DNA of 64,000 bases from Helicobacter sp. 11S03491-1 (lineage in GTDB: Bacteria > Campylobacterota > Campylobacteria > Campylobacterales > Helicobacteraceae), in assembly GCF_002272835.1 (NCBI RefSeq), contig NZ_MLAO01000005.1:62001-126000 (forward strand), given 5' to 3'. The number at the start of each line of letters is the position of its first letter. Positions within the stretch are counted from its first letter, which is position 1. The position numbers were made by a program, and so were the translations under genes. The notes below the pieces were generated by a model. The model was not told the DNA's origin. It ran no database searches and worked only from the letters and a program-made list of their open reading frames with translations. This document shows positions 1 to 64,000 of the stretch, in pieces.

Positions 1-303
1 GAAAAAATTGCAGTTGCTGAAGCCAGAAGATTGGGAATTCCTGTTGTAGCGCCCCTAGATACAAATTGTGATCCTGATGTAGTTGATTATCCTATACCCG
101 GAAATGATGATGCAATTCGATCGATCCAACTTTTTTGTAAAGAAATGAGTGAAGCCATTATTGAAGGAAGAGAAATGGCAGGTCAAGATGGCGAAGTATC
201 TATCAATCCGGAAGAAGGCGAAGTCATTTTAGATGAAGAAAAAACACAGCTACTTCAAGAAGTTACTGCAGAATTAGAAAAAGAAATGGCAAAAGGAGAA
301 TAA
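1..303 (+). CDS. rpsB: 30S ribosomal protein S2, C-terminal part
   Basis: This is the 3' end of rpsB; the reading frame is open from the first base, so the start lies outside the window. The visible 100 residues include the S2 signature region [19 protein letters not shown] followed by the conserved stretch [15 protein letters not shown], which in S2 packs on the 30S subunit. The protein ends with a Glu-rich tail (residues about 55-100 of the visible part), longer than in E. coli S2. It is followed directly by tsf, the usual rpsB-tsf pair. The identification is secure; only the partial state limits it. Confidence 0.96.
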
Positions 304-1371
304 ATGACACAAATCAGTGCACAGCTTGTAAAACAATTGCGTGAAATGACTGATGCAGGTATGATGGACTGCAAAAAGGCGTTAGTTGAAACAAATGGGG
401 ACATTGATAAGGCAGTTGAATACTTAAGAGAAAAAGGTTTGAGTAAAGCAGCAAAAAAAGCCGATAGAATTGCAAGCGAAGGAGTGATTTCTATAAAAGT
501 TGATGCTAATTTCCATAAAGCTGTCATGCTTGAAATTAATAGTGAAACAGATTTTGTTGCTAAAAATGACAGATTCAAAGAACTTGTAGAAAAAACTTCA
601 AGTCTTCTTGAAGATATGCCTGTAGTGAGTCTGGAAAATTTACAAAAAGTCTCCATAGAGGGTATGGCTTATGAGGAATATTTAAAAACTCAAATTGCTA
701 AAATTGGTGAAAATATTGTTGTAAGGAGAATTATTGGTATTACTTCTCCTAAAAATAGTATTGTAAACGGTTATGTTCATTCTAATGGGCGAGTTGGAGT
801 GCTTATTTGCATCTCTTGCAATCACCAACAAAACACTCAAGCCTGTATAGAACTTGCCAGAAATATCTGTATGCATGCAGCAGCGATGAAGCCTCAAGTT
901 TTGGACTATAAATCTTTTGAAATGGATTTTATCCAAAAAGAAAAAATCGCTTTGATAGCAGAACTGGAAAAAGAAAATCAAGAACTCAAAAGACTTGGAA
1001 AGCCACTTAAACATATTCCCCGGTATATAAGCAAACTAGAAATCAATCATGAGATTTTGAAAAATCAGGAGAATATTTTTAAAGAAGAGTTGAGAAAACA
1101 AGGTAAGCCTGAAGCAATTTGGGATAAAATTCTTCCGGGACAAATTGAAAGATTTATGGCTGATAATACATTGATTGATCAAAGACTAACTCTTCTTGGG
1201 CAATTTTTTGTTATGGATGATAAAAAAACAATTGCCCAAGTTTTGGAACAAAAATCCAAAGAACTAAACGATGATGTTAAAATTCTTGATTATGTGAGGT
1301 TTGAGTTAGGCGAGGGGATTGAGAAAAAAGTTGAAAATTTTGCTCAGGAAGTCGCTACACAAATGAAATAA
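304..1371 (+). CDS. tsf: Elongation factor Ts
   Basis: EF-Ts is the guanine nucleotide exchange factor that releases GDP from EF-Tu during translation. The N-terminal UBA-like domain is clear, with LVKQLREMTDAGMMDCKKAL at residues 8-27, followed by the core signature containing EINSETDFVAKNDRF near residues 77-91. At 355 residues it matches the long EF-Ts of Helicobacter. The ATG follows the rpsB stop immediately and an AAAGGAG ribosome binding site lies in the end of rpsB. The stop codon is inside a hairpin that probably ends the rpsB-tsf transcript. Confidence 0.97.
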   Translation: MTQISAQLVKQLREMTDAGMMDCKKALVETNGDIDKAVEYLREKGLSKAAKKADRIASEGVISIKVDANFHKAVMLEINSETDFVAKNDRFKELVEKTSSLLEDMPVVSLENLQKVSIEGMAYEEYLKTQIAKIGENIVVRRIIGITSPKNSIVNGYVHSNGRVGVLICISCNHQQNTQACIELARNICMHAAAMKPQVLDYKSFEMDFIQKEKIALIAELEKENQELKRLGKPLKHIPRYISKLEINHEILKNQENIFKEELRKQGKPEAIWDKILPGQIERFMADNTLIDQRLTLLGQFFVMDDKKTIAQVLEQKSKELNDDVKILDYVRFELGEGIEKKVENFAQEVATQMK

Positions 1372-1389
1372 TCTAAAAAAGATTATTTC
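1365..1389 (+). terminator. Hairpin between tsf and hemW
   Basis: A perfect 9-bp inverted repeat (GAAATAATC and GATTATTTC) with a 7-base loop overlaps the tsf stop codon and is followed by AAACTTTTT. It lies between two convergent genes, so it is a plausible rho-independent terminator for tsf. The stem is AT-rich and the T run starts three bases after the stem, so its strength is uncertain. Confidence 0.55.
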
Positions 1390-1396
1390 AAACTTT

Positions 1397-2449
1397 TTAC
1401 ATTAGCCATAATGCTATCTCATCAGCTAAAAAATAATTATTAGCTATGAGTCTGTTTTTTTTGAGATGGCATTTATTTTCTTTGATGAGAATTTCCACTT
1501 TTTTCTCATCTAACAAATCTGTTTTGACACCTAATTCGCATCGCAAACCTAGAAAAATATTTTCTACCCTAAGATTTTCTTCTGTTAATGGCTCTAGTTT
1601 TTTTTCTAATGGAGTTTGGATATATTGTTTGATATTTGAATGAGAATAAATACGATTTTTTCCTATGCGTCCCACTGCTCCTGCACCACAACCAATATAT
1701 TCTTCGCTACGCCAATAAGCCAGGTTGTGTTGGACTTTATAACCTCTTGAATAATTAGAGACTTCATAAGGGTTAAATCCATAAATTTTTAATGCTTGTG
1801 AAATTTCTTCAAAAAATGAATAGGTTTGAGGGTTATTGTCGTATATTTTGCTAAGTTTTGAACCATTTTCGATACTAAGACTATAGGCAGATATATGATT
1901 AATCGGTAGTTTTGAAGCATTTTTTACTTCTTCATGAATGCGTTTTTGGTTATCTTGAGGAGTATCATAGATGAGATCAATGCTGATATTTTTAAATCCA
2001 CTTTTATAAATCAAATCTATAGATTGAAAAATATCTTTATAATTATGGTGGCGTTGTAAAAACAAAAGTTTATCTTCAAAAAAACTTTGGACTCCCAAGC
2101 TGATTCGATTGATACCTAAATCCAACATATCCCTACACCATTGTTGCGTGATTAGGTCCGGATTAGCCTCTATAGTGATTTCACATTTTTTAGAAAGGTT
2201 AGAATAATGATGTATGGATTCAAAAATTTTTTTGTAGGATTTTGAATCTATGGTATTAGGCGTGCCTCCACCAAAAAATATAGAATCAATTTCTGTATTG
2301 CTTTGATTGTTGTGAGTAAGAGAATGGATCAAATCTAATTGAAGGGCTTGCATATAAGGCTGTTTGAGATGATCTTGATTTTCATAAGAGTTAAAAACGC
2401 AATAACCGCATTTATTATTACAAAAAGGTATATGAATATAGAGTATCAT
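1397..2449 (-). CDS. hemW: Radical SAM heme chaperone HemW (HemN-like)
   Basis: This is a radical SAM protein of the HemN/HemW family. The N-terminus IHIPFCNNKCGYCVF carries the CxxxCxxC cluster motif, followed by FFGGGTPNT, a family hallmark. At 350 residues it is shorter than true coproporphyrinogen dehydrogenase HemN (about 450) and fits HemW, a heme-binding chaperone; the H. pylori counterpart at the same locus has been annotated hemN. The ATG at 2449 begins right before the motif, as is typical of HemW. It is transcribed toward tsf and divergent from the cytochrome c gene. A true HemN role cannot be excluded from sequence alone. Confidence 0.85.
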   Translation of the reverse strand: MILYIHIPFCNNKCGYCVFNSYENQDHLKQPYMQALQLDLIHSLTHNNQSNTEIDSIFFGGGTPNTIDSKSYKKIFESIHHYSNLSKKCEITIEANPDLITQQWCRDMLDLGINRISLGVQSFFEDKLLFLQRHHNYKDIFQSIDLIYKSGFKNISIDLIYDTPQDNQKRIHEEVKNASKLPINHISAYSLSIENGSKLSKIYDNNPQTYSFFEEISQALKIYGFNPYEVSNYSRGYKVQHNLAYWRSEEYIGCGAGAVGRIGKNRIYSHSNIKQYIQTPLEKKLEPLTEENLRVENIFLGLRCELGVKTDLLDEKKVEILIKENKCHLKKNRLIANNYFLADEIALWLM

Positions 2450-2543
2450 AATTTGAAAAAACTTTATTTTGATATTTTGTTAAGAAAGTATTAACGATTT
2501 TAGCAATAATATTATATCTTTAATTTCACAAAAAGGAACATGA

Positions 2544-2855
2544 ATGAAAAAATCATTGCTGGCAATTAGTTTATTAGTTTTGGGTGTAGTGGGCTTGCAA
2601 GCAGCAGATCCTGCAACAATTATCAAGACAAAATGTCAAGCTTGCCATGGCCCCAACATGGAAAAGCAAGCTTTGGGTAAAAGCAAGGTTGTAAATACTC
2701 TTGATAGCGCAAAAATCAAAAATGATTTGATGGGCTATAAGGCAGGCAAATTGAATCAATATGGACTAGGCGCAACTATGTGGGGACAAATTAAACCTTT
2801 AAGTGATGAAGAAATTGATGCGCTTGCTAAATATATTCCAACTCTTAAAAAATAA
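2544..2855 (+). CDS. Periplasmic cytochrome c553
   Basis: This is a small monoheme class I cytochrome c of 103 residues. A signal peptide ends around LQAADP (residues 18-23) and is followed by the heme-binding motif CQACH at residues 32-36; the Met of GATMWGQ near residue 79 is the likely axial ligand. In Helicobacter the c553-type cytochrome carries electrons from the bc1 complex to the cbb3 oxidase. It has its own promoter region, an AAAAGGA ribosome binding site and a strong terminator, so it appears monocistronic. Position and size match the cytochrome c553 gene of H. pylori next to hemN and nudH. Confidence 0.92.
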   Translation: MKKSLLAISLLVLGVVGLQAADPATIIKTKCQACHGPNMEKQALGKSKVVNTLDSAKIKNDLMGYKAGKLNQYGLGATMWGQIKPLSDEEIDALAKYIPTLKK

Positions 2856-2867
2856 CTTCTTAATTTT

Positions 2868-2890
2868 TGGGGATTTTTCCCCATTTTTTT
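2868..2890 (+). terminator. Rho-independent terminator after cytochrome c553
   Basis: A short GC stem TGGGG/CCCCA with loop ATTTT or ATTTTT is followed directly by TTTTTTT. It lies 13 bases past the cytochrome stop codon on the same strand. This is the clearest intrinsic terminator in the window. Confidence 0.8.
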
Positions 2891-2972
2891 CTTGATTTTT
2901 ATTCTTATCAAACCAACCTTAAAGCTTTGTTGCATTATAATATTATAAAATATTTTGATTTTGGAGCGTGTT

Positions 2973-3443
2973 ATGAAAAATAACAAAAGCTACAGACCCA
3001 ATGTAGCTGCGATAGTGTTATCATCAAACTATCCTGATAAATGTGAATTTTTTGTTGCACAACGAACAGATATTAAAGGTGCTTGGCAGTTTCCTCAAGG
3101 TGGAATCGACAAGGGAGAAACACCTTTGTACGCACTTTTTCGAGAACTCAAAGAAGAGATAGGAACAGACGAAATAGAAGTAATAGCCGAACACCCTGTT
3201 TGGATTAAATATGATTTTCCTGCCGGTGTTTCTAAAAAACTTTATCCTTTTGATGGACAAAAACAAAAATATTTTCTTGTGAGATTAAAAAATAATGCCA
3301 ATATTAATATCCAAACTGATGTGCCGGAATTTGATGAATATGAATTTGTTGATTATAAAGAATTATTTGAAAAAGTTACACATTTTAAAAAACAAGTCTA
3401 TAGACAAGTGATTGATTATTTTAAAAAAGAAGGATATTTATAA
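2973..3443 (+). CDS. rppH: RNA pyrophosphohydrolase RppH/NudH
   Basis: This is a Nudix hydrolase of 156 residues that removes pyrophosphate from 5' ends of mRNA or cleaves dinucleoside polyphosphates. The Nudix box [20 protein letters not shown] plus IG lies at about residues 45-66, and the preceding GAWQFPQGG is typical of RppH rather than of other Nudix enzymes. I chose the ATG at 2973, which has TTGGAG upstream, over an in-frame TTG at 2955. Its stop overlaps the lysC start by one base, so it leads the operon running to folP. In H. pylori the same neighbour order is known. Confidence 0.93.
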
Positions 3444-4648
3444 TGCTGGTAGTGCAAAAATATGGTGGGACAAGTATGGGAGATTGCCAAAGAATCCAAA
3501 ATGTTGCCAACCGTGTAATGCAAACAAAGAGAACAGGTAAATCTATCGTGGTGGTTGTTTCTGCTATGAGCGGTCAAACAGATACACTTATAGGTTGGAC
3601 AAAATATTTTTCTAAACTTCCTAATGAACGTGAAGTGGATATGGTTTTAAGTAGCGGAGAGCGGGTAACAAGTGCATTATTAGCAATAGCTTTGGAATCA
3701 ATGGGACAAAAAGCAATTTCTTTGAGTGGCAGAGGAGCAGGGATCCTTACAGACAACACACATACTAAAGCAAGGATTGAACATATTGATACAAAAAAGA
3801 TTACAGATTTATTGCTTCAAGACTATATCGTTGTGGTTTCCGGATTTCAAGGTATTGGACAAAATGGAGAAGTTACAACTTTGGGTAGAGGAGGGAGTGA
3901 TTTATCTGCAGTTGCAATTGCAGGGGCATTGAAGGCTGATTTATGTGAGATATATACAGATGTTGATGGTGTATACACTACCGATCCGAGAATTGAGAAA
4001 AAAGCCAAAAAAATTGATAGAATTAGTTATGATGAAATGCTTGAACTTGCTTCAATGGGAGCTAAAGTTTTGCTAAATCGATCTGTAGAATTGGCAAAAA
4101 AATGGAATGTTCCTCTTGTAACTCGAAGTTCATTTACTCAAGATCAAGGTACTTTAATCACAATGGAGGAAAATATTATGGAAAAACCAATAGTAAGTGG
4201 GGTTGCGCTTGATAAGAATCAAGCAAGAGTAAGCATAGCTGATGTAGATGATAGGCCGGGTATTGCAGCAGAGATTTTTGGTGCTCTTGCAGATGATAAT
4301 ATCAATGTAGATATGATTGTGCAAACAATTGGGAGAGATGGCAGAACTGATATTGATTTTACAATCCCCAAAACAGAAGAAGAACAAGCCAAAAAAGTCC
4401 TTGAAAAATTTTTGAATAGCGTAGGATCTATAGATTATGATTGTGAAATTGCTAAAGTTTCTATTGTGGGTGTGGGTATGAAGTCTCACTCAGGTGTTGC
4501 CAGCACGGCTTTTAAAACTTTGGCAAAAGAAAATATCAATATTATGATGATTAGCACAAGTGAAATTAAGGTTTCAATGATTATTGACTTGAAATATGCT
4601 GAACTTGCTGTAAGAACACTTCATTGTGCCTATGAGCTAGACAAATGA
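3443..4648 (+). CDS. lysC: Aspartate kinase
   Basis: Aspartokinase phosphorylates aspartate, the first step to lysine, diaminopimelate, threonine and methionine. The kinase domain opens with VQKYGGTSMGD and has VSAMSGQTD and TTLGRGGSDLSAVA; the C-terminal third carries two ACT domains (for example DRPGIAAEIFGALADDNINVD near residues 269-289), where lysine or threonine usually binds as feedback inhibitor. The length of 401 residues is normal. The start overlaps the rppH stop (TAATG) and the stop overlaps hobA (ATGA), which implies translational coupling. Which amino acid inhibits it cannot be read from sequence. Confidence 0.96.
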   Translation: MLVVQKYGGTSMGDCQRIQNVANRVMQTKRTGKSIVVVVSAMSGQTDTLIGWTKYFSKLPNEREVDMVLSSGERVTSALLAIALESMGQKAISLSGRGAGILTDNTHTKARIEHIDTKKITDLLLQDYIVVVSGFQGIGQNGEVTTLGRGGSDLSAVAIAGALKADLCEIYTDVDGVYTTDPRIEKKAKKIDRISYDEMLELASMGAKVLLNRSVELAKKWNVPLVTRSSFTQDQGTLITMEENIMEKPIVSGVALDKNQARVSIADVDDRPGIAAEIFGALADDNINVDMIVQTIGRDGRTDIDFTIPKTEEEQAKKVLEKFLNSVGSIDYDCEIAKVSIVGVGMKSHSGVASTAFKTLAKENINIMMISTSEIKVSMIIDLKYAELAVRTLHCAYELDK

Positions 4649-5199
4649 ATAGCAATGTTGAAATAGCAGAATGGATGTTAAAAACAATCCGTGAAGAAAG
4701 TGAAAGAGTTGCTTTAATGAGTGGGTGGCTGGAGATGAACCGATTTCAATGGGTTTCTTTGGTGTCTCGCACAATTACTCATATCACCAATGGAGGGACA
4801 ATTTTAGTTTGCACTGATGAAGATAGACAATGGTTTGGAAAATATATCACTTCCTCAATTAATCGTTTTGGCACTCAAAGACCCATACTGCCAATATTTG
4901 ATTTTATGGGGGTATTGTCCAAAGTTTCATTGTTAAAAGAAACTTCCTTGATCAACGATGCTTTAAGTATTTCTTATAAAGATTATGCTTTTTGGTATAT
5001 AGGCAAAACTAATACGCCATTAGCAAATTTGGCATTCAGCAAAGAAAATGGTTTTTTATGGATACTTGATGAATCTATACAAGATGGACTAACGATTGAA
5101 TCTCTTGATGGGATGCTTGATTATAAGCTTATTCAATTATTCAGGATTTTTGAAGAGGCTCTATTTGGATCGTTATTTGGAAGAATAAGTTTAGAATAA
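4645..5199 (+). CDS. hobA: DnaA-binding replication initiation regulator HobA
   Basis: HobA is a Campylobacterota-specific protein that binds domain I of DnaA and helps assemble the initiation complex at oriC; it is a structural counterpart of DiaA, with a SIS-like fold. The 184-residue length, the opening around residues 5-40 (WMLKTIREESERVALMSGWL) and the position between lysC and holB match the H. pylori gene. Overlaps of 4 bases with lysC and 1 base with holB show close coupling. The assignment rests on length, synteny and remembered sequence, not on a catalytic motif. Confidence 0.9.
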   Translation: MNSNVEIAEWMLKTIREESERVALMSGWLEMNRFQWVSLVSRTITHITNGGTILVCTDEDRQWFGKYITSSINRFGTQRPILPIFDFMGVLSKVSLLKETSLINDALSISYKDYAFWYIGKTNTPLANLAFSKENGFLWILDESIQDGLTIESLDGMLDYKLIQLFRIFEEALFGSLFGRISLE

Positions 5200-5831
5200 T
5201 GCAAAGTTATACCGGAAAGATTGTATTAAATAATGATATTTATAAAGAGATTGAAAAGCAAAGTGTTTTGATTCAAGATGAATTTTTACGTGTTTTTGAT
5301 CGTGATGAGTTCAAAATAGAAGATTCTCATGAAGTCATAGCAGAAGCCTATCTCACATCCGGAGAAGTAAAAACTATTATAATTGCTGCTAATTCCTTTA
5401 ATCATTTTGCACAAAATGCATTGCTCAAAGTTCTTGAAGAACCTCCAAATAACACTCGTTTTTTATTGATTGCAAAAAACAAAACAGCTTTTTTGCCGAC
5501 AATCAGATCTCGACTTCCCTTGGAGGACAAAAGAGAGAAGAAAAAAAATGATAGCTTAAGACTTGATGTAAAAAATTTATCTCTCAAAATAATTTATGAT
5601 TTTTTAAAGGAGCTTGAATCTCAAAATAATAATTCAAGAGACATGACAAAACAAAAGATTCAAGCTTTGTTATTTATGCTGGAACAAAATGGAGTGCAAT
5701 TAGATGAATATGAATTGAAAAATTTTGATGAAGCGCTCATGGCTAACCAAAATTATCAAAGAGATATTTATGTGTTTTTACCTCTTTTGTTGATGGTATT
5801 GCGTAAAATAAAAATATCCAGGAAGGGATAA
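5199..5831 (+). CDS. holB: DNA polymerase III subunit delta' (short form)
   Basis: This is a reduced delta' clamp-loader subunit, 210 residues against about 330 in E. coli. The recognisable part is FNHFAQNALLKVLEEPPNNT, the AAA+ delta'/tau region, followed by IRSRLP, the remnant of the SRC sensor motif. There is no Walker A motif, as expected for delta', which does not hydrolyse ATP. Its place directly after hobA, with a 1-base overlap, links two replication factors in one operon. A similarly short version exists in H. pylori at the same locus. Confidence 0.87.
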   Translation: MQSYTGKIVLNNDIYKEIEKQSVLIQDEFLRVFDRDEFKIEDSHEVIAEAYLTSGEVKTIIIAANSFNHFAQNALLKVLEEPPNNTRFLLIAKNKTAFLPTIRSRLPLEDKREKKKNDSLRLDVKNLSLKIIYDFLKELESQNNNSRDMTKQKIQALLFMLEQNGVQLDEYELKNFDEALMANQNYQRDIYVFLPLLLMVLRKIKISRKG

Positions 5832-5832
5832 G

Positions 5833-6978
5833 ATGTTCGTCAAAAGAATTCAATCTCAATCACTCCCTCAAGCGATACAAAAAATTGGTAGTGACAGCAG
5901 TGGCGCAAAAATTATGAATAAAAAAGGAGAAATTTTAACATTTGAAATAAAAAATCTTTCATTGCCTGCGACCATGATTCTTAAACAAGAGGCTATAAGT
6001 GTTGGAGGAGATTTTGCCACCCATAAAGAATGTATTTTGGCAAAAAAATCTCACTATGATGGGGTGTTGATTGGAACAAAAATTCAGATTGAGAGAATTG
6101 TGGCTAAATGCAAGATTCAACCTTTTAATCTCAAGGAATTAGCAGATACTCTTTGCGGGCATCTTAAAAATAGTTTTTCTTGCTCGCCTCAAATCATGGC
6201 AATTATTAATATTACGCCGGATAGTTTTTTTGATCAAAGCAGGTGTGATTCCCAAGAAGCTATCAAAAAGATCTATTCTTTTATTGAAAAAGGTGTGAAA
6301 TTCATTGATATAGGGGCAGCAAGTTCAAGACCCGGAAGTGAATTAATAGAATCTTTTGAAGAAATTAAAAGATTAAGGGAAGTTATTAAAGAAATTTATG
6401 TAAGTAATCTTTTTAAAGAAGCTATTTTTAGTATTGATACTTATAATCCACAAACTGCTGATTTTGCACTCTCTTACGGGTTTGGCATGGTTAATGATAT
6501 TAGTGGTTATAAGCATCCGGATATGGCAAAAATAACTTCTCAATACAAAGCAAAAGCAGTTTTGATGCATTCTAGAGGAACTCCAAAAGATATGCAACAA
6601 TTTATTGATTATGAGAATTTATTTGCACATTTAGATGAGTTTTTTGAACAAAAAATACAATACCTAAAATCATACGGGATTGACGATATTACATTAGATG
6701 TCGGTTTTGGTTTTGCCAAAGAAAAATCTCAAAATTTGTCTCTTATTAAGCACTTAGGACATTTTTTGCATTTTGGATATCCTCTTCTTATAGGGGCAAG
6801 TAGAAAACATACAATCGGACTTATTACTCAAAAAGAAGTTTCAGATAGGATGGCAGGAACATTAGCCCTTCATCTTATGGCTATTGAAAATGGTGCTCAA
6901 ATTTTACGTGTTCATGATGTAGAGGAACATCTTGATATGCTTAGGGTTTATGAAGCTTTGAAGAAAAATGATGAATAA
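5833..6978 (+). CDS. folP: Dihydropteroate synthase
   Basis: FolP joins p-aminobenzoate to dihydropterin pyrophosphate in folate synthesis and is the sulfonamide target. The TIM barrel occupies about residues 120-381, with the pterin-binding signature MAIINITPDSFFDQSR, then DIGAASSRPGS and the C-terminal GASRKHTIG. The first 115 or so residues form an extension not found in E. coli FolP (282 residues); long forms like this occur in Helicobacter and Campylobacter. The gene starts one base after the holB stop and overlaps the next gene by 11 bases. The role of the extension is unknown to me. Confidence 0.94.
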   Translation: MFVKRIQSQSLPQAIQKIGSDSSGAKIMNKKGEILTFEIKNLSLPATMILKQEAISVGGDFATHKECILAKKSHYDGVLIGTKIQIERIVAKCKIQPFNLKELADTLCGHLKNSFSCSPQIMAIINITPDSFFDQSRCDSQEAIKKIYSFIEKGVKFIDIGAASSRPGSELIESFEEIKRLREVIKEIYVSNLFKEAIFSIDTYNPQTADFALSYGFGMVNDISGYKHPDMAKITSQYKAKAVLMHSRGTPKDMQQFIDYENLFAHLDEFFEQKIQYLKSYGIDDITLDVGFGFAKEKSQNLSLIKHLGHFLHFGYPLLIGASRKHTIGLITQKEVSDRMAGTLALHLMAIENGAQILRVHDVEEHLDMLRVYEALKKNDE

Positions 6979-7972
6979 TATAAATATCTATGATATAAAA
7001 ATGATAAAAATGTATTTACAAAACCATGGTTATACTCAAGATGAATTAAAACATCTGGATAATAAAAAAATTTTTGCCCTTTATAAAGATGAGAGTATCA
7101 AAGGAATTTATGAGTTTGAGGGTATTCTTAATCAAGATACTTCTTCTGCGATAGAGAATTTTAAGAATTATAATGTCGATGAGCAACTAAAAGATAAAAT
7201 TCAAAAAGATTCTAGAGATATTTCAAAAATTTATGATTTAATCAATGAATATATTGATGAATATACCTATGATGAGTTTTTGGAAATTTTTAAGACTCAG
7301 TTTAGTAATATCGCCATGAATAAAATAGAAAAAATTCTAAGGATAAAATATAGACAATTTCAAGAAATATGGCTGGAAAAATTAGAATTGAGATTTCAAC
7401 ATTTGCCTGTTGAAGAAAGAATCCCATTGATGAAATATTATGAAAAAAATAGAGATAATATACAAAAGTTGAAGTATGTTTATCATCATTCAGAAAATCC
7501 TACATATATTCATGATATTCAAAGAGTTTCTGAAATCAAACTAAATATTATCAAGACTTTTATGCCGGAGCTTATGGAAGAGAATTATAAAGATTATTAT
7601 GATGAAACACCTGAAAAAATTGCTTTGGTCGATGAAGTGCTTAAACTCACAAGTTCGTATTCAAAGCAATATTTAAAAGATTTAAATATTGCTAAACTTA
7701 AATTCTTGCAAAATGAGGTGATTGAACAAAACAAAAAAGATATTCATGACAAAAAAGTATTTCAAAAATACACAAAAGCATTAGAAGATAGTATAAATAC
7801 TATGGATGATGATGAATTTGGAAAAATATGTCTGAATGCAATTACAGAACTCAATAGCGATCAGATACAAAAAATAATTAATTATTTATCAAATAAAAAT
7901 AAATTATTTCTTAATAAATTTAATACGACTATTAAAGGATATCAAAATATTATAAAAGTAAAATTTATATAG
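6968..7972 (+). CDS. Uncharacterised helical protein following folP
   Basis: I do not recognise this 334-residue protein. It is rich in Lys, Asn, Ile, Asp and Glu, has no signal peptide or membrane segment and only one Cys (in the C-terminal part), and looks almost entirely alpha-helical. Two start codons lie side by side (ATGATG), both inside the end of folP, so it is translationally coupled to the lysC-hobA-holB-folP operon and is probably its last gene. H. pylori also has an uncharacterised gene at this position. The coding frame is convincing because it is long, uninterrupted and collinear with the operon. Confidence 0.75.
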   Translation: MMNNINIYDIKMIKMYLQNHGYTQDELKHLDNKKIFALYKDESIKGIYEFEGILNQDTSSAIENFKNYNVDEQLKDKIQKDSRDISKIYDLINEYIDEYTYDEFLEIFKTQFSNIAMNKIEKILRIKYRQFQEIWLEKLELRFQHLPVEERIPLMKYYEKNRDNIQKLKYVYHHSENPTYIHDIQRVSEIKLNIIKTFMPELMEENYKDYYDETPEKIALVDEVLKLTSSYSKQYLKDLNIAKLKFLQNEVIEQNKKDIHDKKVFQKYTKALEDSINTMDDDEFGKICLNAITELNSDQIQKIINYLSNKNKLFLNKFNTTIKGYQNIIKVKFI

Positions 7973-8088
7973 ATATTTTCTCTATTAGAATAATATAGGT
8001 AGCTAGATTTTTTCTAAAAAATTGTTTTAAATAAATGATTTTTAATAATTTTTTGAGTTAAAATAATAAAAAACATTAAGGACTGGAT

Positions 8089-9258
8089 ATGTATTCTCAA
8101 AAAATTCAAAATCTATCAGAATCTGCAACAATTGCTATGAGTAGATTGGCAGGAGAATTGAAGGCAAAAGGTAGGGATGTTTTGAGCTTCTCTGCAGGAG
8201 AACCTGATTTTGATACTCCTCAAGTGATTAAAGATGAGGCAATCAGGGCTTTAAATTCAGGTTGGACAAAATATACTCCTGTAGCAGGAATCCCTGAATT
8301 GCTTCAGGCAATTAGTTATAAACTTCAAAAAGATAATAAATTATCTTATACTCCTAAAGAAATTTTGGTTAGCAATGGGGCTAAGCAATCCTTATTCAAT
8401 GCATTTCAAGCCTTAATAGAGGAGGGCGATGAAGTTATTATACCTTCTCCTTATTGGGTAACTTATCCGGAATTGGTTATTTATAGTGGGGGTAAGCCTG
8501 TCTTTTTGCCTACAAATGAAAATACAGATTTTAAAATTACCTCCAAACAATTAAAAGAAGCTGTCACTCCTAAAACAAAAATACTTGTTTTGACAACTCC
8601 TTCAAATCCAACAGGGATGGTTTATAGCAAAAATGAACTAACTCAGATAGCCGAAGTGTTGAAAGGAACTAATATTTGGGTAGTCAGTGATGAGATGTAT
8701 GAAAAACTCATTTACGGGGTAGATTTTACATCAAGCGCTTCTATTAGTGAAGATATGATGCAACGCACTATTACGGTAAATGGATTAAGCAAATCAGTGG
8801 CAATGACAGGGTGGAGAATGGGTTATCTTGCTACCAAAGATTTAAAATTAATAAAATTAATAGATAATTTGCAAAGTCAATGCACTTCTAATATTAATTC
8901 AATCACCCAAAGGGCGTCTATAGTTGCTTTAAATGGAGAAGCAGATAGTGATATTGAAATGATGAGAGAAGCTTTTGAAAAACGACGAAATCTAGCTTGC
9001 CAATTAATAGAAGAAATAAGTGGGATGAGTGCTCTGAAACCCCAAGGAGCTTTTTATTTATTTATTAATATCAAAAATATTCATAAATTTAATGGCGATT
9101 CTATGAAGTTTTGCGAGCAGCTTTTGTCTCAAGAAGGGGTTGCATTAGTGCCCGGAAGTGCCTTTGGTATGGATGGTTATGTGCGTTTTTCATTTGCGTG
9201 TTCCAATGAGCAAATTATTGAAGGTTTTAAGAGAATTACTAAATTTATTAATTCTTGA
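8089..9258 (+). CDS. aspB: Aspartate aminotransferase, class I/II PLP enzyme
   Basis: This is a PLP-dependent aminotransferase of subgroup I-gamma, 389 residues. The substrate region FSAGEPDFDTP is near residue 35, TTPSNPTGMVYS near 170, SDEMYEKLIYG near 200, and the PLP lysine sits in NGLSKSVAMTGWRMGY near residue 233. It most likely interconverts aspartate and 2-oxoglutarate with oxaloacetate and glutamate; some relatives also accept prephenate. It has an AAGGAC ribosome binding site and an AT-rich upstream gap of 116 bases. In H. pylori aspB also lies close to xerH, so the restriction-modification genes here look inserted between them. Confidence 0.93.
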   Translation: MYSQKIQNLSESATIAMSRLAGELKAKGRDVLSFSAGEPDFDTPQVIKDEAIRALNSGWTKYTPVAGIPELLQAISYKLQKDNKLSYTPKEILVSNGAKQSLFNAFQALIEEGDEVIIPSPYWVTYPELVIYSGGKPVFLPTNENTDFKITSKQLKEAVTPKTKILVLTTPSNPTGMVYSKNELTQIAEVLKGTNIWVVSDEMYEKLIYGVDFTSSASISEDMMQRTITVNGLSKSVAMTGWRMGYLATKDLKLIKLIDNLQSQCTSNINSITQRASIVALNGEADSDIEMMREAFEKRRNLACQLIEEISGMSALKPQGAFYLFINIKNIHKFNGDSMKFCEQLLSQEGVALVPGSAFGMDGYVRFSFACSNEQIIEGFKRITKFINS

Positions 9259-9646
9259 ATTGATATCTGGTTGCAGATCATTATAGAAAGTAAATTTTTT
9301 TAAAAATACTCAGAAATTCTCAAGTTATTTGCAGTCTTATTGTTGAAAGAGACATGATCATTGTTTATTATTTTGCAAGGGCTTCTTTGGCAATTTTGAT
9401 CTTAAAATTGTCGATAACAATCAGGAAGTTTTATTACAAAATTTTTTAATATAGTATTCTCATTACAAGGACTTTAATGATTAACAAAAGCCAAATGGGT
9501 ATTTTTACTTGCGTAAATTATATAAACTTTGTAAAATAAAAGTATCGAAAAAAGAGGGAAGTTGCATAAAAAGGAAAAAGTATGAGGTTGATACAAGTTC
9601 AAAATAACTTTGAGAAATTATCATCCCAAATCCAAAAACACAAAAA
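9259..9646 (+). other. AT-rich gap with possible gene remnants before the R-M locus
   Basis: No full gene is visible in this 388-base stretch apart from the small ORF at 9582. At 9261-9280 an imperfect stem (TGATATCTG and CAGATCA) follows the aspB stop and could be a weak terminator, with a T run about 13 bases later. On the minus strand near 9368-9430 a run of about 19 codons ends in a sensible C-terminus (IKIAKEALAK and stop) but has stops just upstream, so it may be a decayed gene end or chance. The stretch marks the left edge of the accessory DNA. Confidence 0.4.
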
Positions 9647-9650
9647 ATGA
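9582..9650 (+). CDS. Small ORF coupled to the methylase start
   Basis: A 22-codon ORF (MRLIQVQNNF at its start) has a good AAAAAGGA ribosome binding site, better than that of the methylase. Its TGA overlaps the methylase ATG (ATGA at 9647-9650). It may be a leader peptide coupling translation to the methylase, or the original N-terminus of the methylase in a different frame: a run of six A at 9642-9647 sits at the junction and one extra A would fuse the two frames. It is too short to assign by similarity. Confidence 0.4.
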   Translation: MRLIQVQNNFEKLSSQIQKHKK

Positions 9651-11617
9651 CAAAACTCTCAGATAAGCAGAAATCTTTTCATAACTCAGAAACTAAAACC
9701 TGTAAAATTAACAATAAACGTTATTTGGGAAATAAATACAAATTATTAGATTTTATAAAATCTATTGTGAAGCAAGAATGTGATGGTATAAATATCGTCG
9801 CAGACATATTTGCAGGAACTGGTGTGGTATCTTCGGCATTTATTGATAAAAAACTTATCATTAATGATATTTTATATAGTAATTATATTTGTTATATTGC
9901 TTGGTTTGATTCACAAAAATATGATAAAAATAAAGTTGAAAAATATATAAAACATTATAATGCCCTACATATCAAAACAGATAATTATATGAGCGATAAT
10001 TTTGCAAATACTTTTTTTGACCAAGATACTTGTAGAAAGATTGGTTATATTCGTGAAGATATTGAAAATAATTTTCAAAATAAGAAAATAAACAAAAAAG
10101 AATGGGCATTGCTAATAACTTCTTTATTATATTCTATGGATAGAATTGCAAATACTTGTGGTCATTATGATGCTTATAGACGAGATGGAACTTTTGATAA
10201 GGAGTTAGAATTATTATTGCCTGCACCGGAAGAAAACTTGCAGGATAATCAATTGTTTCATATGGATGCCAATATGCTGGTTCGCGAAATCAAGGCAGAT
10301 TTGGTTTATATTGATCCCCCCTATAATTCCAGACAATATTGTGATATATATCATTTGTTAGAAAATATTGCATTATGGCAAAAACCGGAAGTTTTTGGTA
10401 TTGGGCGAAAAATGGATAGAACAAAATTAAAAAGCGATTATTGCACTGTTGATGCACCAAAAGCTTTTGAAGATTTGATCAAAAATATAAATGCAAAATA
10501 TATCTTACTTTCATATAACAATATGGAAACCAAAGGGGATAATCGCTCTAATGCTCGGATAACTGATGGGGATATTTTGCGAATACTTAAAACTAAGGGT
10601 GAGGTAAGAGTATTTTCTAAAAAATACAAAGCATTCACAACGGGAAAGTCAAATATTAAGGGCAATGAAGAAAGATTATTCTTGTGTATTTGCAAACAAA
10701 TATCAAAGCATCCTATCCAATCACCATTAAATTATGTTGGTGGGAAATTTAAATTATTGCCACAAATACTACCAAAATTTCCGGTAAATATAAAAAACTT
10801 TGTGGATTTGTTTTGTGGTGGGTGTAATGTTGGTATAAATATAAGCGCAGAAAAAATCATCTTCAATGATACTAATGAAAATCTAATAAATATTTATAAA
10901 GTTTTTCAAAATATAGAGAAAACAAAAATTATCACAACAATAGATCAAATCATTGCAAGGTTTGAATTATCACAAAGTGCTATCAATGGATATGATTTTT
11001 ATCTATGTCGCAACAAAGATGGTTTGCAAAAATACAATAAAGATGGTTATATAAAATTACGAGATGTATTTAATAAGATGACAATAAAAAATAATGATTA
11101 TTATTTGATGTTATATGTTTTAATTATATTTTCATTTAATAATCAAATTCGTTTTAATGCTAAAGGGCAATTTAATTTACCGGTTGGGAAACGGGATTTT
11201 AATTCTAAAATGCGAATAAAATTATCTCATTTTATAGATAGAATACAGAAAAATAATTGTGAATTTACAAATCTGGATTTTCGAAAAATATCACCAAAAG
11301 CATTTGGTAAGGATACTTTTGTCTATATTGATCCGCCTTATTTGATAACTTGTGCTACTTATAATGAAAAAAATGGTTGGAGAGAGCAAGATGAGCATGA
11401 TTTATTAGACTATATTCATATGCTCAACACACAAGGTGTAAGATTTGGACTATCAAATGTTCTCACCAATAAAGGCAAGGTAAATACAACCCTCATGAAT
11501 TGGATAAACAAAAATAATTATCGCGTGATTAACTTGGATTATTCTTATGCTAATTCCAATTATCAAACGAAAGATAAAACATCAAAACCACAAGAAGTTT
11601 TGATTGTAAATTATTAA
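9647..11617 (+). CDS. Fused double-domain adenine-specific DNA methyltransferase
   Basis: Two alpha-class (D12/Dam-type) N6-adenine methylases are joined in one 656-residue chain. Domain 1 (about 20-355) has the SAM region RYLGNKYKLLDFI and DIFAGTGVVS and the catalytic YIDPPYNSRQY; domain 2 (about 360-656) has LNYVGGKFKLLPQI, FVDLFCGGCNVG and YIDPPYLITCATYN. Both domains keep complete catalytic motifs. Two domains usually mean that each strand of an asymmetric site is methylated separately, as in the FokI system. It is followed 12 bases later by an AlwI-family endonuclease gene, so together they form a type IIS-like system. The exact site is not readable from the sequence. Confidence 0.9.
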   Translation: MTKLSDKQKSFHNSETKTCKINNKRYLGNKYKLLDFIKSIVKQECDGINIVADIFAGTGVVSSAFIDKKLIINDILYSNYICYIAWFDSQKYDKNKVEKYIKHYNALHIKTDNYMSDNFANTFFDQDTCRKIGYIREDIENNFQNKKINKKEWALLITSLLYSMDRIANTCGHYDAYRRDGTFDKELELLLPAPEENLQDNQLFHMDANMLVREIKADLVYIDPPYNSRQYCDIYHLLENIALWQKPEVFGIGRKMDRTKLKSDYCTVDAPKAFEDLIKNINAKYILLSYNNMETKGDNRSNARITDGDILRILKTKGEVRVFSKKYKAFTTGKSNIKGNEERLFLCICKQISKHPIQSPLNYVGGKFKLLPQILPKFPVNIKNFVDLFCGGCNVGINISAEKIIFNDTNENLINIYKVFQNIEKTKIITTIDQIIARFELSQSAINGYDFYLCRNKDGLQKYNKDGYIKLRDVFNKMTIKNNDYYLMLYVLIIFSFNNQIRFNAKGQFNLPVGKRDFNSKMRIKLSHFIDRIQKNNCEFTNLDFRKISPKAFGKDTFVYIDPPYLITCATYNEKNGWREQDEHDLLDYIHMLNTQGVRFGLSNVLTNKGKVNTTLMNWINKNNYRVINLDYSYANSNYQTKDKTSKPQEVLIVNY

Positions 11618-11629
11618 AGAAAGTTAATA

Positions 11630-13478
11630 ATGCAAACATTATGGAATATATCTACAACAATAAGAAACCCGGAAAGAGTGCCTATGTTTTTACAAATAGC
11701 GGCATTGCTTGAAGGAAAAATTTGGGATAAAGACAAATCAATGCAGGTTTCAAATACTGCTTATACAGCATCGTAAATACTTAAGTGAAAATGAAAGCGC
11801 TCTAACTTTTAATAATTTATCTGCCAAACAAATCAAATTACTAAAAGATAAGACCATAGATATGACTTACAAACAAGCACAAGACATATTTAACGCAAAA
11901 AATTACAAAGATCCGGATATGATGCGTGGTCGACAATCCATGAACCCGTTGACTAAACTAGGGTTGATACAAATTGATAAAAATAAGATAATCCATTTGA
12001 GTAATGTTGGTCGAAAACTCTATGATGGATCTATAACTTGGGATGATTTTGTCTTAGATAGTTTATTGAAATATCAATTGCCAAATCCAACAACTGAAGG
12101 GTTTAAGGATTGGAATATAAAACCATTTATTGCGATTTTACATCTCATTAAAAGAGTCAATCAATTGTGCGTTAGTTATGGATTAAAATCAAAAGGAATC
12201 TCAACGGAAGAATTTGGTATATTTGCTTTATCTTTAAATGATTATAAAAATATAGACAAAGTTGCCAATGATTTATTGTCTTATAGAAAAAATTTCGAGA
12301 AGATACATCCTGCTAATTATAAAAATAACCATGAATATGAAATCGCTTCTGAAGAATATATGAAAAATTTTATAGAAAAATATCTCTTTGACTTTAATAA
12401 TCCGGTTAAAAATGCTTATGAATATGGTGATAGCATGATACGTTATTTGCGACAAACAAAGTATATTTTATTTCGTGGGAAGTATGATCGCCAATATATT
12501 GACCTTGAACCATGTCGCATGATTGAAATTGATTCAATACTTGCTGTTGATAATGCGTCCAATAAAACATACACAAAAGAACAATGGCAAAAATATATGG
12601 GAACTTATGGTGCTTATGAATTGCCATTTGAAACTATTGATAAACTTACAAAGATCTATGATTCTATTATCCCTGATATCCGTACTCTAGAGAATAAACT
12701 AGGCAAAAAAGTAAAATTATTTGAAAAACCAAACATAAAAGACAAATTAAAAGCTATAATCAAAATAATGCGTGAATATCGCATTGAATTAAAGAATTTG
12801 GAAATCAAATTTGATTATGCTTATGATACATCAAAAATTGAACAGACAATAAAAATACTCAGTGATTTAGCGACTAATCATAAAAATGATAATATGGTAA
12901 GTAAGCCATCAATCGAACTTGAAAAATGGACAAATGTTGCTCTAAATATTATCAATGATGCAGAATCTATAAAGCCAAATTTCCCTATGGGCGATGACAA
13001 TGAGCCAACATTTACTGCCCCTGCCGGTGTGTCAGATATAGAATGTAATTATGGAAAGTTTGGCGTGATTTGTGAGGTTACAATGCTAAAAGGACGGGAT
13101 CAATGGTATAATGAAGGAATACCGGTCATGCGTCATTTACGAGATTATGAGGATAGATTTCCAAATATACCAAACTATTGTTTGTTTATTGCTCCATCAA
13201 TTCATGAAGACACTATTAGCACTTATTGGAATGCCCTCAAATATGAATTTAAAGGTAAAAAACAAAGGATTGTTCCTATTACAATCAAACAATTAACTTA
13301 TATATTATCCCTTGTAAAACAGTTAAGAGAAAGTAGAAATAATATATATTGCGAAAATATATTGGATTTATATAATCGTTGTATTGATGTAAGTAAGATT
13401 AATAATTCTACTCAATGGCTTGATTATATTGATGAAGAGCTGGAGAAATGGCGATCACAGTTGTTACAAAATCTATAA
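11630..13478 (+). pseudogene. AlwI-family restriction endonuclease, frameshifted near the start
   Basis: The true start is ATG 11630, giving LWNISTTIRNPERVPMFLQI and then ALLEGKIWDKD, the typical AlwI-family N-terminus. This frame stops at about 11775, while the rest of the protein continues in the +1 frame, picked up as RFQILLIQHRKYL from about 11747 to the stop at 13478. One extra A in the run at 11735-11737 (ACAAATC) would explain the break, restoring WDKDNQ-CRFQIL and a protein of about 615 residues. The catalytic region is intact: SDIECNYGKF and CEVTML near the C-terminus, then VMRHLRDYE. Either the enzyme is inactive, or this is a sequencing error or frameshift. A TTG at 11709 could start a version lacking the N-terminus. 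Confidence 0.82.
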
Positions 13479-14041
13479 AATTTATTTTAAAATCAATGTT
13501 TATTAAGTATGGTATTGGCAGTAGCCGGATAATAGAGCAGGGCGGGTTGATTATCTTAATTTCTTTGGGATTTCTTGTGTCGGTTTAAATTGCTAAATTA
13601 CTAATTAAATTACCAAAGGATAAAAGCAGGAACAGGAAATAAAACAAATTTTATTCATAAAATGACAAGAAATAACAATAGAGTTTTTTAGAAGAAAATT
13701 TAAAATAAATTGATACAAAAATTACCACCTTTAGGCTAATGCAGGGTAAGTTTGCTAAAGTTACCAAAGCTCTGGATTTGAAAATATTTTTAGGGACAGG
13801 AATAAATTTCGCAAGGTTTTATTCTCAAACATATCGTGCAACAAACCCCTAAGGGCAAATATCTGGGTGGATGGGGAATTATCAAGGGATTAGATTAGAT
13901 TGGCTGTAGTTTGAAAATTATAGTTTTCATAAGTAAAATAAATAAATTTTAGGTTATAATAATCAAATCAAGCAAGTTGAACGTGCAGGAAAAACTATAA
14001 TCCCTAAATCCCTAATAAAAAAGGTGAAATAAGGCAAGGTT
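13479..14041 (+). other. Gene-poor stretch between the endonuclease and xerH
   Basis: No intact gene is seen in these 563 bases. Short open fragments occur: 13496-13588 (30 residues, hydrophobic end GGLIILISLGFLVSV), 13739-13851 (37 residues) and a start-less run ending near 14033 (VERAGKTIIPKSLIKKVK and stop). They have no recognised family and may be remnants of decayed genes or chance ORFs. The only element I can name is the dif-like site at 13907-13936. The region forms the right edge of the accessory block. Confidence 0.4.
13907..13936 (+). other. Putative difH chromosome dimer resolution site
   Basis: Two half-sites in inverted orientation, with TGAAAA at 13912-13917 and TTTTCA at 13924-13929, flank a 6-bp spacer TTATAG, the geometry of Xer recombination sites. 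Read on the minus strand the outer arms (TTACTTATGAAAACT and ATTTTCAAACTA) closely resemble the difH site as I remember it from H. pylori. It lies 105 bases upstream of xerH, the usual place for this single-recombinase system. Exact comparison with published difH sequences was not possible here. Confidence 0.72.
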
Positions 14042-15124
14042 ATGAGATATATTTTAGAATCTCCTCAAAAAGATTTTTTATCCAATTTGTTATTTTGGTG
14101 CGCTAGATTTATTCGTTATAAAATGACGACTCTTTCTAACTCTAACATAAAAGATAAGAAATGTATTGGAATGTGTATGGAAAAACTCCAAAATAATATT
14201 GCAAGCATTGATGATTTGATTAATACTTGCAAAGATGCGCGTAATGCAGGTCTCATCGGGATAAATACTTATGCCCAACCTATTTTGAAGCTTTATAAAC
14301 ATTTATCTGAGAATCACTTAACCTCTATGAAACAAATTGATGAGGAAATTTTGAGTGATTTTTTAGCCGTGCAAACCGGTGGTTTAAGCGCAGCAAGTAA
14401 GAAAAATTATCGTATTGCACTTTTGGGACTTTTTGGTTATATTGATAGGCAGAATCAAGACAATGAAGGAAAATCTTATATCTATAATATTGAACTCAAG
14501 AATATTGGTGGGATCAAGGGAAAATCAGGACAAAAGTTACCTGCACATTTGAATGAGAATGAGTTAGAAAAATTTCTAGAAGGTATTGAGAAATTTGAAA
14601 TACCTCAAACTATTCGGGCAAGAAATCGATTAATGATAAAAATAATTATTTATACCGGTATTCGTGTAAGTGAGATGTTGTATTTAAAAAACAAAGATAT
14701 TTTACCTGAAGATAACGTCTATCTTTTGAACATCAGAGGAAAAGGCGATAAATATCGAGTAGTGATGATTAAGTCTTGCCATATTCGGAGTTTATTAGAG
14801 GAATGGCTTATAGAACGATCCAAGCTAACAACCACCATTCAAGATGGATTATTGTTTTGCAATCAAAAAGGCAAGGCATTAAGTCAGGCTTATATTTATC
14901 AGATTGTTGAAAAGATCCTTATGAGTGTAGGAATTAGAAAGAAAAAAAATGGAGCGCATATGCTAAGACATTCTTTTGCTACTTTGTTATATCAAAAACG
15001 ACATGATTTGGTATTGGTGCAAGAGGCACTTGGGCATGCAGATCTAAATACAAGCAGAATTTATATGCATTTCGATAAAAAACGTCTCATAGAAGCTGCA
15101 AGCATCATGGATGATATTAGTTAA
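14042..15124 (+). CDS. xerH: Tyrosine recombinase XerH
   Basis: XerH is the single Xer recombinase of Helicobacter and Campylobacter; it resolves chromosome dimers at difH near the terminus. The N-terminal DNA-binding domain contains NAGLIGINTYAQPILK and TGGLSAASKKNYRIALLGLF; the catalytic domain contains TGIRVSEML (first Arg), RGKGDKYR (Lys), HMLRHSFATLLYQ (His and Arg), LGHADLNTSRIYMHF (His and the tyrosine nucleophile). Its 360 residues match H. pylori XerH closely over the whole length as I remember it. The dif-like site upstream supports the same role. It should not be mistaken for a phage integrase. Confidence 0.95.
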   Translation: MRYILESPQKDFLSNLLFWCARFIRYKMTTLSNSNIKDKKCIGMCMEKLQNNIASIDDLINTCKDARNAGLIGINTYAQPILKLYKHLSENHLTSMKQIDEEILSDFLAVQTGGLSAASKKNYRIALLGLFGYIDRQNQDNEGKSYIYNIELKNIGGIKGKSGQKLPAHLNENELEKFLEGIEKFEIPQTIRARNRLMIKIIIYTGIRVSEMLYLKNKDILPEDNVYLLNIRGKGDKYRVVMIKSCHIRSLLEEWLIERSKLTTTIQDGLLFCNQKGKALSQAYIYQIVEKILMSVGIRKKKNGAHMLRHSFATLLYQKRHDLVLVQEALGHADLNTSRIYMHFDKKRLIEAASIMDDIS

Positions 15125-15155
15125 TCACCCTGCTCTTTTGCATTTAGTATCCGGA

Positions 15156-15689
15156 TTAATTAAAAAAGAATTTCTTTGTTCCCCACCATGCAAACAAAGA
15201 AATAATGCCAAAAAAGACAAAATAAATCCCGGCAAGTACTCCAATTGTAGCAGAAGCAACATTTGGATGTATGCTAAAAATTATTCCAATGATAATATTA
15301 ATGATAGAAATAATAAATAACCATAACCATTGACCAAAGCCTGATTTTCTTAAATCAAAAGAAGAAATCATTCCTAAAATTCCCTTAAAAATTGCCAGAA
15401 AAGCTACAAAATAAATCATTATAATAGAAGCAAATCCTATCCCGCCCCAAATAAATAAAATTCCAAAAAGAAGTGATAATAAACTGTCTGCCAAAAGCCA
15501 TTGGGCATTAATGATATTTTTGATATTGAGATAATGCAAAATCCCCACTATCCCTCCAATAATTAAAACTATAGGGATTATAAGCATTAAAGTAAAAAAT
15601 GTTTCTATGGGGGTAAATATGCTAACTATCCCACATATAAGCATGATCAATCCAAATAAAAACCAAATGACACTAAGAAAACTTTTCAT
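15156..15689 (-). CDS. HdeD-family membrane protein
   Basis: This 177-residue protein is almost entirely hydrophobic, with about six transmembrane segments in three pairs (for example residues 5-27, 33-53, 63-85, 90-110, 121-140 and 148-172). Length and pattern fit the HdeD/DUF308 family, named for an acid-resistance protein of E. coli; its molecular activity is not known. It stands alone on the minus strand, tail to tail with xerH, separated from the efflux operon by about 150 bases. A promoter-like TTACAAT lies upstream on the minus strand. The family call is good, the function is not established. Confidence 0.75.
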   Translation of the reverse strand: MKSFLSVIWFLFGLIMLICGIVSIFTPIETFFTLMLIIPIVLIIGGIVGILHYLNIKNIINAQWLLADSLLSLLFGILFIWGGIGFASIIMIYFVAFLAIFKGILGMISSFDLRKSGFGQWLWLFIISIINIIIGIIFSIHPNVASATIGVLAGIYFVFFGIISLFAWWGTKKFFFN

Positions 15690-15842
15690 CGTCTCTAACC
15701 TTTTTTGTATGATTTGTATGAATAATTTCTTGCATTGTAATATGAAAAAATTACAAAAAATCCAATTCTCATTTTATGAAATAAAATTCTATCTTATAGA
15801 GTAATATTGATATTTTTATTGTAGAAATAAGTGGTATTTATT

Positions 15843-17057
15843 TTATTCATATCTGAGAGCTTCGATGGGATTAAGTCCGGAAGCTCTCCTTGCAGGGAGA
15901 TATCCAAACATAACTCCAATGAGCGCAGAAAACAAAAAAGCAAAAATAGCTACACTAATATAAAATACAAAAGGTATATGCATCATATAGCTGATACCCC
16001 ATGCAATAAAGAAAGCAAGAACAATCCCTATTATCCCGCCCAAAGAACTTACGACAACTGCTTCAATTAAAAATTGCAAAAGTACCTCCCCTTCTGAGGC
16101 ACCAATTGCGAGACGTGTTCCAATTTCTCGTGTGCGTTCAGTAACAGAAACTAACATGATGTTCATAATGCCTATACCCCCTACAATCAAACTTACTCCG
16201 GCAATGCAGCCTAAAAATAAAGTCAATACTTTTGTCGTTGAAGAAACCATTTTTTCTATTTCTTTAGTGTCCATAATCTCAAAACTATCTCTTTGCCCAC
16301 TTTTAATATGGCGTACATTACGTAAAATTGACGTTAAGTCTTGAGTGGCTTTTGTGGTATCAATCCCATTATTGAGAGAAATCATGATTCTATTGACATT
16401 GTATAAAGTTTTTTTGCCGCTTATATATTTTTGATAAGTTTTGAATGGTAAAACAATAGTATCATCTTGATCATTTCCCATTGCCCCCTGCCCTTTTGCT
16501 TCTAATACGCCTATGACTTTGCAAATAGTTTTTGCTATTTTTATTTGCGCACCTAAGGGATTTTTATCTTCAAAAAGTGCTTTTTTGACACTTTCTCCCA
16601 ATATACATACATTTGTACCATTTATATAGTCTTTATCATCAAATTCTATACCCATGGCAAGTTCCCAGTTAGTAACTTTAAAATAATCTTTTGTAATACC
16701 ATTTACCTGTGTTTGTGTGTTAGACCCAAAATATTGTGCGACAACAGAGCTGCTTGAGAGAGGAGCAAGTGCTTGAATACCTTGTAATCTACTTCTAATG
16801 ATATTTGCCTCTTCCGGGGTGAAATTACGTTTTAAGCTTGCCCCGCCCGTATTGAGTTTGTGTGCAGGAAAAACGATTAAAAGGTTGCTGCCTAAGCTTG
16901 AAATCCTTTGTGTTATCATTTTTGTCGTGCCATTTCCCAGAGCAACCATGACAATCACTGATCCTACTCCAATAATAATTCCAAGCATGGTCAAGAATGC
17001 GCGTAAATAGTTTCGTTTGATTTGTCTAAAGGCTAATAAAAATGCATTCAATATCAT
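15843..17057 (-). CDS. macB: MacB-type ABC transporter permease
   Basis: This is the membrane part of a MacAB-TolC type exporter. Residues 1-45 contain the first transmembrane segment with LRAFLTMLGIIIGVGSVIVMVAL, a large periplasmic MacB_PCD domain follows (about 45-240), and three more membrane segments form the FtsX domain with TERTREIGTRLAIGA near residue 310. Length (404) is that of a stand-alone permease; E. coli MacB fuses this with the ATPase. It overlaps the ATPase gene by 4 bases and is last in the tolC-macA-ATPase-permease operon. Substrates could be macrolides, peptides, lipoproteins or siderophores; the sequence does not decide. Confidence 0.92.
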   Translation of the reverse strand: MILNAFLLAFRQIKRNYLRAFLTMLGIIIGVGSVIVMVALGNGTTKMITQRISSLGSNLLIVFPAHKLNTGGASLKRNFTPEEANIIRSRLQGIQALAPLSSSSVVAQYFGSNTQTQVNGITKDYFKVTNWELAMGIEFDDKDYINGTNVCILGESVKKALFEDKNPLGAQIKIAKTICKVIGVLEAKGQGAMGNDQDDTIVLPFKTYQKYISGKKTLYNVNRIMISLNNGIDTTKATQDLTSILRNVRHIKSGQRDSFEIMDTKEIEKMVSSTTKVLTLFLGCIAGVSLIVGGIGIMNIMLVSVTERTREIGTRLAIGASEGEVLLQFLIEAVVVSSLGGIIGIVLAFFIAWGISYMMHIPFVFYISVAIFAFLFSALIGVMFGYLPARRASGLNPIEALRYE

Positions 17058-17737
17058 TTTTTAGAATCCTTTTGTATATTACCATCTAAAAAATGCACTT
17101 CTCTATGGGCATATGCAGCCATTTCGGGTTCATGAGTTACCATTAAGATTGTAATCCCCAGTTCCTTGTTGAGTTGGCATAAAATTTCCATAATTTCAAC
17201 ACTGCGTTTAGTGTCCAAATTTCCCGTAGGTTCATCAGCTAATAAAAATAAAGGTTTAGAAACAATAGCTCTAGCAATGGCCACCCTTTGGGCTTGTCCA
17301 CCGGAAAGCTCTGAGCTGCTATGAGTCTCCCAACCCTTAAGTCCGACCATCTCTAAGGCTTTTAGCGCTTTTATTTTGCGTTCTTTTTTGCCAATCCCCC
17401 TATATAGAAGTGGTAATTCTACATTTTCAAGCGCACTTGTGCGGGATAAAAGATTGAAGCCTTGAAAAATAAATCCCATATAATATCGTCTAAGAAGTGA
17501 TCTTTGCTTTCTGTTGAGTTCAAAAACATTAACCCCACCAAAATGGTATTTTCCATCACTGGCAACATCTAAGCAACCCAAAATATTAGCCAAAGTGGAT
17601 TTTCCGGAGCCGGAAGGACCCATTAATGCGATGAATTCTCCTTGTTCTATTTGCAGGCAAACTCCTTTGAGTGCTAAAAAAATATTTTCTTTACTGCCAT
17701 AAAATTTTGTGATATTTTCAAGCTTTACTAAACACAT
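17054..17737 (-). CDS. ABC transporter ATP-binding protein of the MacB/LolD type
   Basis: This 227-residue ATPase powers the adjacent MacB-like permease. Walker A is GPSGSGKST (residues 40-48), the Q-loop is in IFQGFNLL, the ABC signature is ELSGGQAQRVAIARA, Walker B is LLADEPTGNLD and the H-loop is MVTHEPEMA. Sequence style is that of MacB/LolD/FtsE-type ATPases. The ATG directly abuts the macA stop and its stop overlaps the permease start, so the three are co-translated. ATPase and permease being separate polypeptides differs from fused E. coli MacB but is common in other phyla. Confidence 0.94.
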   Translation of the reverse strand: MCLVKLENITKFYGSKENIFLALKGVCLQIEQGEFIALMGPSGSGKSTLANILGCLDVASDGKYHFGGVNVFELNRKQRSLLRRYYMGFIFQGFNLLSRTSALENVELPLLYRGIGKKERKIKALKALEMVGLKGWETHSSSELSGGQAQRVAIARAIVSKPLFLLADEPTGNLDTKRSVEIMEILCQLNKELGITILMVTHEPEMAAYAHREVHFLDGNIQKDSKK

Positions 17738-18996
17738 TATTTTAAAACACTTGAAGTAATTACTTGAGTATGGGTATTTAAATCACTAGAAATAACTTGG
17801 GCTGATTTACCATCTGAAATACCTACACTAACCATAAGTTCTTTGGGCACATTATCTTGGAGTATCCAAATTTTTGCCATTTTATTTTTGATCTCTTTGG
17901 CATCATTGATGGTTGCTTTTTTCTTTGGAGTTCCCATAAATGAAGCAGAAGATTGTTTATTTTTCTTGGTAATATTTTTTTGAGGAGCATAAAATAGGGC
18001 AGAGACCGGAATAAGCAATGTTTGATAAGCTTGCGCAACCTGAATATTTGCCGTAACACTCATACCTGATCTTAATAGTAAATTTTTATTATCAACATAA
18101 ATTTTTGTTTCATAACTTACAATATTATTCGTCGTATCTGTATTGTCAGAAGAGGCAAAACTAACACGATCGACTCTAGCTTCAAATTCGATATCAGGAT
18201 AAGCATCTACATGAAAGGTCACTTTCTGACCATTTTTGAGTTTGCCGATATCTGATTCAGATACATTTACAATCAGATTCATCTCTTCAAGATTTTGAGC
18301 TAATTTAAAAAGTGTTGGTGTTTGGAAACTTGCCACAACAGTTTGACCGGGATCGACGCTTCTTGTCAAAACAATACCATTGATTGGACTTGTAATAATA
18401 GAATTTTTCAAATCAATTTCAGAAAGTTTCATATCTGCTATGATTTGTTCAATCGCTGCTTGTTTGATTTGTACATCTGCTTTGGCTTGAAGATATTCCA
18501 TTTTTGCATTTTGTAAATCCAGTTCTGAGGGAGTTTTTGCATTTGTGGCTTTATAGAGTTTTTCTAAATGTTCATAATTCCATTTTTTTTGTTCAAAAAC
18601 AACTTCACAAGCAAATAAAGTTGCTTTGGCGGAGTTGATTTGGGCTTTATATTTATCAAGGGCTTGATGGATTTTTTCAGGATTAATTTTTGCTAATATT
18701 TGACCTTTTGTAACAGAATCATTAACATCTACAAATACTTCTTGGATGGTTCCGGAAACCTGACTTCCAATTTCAACTTCATCAGTTGGAGAAAGTGTCC
18801 CTGTAGCGCTAATTGTTTGTGTAATATCTCCCATATAAGGATTGGCAATTGTGTAAGAAATTTTATCTTCATGATGGAAATAAAAATACCCTCCACCGGA
18901 AATGCTGATGAAAAAAACAAATCCAATAAGAATAAAATACCATTTTTTATTTGATTTTTTTGGGTTAATTGTTCGCAGGATTTTATCAGTTTGCAT
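17737..18996 (-). CDS. macA: MacA-like periplasmic adaptor (membrane fusion protein)
   Basis: This HlyD-family adaptor bridges the inner-membrane ABC transporter and a TolC-type channel. Residues 19-40 form an N-terminal membrane anchor (WYFILIGFVFFISISGGGYF); the biotinyl-lipoyl and barrel-sandwich region has GTLSPTDEVEIGSQVSGTI near residues 62-80, followed by a long coiled coil (about 115-190) and a beta-barrel region. I chose ATG 18996, coding MQTDKILRT, rather than the far upstream start at 19089, because it overlaps the tolC stop by only 11 bases and gives a normal N-terminus. Residues about 325-360 form a Lys- and Ser-rich insertion in the membrane-proximal domain. Confidence 0.92.
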   Translation of the reverse strand: MQTDKILRTINPKKSNKKWYFILIGFVFFISISGGGYFYFHHEDKISYTIANPYMGDITQTISATGTLSPTDEVEIGSQVSGTIQEVFVDVNDSVTKGQILAKINPEKIHQALDKYKAQINSAKATLFACEVVFEQKKWNYEHLEKLYKATNAKTPSELDLQNAKMEYLQAKADVQIKQAAIEQIIADMKLSEIDLKNSIITSPINGIVLTRSVDPGQTVVASFQTPTLFKLAQNLEEMNLIVNVSESDIGKLKNGQKVTFHVDAYPDIEFEARVDRVSFASSDNTDTTNNIVSYETKIYVDNKNLLLRSGMSVTANIQVAQAYQTLLIPVSALFYAPQKNITKKNKQSSASFMGTPKKKATINDAKEIKNKMAKIWILQDNVPKELMVSVGISDGKSAQVISSDLNTHTQVITSSVLK

Positions 18997-20416
18997 TTTT
19001 ATCCTTATTTTGATTGATAGACATAAAAATACCTCCAAAAGATTTATACAAAACAATGGCTGCTTGTACATTTGACAAAAATGAATCATAAAGATCTTTT
19101 TTTGTATTTAAATATTGATTTTCATAATTTAAAAAACCAAGTTCATCAATAAGCTTGTAATTGGTTTTTAGTTTCATTGCTTCCAGAGTCTCCTTACTCC
19201 AATGGTTACTTTGTTTAGAGTTTAAGAGATTTTGATCGGAATTTTGCATATCTATAAGTGCATTTTCGATCTCACCAAGCGCTGTATTGATTGAATTTTG
19301 TAATACATAAAAAGCTTGCTTGAGATTTTCTTGTTGGATTTTATAATTTTCTCTAATCGCACTTCGATTTAGTAGAGGCATGCTCAACGCACCTGTTATT
19401 TGCCAAATCAAATCCCCGATACCATTATTGGAAAATAAAATCTGTCCAATATTGCCTGTAAGATTGATAGAGGGAAAAAATTCTGCTCTTTTGCTTGCCT
19501 TAGTATAGATTTGAGTATTTAGAGCATGGATTGCAGATTGAATATCAGGGCGATCTAAGAGAGTTTGTGCAGGCAATTTTTGTATTTTTGGAAGTTTGGG
19601 TTCTTTGAAATCATAGAGAATGTGGGTGTCAAATCCTAAATCATTTGTATTGAGTAAAACCAAAAGGGCATTTTTATTTTGTTCTAATTGATATTTTAAA
19701 TCAAAAAGAGCTTTTTTTTGAATGAAAAGTTGGGTTTTTAGTGGAGCAACTTCAGATATATCAACCAAGCCCAGATTGTATTTTATTTCATTGATTTCAA
19801 GAATTTTTTCTTGATTTTTTACTAATTTTTGAGCAATAGTTATTGTATTGACAAATTTTCTGATATTGAAATAATAATTTGCTAAATCAGTGATTAAACT
19901 TATTTTTGCATTTTCGAGATTTTTTTGAGCACTAAAAAATTGCTCTTTGTTAGCGTGGCGTAACGCATTGATTTTTCCAAAAATATCTATTTCCCACGCG
20001 AGTGTAAAAGATCCGTTTAGGGTATTTTGGTTGAAATTAATTTGATACTTTTTATAATTTCCATCACTATAATTATAACCTAAATTCACCCCAATTTTTG
20101 GTAATAAATCGGCTCCGGAAATTTTAGCAAGCGATCTTGCTTGGGCAATTTTGGAGGTAAAAGTCAGAATATCAGTATTATTTTTGAGTGCTATTTGAAT
20201 GAGATTTTGCAATATAGGATCATCAAAAATATTAAAAAAATTTTGGATAAAGTCTTTATTTTCCCAATTCTCATGATTATCTCCAAAAGTATCTAAAATT
20301 TTTTCATTTATAAAATTTGTGCGGGTATGTGTTTTGGTAATAATTTCATCTTCAGGTATTGAAGAAGCACAATTTGAAAGAAAGAAGATAAAAAATGCAG
20401 ATAACAAATATTTCAT
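18986..20416 (-). CDS. TolC/NodT-type outer membrane efflux lipoprotein
   Basis: This 476-residue protein is the outer membrane channel of the tripartite pump. The N-terminus MKYLLSAFFIFFLSNC is a lipoprotein signal with a lipobox at LSNC, so Cys16 is probably lipidated, as in NodT-type channels. The body shows the two repeated coiled-coil/beta-strand halves of the OEP family, for example QARSLAKISGADLLPKIGVN at about 85-105 and the equivalent ASKRAEFFPSINLTGNIG near 310. It is the first gene of the operon tolC-macA-ATPase-permease, with a TATAAT promoter upstream. Confidence 0.9.
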   Translation of the reverse strand: MKYLLSAFFIFFLSNCASSIPEDEIITKTHTRTNFINEKILDTFGDNHENWENKDFIQNFFNIFDDPILQNLIQIALKNNTDILTFTSKIAQARSLAKISGADLLPKIGVNLGYNYSDGNYKKYQINFNQNTLNGSFTLAWEIDIFGKINALRHANKEQFFSAQKNLENAKISLITDLANYYFNIRKFVNTITIAQKLVKNQEKILEINEIKYNLGLVDISEVAPLKTQLFIQKKALFDLKYQLEQNKNALLVLLNTNDLGFDTHILYDFKEPKLPKIQKLPAQTLLDRPDIQSAIHALNTQIYTKASKRAEFFPSINLTGNIGQILFSNNGIGDLIWQITGALSMPLLNRSAIRENYKIQQENLKQAFYVLQNSINTALGEIENALIDMQNSDQNLLNSKQSNHWSKETLEAMKLKTNYKLIDELGFLNYENQYLNTKKDLYDSFLSNVQAAIVLYKSFGGIFMSINQNKDKNAN

Positions 20417-20445
20417 TCTGTCATATCACCTTGATATTTTTGAAA

Positions 20446-20451
20446 ATTATA
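20446..20451 (-). promoter_or_regulatory. -10 box of the efflux operon
   Basis: On the minus strand the sequence AAGTATAATTTTC contains a perfect TATAAT 30 bases before the tolC ATG. Helicobacter sigma-80 promoters rely mainly on the -10 box, and no clear -35 box is visible. The AAGGTGA ribosome binding site follows at normal distance. Confidence 0.6.
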
Positions 20452-20546
20452 CTTAAACATCTATGAAGTATTTGTGAATTATTAATATTAAATATTTTTT
20501 ATAAATTAAAAATTCTTGATAATTTTAAAATGAAACACTTTTTAGT

Positions 20547-20571
20547 CTTATAAAATTTTCAATTTTATAAG
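20547..20571 (-). repeat. Inverted repeat across the glcD stop codon
   Basis: A perfect 11-bp inverted repeat (CTTATAAAATT and AATTTTATAAG) with a 3-base loop spans the stop codon of glcD. It is downstream of glcD and upstream of the tolC promoter, so it could end or stabilise the glcD transcript. No T run follows on the minus strand, so a classical terminator is doubtful. Confidence 0.45.
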
Positions 20572-21950
20572 CCCATTTTTCCCGGATTAAGGATATTATG
20601 AGGATCAAATGCTTTCTTGATTGTCCTGAAAAGTTCCATTTCTGATGGGCTAAAAGCTAGAGACATAAAGGGCGCTTTTGATAAACCTATGCCATGTTCT
20701 CCGCTAAGAGTGCCTTCAAGCTCTATAGTAATTTTAAAAATTTCTTCAATTGCTTCATAACCTTTTTTGAGTTGTTCTTCATCAGTGTTATCAACTACCA
20801 TTACATTTGTATGCACGTTGCCATCACCGGTATGCCCAAAACAAGGAATTTTGAATCCATATTTTTTACTTACTTCTGAAATTCTTTGCAATAACTCAGG
20901 GAGTCTGGAGCGAGGGACGGTAATATCTTCATTAAGCTTTTTTTTGCCATATATGGCAATACTTTGAGAGGCATTGCGTCTGGCAAACCATAGATTCTCT
21001 TCCTCTGCATTATTTTGAGCAATTTGAAATTTTTCACAACCATTTTTTTGAAATTTTTCTTCAATTTGTTTTAATTGCCATTGAACATCTTCCGAGATAT
21101 TTCCATCCACTTGCGTAATAAGTATTGCTCCTGCTTGTGTAGGCAAACCTTTTTGAAATTTTTCTTCAACAGCACAGATGGTAAGATTATCTAAAAACTC
21201 CATTGCTACAGGCGTTACTCCACTTGCCATAGTTTCATAAACAGCATTCATCGCTGATTGAATAGTTGGGAATATTCCCATAGCTGTTTGTTTGCATTTG
21301 GGTTTTGCAATGAGTTTGAGAGTGATTTCGGTAATAACTGCCAAACTCCCCTCAGAGGCTGTCAAAATACCTACAATATTATATCCGGCAACATCTTTGA
21401 TTGTTTTTTTGCCTGCTCGAATAATTTCTCCATTAGGTAAAATTGCCCGAAGTGCCATGACATAATCTTTTGTAATGCCGTATTTTGCAGCACGCATACC
21501 CCCGGCATTTTCACTAACATTCCCTCCTAATGTACTATACTCTTGGCTGGCAGGATCAGGCGGATAAAATAATCCTATTTTTTCAACTGCCTCTTGAAAA
21601 TGTTTATTAACAACACCGGGTTGCACTCTTGCAATTAGATTTTTTTCATCAATTTCTAAAATTTTATTAAAATATTTTTCCATTGCTAAAATAACCCCGC
21701 CCCTAACCGGTAATGCTCCTCCTGTAAAACCACTTCCTGCACCTCTGGGGATAATAGGGATTTGATGATCATTACAATATTTTAATATTTTACTTACATC
21801 TATTTCATTTCGAGGATAAATTACGCAATCAGGCTCGTAACGTTCCTTGGTGGCGTCATAACAATAAGCAAGCAAATGTGCTTTGTCATTATGAAAATTC
21901 TCATCCCCAACAATATTTTTTAGTTCTTTTTGGTGTTTTATTTCAATCAT
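20565..21950 (-). CDS. glcD: FAD-linked oxidase, glycolate/D-lactate dehydrogenase type
   Basis: This 461-residue flavoprotein oxidises a 2-hydroxy acid such as glycolate or D-lactate. The FAD_binding_4 domain is marked by IPIIPRGAGSGFTGGALPV and VQPGVVNKHFQE (about 50-115) and STLGGNVSENAGGM near 145; the C-terminal FAD-oxidase domain has PCFGHTGDGNVHTN near residue 372 and GEHGIG near 430. GlcD and D-lactate dehydrogenase cannot be separated by sequence alone. It is followed on the minus strand by the efflux operon and preceded by a PgbA-like gene, the order known from H. pylori. Confidence 0.92.
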   Translation of the reverse strand: MIEIKHQKELKNIVGDENFHNDKAHLLAYCYDATKERYEPDCVIYPRNEIDVSKILKYCNDHQIPIIPRGAGSGFTGGALPVRGGVILAMEKYFNKILEIDEKNLIARVQPGVVNKHFQEAVEKIGLFYPPDPASQEYSTLGGNVSENAGGMRAAKYGITKDYVMALRAILPNGEIIRAGKKTIKDVAGYNIVGILTASEGSLAVITEITLKLIAKPKCKQTAMGIFPTIQSAMNAVYETMASGVTPVAMEFLDNLTICAVEEKFQKGLPTQAGAILITQVDGNISEDVQWQLKQIEEKFQKNGCEKFQIAQNNAEEENLWFARRNASQSIAIYGKKKLNEDITVPRSRLPELLQRISEVSKKYGFKIPCFGHTGDGNVHTNVMVVDNTDEEQLKKGYEAIEEIFKITIELEGTLSGEHGIGLSKAPFMSLAFSPSEMELFRTIKKAFDPHNILNPGKMGL

Positions 21951-21957
21951 AATTTAC

Positions 21958-22707
21958 TCATTTGAATTCCAAACCTTTTTGGACTAAGCTATCATAGAAT
22001 TTAAAATAATCTTTTGATTTTTTGCCATAGAATAAACTTGCAAGACTTCCTGTTTTAACTTCTTCCAGACGTGAAAAAAATGGGGCTATAGTTTTACTAA
22101 CTTTTGAAGTATCAAAAGGAATTGTTTTTAGCAGAGTTAAACTTTGGCAATCCAGGATATTAACTATGTTTGTCCCAACAATATAAAGCAACCCAACACT
22201 ATAAACATTGCAAGCTTTAGTTAAAAATTTTGGCTTGGGATCAAAACCTCCATAATCATTCAAATACCCCATTAATAAATCCGAATTCATTAAAGAAACA
22301 CCCTTGAGACCGGATTTTATTTTTTCATAAGTAGTTGCATCAGGAGCGATCAAAAAAGCTTTGTTGTTGAGTTCATGAAAAATTGCCATATCACCTATTC
22401 TTGGATCTACACGTGGTGTGGGTAAATATTTTTGGTTCATGGCATCAAAATTACTTATTTTTGCAATGGCAACCCCATTTTCAATAGACATGATTTGTAG
22501 TTTTGCAGAAATAATATTGTAATCGCTAAGTTTTGTTAGAACAAAACCGGTTTCGCCAACTTGAAGATCATAAGATGGAAAAGTCGCCGTTTTTTCTTTA
22601 AGATCTATTTTTTGTATAGCGATAGATACAGGTTCATTAAGTGCATCTGCATTGATTGCTATACAAAGTAGAATCATCGATAGAGTGCCAAAAAAAATCT
22701 TTAGCAT
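21958..22707 (-). CDS. PgbA-like exported protein (N-terminal domain only)
   Basis: The protein has a signal peptide (about residues 1-21, ending near INADA) and begins its mature part with NEPVSIAIQKIDLKEKTA. This region and the place between glcD and a nudix gene match PgbA, described in H. pylori as a surface plasminogen-binding protein. Here it is 249 residues, roughly half the H. pylori length as I recall it, and the Lys-rich C-terminal part is missing, although the last residue is still Lys (GLEFK). So it is probably the conserved N-terminal domain; plasminogen binding should not be assumed. It overlaps the nudix gene by 7 bases. Confidence 0.7.
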   Translation of the reverse strand: MLKIFFGTLSMILLCIAINADALNEPVSIAIQKIDLKEKTATFPSYDLQVGETGFVLTKLSDYNIISAKLQIMSIENGVAIAKISNFDAMNQKYLPTPRVDPRIGDMAIFHELNNKAFLIAPDATTYEKIKSGLKGVSLMNSDLLMGYLNDYGGFDPKPKFLTKACNVYSVGLLYIVGTNIVNILDCQSLTLLKTIPFDTSKVSKTIAPFFSRLEEVKTGSLASLFYGKKSKDYFKFYDSLVQKGLEFK

Positions 22708-23309
22708 TTTATTTCCTTTGTAAAATTATCTAAATACCATTTTATAGCATAAACAAGCCCGGAAGTTTTGATGATACTATCATCGTTAATGAATTGTTTT
22801 GCATTTTTTAGGCTTAAAAACAAAACCTCAATACATTCATCATCAATTCCTCCACCTTGGGTAAGCTTATCTTTTTGTGTAATGATAGCAAAAAATATAG
22901 TTTGTTTGCTCCCGCTAATGCCTGTAGAAGTATAAAATGTAATAATTTTATGGAGACGTTGGGGATTAATTTGATATCCGCATTCTTCAAGTATTTCTTC
23001 TGTGGCAATCTGTTCAATACTCTTGCCTTCTTTGTCAATAAGCCCTGCGCATAATTCGTAGGTATAGCCATCTTGATTTTTGAGGTATATGGCCGGACGA
23101 AATTGCCTAACAATTACAAAACTATCAAAATCTTGATGGTATAGTAATATTGAGACACTATCATGAGAATTAATAATATCCCAAATCTTTTTTTTACCAT
23201 TTTCTATATAGGTAATTCGCTTGGGCTGCACATAGACAGAATCAATGCATTCTTCAAATTTTATAGAATCAAAATTGACTTTAGATAAAGTATCCGGAAA
23301 ATATTTCAT
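22701..23309 (-). CDS. NUDT14-like Nudix hydrolase (likely nucleotide-sugar diphosphatase)
   Basis: This 202-residue Nudix enzyme resembles human NUDT14 (UDP-sugar pyrophosphatase) more than typical ADP-ribose pyrophosphatases: SHDSVSILLY, VRQFRPAIY, YELCAGLIDKEGKS, IATEEILEECGY, GSKQTIFFA and QGGGIDDECIEV all have counterparts there. The Nudix box deviates from the standard: the usual Arg before the Glu pair is Glu, and one residue is inserted in the loop, also as in NUDT14. Likely substrates are UDP-glucose, other nucleotide sugars or ADP-ribose. It overlaps csd3 and the PgbA-like gene by 4 and 7 bases. Confidence 0.82.
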   Translation of the reverse strand: MKYFPDTLSKVNFDSIKFEECIDSVYVQPKRITYIENGKKKIWDIINSHDSVSILLYHQDFDSFVIVRQFRPAIYLKNQDGYTYELCAGLIDKEGKSIEQIATEEILEECGYQINPQRLHKIITFYTSTGISGSKQTIFFAIITQKDKLTQGGGIDDECIEVLFLSLKNAKQFINDDSIIKTSGLVYAIKWYLDNFTKEIKC

Positions 23310-24466
23310 GATTCCTCCCGGATTGAAACATGGGCTTTTTGTTCATCAAAAGAAGTTTTTTGAAGAGCTTTGTCTATTTCTTCTTGGTATTTTTTGGCAA
23401 GTTGTATGAAATCTTTTTTTGCTTTACCTTTGAGTTCGCTTTTTGTGGTTCGAATACTTCCGAGCGGATCAACAGGGCGATTGTTCTTATAGACTCCAAA
23501 ATGCAAATGAGGACCCGTGCTAATACCGGTACTTCCAACCTTTCCAATAATTTGACCTTTTTTGACATACATACCCATATGAATTCCTTTTGCAAAAGCA
23601 CTCATATGTCCATAAAGGGTTTTAATCCCATTTCCATGATTGATTTCAATTGTTTTACCATAACCACCTTTGACCCCAATATAGATGATTTTTCCATCAG
23701 AGGCTGCATGAATTGGAGTGCCAATTCTTGCAGCATAATCAATCCCATAATGGGGACGTATAATCTTCAAAATAGGATGCACTCTTCCATAAGAAAATCT
23801 TGAAGAAATTCTTGTATATTGCACCGGAACTTCTAATAAAAACCCCGCCACTTCCTTGGCGCTTTTATCGTAATATCTGCCATTGTAAGAAAATATATAG
23901 TGAGGTTTTTTATTTGTTTCAATCATAGTTGCTTTAATATCCGGAGAACCAAAGGGTTTGCCTAATCGATATTTTCTTGTATAAATAATAGCAAGTTTAT
24001 CATCTTTAATCACAAATTTTTTGAAATTAATGCTTTTTTTATATGCATTGATAAATTCATTGGCAAGATTAATATCTCCGGTTGCATCTACTATATCTTG
24101 ATAAGGAGATTTTTGCACAGAAAGGGTAAGAATTTTTTCAACAGAAAAAGAAACAATAGGGATAAAGTCCATTTTATAATCATCATTATCCTTGTAAATA
24201 TGGATTTGCACATCTTCGCTAATAGGAATAAGAGCTTGAAGCAAATCTCCATTATCATCACGTAAGGTATAATAAGAAATTCCTGCATATATTTCTGCTG
24301 TAAGTTCTTTGTCTTGAGAAGACAAGTTGTAATAAAGTTTCAAGGGGATACTATTTTGTTCAAAAAAAGTAAGTAACGTTGAGCCTTTTTCCCATAAAGG
24401 CTTCTCTCCTACAGCTCCAAAACTTATAGAAAAACACAGAAAAAACAATAATAAAGCCTTTCTCAT
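23306..24466 (-). CDS. csd3: M23 metallopeptidase, Csd3/HdpA-like cell shape protein
   Basis: This exported peptidoglycan endopeptidase trims crosslinks and in H. pylori is needed for helical shape. A signal peptide covers residues 1-17. The C-terminal LytM domain (about 225-350) has HYGIDYAARIGTPIHAASDG, with the zinc-binding HxxxD, and GPHLHFGVY, with the HxH motif. An N-terminal inhibitory region, as described for Csd3, would occupy residues 20-220. Length 386 is close to the H. pylori protein. It heads an operon with the nudix gene, the PgbA-like gene and glcD on the minus strand. Confidence 0.92.
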   Translation of the reverse strand: MRKALLLFFLCFSISFGAVGEKPLWEKGSTLLTFFEQNSIPLKLYYNLSSQDKELTAEIYAGISYYTLRDDNGDLLQALIPISEDVQIHIYKDNDDYKMDFIPIVSFSVEKILTLSVQKSPYQDIVDATGDINLANEFINAYKKSINFKKFVIKDDKLAIIYTRKYRLGKPFGSPDIKATMIETNKKPHYIFSYNGRYYDKSAKEVAGFLLEVPVQYTRISSRFSYGRVHPILKIIRPHYGIDYAARIGTPIHAASDGKIIYIGVKGGYGKTIEINHGNGIKTLYGHMSAFAKGIHMGMYVKKGQIIGKVGSTGISTGPHLHFGVYKNNRPVDPLGSIRTTKSELKGKAKKDFIQLAKKYQEEIDKALQKTSFDEQKAHVSIREES

Positions 24467-24553
24467 TAAGAACCTTAGAGTTTATTATAAAACTTAAATT
24501 ATATACAATTTTAACAAATGCCAACTCTAAACTCTTAAATACGCAAAATCTGA

Positions 24554-24569
24554 TATAATTAGCCGATAT
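24554..24569 (+). promoter_or_regulatory. Promoter region of the small membrane protein gene
   Basis: A perfect TATAAT lies at 24554-24559, 51 bases before the ATG at 24611, and directly after it comes GCCGATAT (24562-24569), which fits the sigma-28 -10 box. A matching sigma-28 -35 (TAAA) is not found at the right spacing, so the housekeeping reading is preferred. It drives the start of the flagellar block. Confidence 0.45.
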
Positions 24570-24610
24570 ATCTTTAATCTTTAGATTTTAACAAAAAGGG
24601 TCATTTAAGA

Positions 24611-24817
24611 ATGAATTTTAAAGATTTTGACATAAAAACTTGGTTTTTTCCTACAATTTGTTTTATATTGTTTTGTTATGCAATGGTATTTATTATCATC
24701 TATACTTATGCATCAAATGGTGATGTATCATTATTTAGCAATACGCAAAATACAGGGACAACAGATGTGGCTAAATTCAAAGAAGAAATGATGAAGCAAA
24801 TCAAGAAAGTTAATTAA
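24611..24817 (+). CDS. Small single-pass membrane protein before flgM
   Basis: This 68-residue protein has one strong membrane segment (residues about 11-33, FFPTICFILFCYAMVFIIIY) and a charged C-terminus ending EEMMKQIKKVN that is probably helical. I do not recognise the family. An AAAAAGGGTC ribosome binding site stands at the proper distance and its own promoter-like TATAAT is upstream. Its end overlaps the -35 box of the flgM sigma-28 promoter. A flagellar link is possible from position only. Confidence 0.65.
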   Translation: MNFKDFDIKTWFFPTICFILFCYAMVFIIIYTYASNGDVSLFSNTQNTGTTDVAKFKEEMMKQIKKVN

Positions 24818-24841
24818 AGTATTTGATTTTGATGTCGATAT
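24815..24841 (+). promoter_or_regulatory. Sigma-28 (FliA) promoter of flgM
   Basis: TAAA at 24815-24818, a 15-base spacer, and GTCGATAT at 24834-24841 match the Campylobacterota sigma-28 consensus TAAA-N15-GCCGATAA at all positions but two. It lies 42 bases before the flgM start. FlgM being made from a FliA promoter would give feedback on its own target. Confidence 0.72.
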
Positions 24842-24883
24842 TATGTTTATATTTTGTAAGATTATCTAAGGAGATGTATAAAG

Positions 24884-25084
24884 ATGATAAATGCAGTGGG
24901 TACTACTAAAAGCACTTTAATTACTAATGAAAATAAAAAATTTTCCGAAAACATCAAAGCGCAACAAACTAAAGAAATTGCTAACCAAAAAGCCCAAATT
25001 AAAGAATCTGTCAAGAATAATACTTATCAAATTGATCTCCAAAAAACTTCAGAAAAAATGGCACTAAATTTGCTTAATCTATAA
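24884..25084 (+). CDS. flgM: Anti-sigma-28 factor FlgM
   Basis: FlgM binds and inhibits FliA (sigma-28) until the hook is complete. The 66-residue protein is short like H. pylori FlgM and lacks part of the N-terminal region of enteric FlgM. The C-terminal half carries the inhibitory pattern, with the ending YQIDLQKTSEKMALNLLNL typical of the family. Position before a FlgN-like gene and flgK matches other Campylobacterota. It has an AAGGAGA ribosome binding site and a sigma-28 promoter upstream. Confidence 0.85.
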   Translation: MINAVGTTKSTLITNENKKFSENIKAQQTKEIANQKAQIKESVKNNTYQIDLQKTSEKMALNLLNL

Positions 25085-25138
25085 AATATAGAATACTCCC
25101 TCCAAGGGGATATTAATCTGAAGTTTAGGATTGAGTTT

Positions 25139-25567
25139 ATGTTACACAATTATCTTAGAGGTGCCGTTTCTGACCTTCGTCTTCTTATAGAATTAACACA
25201 AGCAGATATTGAAGATATTAAGGTAGCTCAAAATGATAGTATTTTTGAGCGCAATTACACAAAACAAGAATTGATTAAATCATTTGAAACAAAAAAAAAT
25301 CTCATCGATCAAGAAATGTTAGGGCTTAAGAATGAATTTCCTCATAAAATTCTCAATGATCTCATTGATGAGGAAGCAAGCCGGTTGCTGGGAGAAATGA
25401 AAAGAAACCTCCAAGATCTTAAAGCATTGAATGCAAATTATGCTAGGATTGTTTTTGCTGTATCTGAATTTTATTCATCTTTAATTCAAAAAATTATCCC
25501 TCATGAAATCTGCGATTATAAGGGGAACAAAACCCCTCAAAGCAGTTTTTTAAAAATTCAAGCTTAG
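25139..25567 (+). CDS. FlgN-like flagellar chaperone
   Basis: This 142-residue, nearly all-helical protein (long heptad-rich stretch at about 1-110) lies between flgM and flgK, the usual place of FlgN, the export chaperone for the hook-filament junction proteins FlgK and FlgL. Sequence similarity among FlgN proteins is weak, so the call rests on size, helical nature and position. The gene ends 8 bases before flgK, with the flgK ribosome binding site (TAGGAG) in the gap. The start ATG follows a weak ribosome binding site, AGGATTGAG. Confidence 0.72.
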   Translation: MLHNYLRGAVSDLRLLIELTQADIEDIKVAQNDSIFERNYTKQELIKSFETKKNLIDQEMLGLKNEFPHKILNDLIDEEASRLLGEMKRNLQDLKALNANYARIVFAVSEFYSSLIQKIIPHEICDYKGNKTPQSSFLKIQA

Positions 25568-25575
25568 GAGAGTAT

Positions 25576-27396
25576 ATGGGCGGTATCTTATCTTCACTCA
25601 ATACTTCATATACCGGACTTCAAGCTCATCAACTCATGGTGGATACGACAGGGAATAACATTTCTAATGCTAGCGATGAATTTTATAGCCGACAAAGAGT
25701 ACTTGCCAGACCTGAAAAACCTATTGCTTATCAGGATTTAAATATTGGTCGTGGAGTAGAAGTGAGTTCTATTCAGAGAATTCATGATGAATTTGTGTTT
25801 GCCAGATATTCTAAGGCAGCCCAAGAACGCGAATTTTATGATACTGATTTTAGCAATCTCAGAGAAGCTTCAGCTTATTTTCCGGATGTTGATGGCGTAG
25901 GGATTTACAATGACTTAGAGCAATATTTTAATGCTTGGAAGGACTTAGCTAAAAATGCCAAAGATCCTGCGCAAAAACAAGTGCTTGCAAAAAATACAGA
26001 GGTTTTGACTCATAATATCAAAGATACAAGACAAAGGCTTACCACCTTGCAGCATAAGGCTAGCGAAGAACTTGAAAGCACCATTAAAGAAGTCAATACA
26101 TTAGGATCTCAAATTGCCCAAATCAACCAACGTCTTAGAGAAATGGAAGATTCCAAAACATTTAAGCAAGCTAATGAACTTCGCGACAGAAGAGATCAGC
26201 TTGAATTTCACTTGAGGGAAATTATTGGGGGAAATGTATTTAAAGATAATATCAAGACCAATTCTCTTAATGATAAAAAAACAGCTGATTTTGATAATGG
26301 GTATGTTTTAAATATTGCGCATGGATTTAATATTGTCGATGGAGTGATTTTTCATCCCCTTGTCATCAAAAAAGAAAACAACTCTGATTTTCTTAATCGT
26401 ATTTATTTCCGTGGTGATGATCATAAAGATGTAGATATTACTGATAATCTTGATGAAGGAAAAGCCGGGGCACTTATAGGATTATACAACACAGGTTATG
26501 ATGGGACAAAAGTAGGTAAGCTCCAAAATTACATCAATCTGCTGGATTCCTTTGCTAAGGGACTTATAGAGGCAACTAATTCTATCTATGCTCAGAGTGC
26601 AAGCCATCAAATACAAAGCACTCAACTTGAGTTTGAAGATGATGAAGCTCTCAAAGATACTAATTATAATATTAAAAATGGCACTTTTGATTTGATAGCT
26701 TACAATACAGATGGCAAGCAAATAGCAAAAAAAACAATCACTATTGATAATACCACCACAATGAGAGATATTGTTAATGCTATCAACGCAAATACGGATG
26801 ATAACCATGACAATAATCCAGATAATGATTTTGATGATTTTTTTAAAGCTTACTATGATAATGATTCCAAAAAATTTTATATACAAGCAAAAGAACCATC
26901 TAAAGGCTTTTATGTTTCTCTTAAGGATAATGGAACTAACTTTACAGGATCATTGAGTATCAATCCATTTTTTGAGGGGAATAGCGCTCAAAATATTCGT
27001 CTCAATACCAAGTATAAAAATGATGCTACTTATATTAGGCCATGGCTCGCCCCTATTAGTGGGAACTTTGATGTTGCAAATATGATGCAACAACTTCAAT
27101 ATGAAAAAGTCGATTTCTATGATAACAAACTCAATATCAACCAAATGAAGTTAAGTGAATTTTACCAATATGTCGCCGGTAAGGTTGCTACAGATACTGA
27201 AAAATCTCAACAAATACTGGATACTAAAAAATCCGTCTATGAGGCTACTAAAAAAGAACATCTTGCTATTTCTCAAGTGAGCATTGATGAAGAAATGGTT
27301 AATCTTATCAAATTCCAGGGTGGATATGCAGCAAATGCTAAGGTTATCACCGCTATAGATAGAATGATTGATACTCTTTTGAGCATTAAACAATAA
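25576..27396 (+). CDS. flgK: Flagellar hook-associated protein 1 FlgK
   Basis: FlgK forms the first hook-filament junction ring. The N-terminus has LNTSYTGLQAHQLMVDTTGNNISNA (quoted in part: the GNNISNA box at residues 27-33), typical of axial flagellar proteins, and the C-terminus has QVSIDEEMVNLIKFQGGYAA near 570-590, the coiled-coil region of FlgK. At 606 residues it has the length of the Helicobacter protein. The middle part (about 400-450) is rich in Asp and Asn, as expected for the exposed domain. It follows the FlgN-like gene by 8 bases and is followed 6 bases later by the next gene. Confidence 0.95.
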   Translation: MGGILSSLNTSYTGLQAHQLMVDTTGNNISNASDEFYSRQRVLARPEKPIAYQDLNIGRGVEVSSIQRIHDEFVFARYSKAAQEREFYDTDFSNLREASAYFPDVDGVGIYNDLEQYFNAWKDLAKNAKDPAQKQVLAKNTEVLTHNIKDTRQRLTTLQHKASEELESTIKEVNTLGSQIAQINQRLREMEDSKTFKQANELRDRRDQLEFHLREIIGGNVFKDNIKTNSLNDKKTADFDNGYVLNIAHGFNIVDGVIFHPLVIKKENNSDFLNRIYFRGDDHKDVDITDNLDEGKAGALIGLYNTGYDGTKVGKLQNYINLLDSFAKGLIEATNSIYAQSASHQIQSTQLEFEDDEALKDTNYNIKNGTFDLIAYNTDGKQIAKKTITIDNTTTMRDIVNAINANTDDNHDNNPDNDFDDFFKAYYDNDSKKFYIQAKEPSKGFYVSLKDNGTNFTGSLSINPFFEGNSAQNIRLNTKYKNDATYIRPWLAPISGNFDVANMMQQLQYEKVDFYDNKLNINQMKLSEFYQYVAGKVATDTEKSQQILDTKKSVYEATKKEHLAISQVSIDEEMVNLIKFQGGYAANAKVITAIDRMIDTLLSIKQ

Positions 27397-27402
27397 TTTG
27401 GT

Positions 27403-28179
27403 ATGATAAAAAATCTCAAAAAATTGCTGGATAATTATTATGAATTAAAAAACAATCCTCTCCAAATCACTCAATCTAATCCCGATCCTCTCCTTGTTGT
27501 AAGGGATTATAGAAATCATGAATTTTTTGAAGAAATCGCTCTTATTTGTGCCCTACTCTCTTATGGCAATGCAAAACAAATCTTAAGCACACTCCAAAAA
27601 TTAGATTTTTCATTATTAAATACATCTGTTGCGTGTATTCAAAAAGCTTCTTTTCCTTTTTATCGTTTTCAAACTTCTGCAGATATTAAAAATTTATTTA
27701 TAGCTATTTATCAAACTATCCATACATCCAAACTCAAAAACCTCATCATTGAGGGTTACCATAAACACCAAAATGTGATTGATGGAATCCATTGCGGTAT
27801 TTATCATCTTTCTGAAATACTTGAAAAATCTAATTATAAGACCAAAGGAATAGATTTTTTGCTTGGAAAAATCCAACCAAATCCCAAAGGAAGTTCTCCT
27901 TTAAAACGTTGGAATATGTTTTTGAGATGGATGGTGAGAAAAGACAATCTTGATTTTGGAGTATGGCAAGAAATACATAAGGCTAAGCTTGTTTTGCCGC
28001 TTGATACCCATACTTTTCGTATCTGTACTCAATTGGATTTACTCCAAAGAAAGACTTATGATTTATATGCTGCCTTACTTGCAACCCAATCACTAAGAAG
28101 GCTCGATCCTCTTGACCCTGTTAAATATGATTTTGCTCTTTATCGAATGGGTCAAGAAAAAACCAAAATTCAAAATTAA
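27403..28179 (+). CDS. TIGR02757 (DUF2400) family protein
   Basis: This 258-residue protein belongs to a conserved family of unknown biochemical role found in Bacteroidota and Campylobacterota. Motifs seen are LALICALLSYGNA-like residues ALICALLSYGNAKQI near 47-61, the basic stretch RWNMFLRWMVRKD near 168 and LVLPLDTHTFRI near 196, which recalls the helix-hairpin-helix region of DNA glycosylases (LDVHTxR). A DNA-repair link is therefore possible but unproven. It begins 6 bases after flgK and probably shares its transcript. Its stop codon directly abuts that of the convergent acetyltransferase gene. Confidence 0.78.
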   Translation: MIKNLKKLLDNYYELKNNPLQITQSNPDPLLVVRDYRNHEFFEEIALICALLSYGNAKQILSTLQKLDFSLLNTSVACIQKASFPFYRFQTSADIKNLFIAIYQTIHTSKLKNLIIEGYHKHQNVIDGIHCGIYHLSEILEKSNYKTKGIDFLLGKIQPNPKGSSPLKRWNMFLRWMVRKDNLDFGVWQEIHKAKLVLPLDTHTFRICTQLDLLQRKTYDLYAALLATQSLRRLDPLDPVKYDFALYRMGQEKTKIQN

Positions 28180-28722
28180 TTATTTAATGGGACTAAAATC
28201 TATTTTCATATAATAATCATCCATTTTATAGCCTTTAGCAATATCTGTACAATCTTCTCTATAGATGATAAAACCTAACTTCTTATACGCTTCAATAGAA
28301 TGAAAATTTTGTTTATTGACTGTAAGCCAAATATGATAAATTTCCAAATTTTGAGCCATTTTTTTAAGAAAGATTATAATGGATTTAGCAATGCCTTGTT
28401 GGCGATAAGTTTTTTCAATATAGAGTTTGCTTAGAAAAATTGCATTAGTTTGCACTTGATGAGACTTTTGCACAGCAATCTCATCAACTCTTTGAATAAA
28501 TGCAAAATACCCTACCGGTTTTGTATTATCCAGGATTTGAAAGTATTGGTATCCTTGGTTTATTTGTTGCTTGATAGCTTCAAAACTTTGGAATTTATCA
28601 AGCATATATTGAATTTGTTTTTGCGTAAGAATAGAGGCATAATGTTCTTTCCAAATAATTTGAGCCAATGTATGGATGGCTTGGATTTGTGATTGAGTGC
28701 GTGCTTGTTTGAAATCCGGCAT
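28180..28722 (-). CDS. GNAT family N-acetyltransferase
   Basis: This 180-residue protein has the GNAT fold signature: motif A SKLYIEKTYRQQGIAKSII (residues about 94-112), with the acetyl-CoA loop QQGIA, and motif B LTVNKQNFHSIEAYKKLGF with the conserved N-x-x-A-x-x-x-Y-x-K-x-G-F. The acceptor substrate (amine, protein or small molecule) cannot be told. It is a single minus-strand gene, convergent with the preceding gene with no base between their stop codons, and 28 bases upstream of the nrdG end on the same strand, with a TTAAGGAAAT ribosome binding site. Confidence 0.85.
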   Translation of the reverse strand: MPDFKQARTQSQIQAIHTLAQIIWKEHYASILTQKQIQYMLDKFQSFEAIKQQINQGYQYFQILDNTKPVGYFAFIQRVDEIAVQKSHQVQTNAIFLSKLYIEKTYRQQGIAKSIIIFLKKMAQNLEIYHIWLTVNKQNFHSIEAYKKLGFIIYREDCTDIAKGYKMDDYYMKIDFSPIK

Positions 28723-28749
28723 ATTATTTCCTTAAAAAGTCAAATATAA

Positions 28750-29442
28750 TTATCTCCAAATAATTTCTATTTCCTTATATGAGATATTTTGTTTTTTGTT
28801 ATGACTGGTTTTAAGCGGGCTAAAAGTCTTTTTTTCTCCAATATAATCTTGCAAAAAATATTTACCTCTATAGCCATTATCCCACAAAATTTCACTCATT
28901 TTCAAAATATCATCTTTATTTAAAAGATCACTATGAACGGTTGTGCGCACTTCAAAGGGTATCTCAAAACTTTGTAAAATCTCAAGAGAAGAAAGAAAAT
29001 TTTCATAAATTGTATGACTTTGGGTAATCTTGAAGCTTTTATAGACAGGTGATTTAAAATCTAGAGCAACATAATCCAAAATTTTATTTTCAAGCATTCT
29101 TTTAAGTTTTTTGGGTGAAGACCCATTTGTATCAAGTTTTATGAGAAATCCTTTTCTCTTGATTTTAGATGCAAAATCCTCAAGCTCTGCATACAAACTT
29201 GCCTCCCCACCACTAAAAACAACACCATCAAGCAAACCTACTCTTGTATCCAAAAAGTTTAAAATCTCAGAGATTTCAAAATTCCCATTTCCTTCTACAA
29301 TCTCAGTATTATAACAATATTGACATCTCAAATTACAACCTGTAAACCACACAATACACGCAAGTTTATCAGGATAATCAAGCATACTAAAAGGCGTTAA
29401 GTTATAAATAGGTTTTTGTAATTTATTTACATTTAGATTCAA
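28750..29442 (-). CDS. nrdG: Anaerobic ribonucleotide reductase activase NrdG
   Basis: NrdG is the radical SAM enzyme that makes the glycyl radical on NrdD. The motif CNLRCQYC follows YNLTPFSMLDYPDKLACIVW, a typical NrdG N-terminus, and VVFSGGEA is the SAM-binding GGE motif. The start is uncertain: no ATG precedes the conserved N-terminus, and possible starts are TTG 29442 (used here), GTG 29469 or TTG 29481. With TTG 29442 the gene overlaps the small radical-domain ORF by 20 bases, which suggests coupled translation. It is the third gene of the nrdD operon. Confidence 0.88.
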   Translation of the reverse strand: MNLNVNKLQKPIYNLTPFSMLDYPDKLACIVWFTGCNLRCQYCYNTEIVEGNGNFEISEILNFLDTRVGLLDGVVFSGGEASLYAELEDFASKIKRKGFLIKLDTNGSSPKKLKRMLENKILDYVALDFKSPVYKSFKITQSHTIYENFLSSLEILQSFEIPFEVRTTVHSDLLNKDDILKMSEILWDNGYRGKYFLQDYIGEKKTFSPLKTSHNKKQNISYKEIEIIWR

Positions 29443-29578
29443 GGAAAAATTTTCTTTCTTTATGCTCACCAATTTTACCAATATTAAAACTTTCTACAGG
29501 TCTGTGATAACCCATTACACGAGTATAAACCATACATTTTACTCTTTTTGATTCAAGTTTATTATTTTCTTTTTTCAT
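29423..29578 (-). CDS. Separate glycyl-radical domain of NrdD
   Basis: This 51-residue ORF holds VYTRVMGYHRPVESFNIGK and then EHKERKFF, the C-terminal tail of class III ribonucleotide reductases, in which the Gly of RVMGY (residue 23) becomes the radical. The preceding NrdD ORF ends just before this region with its zinc motif. The small ORF is in the same frame as NrdD, 8 codons beyond its stop (TAA TAA), and has its own AAAGGA ribosome binding site and ATG. It is therefore either a natural split subunit or a product of a stop mutation; the tandem stops and new ribosome binding site favour a real separate gene. Confidence 0.82.
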   Translation of the reverse strand: MKKENNKLESKRVKCMVYTRVMGYHRPVESFNIGKIGEHKERKFFLESKCK

Positions 29579-29599
29579 TTTTATTCCTTTGTTATTTTA

Positions 29600-31699
29600 T
29601 TAATTCATTTCCATTTCTTCATCGCATTTTGGACAATATTCATGTTCTCCATTAAGGTATCCATGTTTAGGACAAATACTAAAAACAGGGGTGATTGTAA
29701 TATAGGGCAACCTAAAATTACTGATTACTTTCTTTACAAGCTCTTTACATGCCAAAGATGAACTAATTTTTTCTCTCATATATAAATGCAATACTGTTCC
29801 GCCTGTATATTTTGTTTGGAGAATATCTTGTTTTTGAAGCGCTTCAAAGGGATCATCAGTGTAATTGACAGGAAGTTGGGAACTATTCGTATAATAAATA
29901 TGCTCATCAAATCCCGCTTGAATAATATCAGGGAATCTTTTTTTATCTTCTTTGGCAAAACGATAAGTAGTCCCTTCTGCCGGTGTAGCTTCAAGGTTAT
30001 ATAAATTACCTGTTTCTTCTTGATAAGATTTTATTTTTTCTCGCATAAAATCAAGAATTTCTAAACAAAATTTCTCTCCAAATTCACTCGTAATATCGGT
30101 CTTGTCCTCAGTAAAATTTCGTATCATTTCATTGATACCATTGACACCAATTGTTGAAAAATGATGGTTAAAATGAGGCAAATACCTTTTGGTATAAGGA
30201 TAAAGACCACGCTCAAAAAGATCGCAAATAACCACACGTTTTTTTTCTAAAGTTGATTTAGCAATATCCATTAATTCCGTAAGTTTTGAATACAATCTTT
30301 TTTTATTGCCTTTATATTGATAACCAAGTCTTGCCATATTGATTGTAACAACACCAATAGACCCTGTCATTTCTGCGCTCCCAAATAGACCCCCTCCTCT
30401 TTTGAGTAATTCTCTAAGATCTAGTTGAAGCCTGCAACACATGCTCCTAACTGCATTGGGTTTATAGGCATCTTTGTTTTCAACAAGGTTACCATTTTTA
30501 TCACGCATATATTGACTGCCAATAAAATTTTGGAAATAACTTGAACCAATTTTGGCTGTATTTTCAAATAAAATTTCACAATTTGGATTATTCCAATCAA
30601 AATCTTGAGTAATATTGACTGTAGGGATTGGAAAAGTGAAGGGTTGAGAGTTTTTATCTCCCTCTGTCATCACTTCATAATAGGCTTTATTAATAAGATT
30701 CATTTCAGGCAAAAAATGCTTATAAGTCATTGCTTGGAGACTGGATACACCACGTTTTTTGGCTTCCTCTTCTAAGACTTCATTGTGAAAATTTTTAAAT
30801 AAATGTATATCGTTGCTTGTAGGTATTTGATCTTTGAGATCATCAGGAACACTCCAATCAATAGTAATATTAGTGAATGGCGATTGTCCCCATCTTGCAG
30901 GAACATTTAGATTATAAACAAAACTCTTGATTGCTTTTTTAATTTCGGAATAACTCAAGGCATCTTTAAAGACATAAGGAGCAAGATAGGTATCAAATGA
31001 ACTAAAAGCCTGTGCCCCTGCCCATTCACTCTGCAAAATCCCTAAGAAATTTGCCATTTGCCCTAATGCCTCTCTAAAATGTTTAGGAGGCTTTGACTCT
31101 ACCCTGCCCCTCACGCCATTAAAGCCTTCATTAAGTAATGCTCGCAAACTCCAACCTGCACAATAACCCGTAAGACAATCAAGGTCGTGTATATGAATAT
31201 CGCCATCCCTGTGGGCATGCCCTTCTCTTGGAGAATAAACACTATCAAGCCAATAATTAGCAATAATTTTTCCTGCAAGATTATTGACTAAGCCGGCATT
31301 GGAATAACTTGTATTGGCATTTGCTTGGATACGCCAATCTGTTTTATTGATATATTCTTCTACACTTTGTGTGCTATCTACAAAAGTAGTGCCTTCATAA
31401 CATCCATTTTGAGTCTCTCTTTGCATTTTATGTAAAAATCTATAATTCATAAAACTCTTTAAAACTTCAAAATCCCCTGCCCGAAATATCTCCTTTTCAA
31501 TAACATCTTGAATAGCTTCGACATTTTGTATTTGATTTTTGATGATATTTTCAAATACTTTATCATGAATTTCCTTTCGAGAGATTTTGCCAACACTTTT
31601 ATAGGCTTTGTTAATTGCATCTTCAATTTTATAAGGTGTAAAGTTTTGCTTGGTTCCATCTCTTTTGTAGATAAAAATTGGAAAATTTAATTTTTTCAT
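29600..31699 (-). CDS. nrdD: Anaerobic ribonucleoside-triphosphate reductase, large part
   Basis: This class III reductase makes deoxynucleotides without oxygen. Residues 1-95 form an ATP-cone (FIYKRDGTKQNFTPYKIEDA) for allosteric control. The barrel has HIHDLDCLTGYCAGWSL near residue 169 with an active-site cysteine, and RSMCCRLQLDLRELL near 425. The C-terminal zinc site is CPKHGY-x-CPKC at about 677-694. The expected RVxGY radical loop is absent and sits in the next small ORF. Cysteine content fits the usual enzyme. The operon order is nrdD, radical-domain ORF, nrdG. H. pylori, as I recall, has no class III enzyme, so this supports another Helicobacter species. Confidence 0.93.
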   Translation of the reverse strand: MKKLNFPIFIYKRDGTKQNFTPYKIEDAINKAYKSVGKISRKEIHDKVFENIIKNQIQNVEAIQDVIEKEIFRAGDFEVLKSFMNYRFLHKMQRETQNGCYEGTTFVDSTQSVEEYINKTDWRIQANANTSYSNAGLVNNLAGKIIANYWLDSVYSPREGHAHRDGDIHIHDLDCLTGYCAGWSLRALLNEGFNGVRGRVESKPPKHFREALGQMANFLGILQSEWAGAQAFSSFDTYLAPYVFKDALSYSEIKKAIKSFVYNLNVPARWGQSPFTNITIDWSVPDDLKDQIPTSNDIHLFKNFHNEVLEEEAKKRGVSSLQAMTYKHFLPEMNLINKAYYEVMTEGDKNSQPFTFPIPTVNITQDFDWNNPNCEILFENTAKIGSSYFQNFIGSQYMRDKNGNLVENKDAYKPNAVRSMCCRLQLDLRELLKRGGGLFGSAEMTGSIGVVTINMARLGYQYKGNKKRLYSKLTELMDIAKSTLEKKRVVICDLFERGLYPYTKRYLPHFNHHFSTIGVNGINEMIRNFTEDKTDITSEFGEKFCLEILDFMREKIKSYQEETGNLYNLEATPAEGTTYRFAKEDKKRFPDIIQAGFDEHIYYTNSSQLPVNYTDDPFEALQKQDILQTKYTGGTVLHLYMREKISSSLACKELVKKVISNFRLPYITITPVFSICPKHGYLNGEHEYCPKCDEEMEMN

Positions 31700-31771
31700 A
31701 TTCTACTCCTCTTTTTTATTGATAAAATCCTTGCCACTTATATACTACCTCAAACCTTTTTTATTGCTGAA

Positions 31772-34198
31772 TTATTGCTTAAGCTGTTTTTCAAGTGCAG
31801 AAACGAAATTCCAAGTAGCAATAACAGAATCAGGATTTAAAGAAATAGAATCAATACCTTCTTTAACCAAAAATTCTGCGACTTCAGGATAATCGCTAGG
31901 GGCTTGACCACAAATACCACAATATTTTTTATGTTTTTTGCAAGCTTGAATTGCATGCTTAAACATTTCAAACATTGCAGGATTTCGTTCATCAAATATA
32001 TGACTAACAAGTTGTCCATCTCTATCAACTCCAAGTGTAAGTTGAGTGAGATCATTAGATCCAATAGAAAATCCATCAAACATGGATAAAAAGTCATCTG
32101 CTAAAATCACATTAACAGGAAGTTCGCACATTACATAAATTTCCAATCCATTTTTGCCCGATTCTAATCCGTTTCTTCTAAGAATTTCTAATACTTTCTT
32201 GCCTTCTTCAGGAGTCCTTAAAAATGGAATCATGATTTTCATATTTGTCAAACCCATCTCATCTCTAACCATTGCAAGGGCTTGACATTCCCATTCAAAA
32301 GCGCCCCGATACAAATCAGAATAATATCGACTTGCGCCCCGATAACCAAGCATAGGATTTTCTTCTTGAGGCTCATAAACAGTGCCTCCTATCATCCCGC
32401 GATATTCATTGGATTTAAAATCACTTGTTCGGACAATGACCGGATTAGGATAAAAAGCTGATGCAATCATCCCCATTCCTTCAGCAATTTTTTTAACAAA
32501 GAAATCCTTAGGACCCTCATAGCCGGAGATTAGTTTTTCAATCTCTACCCTATCTTTAATGTCTTTTTTGCCATTTTGTAAATCTAACAAAGCTAGAGGG
32601 TGAGCTTTAATTTGATTAAGGATAATAAGTTCCATTCTCGCTAATCCTACGCCATGATTAGGAAGTTGTGAAAAACTAAAAGCCTTTTCAGGATTCCCCA
32701 CATTCATATAAATTTTTGTTTTTGTTTGTTCCAGATGGGAGAGTTCGATAGTTTCTATTTCGTATTTATGAATACCTGCATAGACATAGCCTTCTTCACC
32801 TTCTGCACAAGATACTGTAACTTCCATTCCTGTATAAAGCCTATCAGTTGATCCTACTGCCCCTACGATTGCAGGGACACCAATTTCTCTTGCTACTATA
32901 GCTGCATGACAGGTTCTGCCTCCTCGATTTGTGATTACTGCAGAAGCTTTTTTCATAGCAGGTTCCCAATCAGGATCGGTATTATCTGTAACCAAAATCT
33001 CACCTTCTTTAAAGGTATTCATATGTTCAATATCATTAATAATTCTAACCTTTCCTGCTCCAATTTTCCCTCCAATAGCTTTACCACTAATAATAATTTC
33101 TTTTTTATCATCAGGATATTTGAATTTAAATTTTTCAAGTCTTTGCCCATTGCTTTTTTTAATATTTTGACTTTGGACGGTTTCAGGTCTGGCTTGCACA
33201 ATAAATATCTCTCCACTTTCGCCATCTTTTGCCCATTCCATATCCATAGGGCGATATTCACCTGCTTCTTTGGTATAGTGTTTTTCAATCACAATGGCAT
33301 ACCTTGCTAATGTAAGAATATCTTCATCTGTAACAGAAAATGATTCAAATTCTTTTTGAGTGGTTTTGATATTTTTTGTAGGGTGCTCGCTACCCTTAGG
33401 AGCATAAACCATTTTTTGATGTTTGGTGCCTAATTGACGTTTAATAATTGGTCGTTTGCCTTGTTCAAGTGTAGGTTTAAAAACATAGAATTCATCAGGA
33501 TTTACCGTTCCCCCTACGACATTTTCTCCTAATCCCCAACTGGAAGTGATAAATACAGCATCTTTAAACCCTGTTTCTGTATCAATAGAAAACATCACTC
33601 CCGCACTTCCTTTATCCGCTCTAACCATTTTTTGAATCCCCACACTAAGGGCAACTTTAAAATGGTCAAATCCTCTTGAAGCACGATAACTCACCGCTCT
33701 ATCAGTAAATAAAGAAGCTAAGCAGGATTTAATGTAGTGGATAAGTTCGGTTTGCCCTTTTACACTCAAATAAGTATCTTGTTGCCCCGCAAATGAAGCA
33801 TCCGGTAAATCTTCGGCTGTAGCCGAACTTCTCACAGCCACATCAGCTTCTCTCATTCCATATTCATCGCTTAGTATTTTGTAGGCTTGAAAAATTTCAT
33901 CTCTCAAATCATGAGGAAAAGGCGTGCCAAAAATAAGTTCTCGAATTTTTTTTGAACGTGTTTTTAAAACATCAATCTCAGTTACATCTACTCCATCAAG
34001 CAAATCAATGATCTTTTGTTTAATACCTCCGCTATCTAATAAATACCAATAAGCTTCACTTGTGATAGCAAAACCATTTGGTACTTTAATCCCTACAGGG
34101 ACAAGCTCTTGAAACATCTCTCCAATGCTTGCATTTTTACCGCCCACTAGGGGAACGTCCTTATTGTTTAGCTCTTTAAAAAACTTGATGTATTTCAT
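31772..34198 (-). CDS. ppsA: Phosphoenolpyruvate synthase
   Basis: PpsA converts pyruvate and ATP to PEP, AMP and phosphate for gluconeogenesis. The N-terminal nucleotide domain begins [14 protein letters not shown]; the phosphohistidine swivel domain has [13 protein letters not shown] (catalytic His) near residue 418; the PEP/pyruvate domain has [15 protein letters not shown] and [12 protein letters not shown] near the C-terminus. I chose ATG 34198 (MKYIKFF) with AGGAGA upstream, not the in-frame upstream start at 34237, which has no family match. The resulting 808 residues fit H. pylori PpsA. It is divergent from purL. Confidence 0.94.
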
Positions 34199-34269
34199 GC
34201 TTTTACATTCTCCTAATCTTCTGTTAGTACTTCGCATTTTAGTAGATAAATCTTTATTTGATACTTAGG

Positions 34270-34291
34270 AATTTATAAAATTTTATAAATT
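34270..34291 (+). promoter_or_regulatory. 22-bp perfect palindrome between ppsA and purL
   Basis: AATTTATAAAA followed by TTTTATAAATT is a perfect palindrome with no spacer in the divergent ppsA-purL intergenic region. It could be an operator or a structural element. It is pure A/T, so chance is more likely than its length suggests. Confidence 0.35.
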
Positions 34292-34362
34292 TTGTGTTTT
34301 TGTTAGTTTTATCGGGTTTTTTGATAAAATTCTTGTCATGATTAATTGAAGGAAAAATAAAA

Positions 34363-36597
34363 ATGATACCACCCCTGGAAAATATTCTTGAAGTGCTAAG
34401 AAACCACAAACTTGATCAAGATGACTATGAACAAATCAAACAAATTCTAGGGCGTGAGCCTAATTTACTTGAGATTGCAATATTTTCTGCAATGTGGAGT
34501 GAGCACTGTAGCTATAAGTCAAGTAAAAAATATCTCAAAGGTTTTCCCACAACTGCTCCATGGGTTATTCAAGGACCTGGCGAAAATGCCGGTGTGATTG
34601 ATATAGGGAAGGGATATGGAGCTGTGTTTAAAATAGAATCCCATAATCATCCCAGCTTTATTGAACCTCATGCTGGCGCAGCTACAGGTGTAGGGGGGAT
34701 TATGAGAGATATTTTTACAATGGGCGCCAGACCTGTGGCAAATTTAAACTCCATTCGTTTTGGAGAAGCCCATAGAGAAGATGAAATAGGAAAAAAACAC
34801 AAATATTTACTTCAAGGAGTTACCGGAGGGATTGGTGATTATGGTAATTGTATGGGAGTACCTACTATAGGAGGTGAGACAAGTTTTGAGGCTTGCTATA
34901 ATGGAAATATTTTGGTGAATGCCTTTACATTGGGAATTGTTAAAAATAATGAAATTTTTTATGGACGTGCTGAGGGGATAGGGAATCCTGTAATTTATGT
35001 AGGGAGTAAAACCGGAATTGATGGACTGGGTGGAGCAGTAATGAGTAGTGATAGTTTTACTCAAAATTCTCAATCGCTTCGTCCAACAGTACAAATAGGC
35101 GATCCCTTTACAGAAAAACTTTTACTGGAGGCATGTTTAGAACTATTCCAAAAAGATTTGATTATAGGTATTCAAGATATGGGAGCTGCAGGACTTACAA
35201 GTTCCGGTTTTGAAATGGCAGGACGCAGTGGGAGTGGTATGCGTCTTGATTTAGATAAAGTACCCATGAGAGAAGCCAATATGGGACCTTATGAATTAAT
35301 GCTTAGTGAATCTCAAGAAAGAATGCTAATTTGTGCTAAAAAAGGCTGTGAATCAGAGGTTATTGATATATTTCAAAAATGGGAGTTAGATGTTAGTATT
35401 ATTGGAGAAGTAACCAATAGTGGTAATATGGAATTGTTTTGGCATGGAAAAAAATGTGCGCAAATCCCTGTGCAAGCCTTGAGTGAAAACGCTCCGGTAC
35501 TTGATAGACCCATAAGCAAACCAAAATACTTAGATAAAGCTATTGAAAATGAGTATAAAAGTAACACATTATCCCAACAGCATATTTTTGAAAAATTATT
35601 GGGCAGCTTAGATATTGCAGATAAATCTTGGATTTATTCCCAATATGACAGCACAGTCCAAACCAATACCATTATTGGTAGCGGGGAAGGTGATGGGAGT
35701 GTTATTAGGATTAAAGAAATTGACACATTCTTAGTAATGAATGTCAATTCTCCTGTGCGGTATTGTTATTTAGATCCTAGAGAAGGGGCTAAAATTGCAG
35801 TTGCCATAGCCGGAAGAAATTGCGCTATAAGAGGAGCACAAGTTTTGGCAATCAGTGATTGTTTGAATTTCGGAAATCCTCAAAATCCTGAAGTGATGTG
35901 GCAATTTAAAGAAGCTACAGAAGGAATCAAAGAAGCATGTCAAATACTTAAAACACCTGTAATAAGTGGTAATGTATCTTTCTATAACCAAACAGATTCT
36001 AAAGACATCTACCCTACCCCAACAATAGTTGGAGTAGGCAAAATTTCAAAACCGGATACGCTTATCCATGCAAGCTTAAAAAAAAGTGGGAATTATTTAG
36101 TATTGGCAGGAGAAATAGGTCAAGATTTTGGCGGTAGTTTGATACAAAAAATAATTACTCAAGAATGTGGAGGCAAAATTCCTTTCATAGATCTAAAAAG
36201 AGAACTTTTATTATGGCATTTTATTCAAGAGGGTTGTGTAAAAAAACTCATCGAATCAGCCAAAGATATTGGCAAGGGAGGGCTTGGAATTGCTCTGGCA
36301 AAAATGGCTTTGCTGGGAAATAAGGGAATAAAGGTCAAAACTCCTTTTTCAAGCACACAAGGATTGCAAAAAGATATGATTTTTAGTCAATCACAAAGTT
36401 GTGTAATCTTGGAAATAGCACCACAAAATTTTTCTATTTTGAAGAACTTGGGTGAAAAATATTCTATGCCATTGACTCTTATTGGAGAAGTTGTGCAAGA
36501 ATATGAGGGTATTCATATAGATACAATTAGTCTGGAGCTATCACAAGCAAAACACATATTTTTTAAAAGTTTTGAAAAAATACTTAAATTATCCTAG
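34363..36597 (+). CDS. purL: Phosphoribosylformylglycinamidine synthase subunit PurL
   Basis: PurL performs the fourth step of purine synthesis, using ammonia from PurQ with the help of PurS. The 744-residue length is that of the small Pur[19 protein letters not shown] near residue 45 holds the conserved His, [21 protein letters not shown] near residue 93 (quoted over two blocks of the motif) is the metal and ATP region, and [19 protein letters not shown] near 267 is typical. A duplicated half follows. It has a GAAGGA ribosome binding site, is divergent from ppsA and is 9 bases before lpxR. Confidence 0.95.
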
Positions 36598-36606
36598 AGG
36601 GTCATA

Positions 36607-37620
36607 ATGAGAAAGATTAAGTCTATTGTTGTTTTAATATTTTTGGGTATAGGCGTATGTTTTGGAAGTGAAGAAGCGTGTGATACGCAATTGATACCTT
36701 ACAAAAAGCATTTTGTCAGTTTGCTCAGCGAAAATGATGCTTATGTAAATCAATATGTTGATAGATACTACACCGCAGGGACAAGGCTTAGTTTTACAAC
36801 TGAAGAAATGAATTTTAACTGCGAAGATAGGGATTCCAAAATGGCATGGGCCGGATATATTACATTGGGTTGGAGTAAAAATAAAATGACGCGATTTGAT
36901 ATCTCTTTGAATCAAGATATTTACACTCCCTACTCTCGAGTCTCCCATCCTATTTCTGATCATCCCTATGGGGCATATCTTCGCCTTAACTTTGGAGTTT
37001 CTCATCGATCTGAGAGCTTGCTGGAAAATATTTTTTTAGCTTTGGGAATGGTAGGTCCTTCTGCTTTGGGTTATGAGACACAAAAACTTATCCATTACTT
37101 GACTAATAATCCTAAATTCTATGGCTGGAGTCATCAATTAAAAAATGAATTCATTTTAAATTTAAATTATCAAGTGATTAAAAAAATTTATTTATGGGAT
37201 TCAAAATATATTTCTTCTGATATTCTTCCAAGTTTTGATATTGCTTTGGGGAATGCAGATACTCATGTTTCAATTGGCACCAGGTTGCGAATCGGTTATA
37301 ATTTAGATTCTGATTTTGGAGTCAATAAAATCAATTCCGGTTTTAGTGGTGGAGAACCTTATAACAATCAATTTTCATTTTATGTTTTTGGAGGTATTTC
37401 CGGAAAATATCAAGCAAGAAATATTTTTATTCAAGGCAATAGTTTTGGAAAATCTACGGGCTTAGATATGAATTATTTGGCTTATGATGGTGAGGCGGGC
37501 GTAGCCATATTGTATCAAGGGATGCGTTTTGCTTATACCTACACTCATACAAGCAAAACTTTCAAGTCTCAACCAAAAGCTCATGATTTTGGAAGTATTG
37601 AACTCAATATTGCTTTTTAG
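36607..37620 (+). CDS. lpxR: Outer membrane lipid A 3'-O-deacylase LpxR
   Basis: LpxR removes the 3' acyloxyacyl chain of lipid A on the outer leaflet. A signal peptide covers residues 1-20 (ending VCFGS). The mature N-terminus has SLLSENDAYVNQYVDRYYTAG, with the conserved Asn-Asp pair expected at the active site, and the rest alternates in beta-strand fashion, ending with an aromatic residue (IELNIAF) typical of outer membrane barrels. At 337 residues it matches the family. It starts 9 bases after purL, probably co-transcribed, and is followed by a small exported protein gene. Confidence 0.88.
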   Translation: MRKIKSIVVLIFLGIGVCFGSEEACDTQLIPYKKHFVSLLSENDAYVNQYVDRYYTAGTRLSFTTEEMNFNCEDRDSKMAWAGYITLGWSKNKMTRFDISLNQDIYTPYSRVSHPISDHPYGAYLRLNFGVSHRSESLLENIFLALGMVGPSALGYETQKLIHYLTNNPKFYGWSHQLKNEFILNLNYQVIKKIYLWDSKYISSDILPSFDIALGNADTHVSIGTRLRIGYNLDSDFGVNKINSGFSGGEPYNNQFSFYVFGGISGKYQARNIFIQGNSFGKSTGLDMNYLAYDGEAGVAILYQGMRFAYTYTHTSKTFKSQPKAHDFGSIELNIAF

Positions 37621-37628
37621 TTTTTACA

Positions 37629-38108
37629 ATGAAAAAGACTTTTTTAGCACTTATACTATTTTATTGCTATTTTTACTCTCTAGACTCTAAAAGTGCGAAT
37701 GATTATCTCAAAGAGCAGAGTAAAATTTTGCAATCTTACTATAACCAAGTTAAAAAACAATCTATAAAAAAGCAATACCCTATTTTTAGAGGAAGAAAGA
37801 TAATTGAACATAGTGTTTATTTAAGTTTAGACAAAGAACAAAAAAAGCATTGGATAGGGCAAATAGTTTTTTCACAATTTATTCTTCAGGATTTTATCAA
37901 ATATAGCAATTTTGGAGGTATAGGAGTTGCAGGAATTTTAGCAGATGAATATGGAAGTAAAAAGCCCCGAATTTTTTATTTGAAATTAGATGGCAGATAT
38001 TTGAGTGATTTAGAGTCTCTAGGAATACACAGCGAACTTTATACTTACTGTATTTTACCAAATTTCAATCAATGTATTTTACTGGGAATTGGTGAAGAAT
38101 GGAAATAA
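37629..38108 (+). CDS. Small exported protein of unknown function
   Basis: This 159-residue protein starts with a hydrophobic signal (MKKTFLALILFYCYFYS, residues 1-17). The mature part is Lys- and Tyr-rich with two Cys near the end (YTYCILPNFNQCILLG), which may form a disulfide. I do not recognise a family. It begins 8 bases after lpxR without a promoter, so it is probably in the purL-lpxR transcript. Position suggests a periplasmic or envelope role, but there is no direct evidence. Confidence 0.65.
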   Translation: MKKTFLALILFYCYFYSLDSKSANDYLKEQSKILQSYYNQVKKQSIKKQYPIFRGRKIIEHSVYLSLDKEQKKHWIGQIVFSQFILQDFIKYSNFGGIGVAGILADEYGSKKPRIFYLKLDGRYLSDLESLGIHSELYTYCILPNFNQCILLGIGEEWK

Positions 38109-38464
38109 ACACCCTTTTTTACTCTTAAGATTGAAGCCTTATATATCTATGTATTATATATTCAAAAAAGATTTTATTTTATTGAGATTTTAAGTGTGCT
38201 AACTAACTGCTAAATGCCCGATCATAGATACAATTATAATCATTGGCAAATTGTTATATTCTGGATTTCTAAATATGAGATTGATATTGTTTATTTTGCA
38301 AGGCTTGGATTTTTAGTATTTATATTTTTGTATGATAAATTTATTGCTAAAAATTCATAAAAATCATGCTAAAAATTATTATGATTAAATATTCAATCTT
38401 GATTCTTTTTGAGAAATTTCTGAAGTTAGTATTCTCTAATCTATGAAAATTAATCCATAAGTCT
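38109..38464 (+). other. Non-coding stretch between convergent operons
   Basis: No supported gene lies in these 356 bases between the exported protein gene (+) and gmhA (-). On the minus strand a short open run around 38285-38355 ends KNPSLAK and stop but is flanked by stops and has no start. No T-run hairpin convincing as a terminator was found, although two convergent transcripts must end here. It is AT-rich. Confidence 0.4.
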
Positions 38465-39055
38465 TTAAGAGTCACCAATGATTTCATTTTTCATGCTTCC
38501 GGCTTCGATGATATCACAAAGTATATGGATAATAAGAATATGCGCTTCTTGAATGCGAGGTGTATCATTCTCCGGAATAACGAGATTCGTATCACAAATA
38601 TCATTCATTTTTCCTCCATCTCTCCCGCTTAGCCCAATTGTCTTACATCCTATATTTTTAGCTTTTTCTAACGCATTTAAGACATTTTTGGAGTTTCCAC
38701 TTGTTGAAATTCCAAAAATAATATCTTTTTGATTAGCTAATGCTTCAATTTGTCTTGAAAAAACATAATCATATCCATAATCATTACCAATAGCAGTAAG
38801 CCCGGAAGTATCCGTAGTTACAGCAATCCCTGCTAATGCCTTTCTTTCTCTTTTGTATCTCCCTGTTAATTCTGCTGCAAAATGTTGCGCATCAGCAGCG
38901 CTCCCTCCATTTCCACAAATTAAGATTTTTCCTTCATTTTCTAAACAATTACTAAGACAAAGAGCGCTTGAATAAATATCTGCTTCCAGGACTTTTAGAG
39001 TTTTTTGAATAGTTTGGATATGGGCCAAAAATTCATTTTGAATGAATTTTTCCAT
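38465..39055 (-). CDS. gmhA: Sedoheptulose 7-phosphate isomerase
   Basis: GmhA converts sedoheptulose 7-phosphate to D-glycero-D-manno-heptose 7-phosphate, the first step to ADP-heptose for LPS core. The SIS domain shows [20 protein letters not shown] near residues 47-66 and [16 protein letters not shown] near 115. Length 196 is standard. Its start overlaps the stop of hldE by one base. It is the last gene of the long minus-strand run and of the gmhB-hldD-hldE-gmhA set, which together covers the whole ADP-heptose pathway. Confidence 0.96.
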
Positions 39056-40494
39056 TATTTACCTCCTTTTATTGATTGAACTTTATTGACAATATTTGTT
39101 GTAGATTTTCCCTCAACAAAATCTATAAGTTTGATTTCTCCGGCATATTTTGATCCTGCAATTTCTTTACCTTCATAGTCTTTTGCCTTTACCAATACAT
39201 CCGGCTTAATAGATGCAACCAACTCCTCAGGCGTATCTTCATCAAAAATTACGACGAAATCAACACTTTCAAGCCCTGCAAGTACAAATGCCCTATCTTC
39301 TTGAGAATTGATAGGCCTTTGTTCTCCTTTGAGTTTCTTGACTGATTTATCGCTATTTAACCCCACAATCAGAATATCTCCCAAATTTTTTGCTTTTTGC
39401 AGATAATAAACATGTCCTTTGTGAAGAATATCAAAACAACCATTTGTAAAAATAATTTTTTTATTTTTCATGGATTGAAGTATGGTTAAAAGTGAAGTTT
39501 GAGATAAAATTTTATCATTAAAATCAGAAGAATGATTTTGATAATGAAGGTATTGAATAATTTCGGCATGGGTTACACTCGCACTCCCTACTTTTCCTAC
39601 AACAACTGCAGCTGCAGCATTGGCAAATTCACAAGATTTATAAATATCAAGCCCTTCAGAAAGCGCAAAACCAAGAGCTGCAATAACCGTATCCCCTGCT
39701 CCGGTAACATCATATACTTCTCTAGCTATGGTTGGAATCTTGATAAGTTTATCATGTTTATCTAATAGACCTATCCCATCTTCACTAAGGGTAACCAAAG
39801 GTATAGATAAATGACATTCTTCTTTGAGTATTTTGAGTGTATGGGCTAAGCTGGCATCATCAGTGATAGTTGTTTTTGTAGCAATTTGTGCCTCATTTTT
39901 GTTGGGAGTAAGGAGAGTAGATCCTCTATATTTGCTATAATCATTGCCCTTTGGATCACATAAAATAAGTTTATTTTCACTTCTTGCTAATGTGATGATT
40001 TGTTGAGTGAGTGTATCATTCAAAACACCTTTATTATAATCGGATAAAATAATACAATCGTATTTTGAAATTTCATTTTCCAGATTTGCTAATATTTCTT
40101 GAGAAATGCTTTTTGGAATTATTGTTTTGTCTTCTCTATCTACTCTCAAGACTTGTTGGTTTGAAACAATAACTCGAGTTTTTTTTGTTGTAGGGCGGTT
40201 ATTGAGAATAAAAATATTAGCAATATCAATCCCTAATAGATCCAGATTTTTAATTAACCATTTACCCGTTTCATCATCTCCTATAGTCCCACATATGCCT
40301 ACTTTTGCACCTAAAGATATAAGATTGTTTGCAACATTGCAAGCACCCCCTAAACGATTGCTTTCATCTCTAACTTCAGCAACTTGAACAGGCGCTTCAG
40401 GTGATATGCGATCGCATTTGCTCCATATGTAATGATCAATCATTAAATCGCCTATAACTAAAATACGCGGTGCTTTATTCTCTAATCCAAACAT
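39055..40494 (-). CDS. hldE: Bifunctional heptose 7-phosphate kinase / heptose 1-phosphate adenylyltransferase
   Basis: HldE phosphorylates heptose 7-phosphate and later adenylylates heptose 1-phosphate. The kinase half (1-320, ribokinase fold) has [17 protein letters not shown] near residue 48 and [14 protein letters not shown] near 263. The nucleotidyltransferase half (about 345-479) has [16 protein letters not shown] with the HxGH motif near 351-366. Length 479 is typical. It overlaps hldD and gmhA by one base at each end, so the set is translated as a block. ADP-heptose is also a known trigger of host ALPK1 in Helicobacter infection. Confidence 0.96.
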
Positions 40495-41492
40495 TAATTG
40501 AGTCCCTCATAAATTGTTTTAATTTCTTTCAAATAATTTCTAATACCTGATTCTAAATCATATTGGGGTTGATAACCCAAATCAGATATGGTATCTTTAA
40601 TATCGGCTTGTGTATGATTTTGAAAGAATTTATATGGATTTTTGATATAAGAAACTTCAAATTTTCCAAATTCTAATTCAAGGCACTTAATGATATCATT
40701 ATAACTTCTAGCCTTGCCATAACCAACATTATAAATCCCTCCTTTTGAGGCATTCATAGCCTTGAGATTTGCTTGAATAACATCCTCAATATAAATAAAA
40801 TCTCGTTTTTGCTCACCAAATTCAAAAAGTTTAACTTTTTTATTTTCCAAAACTTGCAGAGCGAGTTGGAGGATCATAGAGGCGGTTTTGCCTTTGTAAA
40901 ACTCTCTTTCTCCATAAACATTGAAATATCTTAACCCGACAATGGGAGCTTTTGGATTATTCTTTAGAATTTTTCTCACACTCTCATCCATTTGAAGCTT
41001 AGAAAATCCATAAATATTTTCCGGTTTTTCTCCTATTCCAACGGTATTAGGAGCAGGTGAATTCCCATAAGTTCCTGCTGATGAAGCATAAACCATTACA
41101 GCTTGTTTTGACATTGCTATATCCAGAATATTTAAGAATGCTTTATGATTAATCTGCATTACGAGTTCTTGATCTAAAACAGTAGTATCAGAAATAGCTG
41201 CTTGATGGAATACATAATCAAACTCTAAGTTTGCTATTGTTCTTAAATCATTTGGGTTGTGAATATCCCCAACAATTATTTTCCCTTCAAATCCAATCAG
41301 GTTTTTGAAGTGTCCTAAAGATGTAGGATTCCCTCCCGGAAACGTATTTGAATCTCTAAACTTATCAAATACAATTACTTGAGTTTTTGGGTGGTGATTT
41401 TGAAAATAAAAAGCAAGATTGCTACCAATAAATCCGGCTCCCCCGGTAATTAAAATTGTTTTGCCCTCTAAAGTGTCCTTAATGTATTTCAT
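40494..41492 (-). CDS. hldD: ADP-glyceromanno-heptose 6-epimerase
   Basis: HldD is the NADP-dependent epimerase that yields ADP-L-glycero-D-manno-heptose. The Rossmann motif is TGGAGFIGSNLAFYF (residues 16-30), and the active-site YxxxK is in YGFSKLQM near residue 156-163; SSAGTYGN lies before it. The length of 332 is normal. One-base overlap with hldE and a 1-base gap from gmhB keep the four heptose genes together. In H. pylori the same order is known. Confidence 0.95.
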   Translation of the reverse strand: MKYIKDTLEGKTILITGGAGFIGSNLAFYFQNHHPKTQVIVFDKFRDSNTFPGGNPTSLGHFKNLIGFEGKIIVGDIHNPNDLRTIANLEFDYVFHQAAISDTTVLDQELVMQINHKAFLNILDIAMSKQAVMVYASSAGTYGNSPAPNTVGIGEKPENIYGFSKLQMDESVRKILKNNPKAPIVGLRYFNVYGEREFYKGKTASMILQLALQVLENKKVKLFEFGEQKRDFIYIEDVIQANLKAMNASKGGIYNVGYGKARSYNDIIKCLELEFGKFEVSYIKNPYKFFQNHTQADIKDTISDLGYQPQYDLESGIRNYLKEIKTIYEGLN

Positions 41493-41493
41493 A

Positions 41494-42027
41494 TTATTCT
41501 CCTAATATTTTTTTCATCACTTCTAATGCTTGTTTGATGGAATACACAACTTGAATATTATCAATTTTAGATATATCTTCATAGCCTTTTTTCAAAAAAA
41601 TTTTATTTTTGACCCCTGCATTTTGACCTGCTTGCATATCTGTTATTTTATCTCCAATAATAAAACATTCATCAAGATTGAGATCATAATCTGATTGTGC
41701 TTTTTTAATCATGCCCGGTTTTGGCTTTCTACACAGACAATCTTCTTTGGTATTATGGGGACAAAAATAAATGCTATCAAAACAAAAACCAAGACTTTTT
41801 TTTAACTCATTTTGCATATAAAGAGTTACTTCTTTGAAATCACCAAGAGTATAATACCCTCTTCCAATTCCGGATTGATTTGTGATCAAAAAAAGTAAAA
41901 AGCCTTTTTGTTTGCAAAATTTAAGTAGTTCAAAAATATCATCCATAAAAATAAATTCTTCAATTTTATAAACATAGCCAAAATCTTCATTGATGATTCC
42001 ATCTCTATCAAAAAAAACAGCTTTCAT
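41494..42027 (-). CDS. gmhB: D,D-heptose 1,7-bisphosphate phosphatase
   Basis: GmhB is a HAD phosphatase removing the 7-phosphate from heptose bisphosphate. Motif I is FFDRDGIINED (residues 5-15), motif II ITNQSGIGRGYYT near 48-60, and a zinc loop CPHNTKEDCLCRKPKPGM near 93-110 is typical of GmhB rather than of histidinol phosphatases. Motif IV is IIGDKITDMQAG. The length of 177 is standard. Its ATG overlaps the stop of the upstream UreH-like gene by 4 bases, tying the two operon parts together. Confidence 0.95.
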   Translation of the reverse strand: MKAVFFDRDGIINEDFGYVYKIEEFIFMDDIFELLKFCKQKGFLLFLITNQSGIGRGYYTLGDFKEVTLYMQNELKKSLGFCFDSIYFCPHNTKEDCLCRKPKPGMIKKAQSDYDLNLDECFIIGDKITDMQAGQNAGVKNKIFLKKGYEDISKIDNIQVVYSIKQALEVMKKILGE

Positions 42028-42794
42028 GGCATATCCATATGATGGTGAGAATGATTAGATTCATGAGGATTTTGATGTTGCATGTGCATAGGTTTTCCTT
42101 GCAAAATTAAAATACCCTTATAAATACTATAACCCCCAAAACATAGCATCAAGACAAATGAAAGTTTCATAAAAATATTCCTAAAAGAAGAAGTAATAAC
42201 TCTACCTGTAATAAATCCTAAAATAAACATCGGTATAAAAGTTGCAACTCCAAAGACTCCCATTGTGACCATGCCCATAAAAATATTTGGTGCAAGCGCA
42301 GCGCTTGCACCAAAGTAATATACCATTCCACAAGGTAAAAATCCATTTAACATACCCAATCCATAAAAGCTCCATAGACTTTTAGAGGTCATCAACCAAG
42401 AAAAAATTATTTTAAAGTATTTTGACACAAAAGAATTAGGATTTTTAGATAAAGAAGGCTCCAGATAAGAAAGAAATTTCGGGAAAAATATATATAAAAA
42501 AGCAAAAATAATCAAAAATATCCCAATAATTATAAATAAAAATCCTTTAGCATGCATTGAAATTGAAATTACATGTCCGGCCAAAGCGCTCAAAGCTCCA
42601 ATAATCATATAAGAAGTTATACGTCCAAGACTATATAAGATATGGCAAGATGCTTGATAAAAATTACTACTATTTTTATGAATTTTTGCATTTGAATACC
42701 CAATTACAATACCTCCACACATTCCAACACAATGCCCTAAAGACATCACCAAAGCGGTTGTGAATAATAATAGCAATTGGAATTTTTCCATCAA
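42024..42794 (-). CDS. UreH/TauE-like membrane protein with His/Met-rich tail
   Basis: This 256-residue protein has about six membrane segments and the family signature SLGHCVGMCGGIVIGYS near residues 19-35, with two Cys in CVGMC, as in the UreH/DsbD-like transmembrane domain often named sulfite exporter TauE/SafE. The other half repeats the motif as LNGFLPCGMVYYFGA. The C-terminus (about 235-256) is rich in His and Met (MHMQHQNPHES and SHHHMDM), suggesting metal binding. Relatives take part in transport of nickel, copper or thiols. A metal role is inference. It overlaps gmhB and the small exported protein gene by 4 bases each. Confidence 0.8.
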   Translation of the reverse strand: MMEKFQLLLLFTTALVMSLGHCVGMCGGIVIGYSNAKIHKNSSNFYQASCHILYSLGRITSYMIIGALSALAGHVISISMHAKGFLFIIIGIFLIIFAFLYIFFPKFLSYLEPSLSKNPNSFVSKYFKIIFSWLMTSKSLWSFYGLGMLNGFLPCGMVYYFGASAALAPNIFMGMVTMGVFGVATFIPMFILGFITGRVITSSFRNIFMKLSFVLMLCFGGYSIYKGILILQGKPMHMQHQNPHESNHSHHHMDMP

Positions 42795-43099
42795 AATTCT
42801 CCCTTTATAGAATTATTCATCAAATCTTGCGCTTTTTTAATAGCTTCCAAACGTGTATCATCATCCTTTGATTCAGACAATTGAGACATAGGAGAGTTTT
42901 TTTGGTTTGTATTAGGGATAACACCCTTTGGCATTTTTACAAAGGTATCTTCATAATTCTTGGCATTTTTTCTATAACGAATATAAATTTCTCCGGTAGT
43001 CGTGTTGTAAATATAAGTATCTGTTTTATCACTAAACATTTGCCATTGCGAAAAAAGTGGAGAACCGATAAAAAGTATTAAAAGAATATTTTTTTTCAT
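42791..43099 (-). CDS. Small exported protein
   Basis: This 102-residue protein has a signal peptide (MKKNILLILFIGSPLFSQ, cleavage near residue 17) and a mature part with WQMFSDKTDTYIYNTTTGEI, a short beta-like motif, followed by a hydrophilic tail with no Cys. I do not recognise the family. It overlaps hisG and the UreH-like gene by 4 bases on each side, so it is certainly translated in this operon. A periplasmic partner of the UreH-like protein is a position-based guess only. Confidence 0.7.
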   Translation of the reverse strand: MKKNILLILFIGSPLFSQWQMFSDKTDTYIYNTTTGEIYIRYRKNAKNYEDTFVKMPKGVIPNTNQKNSPMSQLSESKDDDTRLEAIKKAQDLMNNSIKGEF

Positions 43100-43716
43100 T
43101 TTTCTATCCTCATAATATTCTGAAATTGCGCTTGGAGATCGAGAATAGCTTGTTTTTTGCCATAAAAACTATTTTTGTTAGCTATCAAATAAGCACTTGA
43201 TTCCATGATAACTTCATCTACTTTTAAATTATTTTGTTTCATAGTAATCCCTGTTTGCACGATATCAACAATTCCATCAGATAAATCAACCAAAGGCGCT
43301 AATTCAATGGAACCATATAATTTAATAACATCTACAGCAATGGCTTTTTTTGAAAAATGTTTGATAGTGATGTTGGGCATTTTTGTAGCAATTTTTATTC
43401 TAGGTTTGCCATAATCAATATTTTTTCCTATTTCAGAACCTACAACTACTTTACATTTGCCAATATTGAGATTGAGCAATCGGATTAAATCCAATTCATG
43501 TTCTTCAAGTACATCAAGACCAACCACGCCAATATCAGCAGCTTGATGATAGACATAAGTAGGGACATCTTGATTGCGAACAAGCAAAAATCTGAGATTT
43601 AACCTCTCAAGAATCAGTTTTCTATCTTCAAAAATAAAATTTTCTTTAAATATTTTGTGAAACAATCCTAAGGTGTCCTCAGCTATTCTTCCTTTAGGTA
43701 AGGCAATTGTGATCAT
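43096..43716 (-). CDS. hisG: ATP phosphoribosyltransferase, short form
   Basis: HisG starts histidine synthesis by joining ATP and PRPP. At 206 residues it is the short HisG(S) form lacking the C-terminal regulatory domain and so is expected to need HisZ, which is not in this window. Motifs are ALPKGRIAEDTLGLF at the start, GVVGLDVLEEH near 72 and VDLSDGIVDIVQTGITMK near 148, the PRPP-binding loop. It lies between coaX and a small exported protein, overlapping both by 4 bases. As I recall, H. pylori has no hisG, so this points to another species. Confidence 0.94.
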   Translation of the reverse strand: MITIALPKGRIAEDTLGLFHKIFKENFIFEDRKLILERLNLRFLLVRNQDVPTYVYHQAADIGVVGLDVLEEHELDLIRLLNLNIGKCKVVVGSEIGKNIDYGKPRIKIATKMPNITIKHFSKKAIAVDVIKLYGSIELAPLVDLSDGIVDIVQTGITMKQNNLKVDEVIMESSAYLIANKNSFYGKKQAILDLQAQFQNIMRIEK

Positions 43717-44354
43717 CTATTCTCCTTATATTTTTTCAACTCCTTATCAATTGAAATTTGCATACCATTAAAAACCAACATCTCATTATAGATAGATTCT
43801 TCAAAAAATTTTGCTAAAAACTTACCATCTCCACCGGTAAAATAAACTTTTTTATCCTTAATAATATCTTTAATAATTAGCACTATGCTTTTAATAATGC
43901 CAAAACTAATTGCAGATTGCGTATCTAATGGTAATTCATCGAGATTGATACCGAAATTAATTTGCTTATCCAGGGCGGGTGAAATCTGTTTATAAGCTTG
44001 TATATAACTTACTAAACCCGGCAATATATACCCGCCTTGATGGATCCCTCTATTCATAACATCTATTGTAATCGCACTTCCTGCATCAATAATCACTCCA
44101 TCTCTAACGCCCAGGCACGCTGCCTTTCTATCAACACCTAATCCATTATAGGCACTATTGAGTTGGACGATTTTAGCCATGTTATAAGAATTTTTATGAG
44201 CTTTAAGCAGTTTTTTTTCATTTTCTGCATTGACACTAATATAATAAACATCACTATGAAGTTCTTTTTTGGCAATATGATCGGGATTGTTTTTCCAAAT
44301 TCTATTCATGTCATAAAAATGAATATAGGTATTGCCAATATCACAGAGTATCAT
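43713..44354 (-). CDS. coaX: Type III pantothenate kinase
   Basis: CoaX phosphorylates pantothenate in the first step of CoA synthesis. The ASKHA-fold motifs are seen: CDIGNTYIHFYD at residues 4-15 (phosphate 1), GLGVDRKAACLG near 72-83 and VIDAGSAITIDVM near 89-101 (phosphate 2). GGYILPG near residue 107 is typical. Length 213 matches the short Helicobacter CoaX. It overlaps hisG by 4 bases and shares one base with the lipoprotein gene upstream. Confidence 0.93.
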   Translation of the reverse strand: MILCDIGNTYIHFYDMNRIWKNNPDHIAKKELHSDVYYISVNAENEKKLLKAHKNSYNMAKIVQLNSAYNGLGVDRKAACLGVRDGVIIDAGSAITIDVMNRGIHQGGYILPGLVSYIQAYKQISPALDKQINFGINLDELPLDTQSAISFGIIKSIVLIIKDIIKDKKVYFTGGDGKFLAKFFEESIYNEMLVFNGMQISIDKELKKYKENR

Positions 44355-45379
44355 TATTGTTCTTTATTAAAATTAAAATAATATTTGTCATAATAAATAT
44401 TATTTTTGTCATAAAAATTCATTTTATCTAATTTCATTTTTCCAAAAGAGCCTTTGACTTCAAGAATTCTATAATCAAAATTATTAATATCCAGCTCAAT
44501 TAAATAGCCTCTTTTTTCAATGCTATAGAGTCTATCACCAACAATAACAATCGCATTTAAGGAAGCAAAAGGCAATTTTATTTTATTGACTTCTCTAAGA
44601 GTCCTATCCAATTGAATGATTTGCCCCTCTAAAGTTAAAATATAAACATATGGCTTATGATACAAAACATCTTGAATATCCCCATCATAGCTAAATTCTT
44701 GTCCTGAAATAATAGCAACCAATCGTTTCCCTGTCGCAGCAAACATATTTTCACCATCTACAACCAAATAAGTTACATTATTAAAAAATTTTTCACTATT
44801 AATAATAATATTTCTAACAGGTGTGAAACTTTTTGTATCTACAACCAAAAGCCTTCCATCCAGGGTAGGAAAAACAACTAAGGTATCTAAAAAAACAGGA
44901 GCTGCTACCAAAGAATTAATAGCAATGCTTGAAACACCTTTTTGTGAAAAAAGAATATCTTTTGTTTTAATATCATAAATATTAGTGGAGTTATCTTCCA
45001 AAATAACAGCCAATTGGTTGAATTTTATGGAAGCACTAAGTGCGCAAGTGCTTGTAGGGATGATGATGGATTCTTGAGTGTTTTTATCAATAAGTTTGAT
45101 ATGATAACAATCTGAAGTAACAATGTAATAATTTTGGCTTTCATTTAGAAATAAGGAGTTTTTATTAATCTTTAATTGAGTCATTCCATTTTCACTAATG
45201 ACAATCCCATCTTCTAAAGTAGCCCCGTATCGATTGGAAACTTCTATCTTGTCCGGAAGCCTATGATCAAACTGAATACGACCATCTATTTGAGTGGGCT
45301 CAAAATATTTTTTAGGACTACAACCTATAAAAATAAAAACAACAATCAATGCAAAATAAATATTTCTATTTTTTATCAC
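44354..45379 (-). CDS. Beta-propeller-like lipoprotein
   Basis: The 341-residue protein has a lipoprotein signal with lipobox FIGC (Cys20), so it is a membrane-anchored periplasmic lipoprotein. The rest consists of repeated beta segments of the PQQ/propeller type, for example IVISENGMTQLKIN, QLAVILEDNSTNIYDIKT, LVVFPTLDGRLLVVDTK and YVYILTLEGQIIQLDRT. It may serve in envelope assembly, as BamB does in other bacteria, but this is only an analogy. It overlaps the next upstream gene (a TPR-like protein) by 14 bases; such a pair of propeller and TPR-like membrane protein recalls the BamB-YfgM gene pair of proteobacteria. Confidence 0.75.
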   Translation of the reverse strand: MIKNRNIYFALIVVFIFIGCSPKKYFEPTQIDGRIQFDHRLPDKIEVSNRYGATLEDGIVISENGMTQLKINKNSLFLNESQNYYIVTSDCYHIKLIDKNTQESIIIPTSTCALSASIKFNQLAVILEDNSTNIYDIKTKDILFSQKGVSSIAINSLVAAPVFLDTLVVFPTLDGRLLVVDTKSFTPVRNIIINSEKFFNNVTYLVVDGENMFAATGKRLVAIISGQEFSYDGDIQDVLYHKPYVYILTLEGQIIQLDRTLREVNKIKLPFASLNAIVIVGDRLYSIEKRGYLIELDINNFDYRILEVKGSFGKMKLDKMNFYDKNNIYYDKYYFNFNKEQ

Positions 45380-46025
45380 TTTTTTCCTCTGTATTTTTTT
45401 GATTTAGATTAGTTGGGCTAGCCGGAATAGATATATTTTTTTCTACCCCATAATGTTTTAAAATACTTGCTATTTGATAAGTAGGAGATATTCTATCTAT
45501 TTGATCTAGCAAGGTTCTTGCTTCAATAATTTTATTTTGTTTATCCAGCAAATAAGCTGCTTGTAAAATAGCAAGATCTTTCATTGGGGTTTTGCTCATG
45601 CTTTCAAGTTTTTCCGGGTCTTCAGAATAAGATGCGTATTGATAAGTTGCCAAATTTTTAATAATAATATTCTTAGATTCCGAAAGTTTTTGGAGTGTTT
45701 GCTTATCCCCATCTTTAAGTGCTTGTGCATATTCATAGAGATTATATAAATCTCTTGAACTATTTTTTAACTCATCCAACAAAGCCTGATTGTTTGGATT
45801 TTTCAATAATTTATTGTAAATTGTTGTAGTTTGTTGGGCTTGTTTTTCAGCGTTGTATGAAGAAAATTTGGCATACACAAACCAAACTATCAAAGCAATA
45901 ATAATTGCAAATAAAAAATATTTATATTTTTTATAAAGTCTCTCAAGCCTAAAGGCATTTTCTAAAATTTTTTCATCCCCTTTAAATTCTTCTTGTATTT
46001 GTTTAATATTTTTTTTAATACTCAT
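45366..46025 (-). CDS. Single-pass membrane protein with TPR-like domain (YfgM-like)
   Basis: This 219-residue protein has a short cytoplasmic N-terminus, one membrane segment (residues about 36-51, YFLFAIIIALIVWFVY) and a helical periplasmic region with TPR-like pairs (LLKNPNNQALLDELK, LYEYAQALKDGD). The arrangement fits YfgM-type proteins, which assist protein export with PpiD in E. coli. The downstream neighbour is a BamB-like propeller lipoprotein, the same gene pairing as in E. coli (yfgM-bamB). The call is inference from topology and context; the H. pylori homologue is uncharacterised as far as I know. Confidence 0.68.
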   Translation of the reverse strand: MSIKKNIKQIQEEFKGDEKILENAFRLERLYKKYKYFLFAIIIALIVWFVYAKFSSYNAEKQAQQTTTIYNKLLKNPNNQALLDELKNSSRDLYNLYEYAQALKDGDKQTLQKLSESKNIIIKNLATYQYASYSEDPEKLESMSKTPMKDLAILQAAYLLDKQNKIIEARTLLDQIDRISPTYQIASILKHYGVEKNISIPASPTNLNQKNTEEKSDKK

Positions 46026-46034
46026 TCATGCTCC

Positions 46035-46469
46035 TTATGATTTAATACCACTGCTACCAAAACCATTTGAACCTCTTGAAGTCGTATCAAGCTCATCGCA
46101 TTCAATAAAATCAGCTTGATAGACTTTGGTAATAACACCTTGGGCAATCCTATCACCTCGTAAAACGATAAAATCACTTTCAGAATGATTGATTAAAATG
46201 ACCATAATTTCACCTCGATAATCACTATCAATAGTGCCCGGAGTATTCAGCACGGTTATGCCGTGATGAAGTGCCAGCCCACTTCTAGGTCTAATTTGAA
46301 GCTCATAACCATCTTCTAGTGATAGACTCAAACCTGTCTTAACAAGAGCTGATTTCTTTGCTTGAAGTCTAATTTCTTCAACTGCGCATAAATCAAAACC
46401 TGCAGCACCTTTGCTCTGATATTTTGGGATAATACCATGAGGATGAATTTTTTTGATTTTAATCTTCAT
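46035..46469 (-). CDS. dut: dUTP diphosphatase
   Basis: Dut hydrolyses dUTP to dUMP. All five motifs are seen in this 144-residue protein: [11 protein letters not shown] (motif 1), RPRSGLAL (2), [11 protein letters not shown] with the catalytic Asp (3), [10 protein letters not shown] (4) and [12 protein letters not shown] (5). It is the trimeric type. Its ATG overlaps the greA stop by 4 bases. In H. pylori dut-greA-lpxB-hypA are also neighbours. Confidence 0.97.
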
Positions 46470-46957
46470 TTCTCAAACTCTATTTTTTTATAAAATATCT
46501 CTAAAATTTCAAAATCATTTTCTCCATTGGGCAAGCTGATGGTGACTTCATCTCCTTGTATTTTGCCTATAAGACTTTTGGCAATAGGAGAACCAAATGA
46601 AATGAGTCCGCAAGAGGGGTTGCTTTCTGTGCTACCGACAATAGTGTAAATAAATTCTTTATCATTATCAAGATTGCGAATTTTTACCGTACTACCAAAA
46701 CTGACTTTATTATGGGCTAGAGTTTGGGGATCGATAACTTGAGCATTGCTTAAAATTTGACTTAAATCATTGATTCTTGCTTCAATAAAAAGTTGTTTTT
46801 CTTTGGCAGCATGATACTCGGCATTTTCTTTCAAATCTCCATGCCCACGTGCAATATCAATTTCTTTAATAATATTGGGACGCTCAATTTCTTTGAGATT
46901 TTTAAGCTCTGTGCAAAGCTTTTGGTATCCGTATTGACTCATAGGCTCTTTATTCAT
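46466..46957 (-). CDS. greA: Transcription elongation factor GreA
   Basis: GreA frees backtracked RNA polymerase by stimulating transcript cleavage. The N-terminal coiled coil includes [23 protein letters not shown] and the tip with [20 protein letters not shown], holding the acidic residues that reach the active site. The C-terminal FKBP-like domain has [21 protein letters not shown]. Length 163 is normal. It lies between lpxB and dut on the minus strand and overlaps dut by 4 bases. Confidence 0.96.
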
Positions 46958-47003
46958 TATATTCTATCTCCTCATCAAAATTATAATCATATAAAATTAC
47001 AAG

Positions 47004-48071
47004 TTAAAATAATGTTAATTTGATCCATTTAGCAATATTTTCTGCACTACCATATTTGAGATATTTTTTGATTCTACCTGATTCTATTAAAAATTTTTCT
47101 CTATCTAGCCTATAGTATTGTTCTATTAGATTATGGGCATTCAAATCATTTTGTATTAATTCTTTGTGTAATTGTGTTTTTCCACGCCCCGGAGTTTCAC
47201 CATTTAGGGCATTATAAAATATATTTGCCAGTCCGATATAATGAAGTTTGACAAAAACTTTAGCAATCATAAAATCAATCGCTCTTGTTTTATAACCTAA
47301 TATAAATGGTGTTCCAATGAGCGCAGCTTCCAGTGTTGCTGTCCCGCTACAAATAAAAGCAAATTCAGCCTCATAAAGACTTTTGTGTGCATCAAAAGAA
47401 ATTTCAAATTGATGGATTTGTTCCCCATAAATTGATTTTAATTCCAAATTTTTAAAGGCTTGGGGGACAACAAGAATCTTTTTTTTATCTTGAATTTGTT
47501 TTGCGGCTTGAGCAAATATAGGGAATATTCTATCAATTTCACCTCTTCTGCTTCCGGGCATGAAAACAATCCCCTCTCCTTTAGGTGATTGTTTTTGATA
47601 GGTAATTTCATCAAGAAGCGGATGCCCTACATAAGTAGCTTTTTTTCTATAAAATGGAACTTCAAAAGGCAATATAGCCCCAAGCTGATCGCAATATTGT
47701 TCTATTTTTTTACCTCTCCATGGTTTCCATGCCCAAATTTGAGGGAGTATATAATAGATAATAGGCTTTTTTGGATCTAATTTTTTGATATTTTTAGCCA
47801 AAGGAATATGAAAAGAAGAAGCATCCATCAGCAGAACAAGATCGGCTTGCATGGCTAGTTTCGCCATTTTTTTATTGGCTTGATAAAAAAATTTCAATTT
47901 TGAAAAAACATCGCTAAACCCCATTACCGAAAATTCCCTAGGATCATAAAGAGGTTTTCCCAAATCTTGTTCAAAAATACCTATAAATTCAATATTTTTT
48001 AAATGTTTTTTAAGCTCTCTTAAATGTATGTTTGAGCTTGGTTCAAGAGCGCTAACAAAAAGTTTGGGCAT
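47004..48071 (-). CDS. lpxB: Lipid-A-disaccharide synthase
   Basis: LpxB joins UDP-2,3-diacylglucosamine and lipid X to form the lipid A disaccharide. This 355-residue glycosyltransferase (GT19) begins KLFVSALEPSSNIHLRELKK, has YILPQIWAWKPWRGKKIEQY near 110-129 and the C-terminal FICSGTATLEAALIGTPFIL with the nucleotide-binding pattern. It is separated by 46 bases from greA and overlaps the coiled-coil protein gene by one base. The neighbouring lpxR and heptose genes also belong to LPS biology. Confidence 0.95.
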   Translation of the reverse strand: MPKLFVSALEPSSNIHLRELKKHLKNIEFIGIFEQDLGKPLYDPREFSVMGFSDVFSKLKFFYQANKKMAKLAMQADLVLLMDASSFHIPLAKNIKKLDPKKPIIYYILPQIWAWKPWRGKKIEQYCDQLGAILPFEVPFYRKKATYVGHPLLDEITYQKQSPKGEGIVFMPGSRRGEIDRIFPIFAQAAKQIQDKKKILVVPQAFKNLELKSIYGEQIHQFEISFDAHKSLYEAEFAFICSGTATLEAALIGTPFILGYKTRAIDFMIAKVFVKLHYIGLANIFYNALNGETPGRGKTQLHKELIQNDLNAHNLIEQYYRLDREKFLIESGRIKKYLKYGSAENIAKWIKLTLF

Positions 48072-48661
48072 TAATTATTCTTTGAGTATTCATTGGCTTT
48101 TAATATATCTTCAGCATAAAAATCCCTAAGTTCAATTTTGAGTTTTGAATTTTCTAATTCAAAATCTAAAATTTGCTCTTGGAGCATTTTATTTTCTTTC
48201 AGAAGAATGCGATATTTTTTGTATAGAGTATCTGTAAAAGTTTTTTTAACAGGTCTGGCTTTTGCAATAGTTCCATCCTTGAGATAAATATCTATTGTTT
48301 CTAAGGGTTTGGGCAGGATCTCTTCTCTTTTTTCGTGGATAATTTGATGTTTTTCACTTCGAAGTTTTGAGAGATTTTTTTTAATTTTTTGCTTAAAAAT
48401 CTCTTGTTTTATTTGATTGATTTCATTTGTTTTTTCTTCTTTTGTATCTTCTAGAGTTTTGATTTGATTTTTATATTTGATAACTTTGTGGCGTATTTCC
48501 TTCAAAGCTATTTTTGCTTGGGCAATTTCATTCTTATAAGATAAAACTTCTTGAGCAAACCTTTCTCTCTCTTCTTCAAAAAGCCTTGCAACCTCCCAAC
48601 TTTCCTTGATTTCAGAACTTTTTTGAATAAACTCTTGAAATATTTGTTTATTTTGTATCAT
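48071..48661 (-). CDS. Coiled-coil protein between hypA and lpxB
   Basis: This 196-residue protein is very rich in Lys, Glu, Gln and Ile, with a long heptad-rich region (about residues 25-125) and a second one near the C-terminus (about 150-185). Between them is the short segment YLKDGTIAKARPVKKTFTD. There is no signal peptide or membrane segment. I do not recognise a family; H. pylori also has an uncharacterised gene near this position. It overlaps lpxB by one base and follows hypA by 3 bases. Confidence 0.65.
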   Translation of the reverse strand: MIQNKQIFQEFIQKSSEIKESWEVARLFEEERERFAQEVLSYKNEIAQAKIALKEIRHKVIKYKNQIKTLEDTKEEKTNEINQIKQEIFKQKIKKNLSKLRSEKHQIIHEKREEILPKPLETIDIYLKDGTIAKARPVKKTFTDTLYKKYRILLKENKMLQEQILDFELENSKLKIELRDFYAEDILKANEYSKNN

Positions 48662-48664
48662 GTA

Positions 48665-49018
48665 TCACTCTCCCATCATCTCTAAAGATAGTAGATGCAT
48701 TTCACGTCCCTTAATAATTTCCAGGTTTTTTCCTTGACATTTTGGACATATTCCATAGTCCATATTTTCAGGCATAAAGGTATAATTGCAGTCCTTACAT
48801 TTTAACTCAATCTTTTCTTCAATGATATCCAAAATAGCATTTTTACAAACAGGAGATTCTTCTCTAAAAGTTTCAAAAGCACTTATAAATAAACTTTTAT
48901 CCATACCGCTTCTCTCCCCAATCCCCACAATTACCTTTTCAATCCGGGTTGCATTGTTTTTTCCGGCATGTTCTTCACAAAGATCAATTAATGAGGAAAC
49001 TACAGAATATTCATGCAT
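48665..49018 (-). CDS. hypA: Hydrogenase/urease nickel incorporation protein HypA
   Basis: HypA delivers nickel to hydrogenase and, in Helicobacter, to urease. It starts MHEYSVV, where His2 is the nickel ligand, and contains a zinc site from two CxxC pairs, CKDC near residue 74 and CPKC near 91, as is usual. The 117-residue length matches H. pylori HypA. It lies between the WD40-solenoid gene (17-base gap) and the coiled-coil protein gene. The enzyme it serves here is not in the window. Confidence 0.95.
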   Translation of the reverse strand: MHEYSVVSSLIDLCEEHAGKNNATRIEKVIVGIGERSGMDKSLFISAFETFREESPVCKNAILDIIEEKIELKCKDCNYTFMPENMDYGICPKCQGKNLEIIKGREMHLLSLEMMGE

Positions 49019-49035
49019 GTGTTTTACCTTTTATT

Positions 49036-51171
49036 TTAGTTTTTTGTAAAAATGATACTTTGTATATGGTTAATACTTTTATTTGGTTGCTCTCGAATAT
49101 TTTCGGGTATTTTTTCCAGAATACTTTGAAGTTCTTCATCTTGAGCGCACAAACTTCTAATTTCATCATCTTTAGTATATCTTAAAACATACTGCTCAAT
49201 ACTCATTTTCCAATCAATATTAGATTTTTTACTTTCCAAGGCTATTTGTATTTCATATAAATAGGCTATTTTCATGATAATATCAACCTTGTTTTTCCAG
49301 TAATCTAGCGAAAAAAACGGCTGTATTTTTGCATAAACTTCTTTCGTGTTACCTTTTTGGGCAATAAGTTTGGTTTTATCAAAAATTTGCATAATCTCAT
49401 CGTAAATAGCAATATATTCTTCTGAAGATGCCATCTCAGGGCATAATTGAAGCATTTTGTAACATTCCGGATAATCTTTTGCTTTGCATTTCTCCAAGAA
49501 GCGATCAATATTATGAATATAATTTTGGCTTTTTATTCCAAATTCTTTAAAAGGCTCGATATATAGCAAAACATTTATTATTTCATTGGCTTGAGCATAG
49601 TTTTTTGTAGCCATAAAGTCCTGAACTTCATGAGTCATTTTTTCACAAGCAAGATACATTCTTTTATATGTCCTGCTATTTTTGAGAAAAGGACATTGGA
49701 CAACTAATGAAAAATAATTCGTAAAGTCTTGCTCTTTTGTGTATTTTTCAGCTAATAAATATTTATCGCAATTATTGAGAAGTGTGGTAATAATCATCTT
49801 TTTATCAGGGATATTTTCAAAAGGCGCCAAAATACTCCTTACTTTTTCTTTATTACCGGTGGCATCTTGGGAAATCAGATGTTGGGAAACATTGTAAATT
49901 TTATCAAAATATTCTTCCATCTTTTTGTATTCATCTAAATTTTTAATGCAAGGGTGTTGAGAAGATATTTCATATGCCTTAGCATAATCATTATTCTTGA
50001 AAGCTGCTGAAAATTCTTGAATAAAAGTTTTTTCATAGAGATATTGTTTGAGTTCGGCTTCTTTTTTGGGATCTTCAAAATAAGGAGTGGCAATATTGAG
50101 TATATCATCAATTTGATTTGTGAGCAAAAGCTTAGTAACATCTTTAATCACTTCTTGCCATCGATTATTTTTTACATGAGTATAAATTTCTAAAGTTTTA
50201 AGCAAGATATTATTTTGCTCAGCAAATATTTTTGCTTGTTCAAAATCATCTTGATTGAGTAATTTTAAAAATTCATCAAGTTTGTAAAATCTATCAATAA
50301 TTTGGATACTGCCATCTGCAAAACAAATAAAAATCAAATTTTCATATTCTTTAATGCAAGTAACTCCTTTTGATGAAAGCTTCATTGTATGCGTAACTGT
50401 ATTATCTTTGAGATTATGAATATAAAAAACATCTTCCCTTGTGCCTACATAAGCATAATTTTCATCAATATTCAAGATAATTTTTGTAGGCCATGAGGTA
50501 AAATTCATGCGACATTGATTTTGCAAGGTTCTCAGATCGAAAATACCGGATTCCCCTCCCTTGCAAACATAAAAAATTCTAGTATCCTCATCAAAGAAAA
50601 TCATATCTTCTATGACACTTGGGGTTTTTGTTATTTTTGGTTTCGCATCTGTTTTGAGATTATAAAATGTCAAAGTCAAATCATAAGAAGCATAGCAAAT
50701 ATTTTCAGAATGCTTGCCAAAAGCAATACAAGAAATATAATCAGGTCTTCTGGGCAAAAATGTATTTAATTTGTGATTAGGATGTGTATATATAAATACT
50801 CTTCCATCTTCTCCGCCTGTAGCAAGATATTTACAATCAGAAGAAAATTTTGAAACACTAATATCCGTTCGATGCCACCTAAGCCTGGCAACTAAAGAAA
50901 TTAAATTATTTTCCATTTTATACACTGTTGCTATTGAGCTTTTAACTTTGGGCATTGAAATATATCCGTCTTGAGAGCAACTCACAGCTTTAGAATATTG
51001 ATGAAGAGGTCTGGCATTTTTTGACACTTGCTTGCTAAATGAAAAAAGAAATTCTTTGAGAGAAAATTTATAGATTCTATAGCGATGATCAGCAAATAAA
51101 TATTCGTCTTCGCTTAATCCAATATCAAGCACACTTCCAATTAGATTGATTTTGTTTTTAATCTTGAGCAC
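49036..51171 (-). CDS. Beta-propeller plus alpha-solenoid protein
   Basis: This 711-residue cytoplasmic protein (no signal peptide) has WD40-like repeats in residues about 1-300 (for example VSKFSSDCKYLATGGEDGRVFIY and CIKEYENLIFICFADGSIQII), followed by a helical region (about 305-690). In the helical part a unit of about 85-90 residues recurs with similar wording: ISSQHPCIKNLDEYKKM near 402-418, VVQCPFLKNSRTYKRM near 490-505 and LQLCPEMASSEEYIAI near 575-590. No known catalytic motif is seen. It heads the long minus-strand gene run ending at gmhA. The fold order recalls eukaryotic coat proteins, which is structural analogy only. Confidence 0.75.
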   Translation of the reverse strand: MLKIKNKINLIGSVLDIGLSEDEYLFADHRYRIYKFSLKEFLFSFSKQVSKNARPLHQYSKAVSCSQDGYISMPKVKSSIATVYKMENNLISLVARLRWHRTDISVSKFSSDCKYLATGGEDGRVFIYTHPNHKLNTFLPRRPDYISCIAFGKHSENICYASYDLTLTFYNLKTDAKPKITKTPSVIEDMIFFDEDTRIFYVCKGGESGIFDLRTLQNQCRMNFTSWPTKIILNIDENYAYVGTREDVFYIHNLKDNTVTHTMKLSSKGVTCIKEYENLIFICFADGSIQIIDRFYKLDEFLKLLNQDDFEQAKIFAEQNNILLKTLEIYTHVKNNRWQEVIKDVTKLLLTNQIDDILNIATPYFEDPKKEAELKQYLYEKTFIQEFSAAFKNNDYAKAYEISSQHPCIKNLDEYKKMEEYFDKIYNVSQHLISQDATGNKEKVRSILAPFENIPDKKMIITTLLNNCDKYLLAEKYTKEQDFTNYFSLVVQCPFLKNSRTYKRMYLACEKMTHEVQDFMATKNYAQANEIINVLLYIEPFKEFGIKSQNYIHNIDRFLEKCKAKDYPECYKMLQLCPEMASSEEYIAIYDEIMQIFDKTKLIAQKGNTKEVYAKIQPFFSLDYWKNKVDIIMKIAYLYEIQIALESKKSNIDWKMSIEQYVLRYTKDDEIRSLCAQDEELQSILEKIPENIREQPNKSINHIQSIIFTKN

Positions 51172-51261
51172 TATAGTTCCAATATTTAATGAAAATTATC
51201 CTAATTAATGATTTGATTTTAAACTAAAAATCTTATTTATAGCATTAAAGGTGAAATTTAT

Positions 51262-51269
51262 TGTATAAT
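51262..51269 (+). promoter_or_regulatory. Extended -10 promoter of ispG
   Basis: TTGTATAATG contains TGTATAAT, a perfect -10 box with the upstream TG, 88 bases before the ispG ATG. No clear -35 box is seen, as is usual in Helicobacter. The same intergenic region must hold the promoter of the divergent propeller-solenoid gene. Confidence 0.55.
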
Positions 51270-51356
51270 GATAACATAAAATTAAAGTTGTGTAACTAAA
51301 TCAATATAAAAAGATTTTTCTGATAATCTAATAAACAAAAAAACGAAAGAAGAAAA

Positions 51357-52430
51357 ATGTTGATTCCACGCTATAAAACCAAACAAATCCATATAGGTAA
51401 TGTGCCTATAGGCGGAGATGCCCCTATTAGTGTCCAAAGTATGACTTTTACAAAAACAGCAGATATAGAAGCCACAAAAAAACAAATAGACAGATTGCAT
51501 TTTGCCGGAGCTGATATTGTTCGGGTTGCTGTGAGTGATCAACAAGATGCAAATGCCTTAGCAGATCTTAAAAAAATCTCTCCTTTGCCTATTGTGGCAG
51601 ATATTCATTTTAGACATCGTTTTGCCCTCATTGCTGCTGAAAGTGTGGATGGTATTCGAATCAATCCGGGAAATATCGGGACAAAAGATAGAATCAAAGC
51701 AGTTGCACAAGCTTGCAATCAAAGGCAACTTCCCATACGTATTGGTGTCAATAGCGGAAGTCTGGAAAAGGAATTTGACAAAAAATATGGTCCTACACCA
51801 AAAGGTATGGTAGAATCGGCACTTTATAACATTAAGCTTTTAGAGGATTTTGGATTTGAAAATATTAAGGTATCTCTTAAGGCTAGTGATGTAGAGCGGA
51901 CTATTGAGGCATACAGGATGTTAAGACCTTTGGTGGATTATCCGTTTCATTTAGGAGTTACAGAGGCCGGGACTATTTTTCACTCTATGATTAAGAGTTC
52001 TATGGCACTAGGGAATCTATTGATGGAGGGGATTGGAGATACGATGAGGGTATCTATTACGGGCGAATTAGAAGAGGAAATAAAGGTTGCAAGGGCTATT
52101 TTAAGATATAGTGGCAGACAAAAAGACGGGATTACTATTATTTCTTGCCCAACTTGCGGGAGAATTGAAGCTAATTTGGTTGATGCAGTCAAAGAAGTAG
52201 AAAAAAGATTATCCCATATCAAAACACCTTTGAATATAAGTGTTATGGGGTGTGCAGTAAATGCGCTAGGGGAAGCCAAGCATGCTGATATTGCTATTGC
52301 TTTTGGAAATCACAGCGGGTTAATTATCAAAGCCGGAGAGATTTTATGCAGGTTACCTGAAAACAAAATTTTGGAAGTTTTCATAAATGAAGTTGAAAAG
52401 CTTGCGCTTGAACGTGGAGTAACCAAATAA
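51357..52430 (+). CDS. ispG: 4-hydroxy-3-methylbut-2-enyl diphosphate synthase IspG (GcpE)
   Basis: IspG makes HMBPP in the MEP isoprenoid pathway and carries a 4Fe-4S cluster. Typical regions are [21 protein letters not shown] at the start (residues 17-37, quoted in part), [15 protein letters not shown] near 80, INPGNIG near 103, and the cluster cysteines in SCPTCGR near 262-268 and MGCAVN near 300. Length 357 is that of the bacterial two-domain form. proA begins 1 base after its stop. Confidence 0.97.
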
Positions 52431-52431
52431 A

Positions 52432-53667
52432 ATGGAAGATTTTTATCATAAACTCAAAATAAGTGCAAGATTTTTATCAAAACTCTCTCATGTTAAACGT
52501 ATAGAAATTTTATCTGCTTTGGCACAAAATCTAAGATTACACCAAATTGAAATTTTGCAAGCTAATAAAAAAGATTTATTCCAAGCTCAAGAGAATAAAA
52601 TTTCAGCTCCTATGTATGAACGCTTAATGCTTGATGAAGATAAAATTAACTCCATGAGTCAATCAATCTTAAAGATCGCTTCCCAACCTGATCCGTTAAA
52701 CAAGATTTTAGATGGTTGGAGAACATCCGGTGGTTTGAATATTCAAAAAATCAGTATCCCTATAGGGGTTATTGGTGTCATATACGAATCAAGACCTAAT
52801 GTTACCATCGATATTGCTGCCCTTTGCCTTAAAAGTGGGAATATTTGCATTCTCAAAGGTGGCAAAGAAGCCCGGAATACAAATTTTATGCTCCATAAAA
52901 TCATCCAAGATACATTGAGGGAACATGAATTTTTGATCGAATGTGTCAATATGATTAAAGATATTTCCAAACAATCAATGCTTTCTTTTATCCAAATGGA
53001 TCAATATATTGACTTACTTATTCCCAGAGGGGGAGAATCACTTATTAATTTTGTAACAAAAAATACCACCATCCCTATTATCAAGCATGACAAAGGAATT
53101 TGCCATTTGTATCTCCATGAAGATTGTGATTTTTCAAAAGCCATCCAAATTGCTATCAATGCAAAAACTTCTCGACCTAGTGTTTGCAATGCCATTGAAA
53201 CGCTCTTAATCGATATGGCGATTGCTCCAAAAATTTTACCTTTACTTGAAGAAGCCTTTAAACAAACTCAAACGCTCTTAAAGGGCGATGAAGAAGTTAG
53301 GAGGTTTATTCAAGCAGATATTTTAAATCCTCAGGATTTGGATACTGAATATGGTGATAATATTCTTAATATTGTAGTGGTTCATAACTTTCAAGAAGCT
53401 CTGGCACATATAGAGAAGCATAGCTCCAGACATTCAGATTCTATTATTACAGAAAACTATACTATTGCACAAAATTTTTTAGATACCATTGATTCAGCTT
53501 GTGTCTATGTAAATGCCTCAACACGTTTTAGTGATGGAGGAGAATTTGGCTTTGGAGCAGAAGTAGGCATTTCTACTTCAAAACTTCATGCTAGAGGACC
53601 TATGGGGATAGATTCTTTAACCACTTATAAATATAAAATTTATGGTGAGGGTCAAGTCAGATTATAA
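52432..53667 (+). CDS. proA: Glutamate-5-semialdehyde dehydrogenase
   Basis: ProA reduces glutamyl 5-phosphate in proline synthesis with NADPH. Motifs are GVIGVIYESRPNVTIDIAALC near 112-132 and the catalytic cysteine in RPSVCNAIETLLI near 250, then DSACVYVNASTRFSDGGEFG near 364 and STSKLHARGPMG near 387. Length 411 is normal. It starts one base after ispG. proB is not in the window, and H. pylori lacks this pathway in my memory, which supports another species. Confidence 0.95.
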   Translation: MEDFYHKLKISARFLSKLSHVKRIEILSALAQNLRLHQIEILQANKKDLFQAQENKISAPMYERLMLDEDKINSMSQSILKIASQPDPLNKILDGWRTSGGLNIQKISIPIGVIGVIYESRPNVTIDIAALCLKSGNICILKGGKEARNTNFMLHKIIQDTLREHEFLIECVNMIKDISKQSMLSFIQMDQYIDLLIPRGGESLINFVTKNTTIPIIKHDKGICHLYLHEDCDFSKAIQIAINAKTSRPSVCNAIETLLIDMAIAPKILPLLEEAFKQTQTLLKGDEEVRRFIQADILNPQDLDTEYGDNILNIVVVHNFQEALAHIEKHSSRHSDSIITENYTIAQNFLDTIDSACVYVNASTRFSDGGEFGFGAEVGISTSKLHARGPMGIDSLTTYKYKIYGEGQVRL

Positions 53668-53682
53668 CCTTGAGGAGAATGG

Positions 53683-54003
53683 ATGAAATATTGGATATTG
53701 CTCATGTTGGCAGTTATTTTTGAAGCAATGGCAGCCTTATCATTAAAAATTTCCACAAATACCCAAAATCATATTTATACCTTGTTATACGGAGTATGTT
53801 TTGCCATTAGTTTAGGGATGTTTTATCTGGCAAGCAAAGGCATTCCTTTGAGCATAGGATATGCAATATGGGCTGGTTTGGGACTTAGTATTGTTTCTCT
53901 TATTGGATTTATTATTTTTAAAGAAGAGATTAATTTTGCAAAAATAATTTTTCTATTTATGATTATTATTGGAGTTATTGGATTGAAATTTATTTCAAAA
54001 TAA
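53683..54003 (+). CDS. Small multidrug resistance (SMR) family transporter
   Basis: This 106-residue protein has four membrane helices and the SMR hallmarks: Glu14 in the first helix (AVIFEAMAALSLK) and GYAIWAGLGLS near residues 66-76. SMR proteins export cationic compounds or guanidinium, or act in lipid transport, in exchange for protons as antiparallel dimers. A single gene suffices for a homodimer. It follows proA by 15 bases with a TTGAGGAG ribosome binding site, so it is probably in the ispG-proA transcript. Substrate is not predictable. Confidence 0.9.
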   Translation: MKYWILLMLAVIFEAMAALSLKISTNTQNHIYTLLYGVCFAISLGMFYLASKGIPLSIGYAIWAGLGLSIVSLIGFIIFKEEINFAKIIFLFMIIIGVIGLKFISK

Positions 54004-54097
54004 TATTTTTTGCCCTTTTATCTCAAACTTATATTCTTTAAAGTTTCATAATACTACAATTCCGCCATTTTAAAGCTTATTTATAGGAGTTCCAAAA

Positions 54098-55012
54098 GTG
54101 TTACTGGCTTTATATGGAGTTTTTGCTTTTATTGGATTAGGTTATTTAGCCAAAACTCTGCGCATGGTTGGCAATAAACAAAGTGGTATTTTATTGGGTT
54201 TTTTGCTTAATTTTGCATTGCCCGCACAAATATTTACAGGGATTTATCATGTTGAGCTTGATTTCAAATTAATACTTATTATGCTTACAACTTTAGGTTG
54301 TTCCTTGGTTGGTGGGGCAAGTATGTATTTTTTTTCTAAAAAAATTTTAAAGAGAGAAAGAAATACTGCTATTGCGATGGCATTTTTAGCAACATTAGGA
54401 AATACTTTATTCTTGGGTGTTCCCCTAGTATATGGAGCTTTGGGTCAAGAATATTCCAATAAAGCTATCTTATATGATCAAATATGCACAGCTATTCCAT
54501 TGGCAATATTGACACCCATGATTATGAGTATTGGAGGCAAGGGAGTATTTGGGTTACGGGCCATTACGATGAGGTTATCACAAAATCCTCTGTTTTTGGC
54601 TTTAATTATTGGGTTGATTTTCAAATTTATGCCTTTTTCAATTAGTGAATGGATATTTACTCCAATCAAACAACTTGGAGCTTGCGCTACCCCTGTTGCT
54701 TTGTTTGCCATAGGGGTTCAAATCAGTATGGGAGATATTAAAACGGAATGGAAGAATACTTTTGTAGTCCTTTTTTGGGGAATGATATTTGTGCCGGCAA
54801 TAATCTTTGCTTTTATCCATCTTAATGGAATTTTGATTACTGATGATTGGAGAATGGCATTGTTAGAATCAGCTATGCCTCCACTCATTAGCTCTGCAGC
54901 TGTTATCATGCGTGCAGGATTAAATAACAAAATTGCTGTGAGTTCTATTGCATTTGGTATTTTTGCAAGCGCTATGACAATTCCAATGTGGCTACGGCTA
55001 AGTTATTTATAA
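54098..55012 (+). CDS. AEC-family transporter (auxin efflux carrier type)
   Basis: This 304-residue membrane protein has about ten membrane segments in two halves with an inverted repeat. The GTG start at 54098 is supported by a TAGGAG ribosome binding site. Motifs are GLGYLAKTLRMVGNKQSGILLGFL (quoted in part; residues 13-36), LGNTLFLGVPLVYGALG near 103-119 and CATPVALFAIGVQIS near 198. Bacterial members often export or import malonate, malate or other organic acids. It stands alone with an AT-rich gap on both sides. Confidence 0.85.
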   Translation: MLLALYGVFAFIGLGYLAKTLRMVGNKQSGILLGFLLNFALPAQIFTGIYHVELDFKLILIMLTTLGCSLVGGASMYFFSKKILKRERNTAIAMAFLATLGNTLFLGVPLVYGALGQEYSNKAILYDQICTAIPLAILTPMIMSIGGKGVFGLRAITMRLSQNPLFLALIIGLIFKFMPFSISEWIFTPIKQLGACATPVALFAIGVQISMGDIKTEWKNTFVVLFWGMIFVPAIIFAFIHLNGILITDDWRMALLESAMPPLISSAAVIMRAGLNNKIAVSSIAFGIFASAMTIPMWLRLSYL

Positions 55013-55295
55013 TAAAGTTTTCGTCTTTACAAATTTTGACATAATATAAATTTTAGTATCAGGGTTTCAGCCATTCCAAATTACTTTGTTGCTACAAAAA
55101 TTCAGATTTAATAGAGTAAGGCTATTCATAGAGGATTGCTAAAAATAAAGATAATGCAACATCTTGCCAATATCTCTATTTAATTAAATCCAACAAATCA
55201 AAATTATCTAATTTGTCGTTTATTTTATTGAATTCTCAAAGAAATAACACTATAAATGATGTTTTCAAACATTCAATATTTTAGGAGAAACTAAG

Positions 55296-56501
55296 ATGAT
55301 AGAAAGATTCAAAAATTTTGTAGATAATTACCAAAAATCCAGCGCTTATAAATCCCCGCTTGGATTTGGAATCGCCAGGGTTGATATTGGTCAAAAATCA
55401 AAAAAAGTTCTTTGTGCAACCTACCCTGTTTTAAACTGGATTAGTGAAAATTTGGGTTCTTATGCCGTATTTGCCAATTCTCTCAACCCGGATGCCAAAA
55501 TCTCTGAAAGCGAAAACGAGTGCGTATATGGGATTGATGAGAGTTTTATATACAAAGCACTTGATTTATACACGCCTTTTTTGATTGAATCTATCCAAAA
55601 TAAAACAAGTCATAAAAATATTCAAATTATCTTAGAACTTAAAAAAGCGATGGAAGAAAATCGACTTAAAGATAATAACGGAGAGTTTTTGTTTCGATTT
55701 GTCGTCATTTATAAAGATACAAAATGTGAAAGTGTAGAAAGTGCATATATGAAACTTCTTGGACTCTCTTTAGGCAAAGCCAAACTCAGAAGTCTTATTT
55801 TAGATGGTATTTTTGCTCTTTTGCAAAATGTTGCTTGGAGTGGCAATAAACCTTATGAATTAGAATGGTTACGAGAAAATGAAATTATTCTGAAAATGAG
55901 GAATATATACCCTAAAATTGACTTTGTAGATAAATTTCCTCGATATTTAATGCAGATTATCCCTCAATATGACAATATTAGATTGTTAGATACAGCTAAA
56001 ACCAGATTTGGAGCCTATTTAGGAACAGGGGGCTATACACAAATGCCCGGAGCAAGTTATGTGAATTTTAATGCAGGCGCTGAAGGTGTTTGTATGAATG
56101 AAGGAAGAATTTCTTCTTCTGTTATTATTGGAGAAGGGACAGATATTGGAGGGGGCGCAAGTATTCTTGGTGTTCTTAGTGGAGGAAATTCCAGTCCAAT
56201 TAGTATTGGCAAAAATTGCCTTTTGGGTGTCAATAGCTCCACAGGAATTAGTTTGGGAGATGGTTGTATTGTTGATGGAGGGATTGCAATATTAGCAGGA
56301 ACTATTTTTGAAATTCAAGAAACTGAGGCTAAAAAAATCTCAGATATTAATAAAGATTTCACCATCAATCAAACCAACCTTTATAAAGGTAAGGAACTTT
56401 CAGGAAAGCATGGTATTCATTTCAGACAAGATAGCATAACAGGCAAAATGATTGCCTTTAGAAGTAATAGAAAAATCGAATTGAATGACATGCTTCATTA
56501 A
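55296..56501 (+). CDS. dapD: 2,3,4,5-tetrahydropyridine-2,6-dicarboxylate N-succinyltransferase
   Basis: DapD succinylates tetrahydrodipicolinate on the way to diaminopimelate and lysine. The long Campylobacterota/Actinobacteria-type form (401 residues) is seen: an N-terminal alpha/beta region, then LGTGGYTQMPGASYVNFNAG near 247-266 and a left-handed beta-helix with hexapeptide repeats IIGEGTDIGGGASILG and ISIGKNCLLGVNSS. It has a TAGGAGA ribosome binding site. The 283-base upstream gap shows no gene. lysC, far away at 3443, is the first step of the same pathway. Confidence 0.92.
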   Translation: MIERFKNFVDNYQKSSAYKSPLGFGIARVDIGQKSKKVLCATYPVLNWISENLGSYAVFANSLNPDAKISESENECVYGIDESFIYKALDLYTPFLIESIQNKTSHKNIQIILELKKAMEENRLKDNNGEFLFRFVVIYKDTKCESVESAYMKLLGLSLGKAKLRSLILDGIFALLQNVAWSGNKPYELEWLRENEIILKMRNIYPKIDFVDKFPRYLMQIIPQYDNIRLLDTAKTRFGAYLGTGGYTQMPGASYVNFNAGAEGVCMNEGRISSSVIIGEGTDIGGGASILGVLSGGNSSPISIGKNCLLGVNSSTGISLGDGCIVDGGIAILAGTIFEIQETEAKKISDINKDFTINQTNLYKGKELSGKHGIHFRQDSITGKMIAFRSNRKIELNDMLH

Positions 56502-56502
56502 T

Positions 56503-56519
56503 TGGCATAGTTTTTGCTT
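56503..56519 (+). promoter_or_regulatory. Sigma-54 (RpoN) promoter of the Hcp-like gene
   Basis: TGGCAT, a 5-base spacer AGTTT, and TTGCTT match the RpoN consensus TGGCAC-N5-TTGCW, with the -24 GG and -12 GC at exact spacing. It begins one base after the dapD stop codon and lies 35 bases before the Hcp-like gene start. In Helicobacter RpoN mostly drives middle flagellar genes. Confidence 0.72.
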
Positions 56520-56553
56520 TTTAAATCCAAATCGTGAATGAGGAGTTTCGAAT

Positions 56554-57726
56554 ATGCAAAGGGTTAGAAATGGTATTTTTGTCATATTATTGATAATTGC
56601 AGGTATGTATGCTGCAGACAACGAAGAAAATTCCACTCCTTTGGAAACTAATCAAAATCAACCATCTTCCAATAATGAAATTCAAACTCCCCAACCCACT
56701 CAAGAATCTCAAACACTAAAGAATTCACAATCAAATCAATCATCCACCCAACAAGCACAAAATGCGCCTATTTTAGCCCCGAATCCCAAGCCCGATACTC
56801 CAAGAACCACAAAACCTATCCCCCTAAGTGATCATCTAGCGCCTCCGGAGATGGTTCAAAGCACATTAGAATCAGCAATTGTTGCAGCAAAATCAGGTGA
56901 TTACAAAACTGCCTTTAAGCTCTTTTCTCAATCTTGTGATGAGGGCAACCCTGCAGGTTGTTTTGGCGTAGGCACTATGTATGCTAATGGTATAGGTGTT
57001 CAAAACGATATTCAAAAAGCTACTCGATATTATCAAATGGGTTGTAGCGGCGGTGATGCGACAGCTTGTGCAAATTTAGCCATGATTTATGATTATCAAA
57101 AAAATGCAGATGCAAATGACAAGCAAAAAGCTGCTCAACTTTATATGACAGGTTGCCAAGGCGGAGATGTGTTAGCATGCAATAATCTGGCTTGGATGTA
57201 TGCTAATGGTGAGGGAGTGCAAAAAGATTATTTCAAAGCAATACAATATTATAAATTTGCTTGTGAAGCCGGGAGTGATTTGGGTTGTTATAATTTAGGG
57301 TTGATGACAAATACCAATAATATTTATGGTGTAGATAAAGCCAAACTTGGTCTTGTTGATTTGAATTATCTGGCTTGTAAAGCAGGGGATATTACAGGTT
57401 GTGCTAATCTTGGTTGGATGTATGCTAATGGAACATCAGGAGCGCCTGTAAGTTATTTTTACGCAGCAAAGTATTTTCAAATCGCTTGCGATGGAGGTAT
57501 CCTAAGTAGTTGCAACAATTTAGGCGTATTATATCAAAAAGGATTAGGAGTTCCTCAAGATTCTCAAAGAGCCTTGGATTTATTTGCCTTTGTTTGTGAT
57601 AATGGCGCGCAATCAGGTTGTGATAATTATAGGATTTTCAAACAACAACTCTTGCATCCCAAATCATCCAATCATGGCAGTTTCTTTTTGCCAAAAGATT
57701 CTGATTCAACCATCAGAAGAAGGTGA
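56554..57726 (+). CDS. Hcp-like Sel1-repeat secreted protein
   Basis: This 390-residue protein has a signal peptide (residues 1-20, ending GMYA), a linker rich in Gln, Ser, Pro and Asn (about 21-95), and seven Sel1-type repeats, each with a Cys pair spaced C-x7-C (CDEGNPAGC, CSGGDATAC, CQGGDVLAC, CEAGSDLGC, CKAGDITGC, CDGGILSSC, CDNGAQSGC). That pattern defines the Helicobacter cysteine-rich proteins (Hcp), secreted or periplasmic and disulfide-bonded. It lies behind a sigma-54 promoter and has a GAGGAG ribosome binding site. Its last 21 bases overlap a convergent gene. Confidence 0.9.
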   Translation: MQRVRNGIFVILLIIAGMYAADNEENSTPLETNQNQPSSNNEIQTPQPTQESQTLKNSQSNQSSTQQAQNAPILAPNPKPDTPRTTKPIPLSDHLAPPEMVQSTLESAIVAAKSGDYKTAFKLFSQSCDEGNPAGCFGVGTMYANGIGVQNDIQKATRYYQMGCSGGDATACANLAMIYDYQKNADANDKQKAAQLYMTGCQGGDVLACNNLAWMYANGEGVQKDYFKAIQYYKFACEAGSDLGCYNLGLMTNTNNIYGVDKAKLGLVDLNYLACKAGDITGCANLGWMYANGTSGAPVSYFYAAKYFQIACDGGILSSCNNLGVLYQKGLGVPQDSQRALDLFAFVCDNGAQSGCDNYRIFKQQLLHPKSSNHGSFFLPKDSDSTIRRR

Positions 57727-58350
57727 TAAGATTTTTTGCAATAATGGAATATAGAATTTTATTTGGTTATGAAGGTTTTTTCTCTTTAGGTAATAATCAG
57801 GACAAAACTTTTCAACAAAATTCCAGAATGCTTTTGAGTGGTTTTTATGTTGGATATGTGAGAGTTCGTGGATAATTACATAGTCAATTAAATCTTTTTG
57901 GGCAAAAATAAGCAAGATAGAGAAACTAAGGTTATTTTGATAAGAACAACTTCCCAGCCTTGTTTTATTACATCTTATTGAAATTTTGCCATATGAAAGC
58001 CCCATTTTTTCAGAAAAAATAGCAGTTTTTGTTTGGATATAATCGTTTAAATGATTTTTTAAATAATTTAAGTTTATATATTTTTCTAATTTTTTCCACT
58101 CCCCAAAAAACAAAATTTCATCTGAGTGACTTGCCAGAAATTGTTGTATTTGAAAATTATTGAGAGCTATTTTATCAAGATTTTTTCGTATCCATTGGTG
58201 ATGAGTTTGAAGTAACTGCATTGATTGGGCTTGAGAATAATAATGAGGAACATTAAGGATTATTTCACCTTTTTGTTTAATCACAATCCGAATATTTTTA
58301 GAATTGGTTTTTTTGATTCTGACACAATCTTTTGTATTTAAAAATTCCAT
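57706..58350 (-). CDS. YgjP-like (DUF45) zinc metallopeptidase
   Basis: This 214-residue protein has the metallopeptidase core VIIHELSHIQHKNHSKAFW (zinc-binding HExxH, here HELSH, and a third His) near residues 161-179, followed by CPDYYLKRKNLH. Together with the SYGKISIRCNKTRLGSCS pattern near 115-132 it fits the YgjP/DUF45 family, of which physiological substrates are not known. It lies on the minus strand and overlaps the end of the Hcp-like gene by 21 bases, tail to tail. A promoter toward it must be in the gap before rplI. Confidence 0.85.
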   Translation of the reverse strand: MEFLNTKDCVRIKKTNSKNIRIVIKQKGEIILNVPHYYSQAQSMQLLQTHHQWIRKNLDKIALNNFQIQQFLASHSDEILFFGEWKKLEKYINLNYLKNHLNDYIQTKTAIFSEKMGLSYGKISIRCNKTRLGSCSYQNNLSFSILLIFAQKDLIDYVIIHELSHIQHKNHSKAFWNFVEKFCPDYYLKRKNLHNQIKFYIPLLQKILSPSSDG

Positions 58351-58404
58351 AAGCCTTACTCTTTTTTGCTAAAATTTTAAGAATATTACCAAAAAAGGAT
58401 CAAA

Positions 58405-58851
58405 ATGAAAATTTTATTGATGGAGGATGTAAAAGGATTGGGAAAAACAGGGGAGATTCACGAAGTCAAAGATGGCTATGGACAGAATTTCTTAATTGCT
58501 AAAGGCAAGGCTAAACACGCAAGCAATGAAGTCATCAATAAATACAAAGCCCAACAAAAAAAGCAAGAAGAAATAGCGGCCTTAGAAATGACTGAAAGAA
58601 AACAGCTTGTTAAAAATTTAGAAAATATTACTTTGGAGATGATTAGAAAAGTTGGAGCAAATGGATCTTTATTTGGATCTATCACAAAAGAAGAAATTAC
58701 ACAAGCACTCCAAAATGCCCATCATATTTCTATAGATAAAAAAGATATTGAGTTGAAAACACCTATTAAAAGCACCGGAATTTATGAAATAGAGATTAAG
58801 CTTGGTTATGGAATTTCAGCAATACTCAAAATTGATGTTATAGCACAATAA
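58405..58851 (+). CDS. rplI: 50S ribosomal protein L9
   Basis: L9 binds 23S rRNA near the L1 stalk. The N-terminal domain is plain, with [20 protein letters not shown] and [16 protein letters not shown], the signature, then a long connecting helix and a C-terminal domain with [11 protein letters not shown]. The 148-residue length is standard. It starts a + strand cluster rplI-hslV-hslU-era, spaced by 20, -4 and 1 bases, as in H. pylori. Confidence 0.97.
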
Positions 58852-58871
58852 AGAAATCATAAGGAAAAAAT

Positions 58872-59417
58872 ATGTTTGAAGCCACGACAATTCTAGGCTA
58901 TAGAGGCGAGTATGAGGGAAAAAAATATGCCCTTATTGGGGGGGATGGTCAAGTAACATTTGGCAACTGCGTCCTTAAAGCAAATGCAACCAAAATTCGA
59001 GCACTTTATAACGGTGGGGTTTTAAGCGGATTTGCCGGAAGCACAGCAGATGCGTTTTCTTTGTTTGATATGTTTGAGAGAATTTTAGAAGGCAGAAAAG
59101 GTGATTTAGTTAGAAGTATTCTTGATTTTTCCAAACAATGGCGCAAGGATAAATACTTGAGAAAGCTTGAAGCAATGATGATTGTGCTCAATAAAGATCA
59201 TATCTATATCCTAAGTGGAACAGGTGATGTGGTAGAACCTGAAGATGGAAAAATAGCTGCTATTGGCAGTGGGGGCAATTATGCTTTGAGTTCAGCTAGA
59301 GCATTAGACAAATTTGCCCCCCTCCCTCCAAAGTCCATCGTGGAAGAATCCCTCAAGATTGCTGGGGAGCTTTGCATTTATACCAATACAAATATTAAGA
59401 TTTTGGAGCTTGAATGA
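58872..59417 (+). CDS. hslV: ATP-dependent protease subunit HslV
   Basis: HslV is the proteasome-like peptidase of the HslUV (ClpQY) machine. After a short propeptide MFEA, the mature enzyme begins with the catalytic Thr5 in TTILGY. Other typical parts are [11 protein letters not shown] near residue 22 and [15 protein letters not shown] near 48-62, and [15 protein letters not shown] near 136-150. Length 181 is standard. Its stop overlaps the hslU start by 4 bases. Confidence 0.96.
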
Positions 59418-60751
59418 AAAATAATAAATTAGATATGACCCCTAAAGAAATTGTCAAATATCTAGATGAATACATAATCGGACAAAAAGAGGCTAAAAAA
59501 TCTGTTGCCATTGCCTTGAGGAATCGCTACAGAAGATTACAACTCTCTGCAGAACTTCAAGAAGAAGTAACCCCCAAAAATATTTTAATGATTGGTTCAA
59601 CAGGTGTGGGGAAAACTGAAATTGCAAGACGTATGGCAAAAATCATGGGACTTCCTTTTGTTAAAGTAGAAGCAAGTAAATATACAGAAGTGGGATTTGT
59701 CGGTAGGGATGTAGAGTCTATGGTGCGAGATTTAGTTTTGGCAAGCGTGAATTTGGTAGAAAATGAATATGAAGAAAAATCAAAAGAAAAAATACAAGAT
59801 TTTATTATTGATAAAATTACTCAAAAACTTTTACCACCACTTCCAAATGGAGTTAGCGAAACAAAAAAACAAGAATATGACAATAGTTTTAAAAAAATGA
59901 GACAAAAAGTAAAGAATGGAGAAATGGATGATTATAAAGTGCAAATAGAACTCAATAGAAAAATGATAGACTCTGATAACAACATGCCTCCGGAAATTAT
60001 CAAAGTCCAAGAAAGCATCATTAAAGTCTTAAGCAAAGAACAAGAAAAAATAAAAAAAGAAATGAACATCAAAGAAGCCAAAGAAGCATTAAAACCTGAG
60101 GCTTCAGAGGCAATTTTAGATTTTGAAATGATTAAACTGGAGGGGCTTAAAAGAGCCCAAGAAGCAGGGGTAATTTTCATAGATGAGATTGATAAAGTTG
60201 CAGTCAACTCAAAAGATAGTTCAAGACAAGATCCCAGTAAAGAAGGAGTACAAAGAGATTTGTTGCCTATCGTAGAGGGTAGTTGGGTCAATACAAAATA
60301 TGGTCAAATCAAAACAGATCATATTCTTTTTATTGCAGCCGGAGCTTTCCATTTCAACAAACCAAGTGATTTGATCCCTGAACTTCAAGGAAGATTCCCT
60401 CTTCGTGTAGAATTAAATAGTCTTGATGAAGAAATAATGTATCAAATCCTTACCCAAACAAAAAGTTCTATTATCAAACAATACCAAGCATTATTGCAAA
60501 CAGAAAGTGTTACAATAAAATTTGATGATGAAGCGCTTTTAGAGCTTGCCAAACTTTCTTATAATGCCAATCAAAAAACTGAGGATATTGGAGCTAGAAG
60601 ATTGCATACTACAATTGAGCGAGTTTTAGAAGACATAAGTTTCAATGCCGATGAATACAAGAATCAGACCGTTCGTATTACACAAAAATTAGTCAATGAA
60701 AAATTAAAAGATTTGGTTGAAAATGTAGATTTAGCCAGGTATATTTTATAA
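59414..60751 (+). CDS. hslU: HslU ATPase of the HslUV protease
   Basis: HslU is the AAA+ unfoldase that feeds HslV. It starts with [22 protein letters not shown] near residue 8 (quoted in part), has Walker [10 protein letters not shown] at about 56-64, the pore motif [12 protein letters not shown] near 91 and Walker [12 protein letters not shown] near 253. The C-terminus ends LARYIL, as required to activate HslV. Length 445 is normal. era starts one base after its stop. Confidence 0.97.
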
Positions 60752-60752
60752 A

Positions 60753-61655
60753 ATGCAAGAGAACTTCAAATCCGGATTTGTAGCTATTGTAGGGCGTCCA
60801 AATTGCGGAAAAAGCACACTTTTAAATAAACTTCTCAAGCAAGATATTGCGCTGGTTTCTCACAAAGCCAATGCAACCAGAAAAAAGATGAATATCATTA
60901 TTTCGTTTAAAACTAACAAAAATGAAGAATCTCAAATTATTTTTGTAGATACTCCGGGCTTGCACCACCAAGAAAAATTATTGAATCAATTTATGCTCAA
61001 AGAAGCCTTAAAGGCTATTTCAGATTGTGATTTATGTGTTTTTATGGCTTCAATCCATGATGATTTAAAATATTATGAAGAATTTTTGGATTTTAGCAAT
61101 AAACCCCATATTTTGATTTTGAGCAAAATAGATACAGCAAGCAAGGAAAAAGTTTTGCAACAAATTGCAAATTATCAAAAATACGATCACAAATTTCTAT
61201 CCCTTATCCCTATTAGCTCATCAAAGTCTATCAATCTTGAAAGTTTTCTCACAGAAGTTAGCAAACACCTACCCTATTCTCCTCCATTTTTTGACCTAGA
61301 AATCCTTACAGATGAAAGTCTTAAACAAATCTACAAAGAAATCATTCGTGAGAGTGTATTTAATAATCTAAGTGATGAAATTCCTTATGAAAGTGATGTG
61401 AAAATAGAAAAGTTTATTGAGAATAAGCATCTGGATCAAGTCTTTGGAAAAATTTTTGTCGAAAAAGAAAGTCAAAAAAGCATGGTTATAGGTAAAAATG
61501 CCCGGACAATCAAAAGAATTGGAAAGCAAGCCAGAGAAAAAATGGAAAAAATGAGTGAAAAAAAAGTTTTTTTACATTTGCAAGTTTTTGTTCAAAAATC
61601 TTGGAGCAAAGAAAAAGCAAATCTCAAAAAATTTGGATATGATTTTGAAGATTAA
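60753..61655 (+). CDS. era: GTPase Era
   Basis: Era is an essential GTPase in 16S rRNA and 30S maturation. G1 is GRPNCGKST (residues 13-21), G3 is [15 protein letters not shown] near 70, G4 is LSKIDT near 125 (in place of the usual NKxD, as I recall from other Helicobacter Era) and the C-terminal KH domain has [20 protein letters not shown] near 246-265. The 300-residue length is normal. It ends the rplI-hslVU-era set and is followed 20 bases later by the csd6-like gene. Confidence 0.96.
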
Positions 61656-61675
61656 AGCTTAAAAGGAGCAGGAGT

Positions 61676-62671
61676 ATGAGGTTTATTTTAAGTATAAGTT
61701 TAATGGCATGTTGCATGCTTTATGGAATGGATAGCCAAACTATTAAAATTATTCAAACTTACCGCACAAAAGGTATTGAGGCAACACAAACAATGCTGGA
61801 AAACTATTTAGTCCAAAAAGATTTTTGGTTGGGGGTTTTAAAAGATAAAGACACAGATTATGGGTATTATGAAAATATAGATTTTTTATTTGTATCTAAT
61901 AAATTAATCCCAAATTTAACATTATATGAAGTTCAAGATGGTCATCTAAAAGAGATCAAACAAACAACTGCGTTAGTAGGATCCGGAAAAGGGAATAAAA
62001 AAATTGAAGGAGATCTAACTACGCCCATTGGAGTTTATGATATTACTGCAAAATTAACCGGACTCAATCAATATTATGGTCCATTGGCATTTGCTACAAG
62101 CTATCCAAATACTTATGACAAAATTCGAAAAAAAACAGGTTATGGCATTTGGATTCATGGACTTCCTCTAAATGGAAATCGTGAAGAGCTAAATACCAAG
62201 GGCTGTATAGCTATTGATAATACTGCTTTGAATGAATATGATAAGCTTATTGGACAAAAAAAAGCTCTCCTTATTACTTATGAAAATAATTTTAAACCTG
62301 CCACAAAAGAGGATCTTGCAACAATACTTAGTGATTTATATGAATGGAGAGACTCTTGGATAAGAAATGATTTAGATAAGTATCTGTCGTTTTATAGTGA
62401 TGATTTTATACGCTATGATGGAATGAAATTTAAAACTTTTAGAGACTATAAAAAGCGTATTTTTGATAAAAAAGAAGAAAAAACAATTTTGTTTTCGAAT
62501 ATTGATATTTCCCCTTATCCCAATGAAGAGGGAAAAAATATTTTCAAAATTAGTTTTTCACAAAATTATTCAGCCTATAAAAACAATAAACCAACTTATA
62601 CTTCCAATAGTGTTAAAGAACTCTATATTGAGTTAAATAATGGCAAATTCTCAATTTTAACTGAAAAATAG
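61676..62671 (+). CDS. csd6: YkuD-domain peptidoglycan enzyme, Csd6-like
   Basis: In H. pylori the gene at this place encodes Csd6, a D,L-carboxypeptidase that trims tetrapeptide to tripeptide and sets the helical cell shape. The protein (331 residues) has a signal peptide (1-16), a YkuD domain with GYGIWIHGLPLNGN and NTKGCIAIDN, the catalytic His and Cys at about 160 and 176, and a C-terminal NTF2-like domain (about 215-331). The last domain is typical of Csd6. It follows era by 20 bases with an AAAAGGAGC ribosome binding site. An L,D-transpeptidase activity cannot be excluded from sequence. Confidence 0.9.
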   Translation: MRFILSISLMACCMLYGMDSQTIKIIQTYRTKGIEATQTMLENYLVQKDFWLGVLKDKDTDYGYYENIDFLFVSNKLIPNLTLYEVQDGHLKEIKQTTALVGSGKGNKKIEGDLTTPIGVYDITAKLTGLNQYYGPLAFATSYPNTYDKIRKKTGYGIWIHGLPLNGNREELNTKGCIAIDNTALNEYDKLIGQKKALLITYENNFKPATKEDLATILSDLYEWRDSWIRNDLDKYLSFYSDDFIRYDGMKFKTFRDYKKRIFDKKEEKTILFSNIDISPYPNEEGKNIFKISFSQNYSAYKNNKPTYTSNSVKELYIELNNGKFSILTEK

Positions 62672-62690
62672 CCGACCATATTAAATCATT

Positions 62691-62720
62691 AAAATCAAAA
62701 AACTCGTATAATTTGATTTT
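62691..62720 (+). promoter_or_regulatory. Inverted repeat around the -10 box of the AraC gene
   Basis: AAAATCAAA (62691-62699) and TTTGATTTT (62712-62720) form a perfect 9-bp inverted repeat that encloses a TATAAT at 62707-62712. A further AAATCAAA copy lies at 62736-62743. The site is at the right place to be an operator for autoregulation of the AraC-family gene starting at 62757. All parts are AT-rich, so chance cannot be dismissed. Confidence 0.4.
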
Positions 62721-62756
62721 AATTTTATTAAAAATAAATCAAAATAAAGAAAAGGA

Positions 62757-63647
62757 ATGGATATACTTCAGATACCTCAAGATTTTAAAAAACTTCATCA
62801 TGTTAAAATTTTTGATTTAGGCGGTTTATGCTTTGCTCGCTATACTCAAAAGAAAAATCTTATGCAGTCTCTGGTGCAGATACAAAAAAATGTTTTAATT
62901 TTTGTTTTTAAGGGAAAAAAGATTCTTCATACTGCACAAGGTGATTTTTGTATTCAAGAAAATGAAGCTATTTTTTTAAGTCGCGGTCATTATAGCTTGA
63001 GCGATATTCAAGCATTTAATGATATTTATGAGTCTTTTTTGTTCTTTTTTGAAGATAGCTTATTAATTGAATTTATCAACAAACATCCGTATATTCTGGA
63101 AACTTTCAAGTATTCTAATCAAGAAGATATTATCTTCAAAATCACAACAGATAGCATGCTTCAATCTGTATTAAAAAGTTTTTTACCTTATTTTGAAACA
63201 TCTAAATTGCCCAATGAAAATATCATAAAGTTAAAATTTGAAGAAATTTTTTTACATATTCTTAATGATTATTCTCAAAGCAAAATTTTTATTAGTTTCC
63301 TTAGAAATATCATTCAAGAATTTCAGATTGATATTCATAAACTTTTTGAATATTGCAATCAAGAATTTGGTAATGTCAGCGAAATGGCATCATTTGCCAA
63401 AATGGATATGGCAAGTTTCAGTCGAAAATTCAAACAATGTTTTGGTATCTCTCCAAAAGAATGGTTAGATGAGAAAAGATTTTCAAAAGCAAAATTCCTG
63501 ATTCAATTTAGCCAAAAAAATATCAAACAAATTTGTCAAGAATGTGGATTTAGTTCCAGCGCATGGTTTATTGAAAGATTCAAAACAAAATACGGTACTA
63601 CCCCAAAACAATTTCAAAAATCAAATAACTTGTATTTTATCTCATAA
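62757..63647 (+). CDS. AraC-family transcriptional regulator
   Basis: This 296-residue regulator has an N-terminal cupin-like sensor region (about 1-170, with HTAQGDFCIQENEAIFLSRG) and a C-terminal double helix-turn-helix domain (about 195-292). The first helix-turn-helix is MASFAKMDMASFSRKFKQCF and the second is IKQICQECGFSSSAWFIERF, followed by GTTPKQF, the typical AraC end. It has an AAAAGGA ribosome binding site. The next gene, 74 bases on and in the same direction, encodes an exported protein and is a candidate target. Confidence 0.9.
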   Translation: MDILQIPQDFKKLHHVKIFDLGGLCFARYTQKKNLMQSLVQIQKNVLIFVFKGKKILHTAQGDFCIQENEAIFLSRGHYSLSDIQAFNDIYESFLFFFEDSLLIEFINKHPYILETFKYSNQEDIIFKITTDSMLQSVLKSFLPYFETSKLPNENIIKLKFEEIFLHILNDYSQSKIFISFLRNIIQEFQIDIHKLFEYCNQEFGNVSEMASFAKMDMASFSRKFKQCFGISPKEWLDEKRFSKAKFLIQFSQKNIKQICQECGFSSSAWFIERFKTKYGTTPKQFQKSNNLYFIS

Positions 63648-63656
63648 AACTCATAC

Positions 63657-63673
63657 AAAATAATTGTTATTTT
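63657..63673 (+). promoter_or_regulatory. Palindrome before the last gene
   Basis: AAAATAA-TTG-TTATTTT is an inverted repeat with 7-bp arms lying just before TACAAT (63677-63682), a likely -10 box. It could be an operator. Its AT-rich form resembles Fur-type boxes only loosely. Confidence 0.35.
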
Positions 63674-63721
63674 ACATACAATAGTCTTTGCTTTTAAACC
63701 GAAATTTCAAAGGATAAAATT

Positions 63722-64000
63722 ATGAAGAAAATTCTAGCTGCAAGCTTATTGTTATCAACATTGTTATTTGGAAGTTCTATTTTATTGAAAAATAGCCAAG
63801 ACATTGATGGGTTTAATTCTCCTGAAAGTGTTTTTGTAAATGGCAAAGACGTTTATGTATCTAATGTGGGGATCAAACTTGAACCTTTAGCAAAAGATAA
63901 TGATGGTTATATTTCCAAACTTGATTCTAGTGGCAAAATTATTGAACACAAGTTTATAAGTGGTATGAATGCCCCTAAAGGCATGTCTATCATAGGAGAT
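63722..64000 (+). CDS. Exported SMP-30/propeller-like protein, N-terminal part
   Basis: The first 93 codons of a gene that runs out of the window. An AAAGGA ribosome binding site precedes the ATG. A signal peptide covers residues 1-18 (ending LLFGS), and the mature part has INSPESVF-like text [20 protein letters not shown] and then [15 protein letters not shown], typical of strands in SMP-30/gluconolactonase-like six-bladed propellers. Role and substrate are unknown. It follows the AraC regulator by 74 bases and has its own promoter-like sequence. Confidence 0.75.

Follow-up and report, generated by a model that had tools for sequence, protein, structure and literature searches.

The AlwI restriction-modification (R-M) system combines a restriction enzyme that recognises GGATC and cuts at 4/5 with two fused methyltransferases, one for GGATC and the other for GATCC (PMC4081073). 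In the N.BspD6I/N.BstNBI large subunit (2ewf, 6qnz), which targets GAGTC and pairs with a small subunit in a heterodimer, site binding is the task of the N-terminal domain and cutting that of the C-terminal one (PMC6261011). In Helicobacter pylori, Hpy99III and HpyI are orphan methylases, intact and without a working cognate nuclease (PMC10423294). The locus described here lies on the forward strand of a 64,000-nt stretch of DNA from Helicobacter sp. 11S03491-1, the whole of which we call the window. As in the AlwI system, a PF09491 nuclease stands beside a single-chain two-domain adenine methylase with one Dam-like half, whereas the window nuclease is frameshifted and its GGATC site is putative. 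With the N.BspD6I/N.BstNBI large subunit the nuclease shares a homologous core and C-terminal domain and the same catalytic D/E residues, and its N-terminal WYVSCSPRSPEK motif has a weak counterpart in LWNISTTIRNPER of N.BspD6I; in contrast with that heterodimer, no small-subunit gene was seen in window positions 13479-14041. The resemblance to Hpy99III and HpyI lies in the intact methylase lacking a working nuclease partner, although those enzymes have other specificities and the nuclease remnant of the window is still nearly whole.

The methylase gene (9647-11617), located upstream of the nuclease, encodes an intact 656-aa fusion of two N6-adenine methyltransferase domains that reproduces the AlwI-type layout of two adenine methylases in one chain beside the restriction enzyme. 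It matches PF02086 in two stretches (E 4e-66) and TIGR00571 (dam) above cut-off over residues 359-655, which makes its C-terminal half Dam-like, and PADLOC classifies it as MTase_II (E 1.5e-234). The N-terminal half is 46-51% identical to the stand-alone M1 methylases of relatives, the DPPY motif is kept in both halves (DPPYNSRQY in the N-terminal and DPPYLI in the C-terminal one), and the whole protein shares 59-61% identity with the fused methylases of loci L044 and L045. By analogy with AlwI, our best guess is that the system would recognise GGATC. This sequence is not avoided, occurring at 1.12 of its expected frequency in 344 kb, and GAGTC stands at 0.69; since relatives of the same genus devoid of the system have similar ratios, k-mer avoidance does not single out a site. 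In another genome of the same genus (G005, loci L080-L083), GGATG was seen 15 times against 143 expected in 80 kb, an avoidance that suggests a FokI-like system acting there.

The adjacent nuclease gene (11630-13478) is split between two reading frames. The first opens with the ATG at 11630, 13 nt past the methylase stop at 11617, reads MQTLWNISTTIRNPERVP...EGKIWDKDK (from its start, MQTLWNISTTIRNPERVPMFLQIAALLEGKIWDKDK...) and ends after 48 codons at the TAA in 11774-11776. This piece (11630-11776) is too short for Pfam, but searches paired it with the N-terminal ends of relatives (E 1e-9 to 2e-6), to which its codons 1-35 can be aligned. Already open before 11709, the +1 frame runs to the TAA at 13476-13478 and carries the remainder of the enzyme (11739-13478), including the catalytic domain. 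It covers 441 of the 441 positions of the PF09491 (RE_AlwI) profile, with 236.6 bits against a cut-off of 23.1 (E 7e-70), and also matches N.BspD6I (2ewf, E 3e-24). The catalytic centre, D-(12)-E-VT-(11)-NEG at 13035-13127, retains all the D...E-VT...E residues that are invariant in the alignment of relatives, and in the alignment with N.BspD6I its D and E's fall opposite D456, E469 and E482, the chain numbering being shifted by 6. An earlier note on this DNA had recognised an AlwI-family endonuclease starting at 11630, with the catalytic region in the +1 frame beside an intact methylase, all of which agrees with these results except for one detail: 11630 is the ATG itself and LWNIS begins at codon 4. 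The gene thus passes the profile cut-off and has the catalytic residues, whereas a single intact frame that includes the N-terminal recognition part is absent. On sequence grounds, we file it as a probable pseudogene of the AlwI family (PF09491, Type IIS) rather than as an active enzyme.

Comparison with relatives, which the earlier note had proposed as a way of fixing the indel, narrowed the lesion considerably. Eight relatives (38-51% identity) turned up among 399 genomes from the same order, all of them with the N-terminus LWSxSTTxRNPER and seven open throughout. In the GTDB collection of genomes, the single protein as query gave no matches and the alignment gave 80 loci. The resulting MAFFT alignment comprises 78 full-length sequences, with at least three pairs representing the same record twice (L044/L110, L045/L100 and L046/L115). 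Some duplicates included, the N-terminal motif is in frame in all 78, and in every one of them exactly four residues separate a conserved W/F from an invariant Q. The window gene has its W codon at 11723 and its Q codon at 11739, which makes the spacer 13 nt long instead of the 12 nt of the 78 relatives, implying one net extra nucleotide within 11726-11738. As far as the sequences go, this proves that the two frames are one gene broken by one net inserted nucleotide in that interval. The earlier note had blamed an extra A in the AAA at 11735-11737 (codon 36 of the 11630 frame); the single net insertion stands and this triplet lies inside the interval, but the choice of the exact base goes beyond what the 13-nt interval can specify. 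A natural start at the TTG at 11709, which the same note had suggested looking for among homologues, is excluded by the presence of the upstream N-terminus in every full-length relative. Three Treponema loci (L106, L108 and L112) were considered as natural short starts and discarded: they begin about 90 residues in, without an intact fused methylase, and are remnants.

We consider it probable that the system was acquired, that the nuclease frameshift is recent and real, and that restriction is off with the fused methylase presumably still active. The most serious competitor, which we regard as unlikely, is that the nuclease is in fact whole and working and that the additional nucleotide arose in sequencing or assembly. 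One lesion of 1 nt in a gene that is open elsewhere is how a miscalled intact gene would look, the assembly is a draft in 33 contigs, and many annotated single frameshifts have turned out to be false on resequencing, as exemplified by Brucella (PMC3488263). As a proxy for assembly quality, we compared the predicted proteins of five genomes of the same genus with the window. They covered ~40.7 kb, in which no other gene showed a same-strand frame change, all flagged items being antisense ORFs or start extensions; the assembly is therefore not generally indel-ridden, which favours a real mutation. Moreover, the local A runs of just 3-5 nt are atypical as error spots of short reads, and the lesion hits a class of genes that is often lost. 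Among the possibilities that the earlier note had left open, slippage is unlikely given these short runs, and a sequencing error is made less likely by the ~40.7 kb free of other frameshifts.

That the gene works in its present two-frame state is very improbable, whether by +1 recoding or by re-initiation that gives a protein truncated at its N-terminus and altered in activity (non-specific or regulatory, for example). Helicobacter does have phase-variable R-M genes, reportedly including the modH phasevarion, and slippage or a programmed +1 frameshift could in principle yield the full-length enzyme in part of the population. Nevertheless, no simple-sequence repeat tract occurs at the frameshift, the longest homopolymers around it being T5, A5 and A4, a +1 shift is required whereas a -1 shift meets stops at once, relatives are all in frame without any shift, and inspection of codons 33-36 revealed no +1 recoding signal (stop or rare codon). 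We rejected phase variation and programmed shifting on the short local runs and the frame layout, and give a gene of this kind almost no credence. Equally hard to believe is a shorter functional protein initiated at the TTG at 11709 or the ATG at 11862 with a dispensable N-terminus. The +1 ORF is long and a weak purine stretch (AAAAGATAAG) precedes ATG 11862, but TTG 11709 lacks a ribosome-binding site, the first ~10 residues read from it align with none of the relatives, and no intact relative starts there. Furthermore, the missing region is part of the DNA-recognition portion of N.BspD6I. Given that the N-terminal domain of N.BspD6I binds the site (PMC6261011), a product lacking its N-terminus is expected not to recognise DNA; by analogy, an internally initiated product would be without part of the recognition region.

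Under the favoured reading, a real frameshift in an acquired system, the lesion must be recent because the 579 codons of the remainder are still free of stops. Given that 5.8% of point substitutions create a stop codon, the upper limit (95% confidence) on the neutral substitutions accumulated since then is about 50 (2.9%); indels, which are outside this substitution estimate, would tighten the age bound. The window nuclease differs at six of the 110 positions that are nearly invariant, a higher count than in most relatives. Two of these departures are common to its nearest relatives L088 and L161, and the others (R295C, Q497I, F506Y and Y540F, in two-frame numbering) may reflect relaxed selection.

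The R-M genes are inserted between an aminotransferase gene (aspC), which ends at 9258, and a difH site (13908-13946, forward strand) that fits the published difH motifs (PMC2731167 Table 2) and constitutes their right-hand neighbour. It is followed by a xerH-like tyrosine recombinase gene (14042-15124, forward strand), a conserved flank outside the R-M system. The difH site is conserved between aspC and xerH in G001, G004, G005 and G006; in two of these genomes of the same genus, G004 and G005, aspC is followed directly by difH and xerH with no insertion. None of the six other genomes of the genus that were searched contains the endonuclease. These absences, together with the joined aspC-difH-xerH arrangement, make horizontal acquisition of the R-M system probable. 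Judging from sequence identity, the closest nuclease relatives sit in other phyla (L088, a Rhodospirillales MAG, 55%), followed by a Helicobacteraceae MAG (L110/L044, ~47%); in these full-length AlwI-like systems, as in the window, the fused methylase directly precedes a nuclease of the same length and motifs, although theirs is in one frame. Collections of plasmids and phages yielded distant matches only (<=40% identity). Insertion mediated by difH/XerH was discarded for want of evidence: a single difH copy was found in the window, and no repeat flanks the R-M genes. At the corresponding place in another genome of the genus (L070, G006:C1:133000-148500), a ~10 kb block of small ORFs (about 1943-11926) between the aminotransferase gene and xerH is bounded by two difH-like copies (1943-1972 and 11899-11926) and looks like a dif/XerH-integrated mobile element.

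Other copies of the family are broken too. In G157/L051 the nuclease is frameshifted at another place, near residue 390. Nuclease remnants occur in four Treponema loci, with a methylase that is also incomplete or partial. Both cases support recurrent decay. In L164 (Treponema putidum OMZ 758) and the Treponema loci L106, L108 and L112, the 5' part of the nuclease gene has been lost or swapped for another gene. The methylases around AlwI-family nucleases come in two layouts among loci L088-L167 and L044-L051: either M1 and a Dam-like half are fused in one upstream protein, or M1 lies upstream and an unrelated methylase of the beta type (DPPYNLSGNG) downstream. Sulfurimonas L148, with M1, the nuclease and a separate Dam-like M2, is a possible intermediate between methylase layouts.

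We propose that an AlwI-type Type IIS R-M system was gained between the aminotransferase gene and difH-xerH, and that a recent, real frameshift then struck codons 33-36 of the nuclease. Translation from 11630 would end after 48 codons, yielding no full-length nuclease and leaving restriction off, whereas the fused methyltransferase would be unaffected and would presumably methylate adenine on both strands of one asymmetric site. In Type II systems, loss of the nuclease with the methylase kept is tolerated. Nuclease-first loss is the tolerated order because the reverse is lethal, and the broken nuclease beside an intact methylase bears out the earlier note's view that the nuclease went first. 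We infer that restriction has been lost and methylation persists; the present function of the locus is likely methylation without restriction, by a methylase that would now be an orphan heading for decay or co-option. A recent pseudogenisation like this one is nothing unusual for systems of this known kind; such decay is common and the nuclease loss would not surprise a specialist. The locus offers one more clean example of a Type IIS R-M system that lost its nuclease first, at a stage so early that the catalytic domain is still whole. For the strain itself, methylating without restricting at this site, as the locus implies, would affect phage sensitivity, transformation and the interpretation of its methylome.
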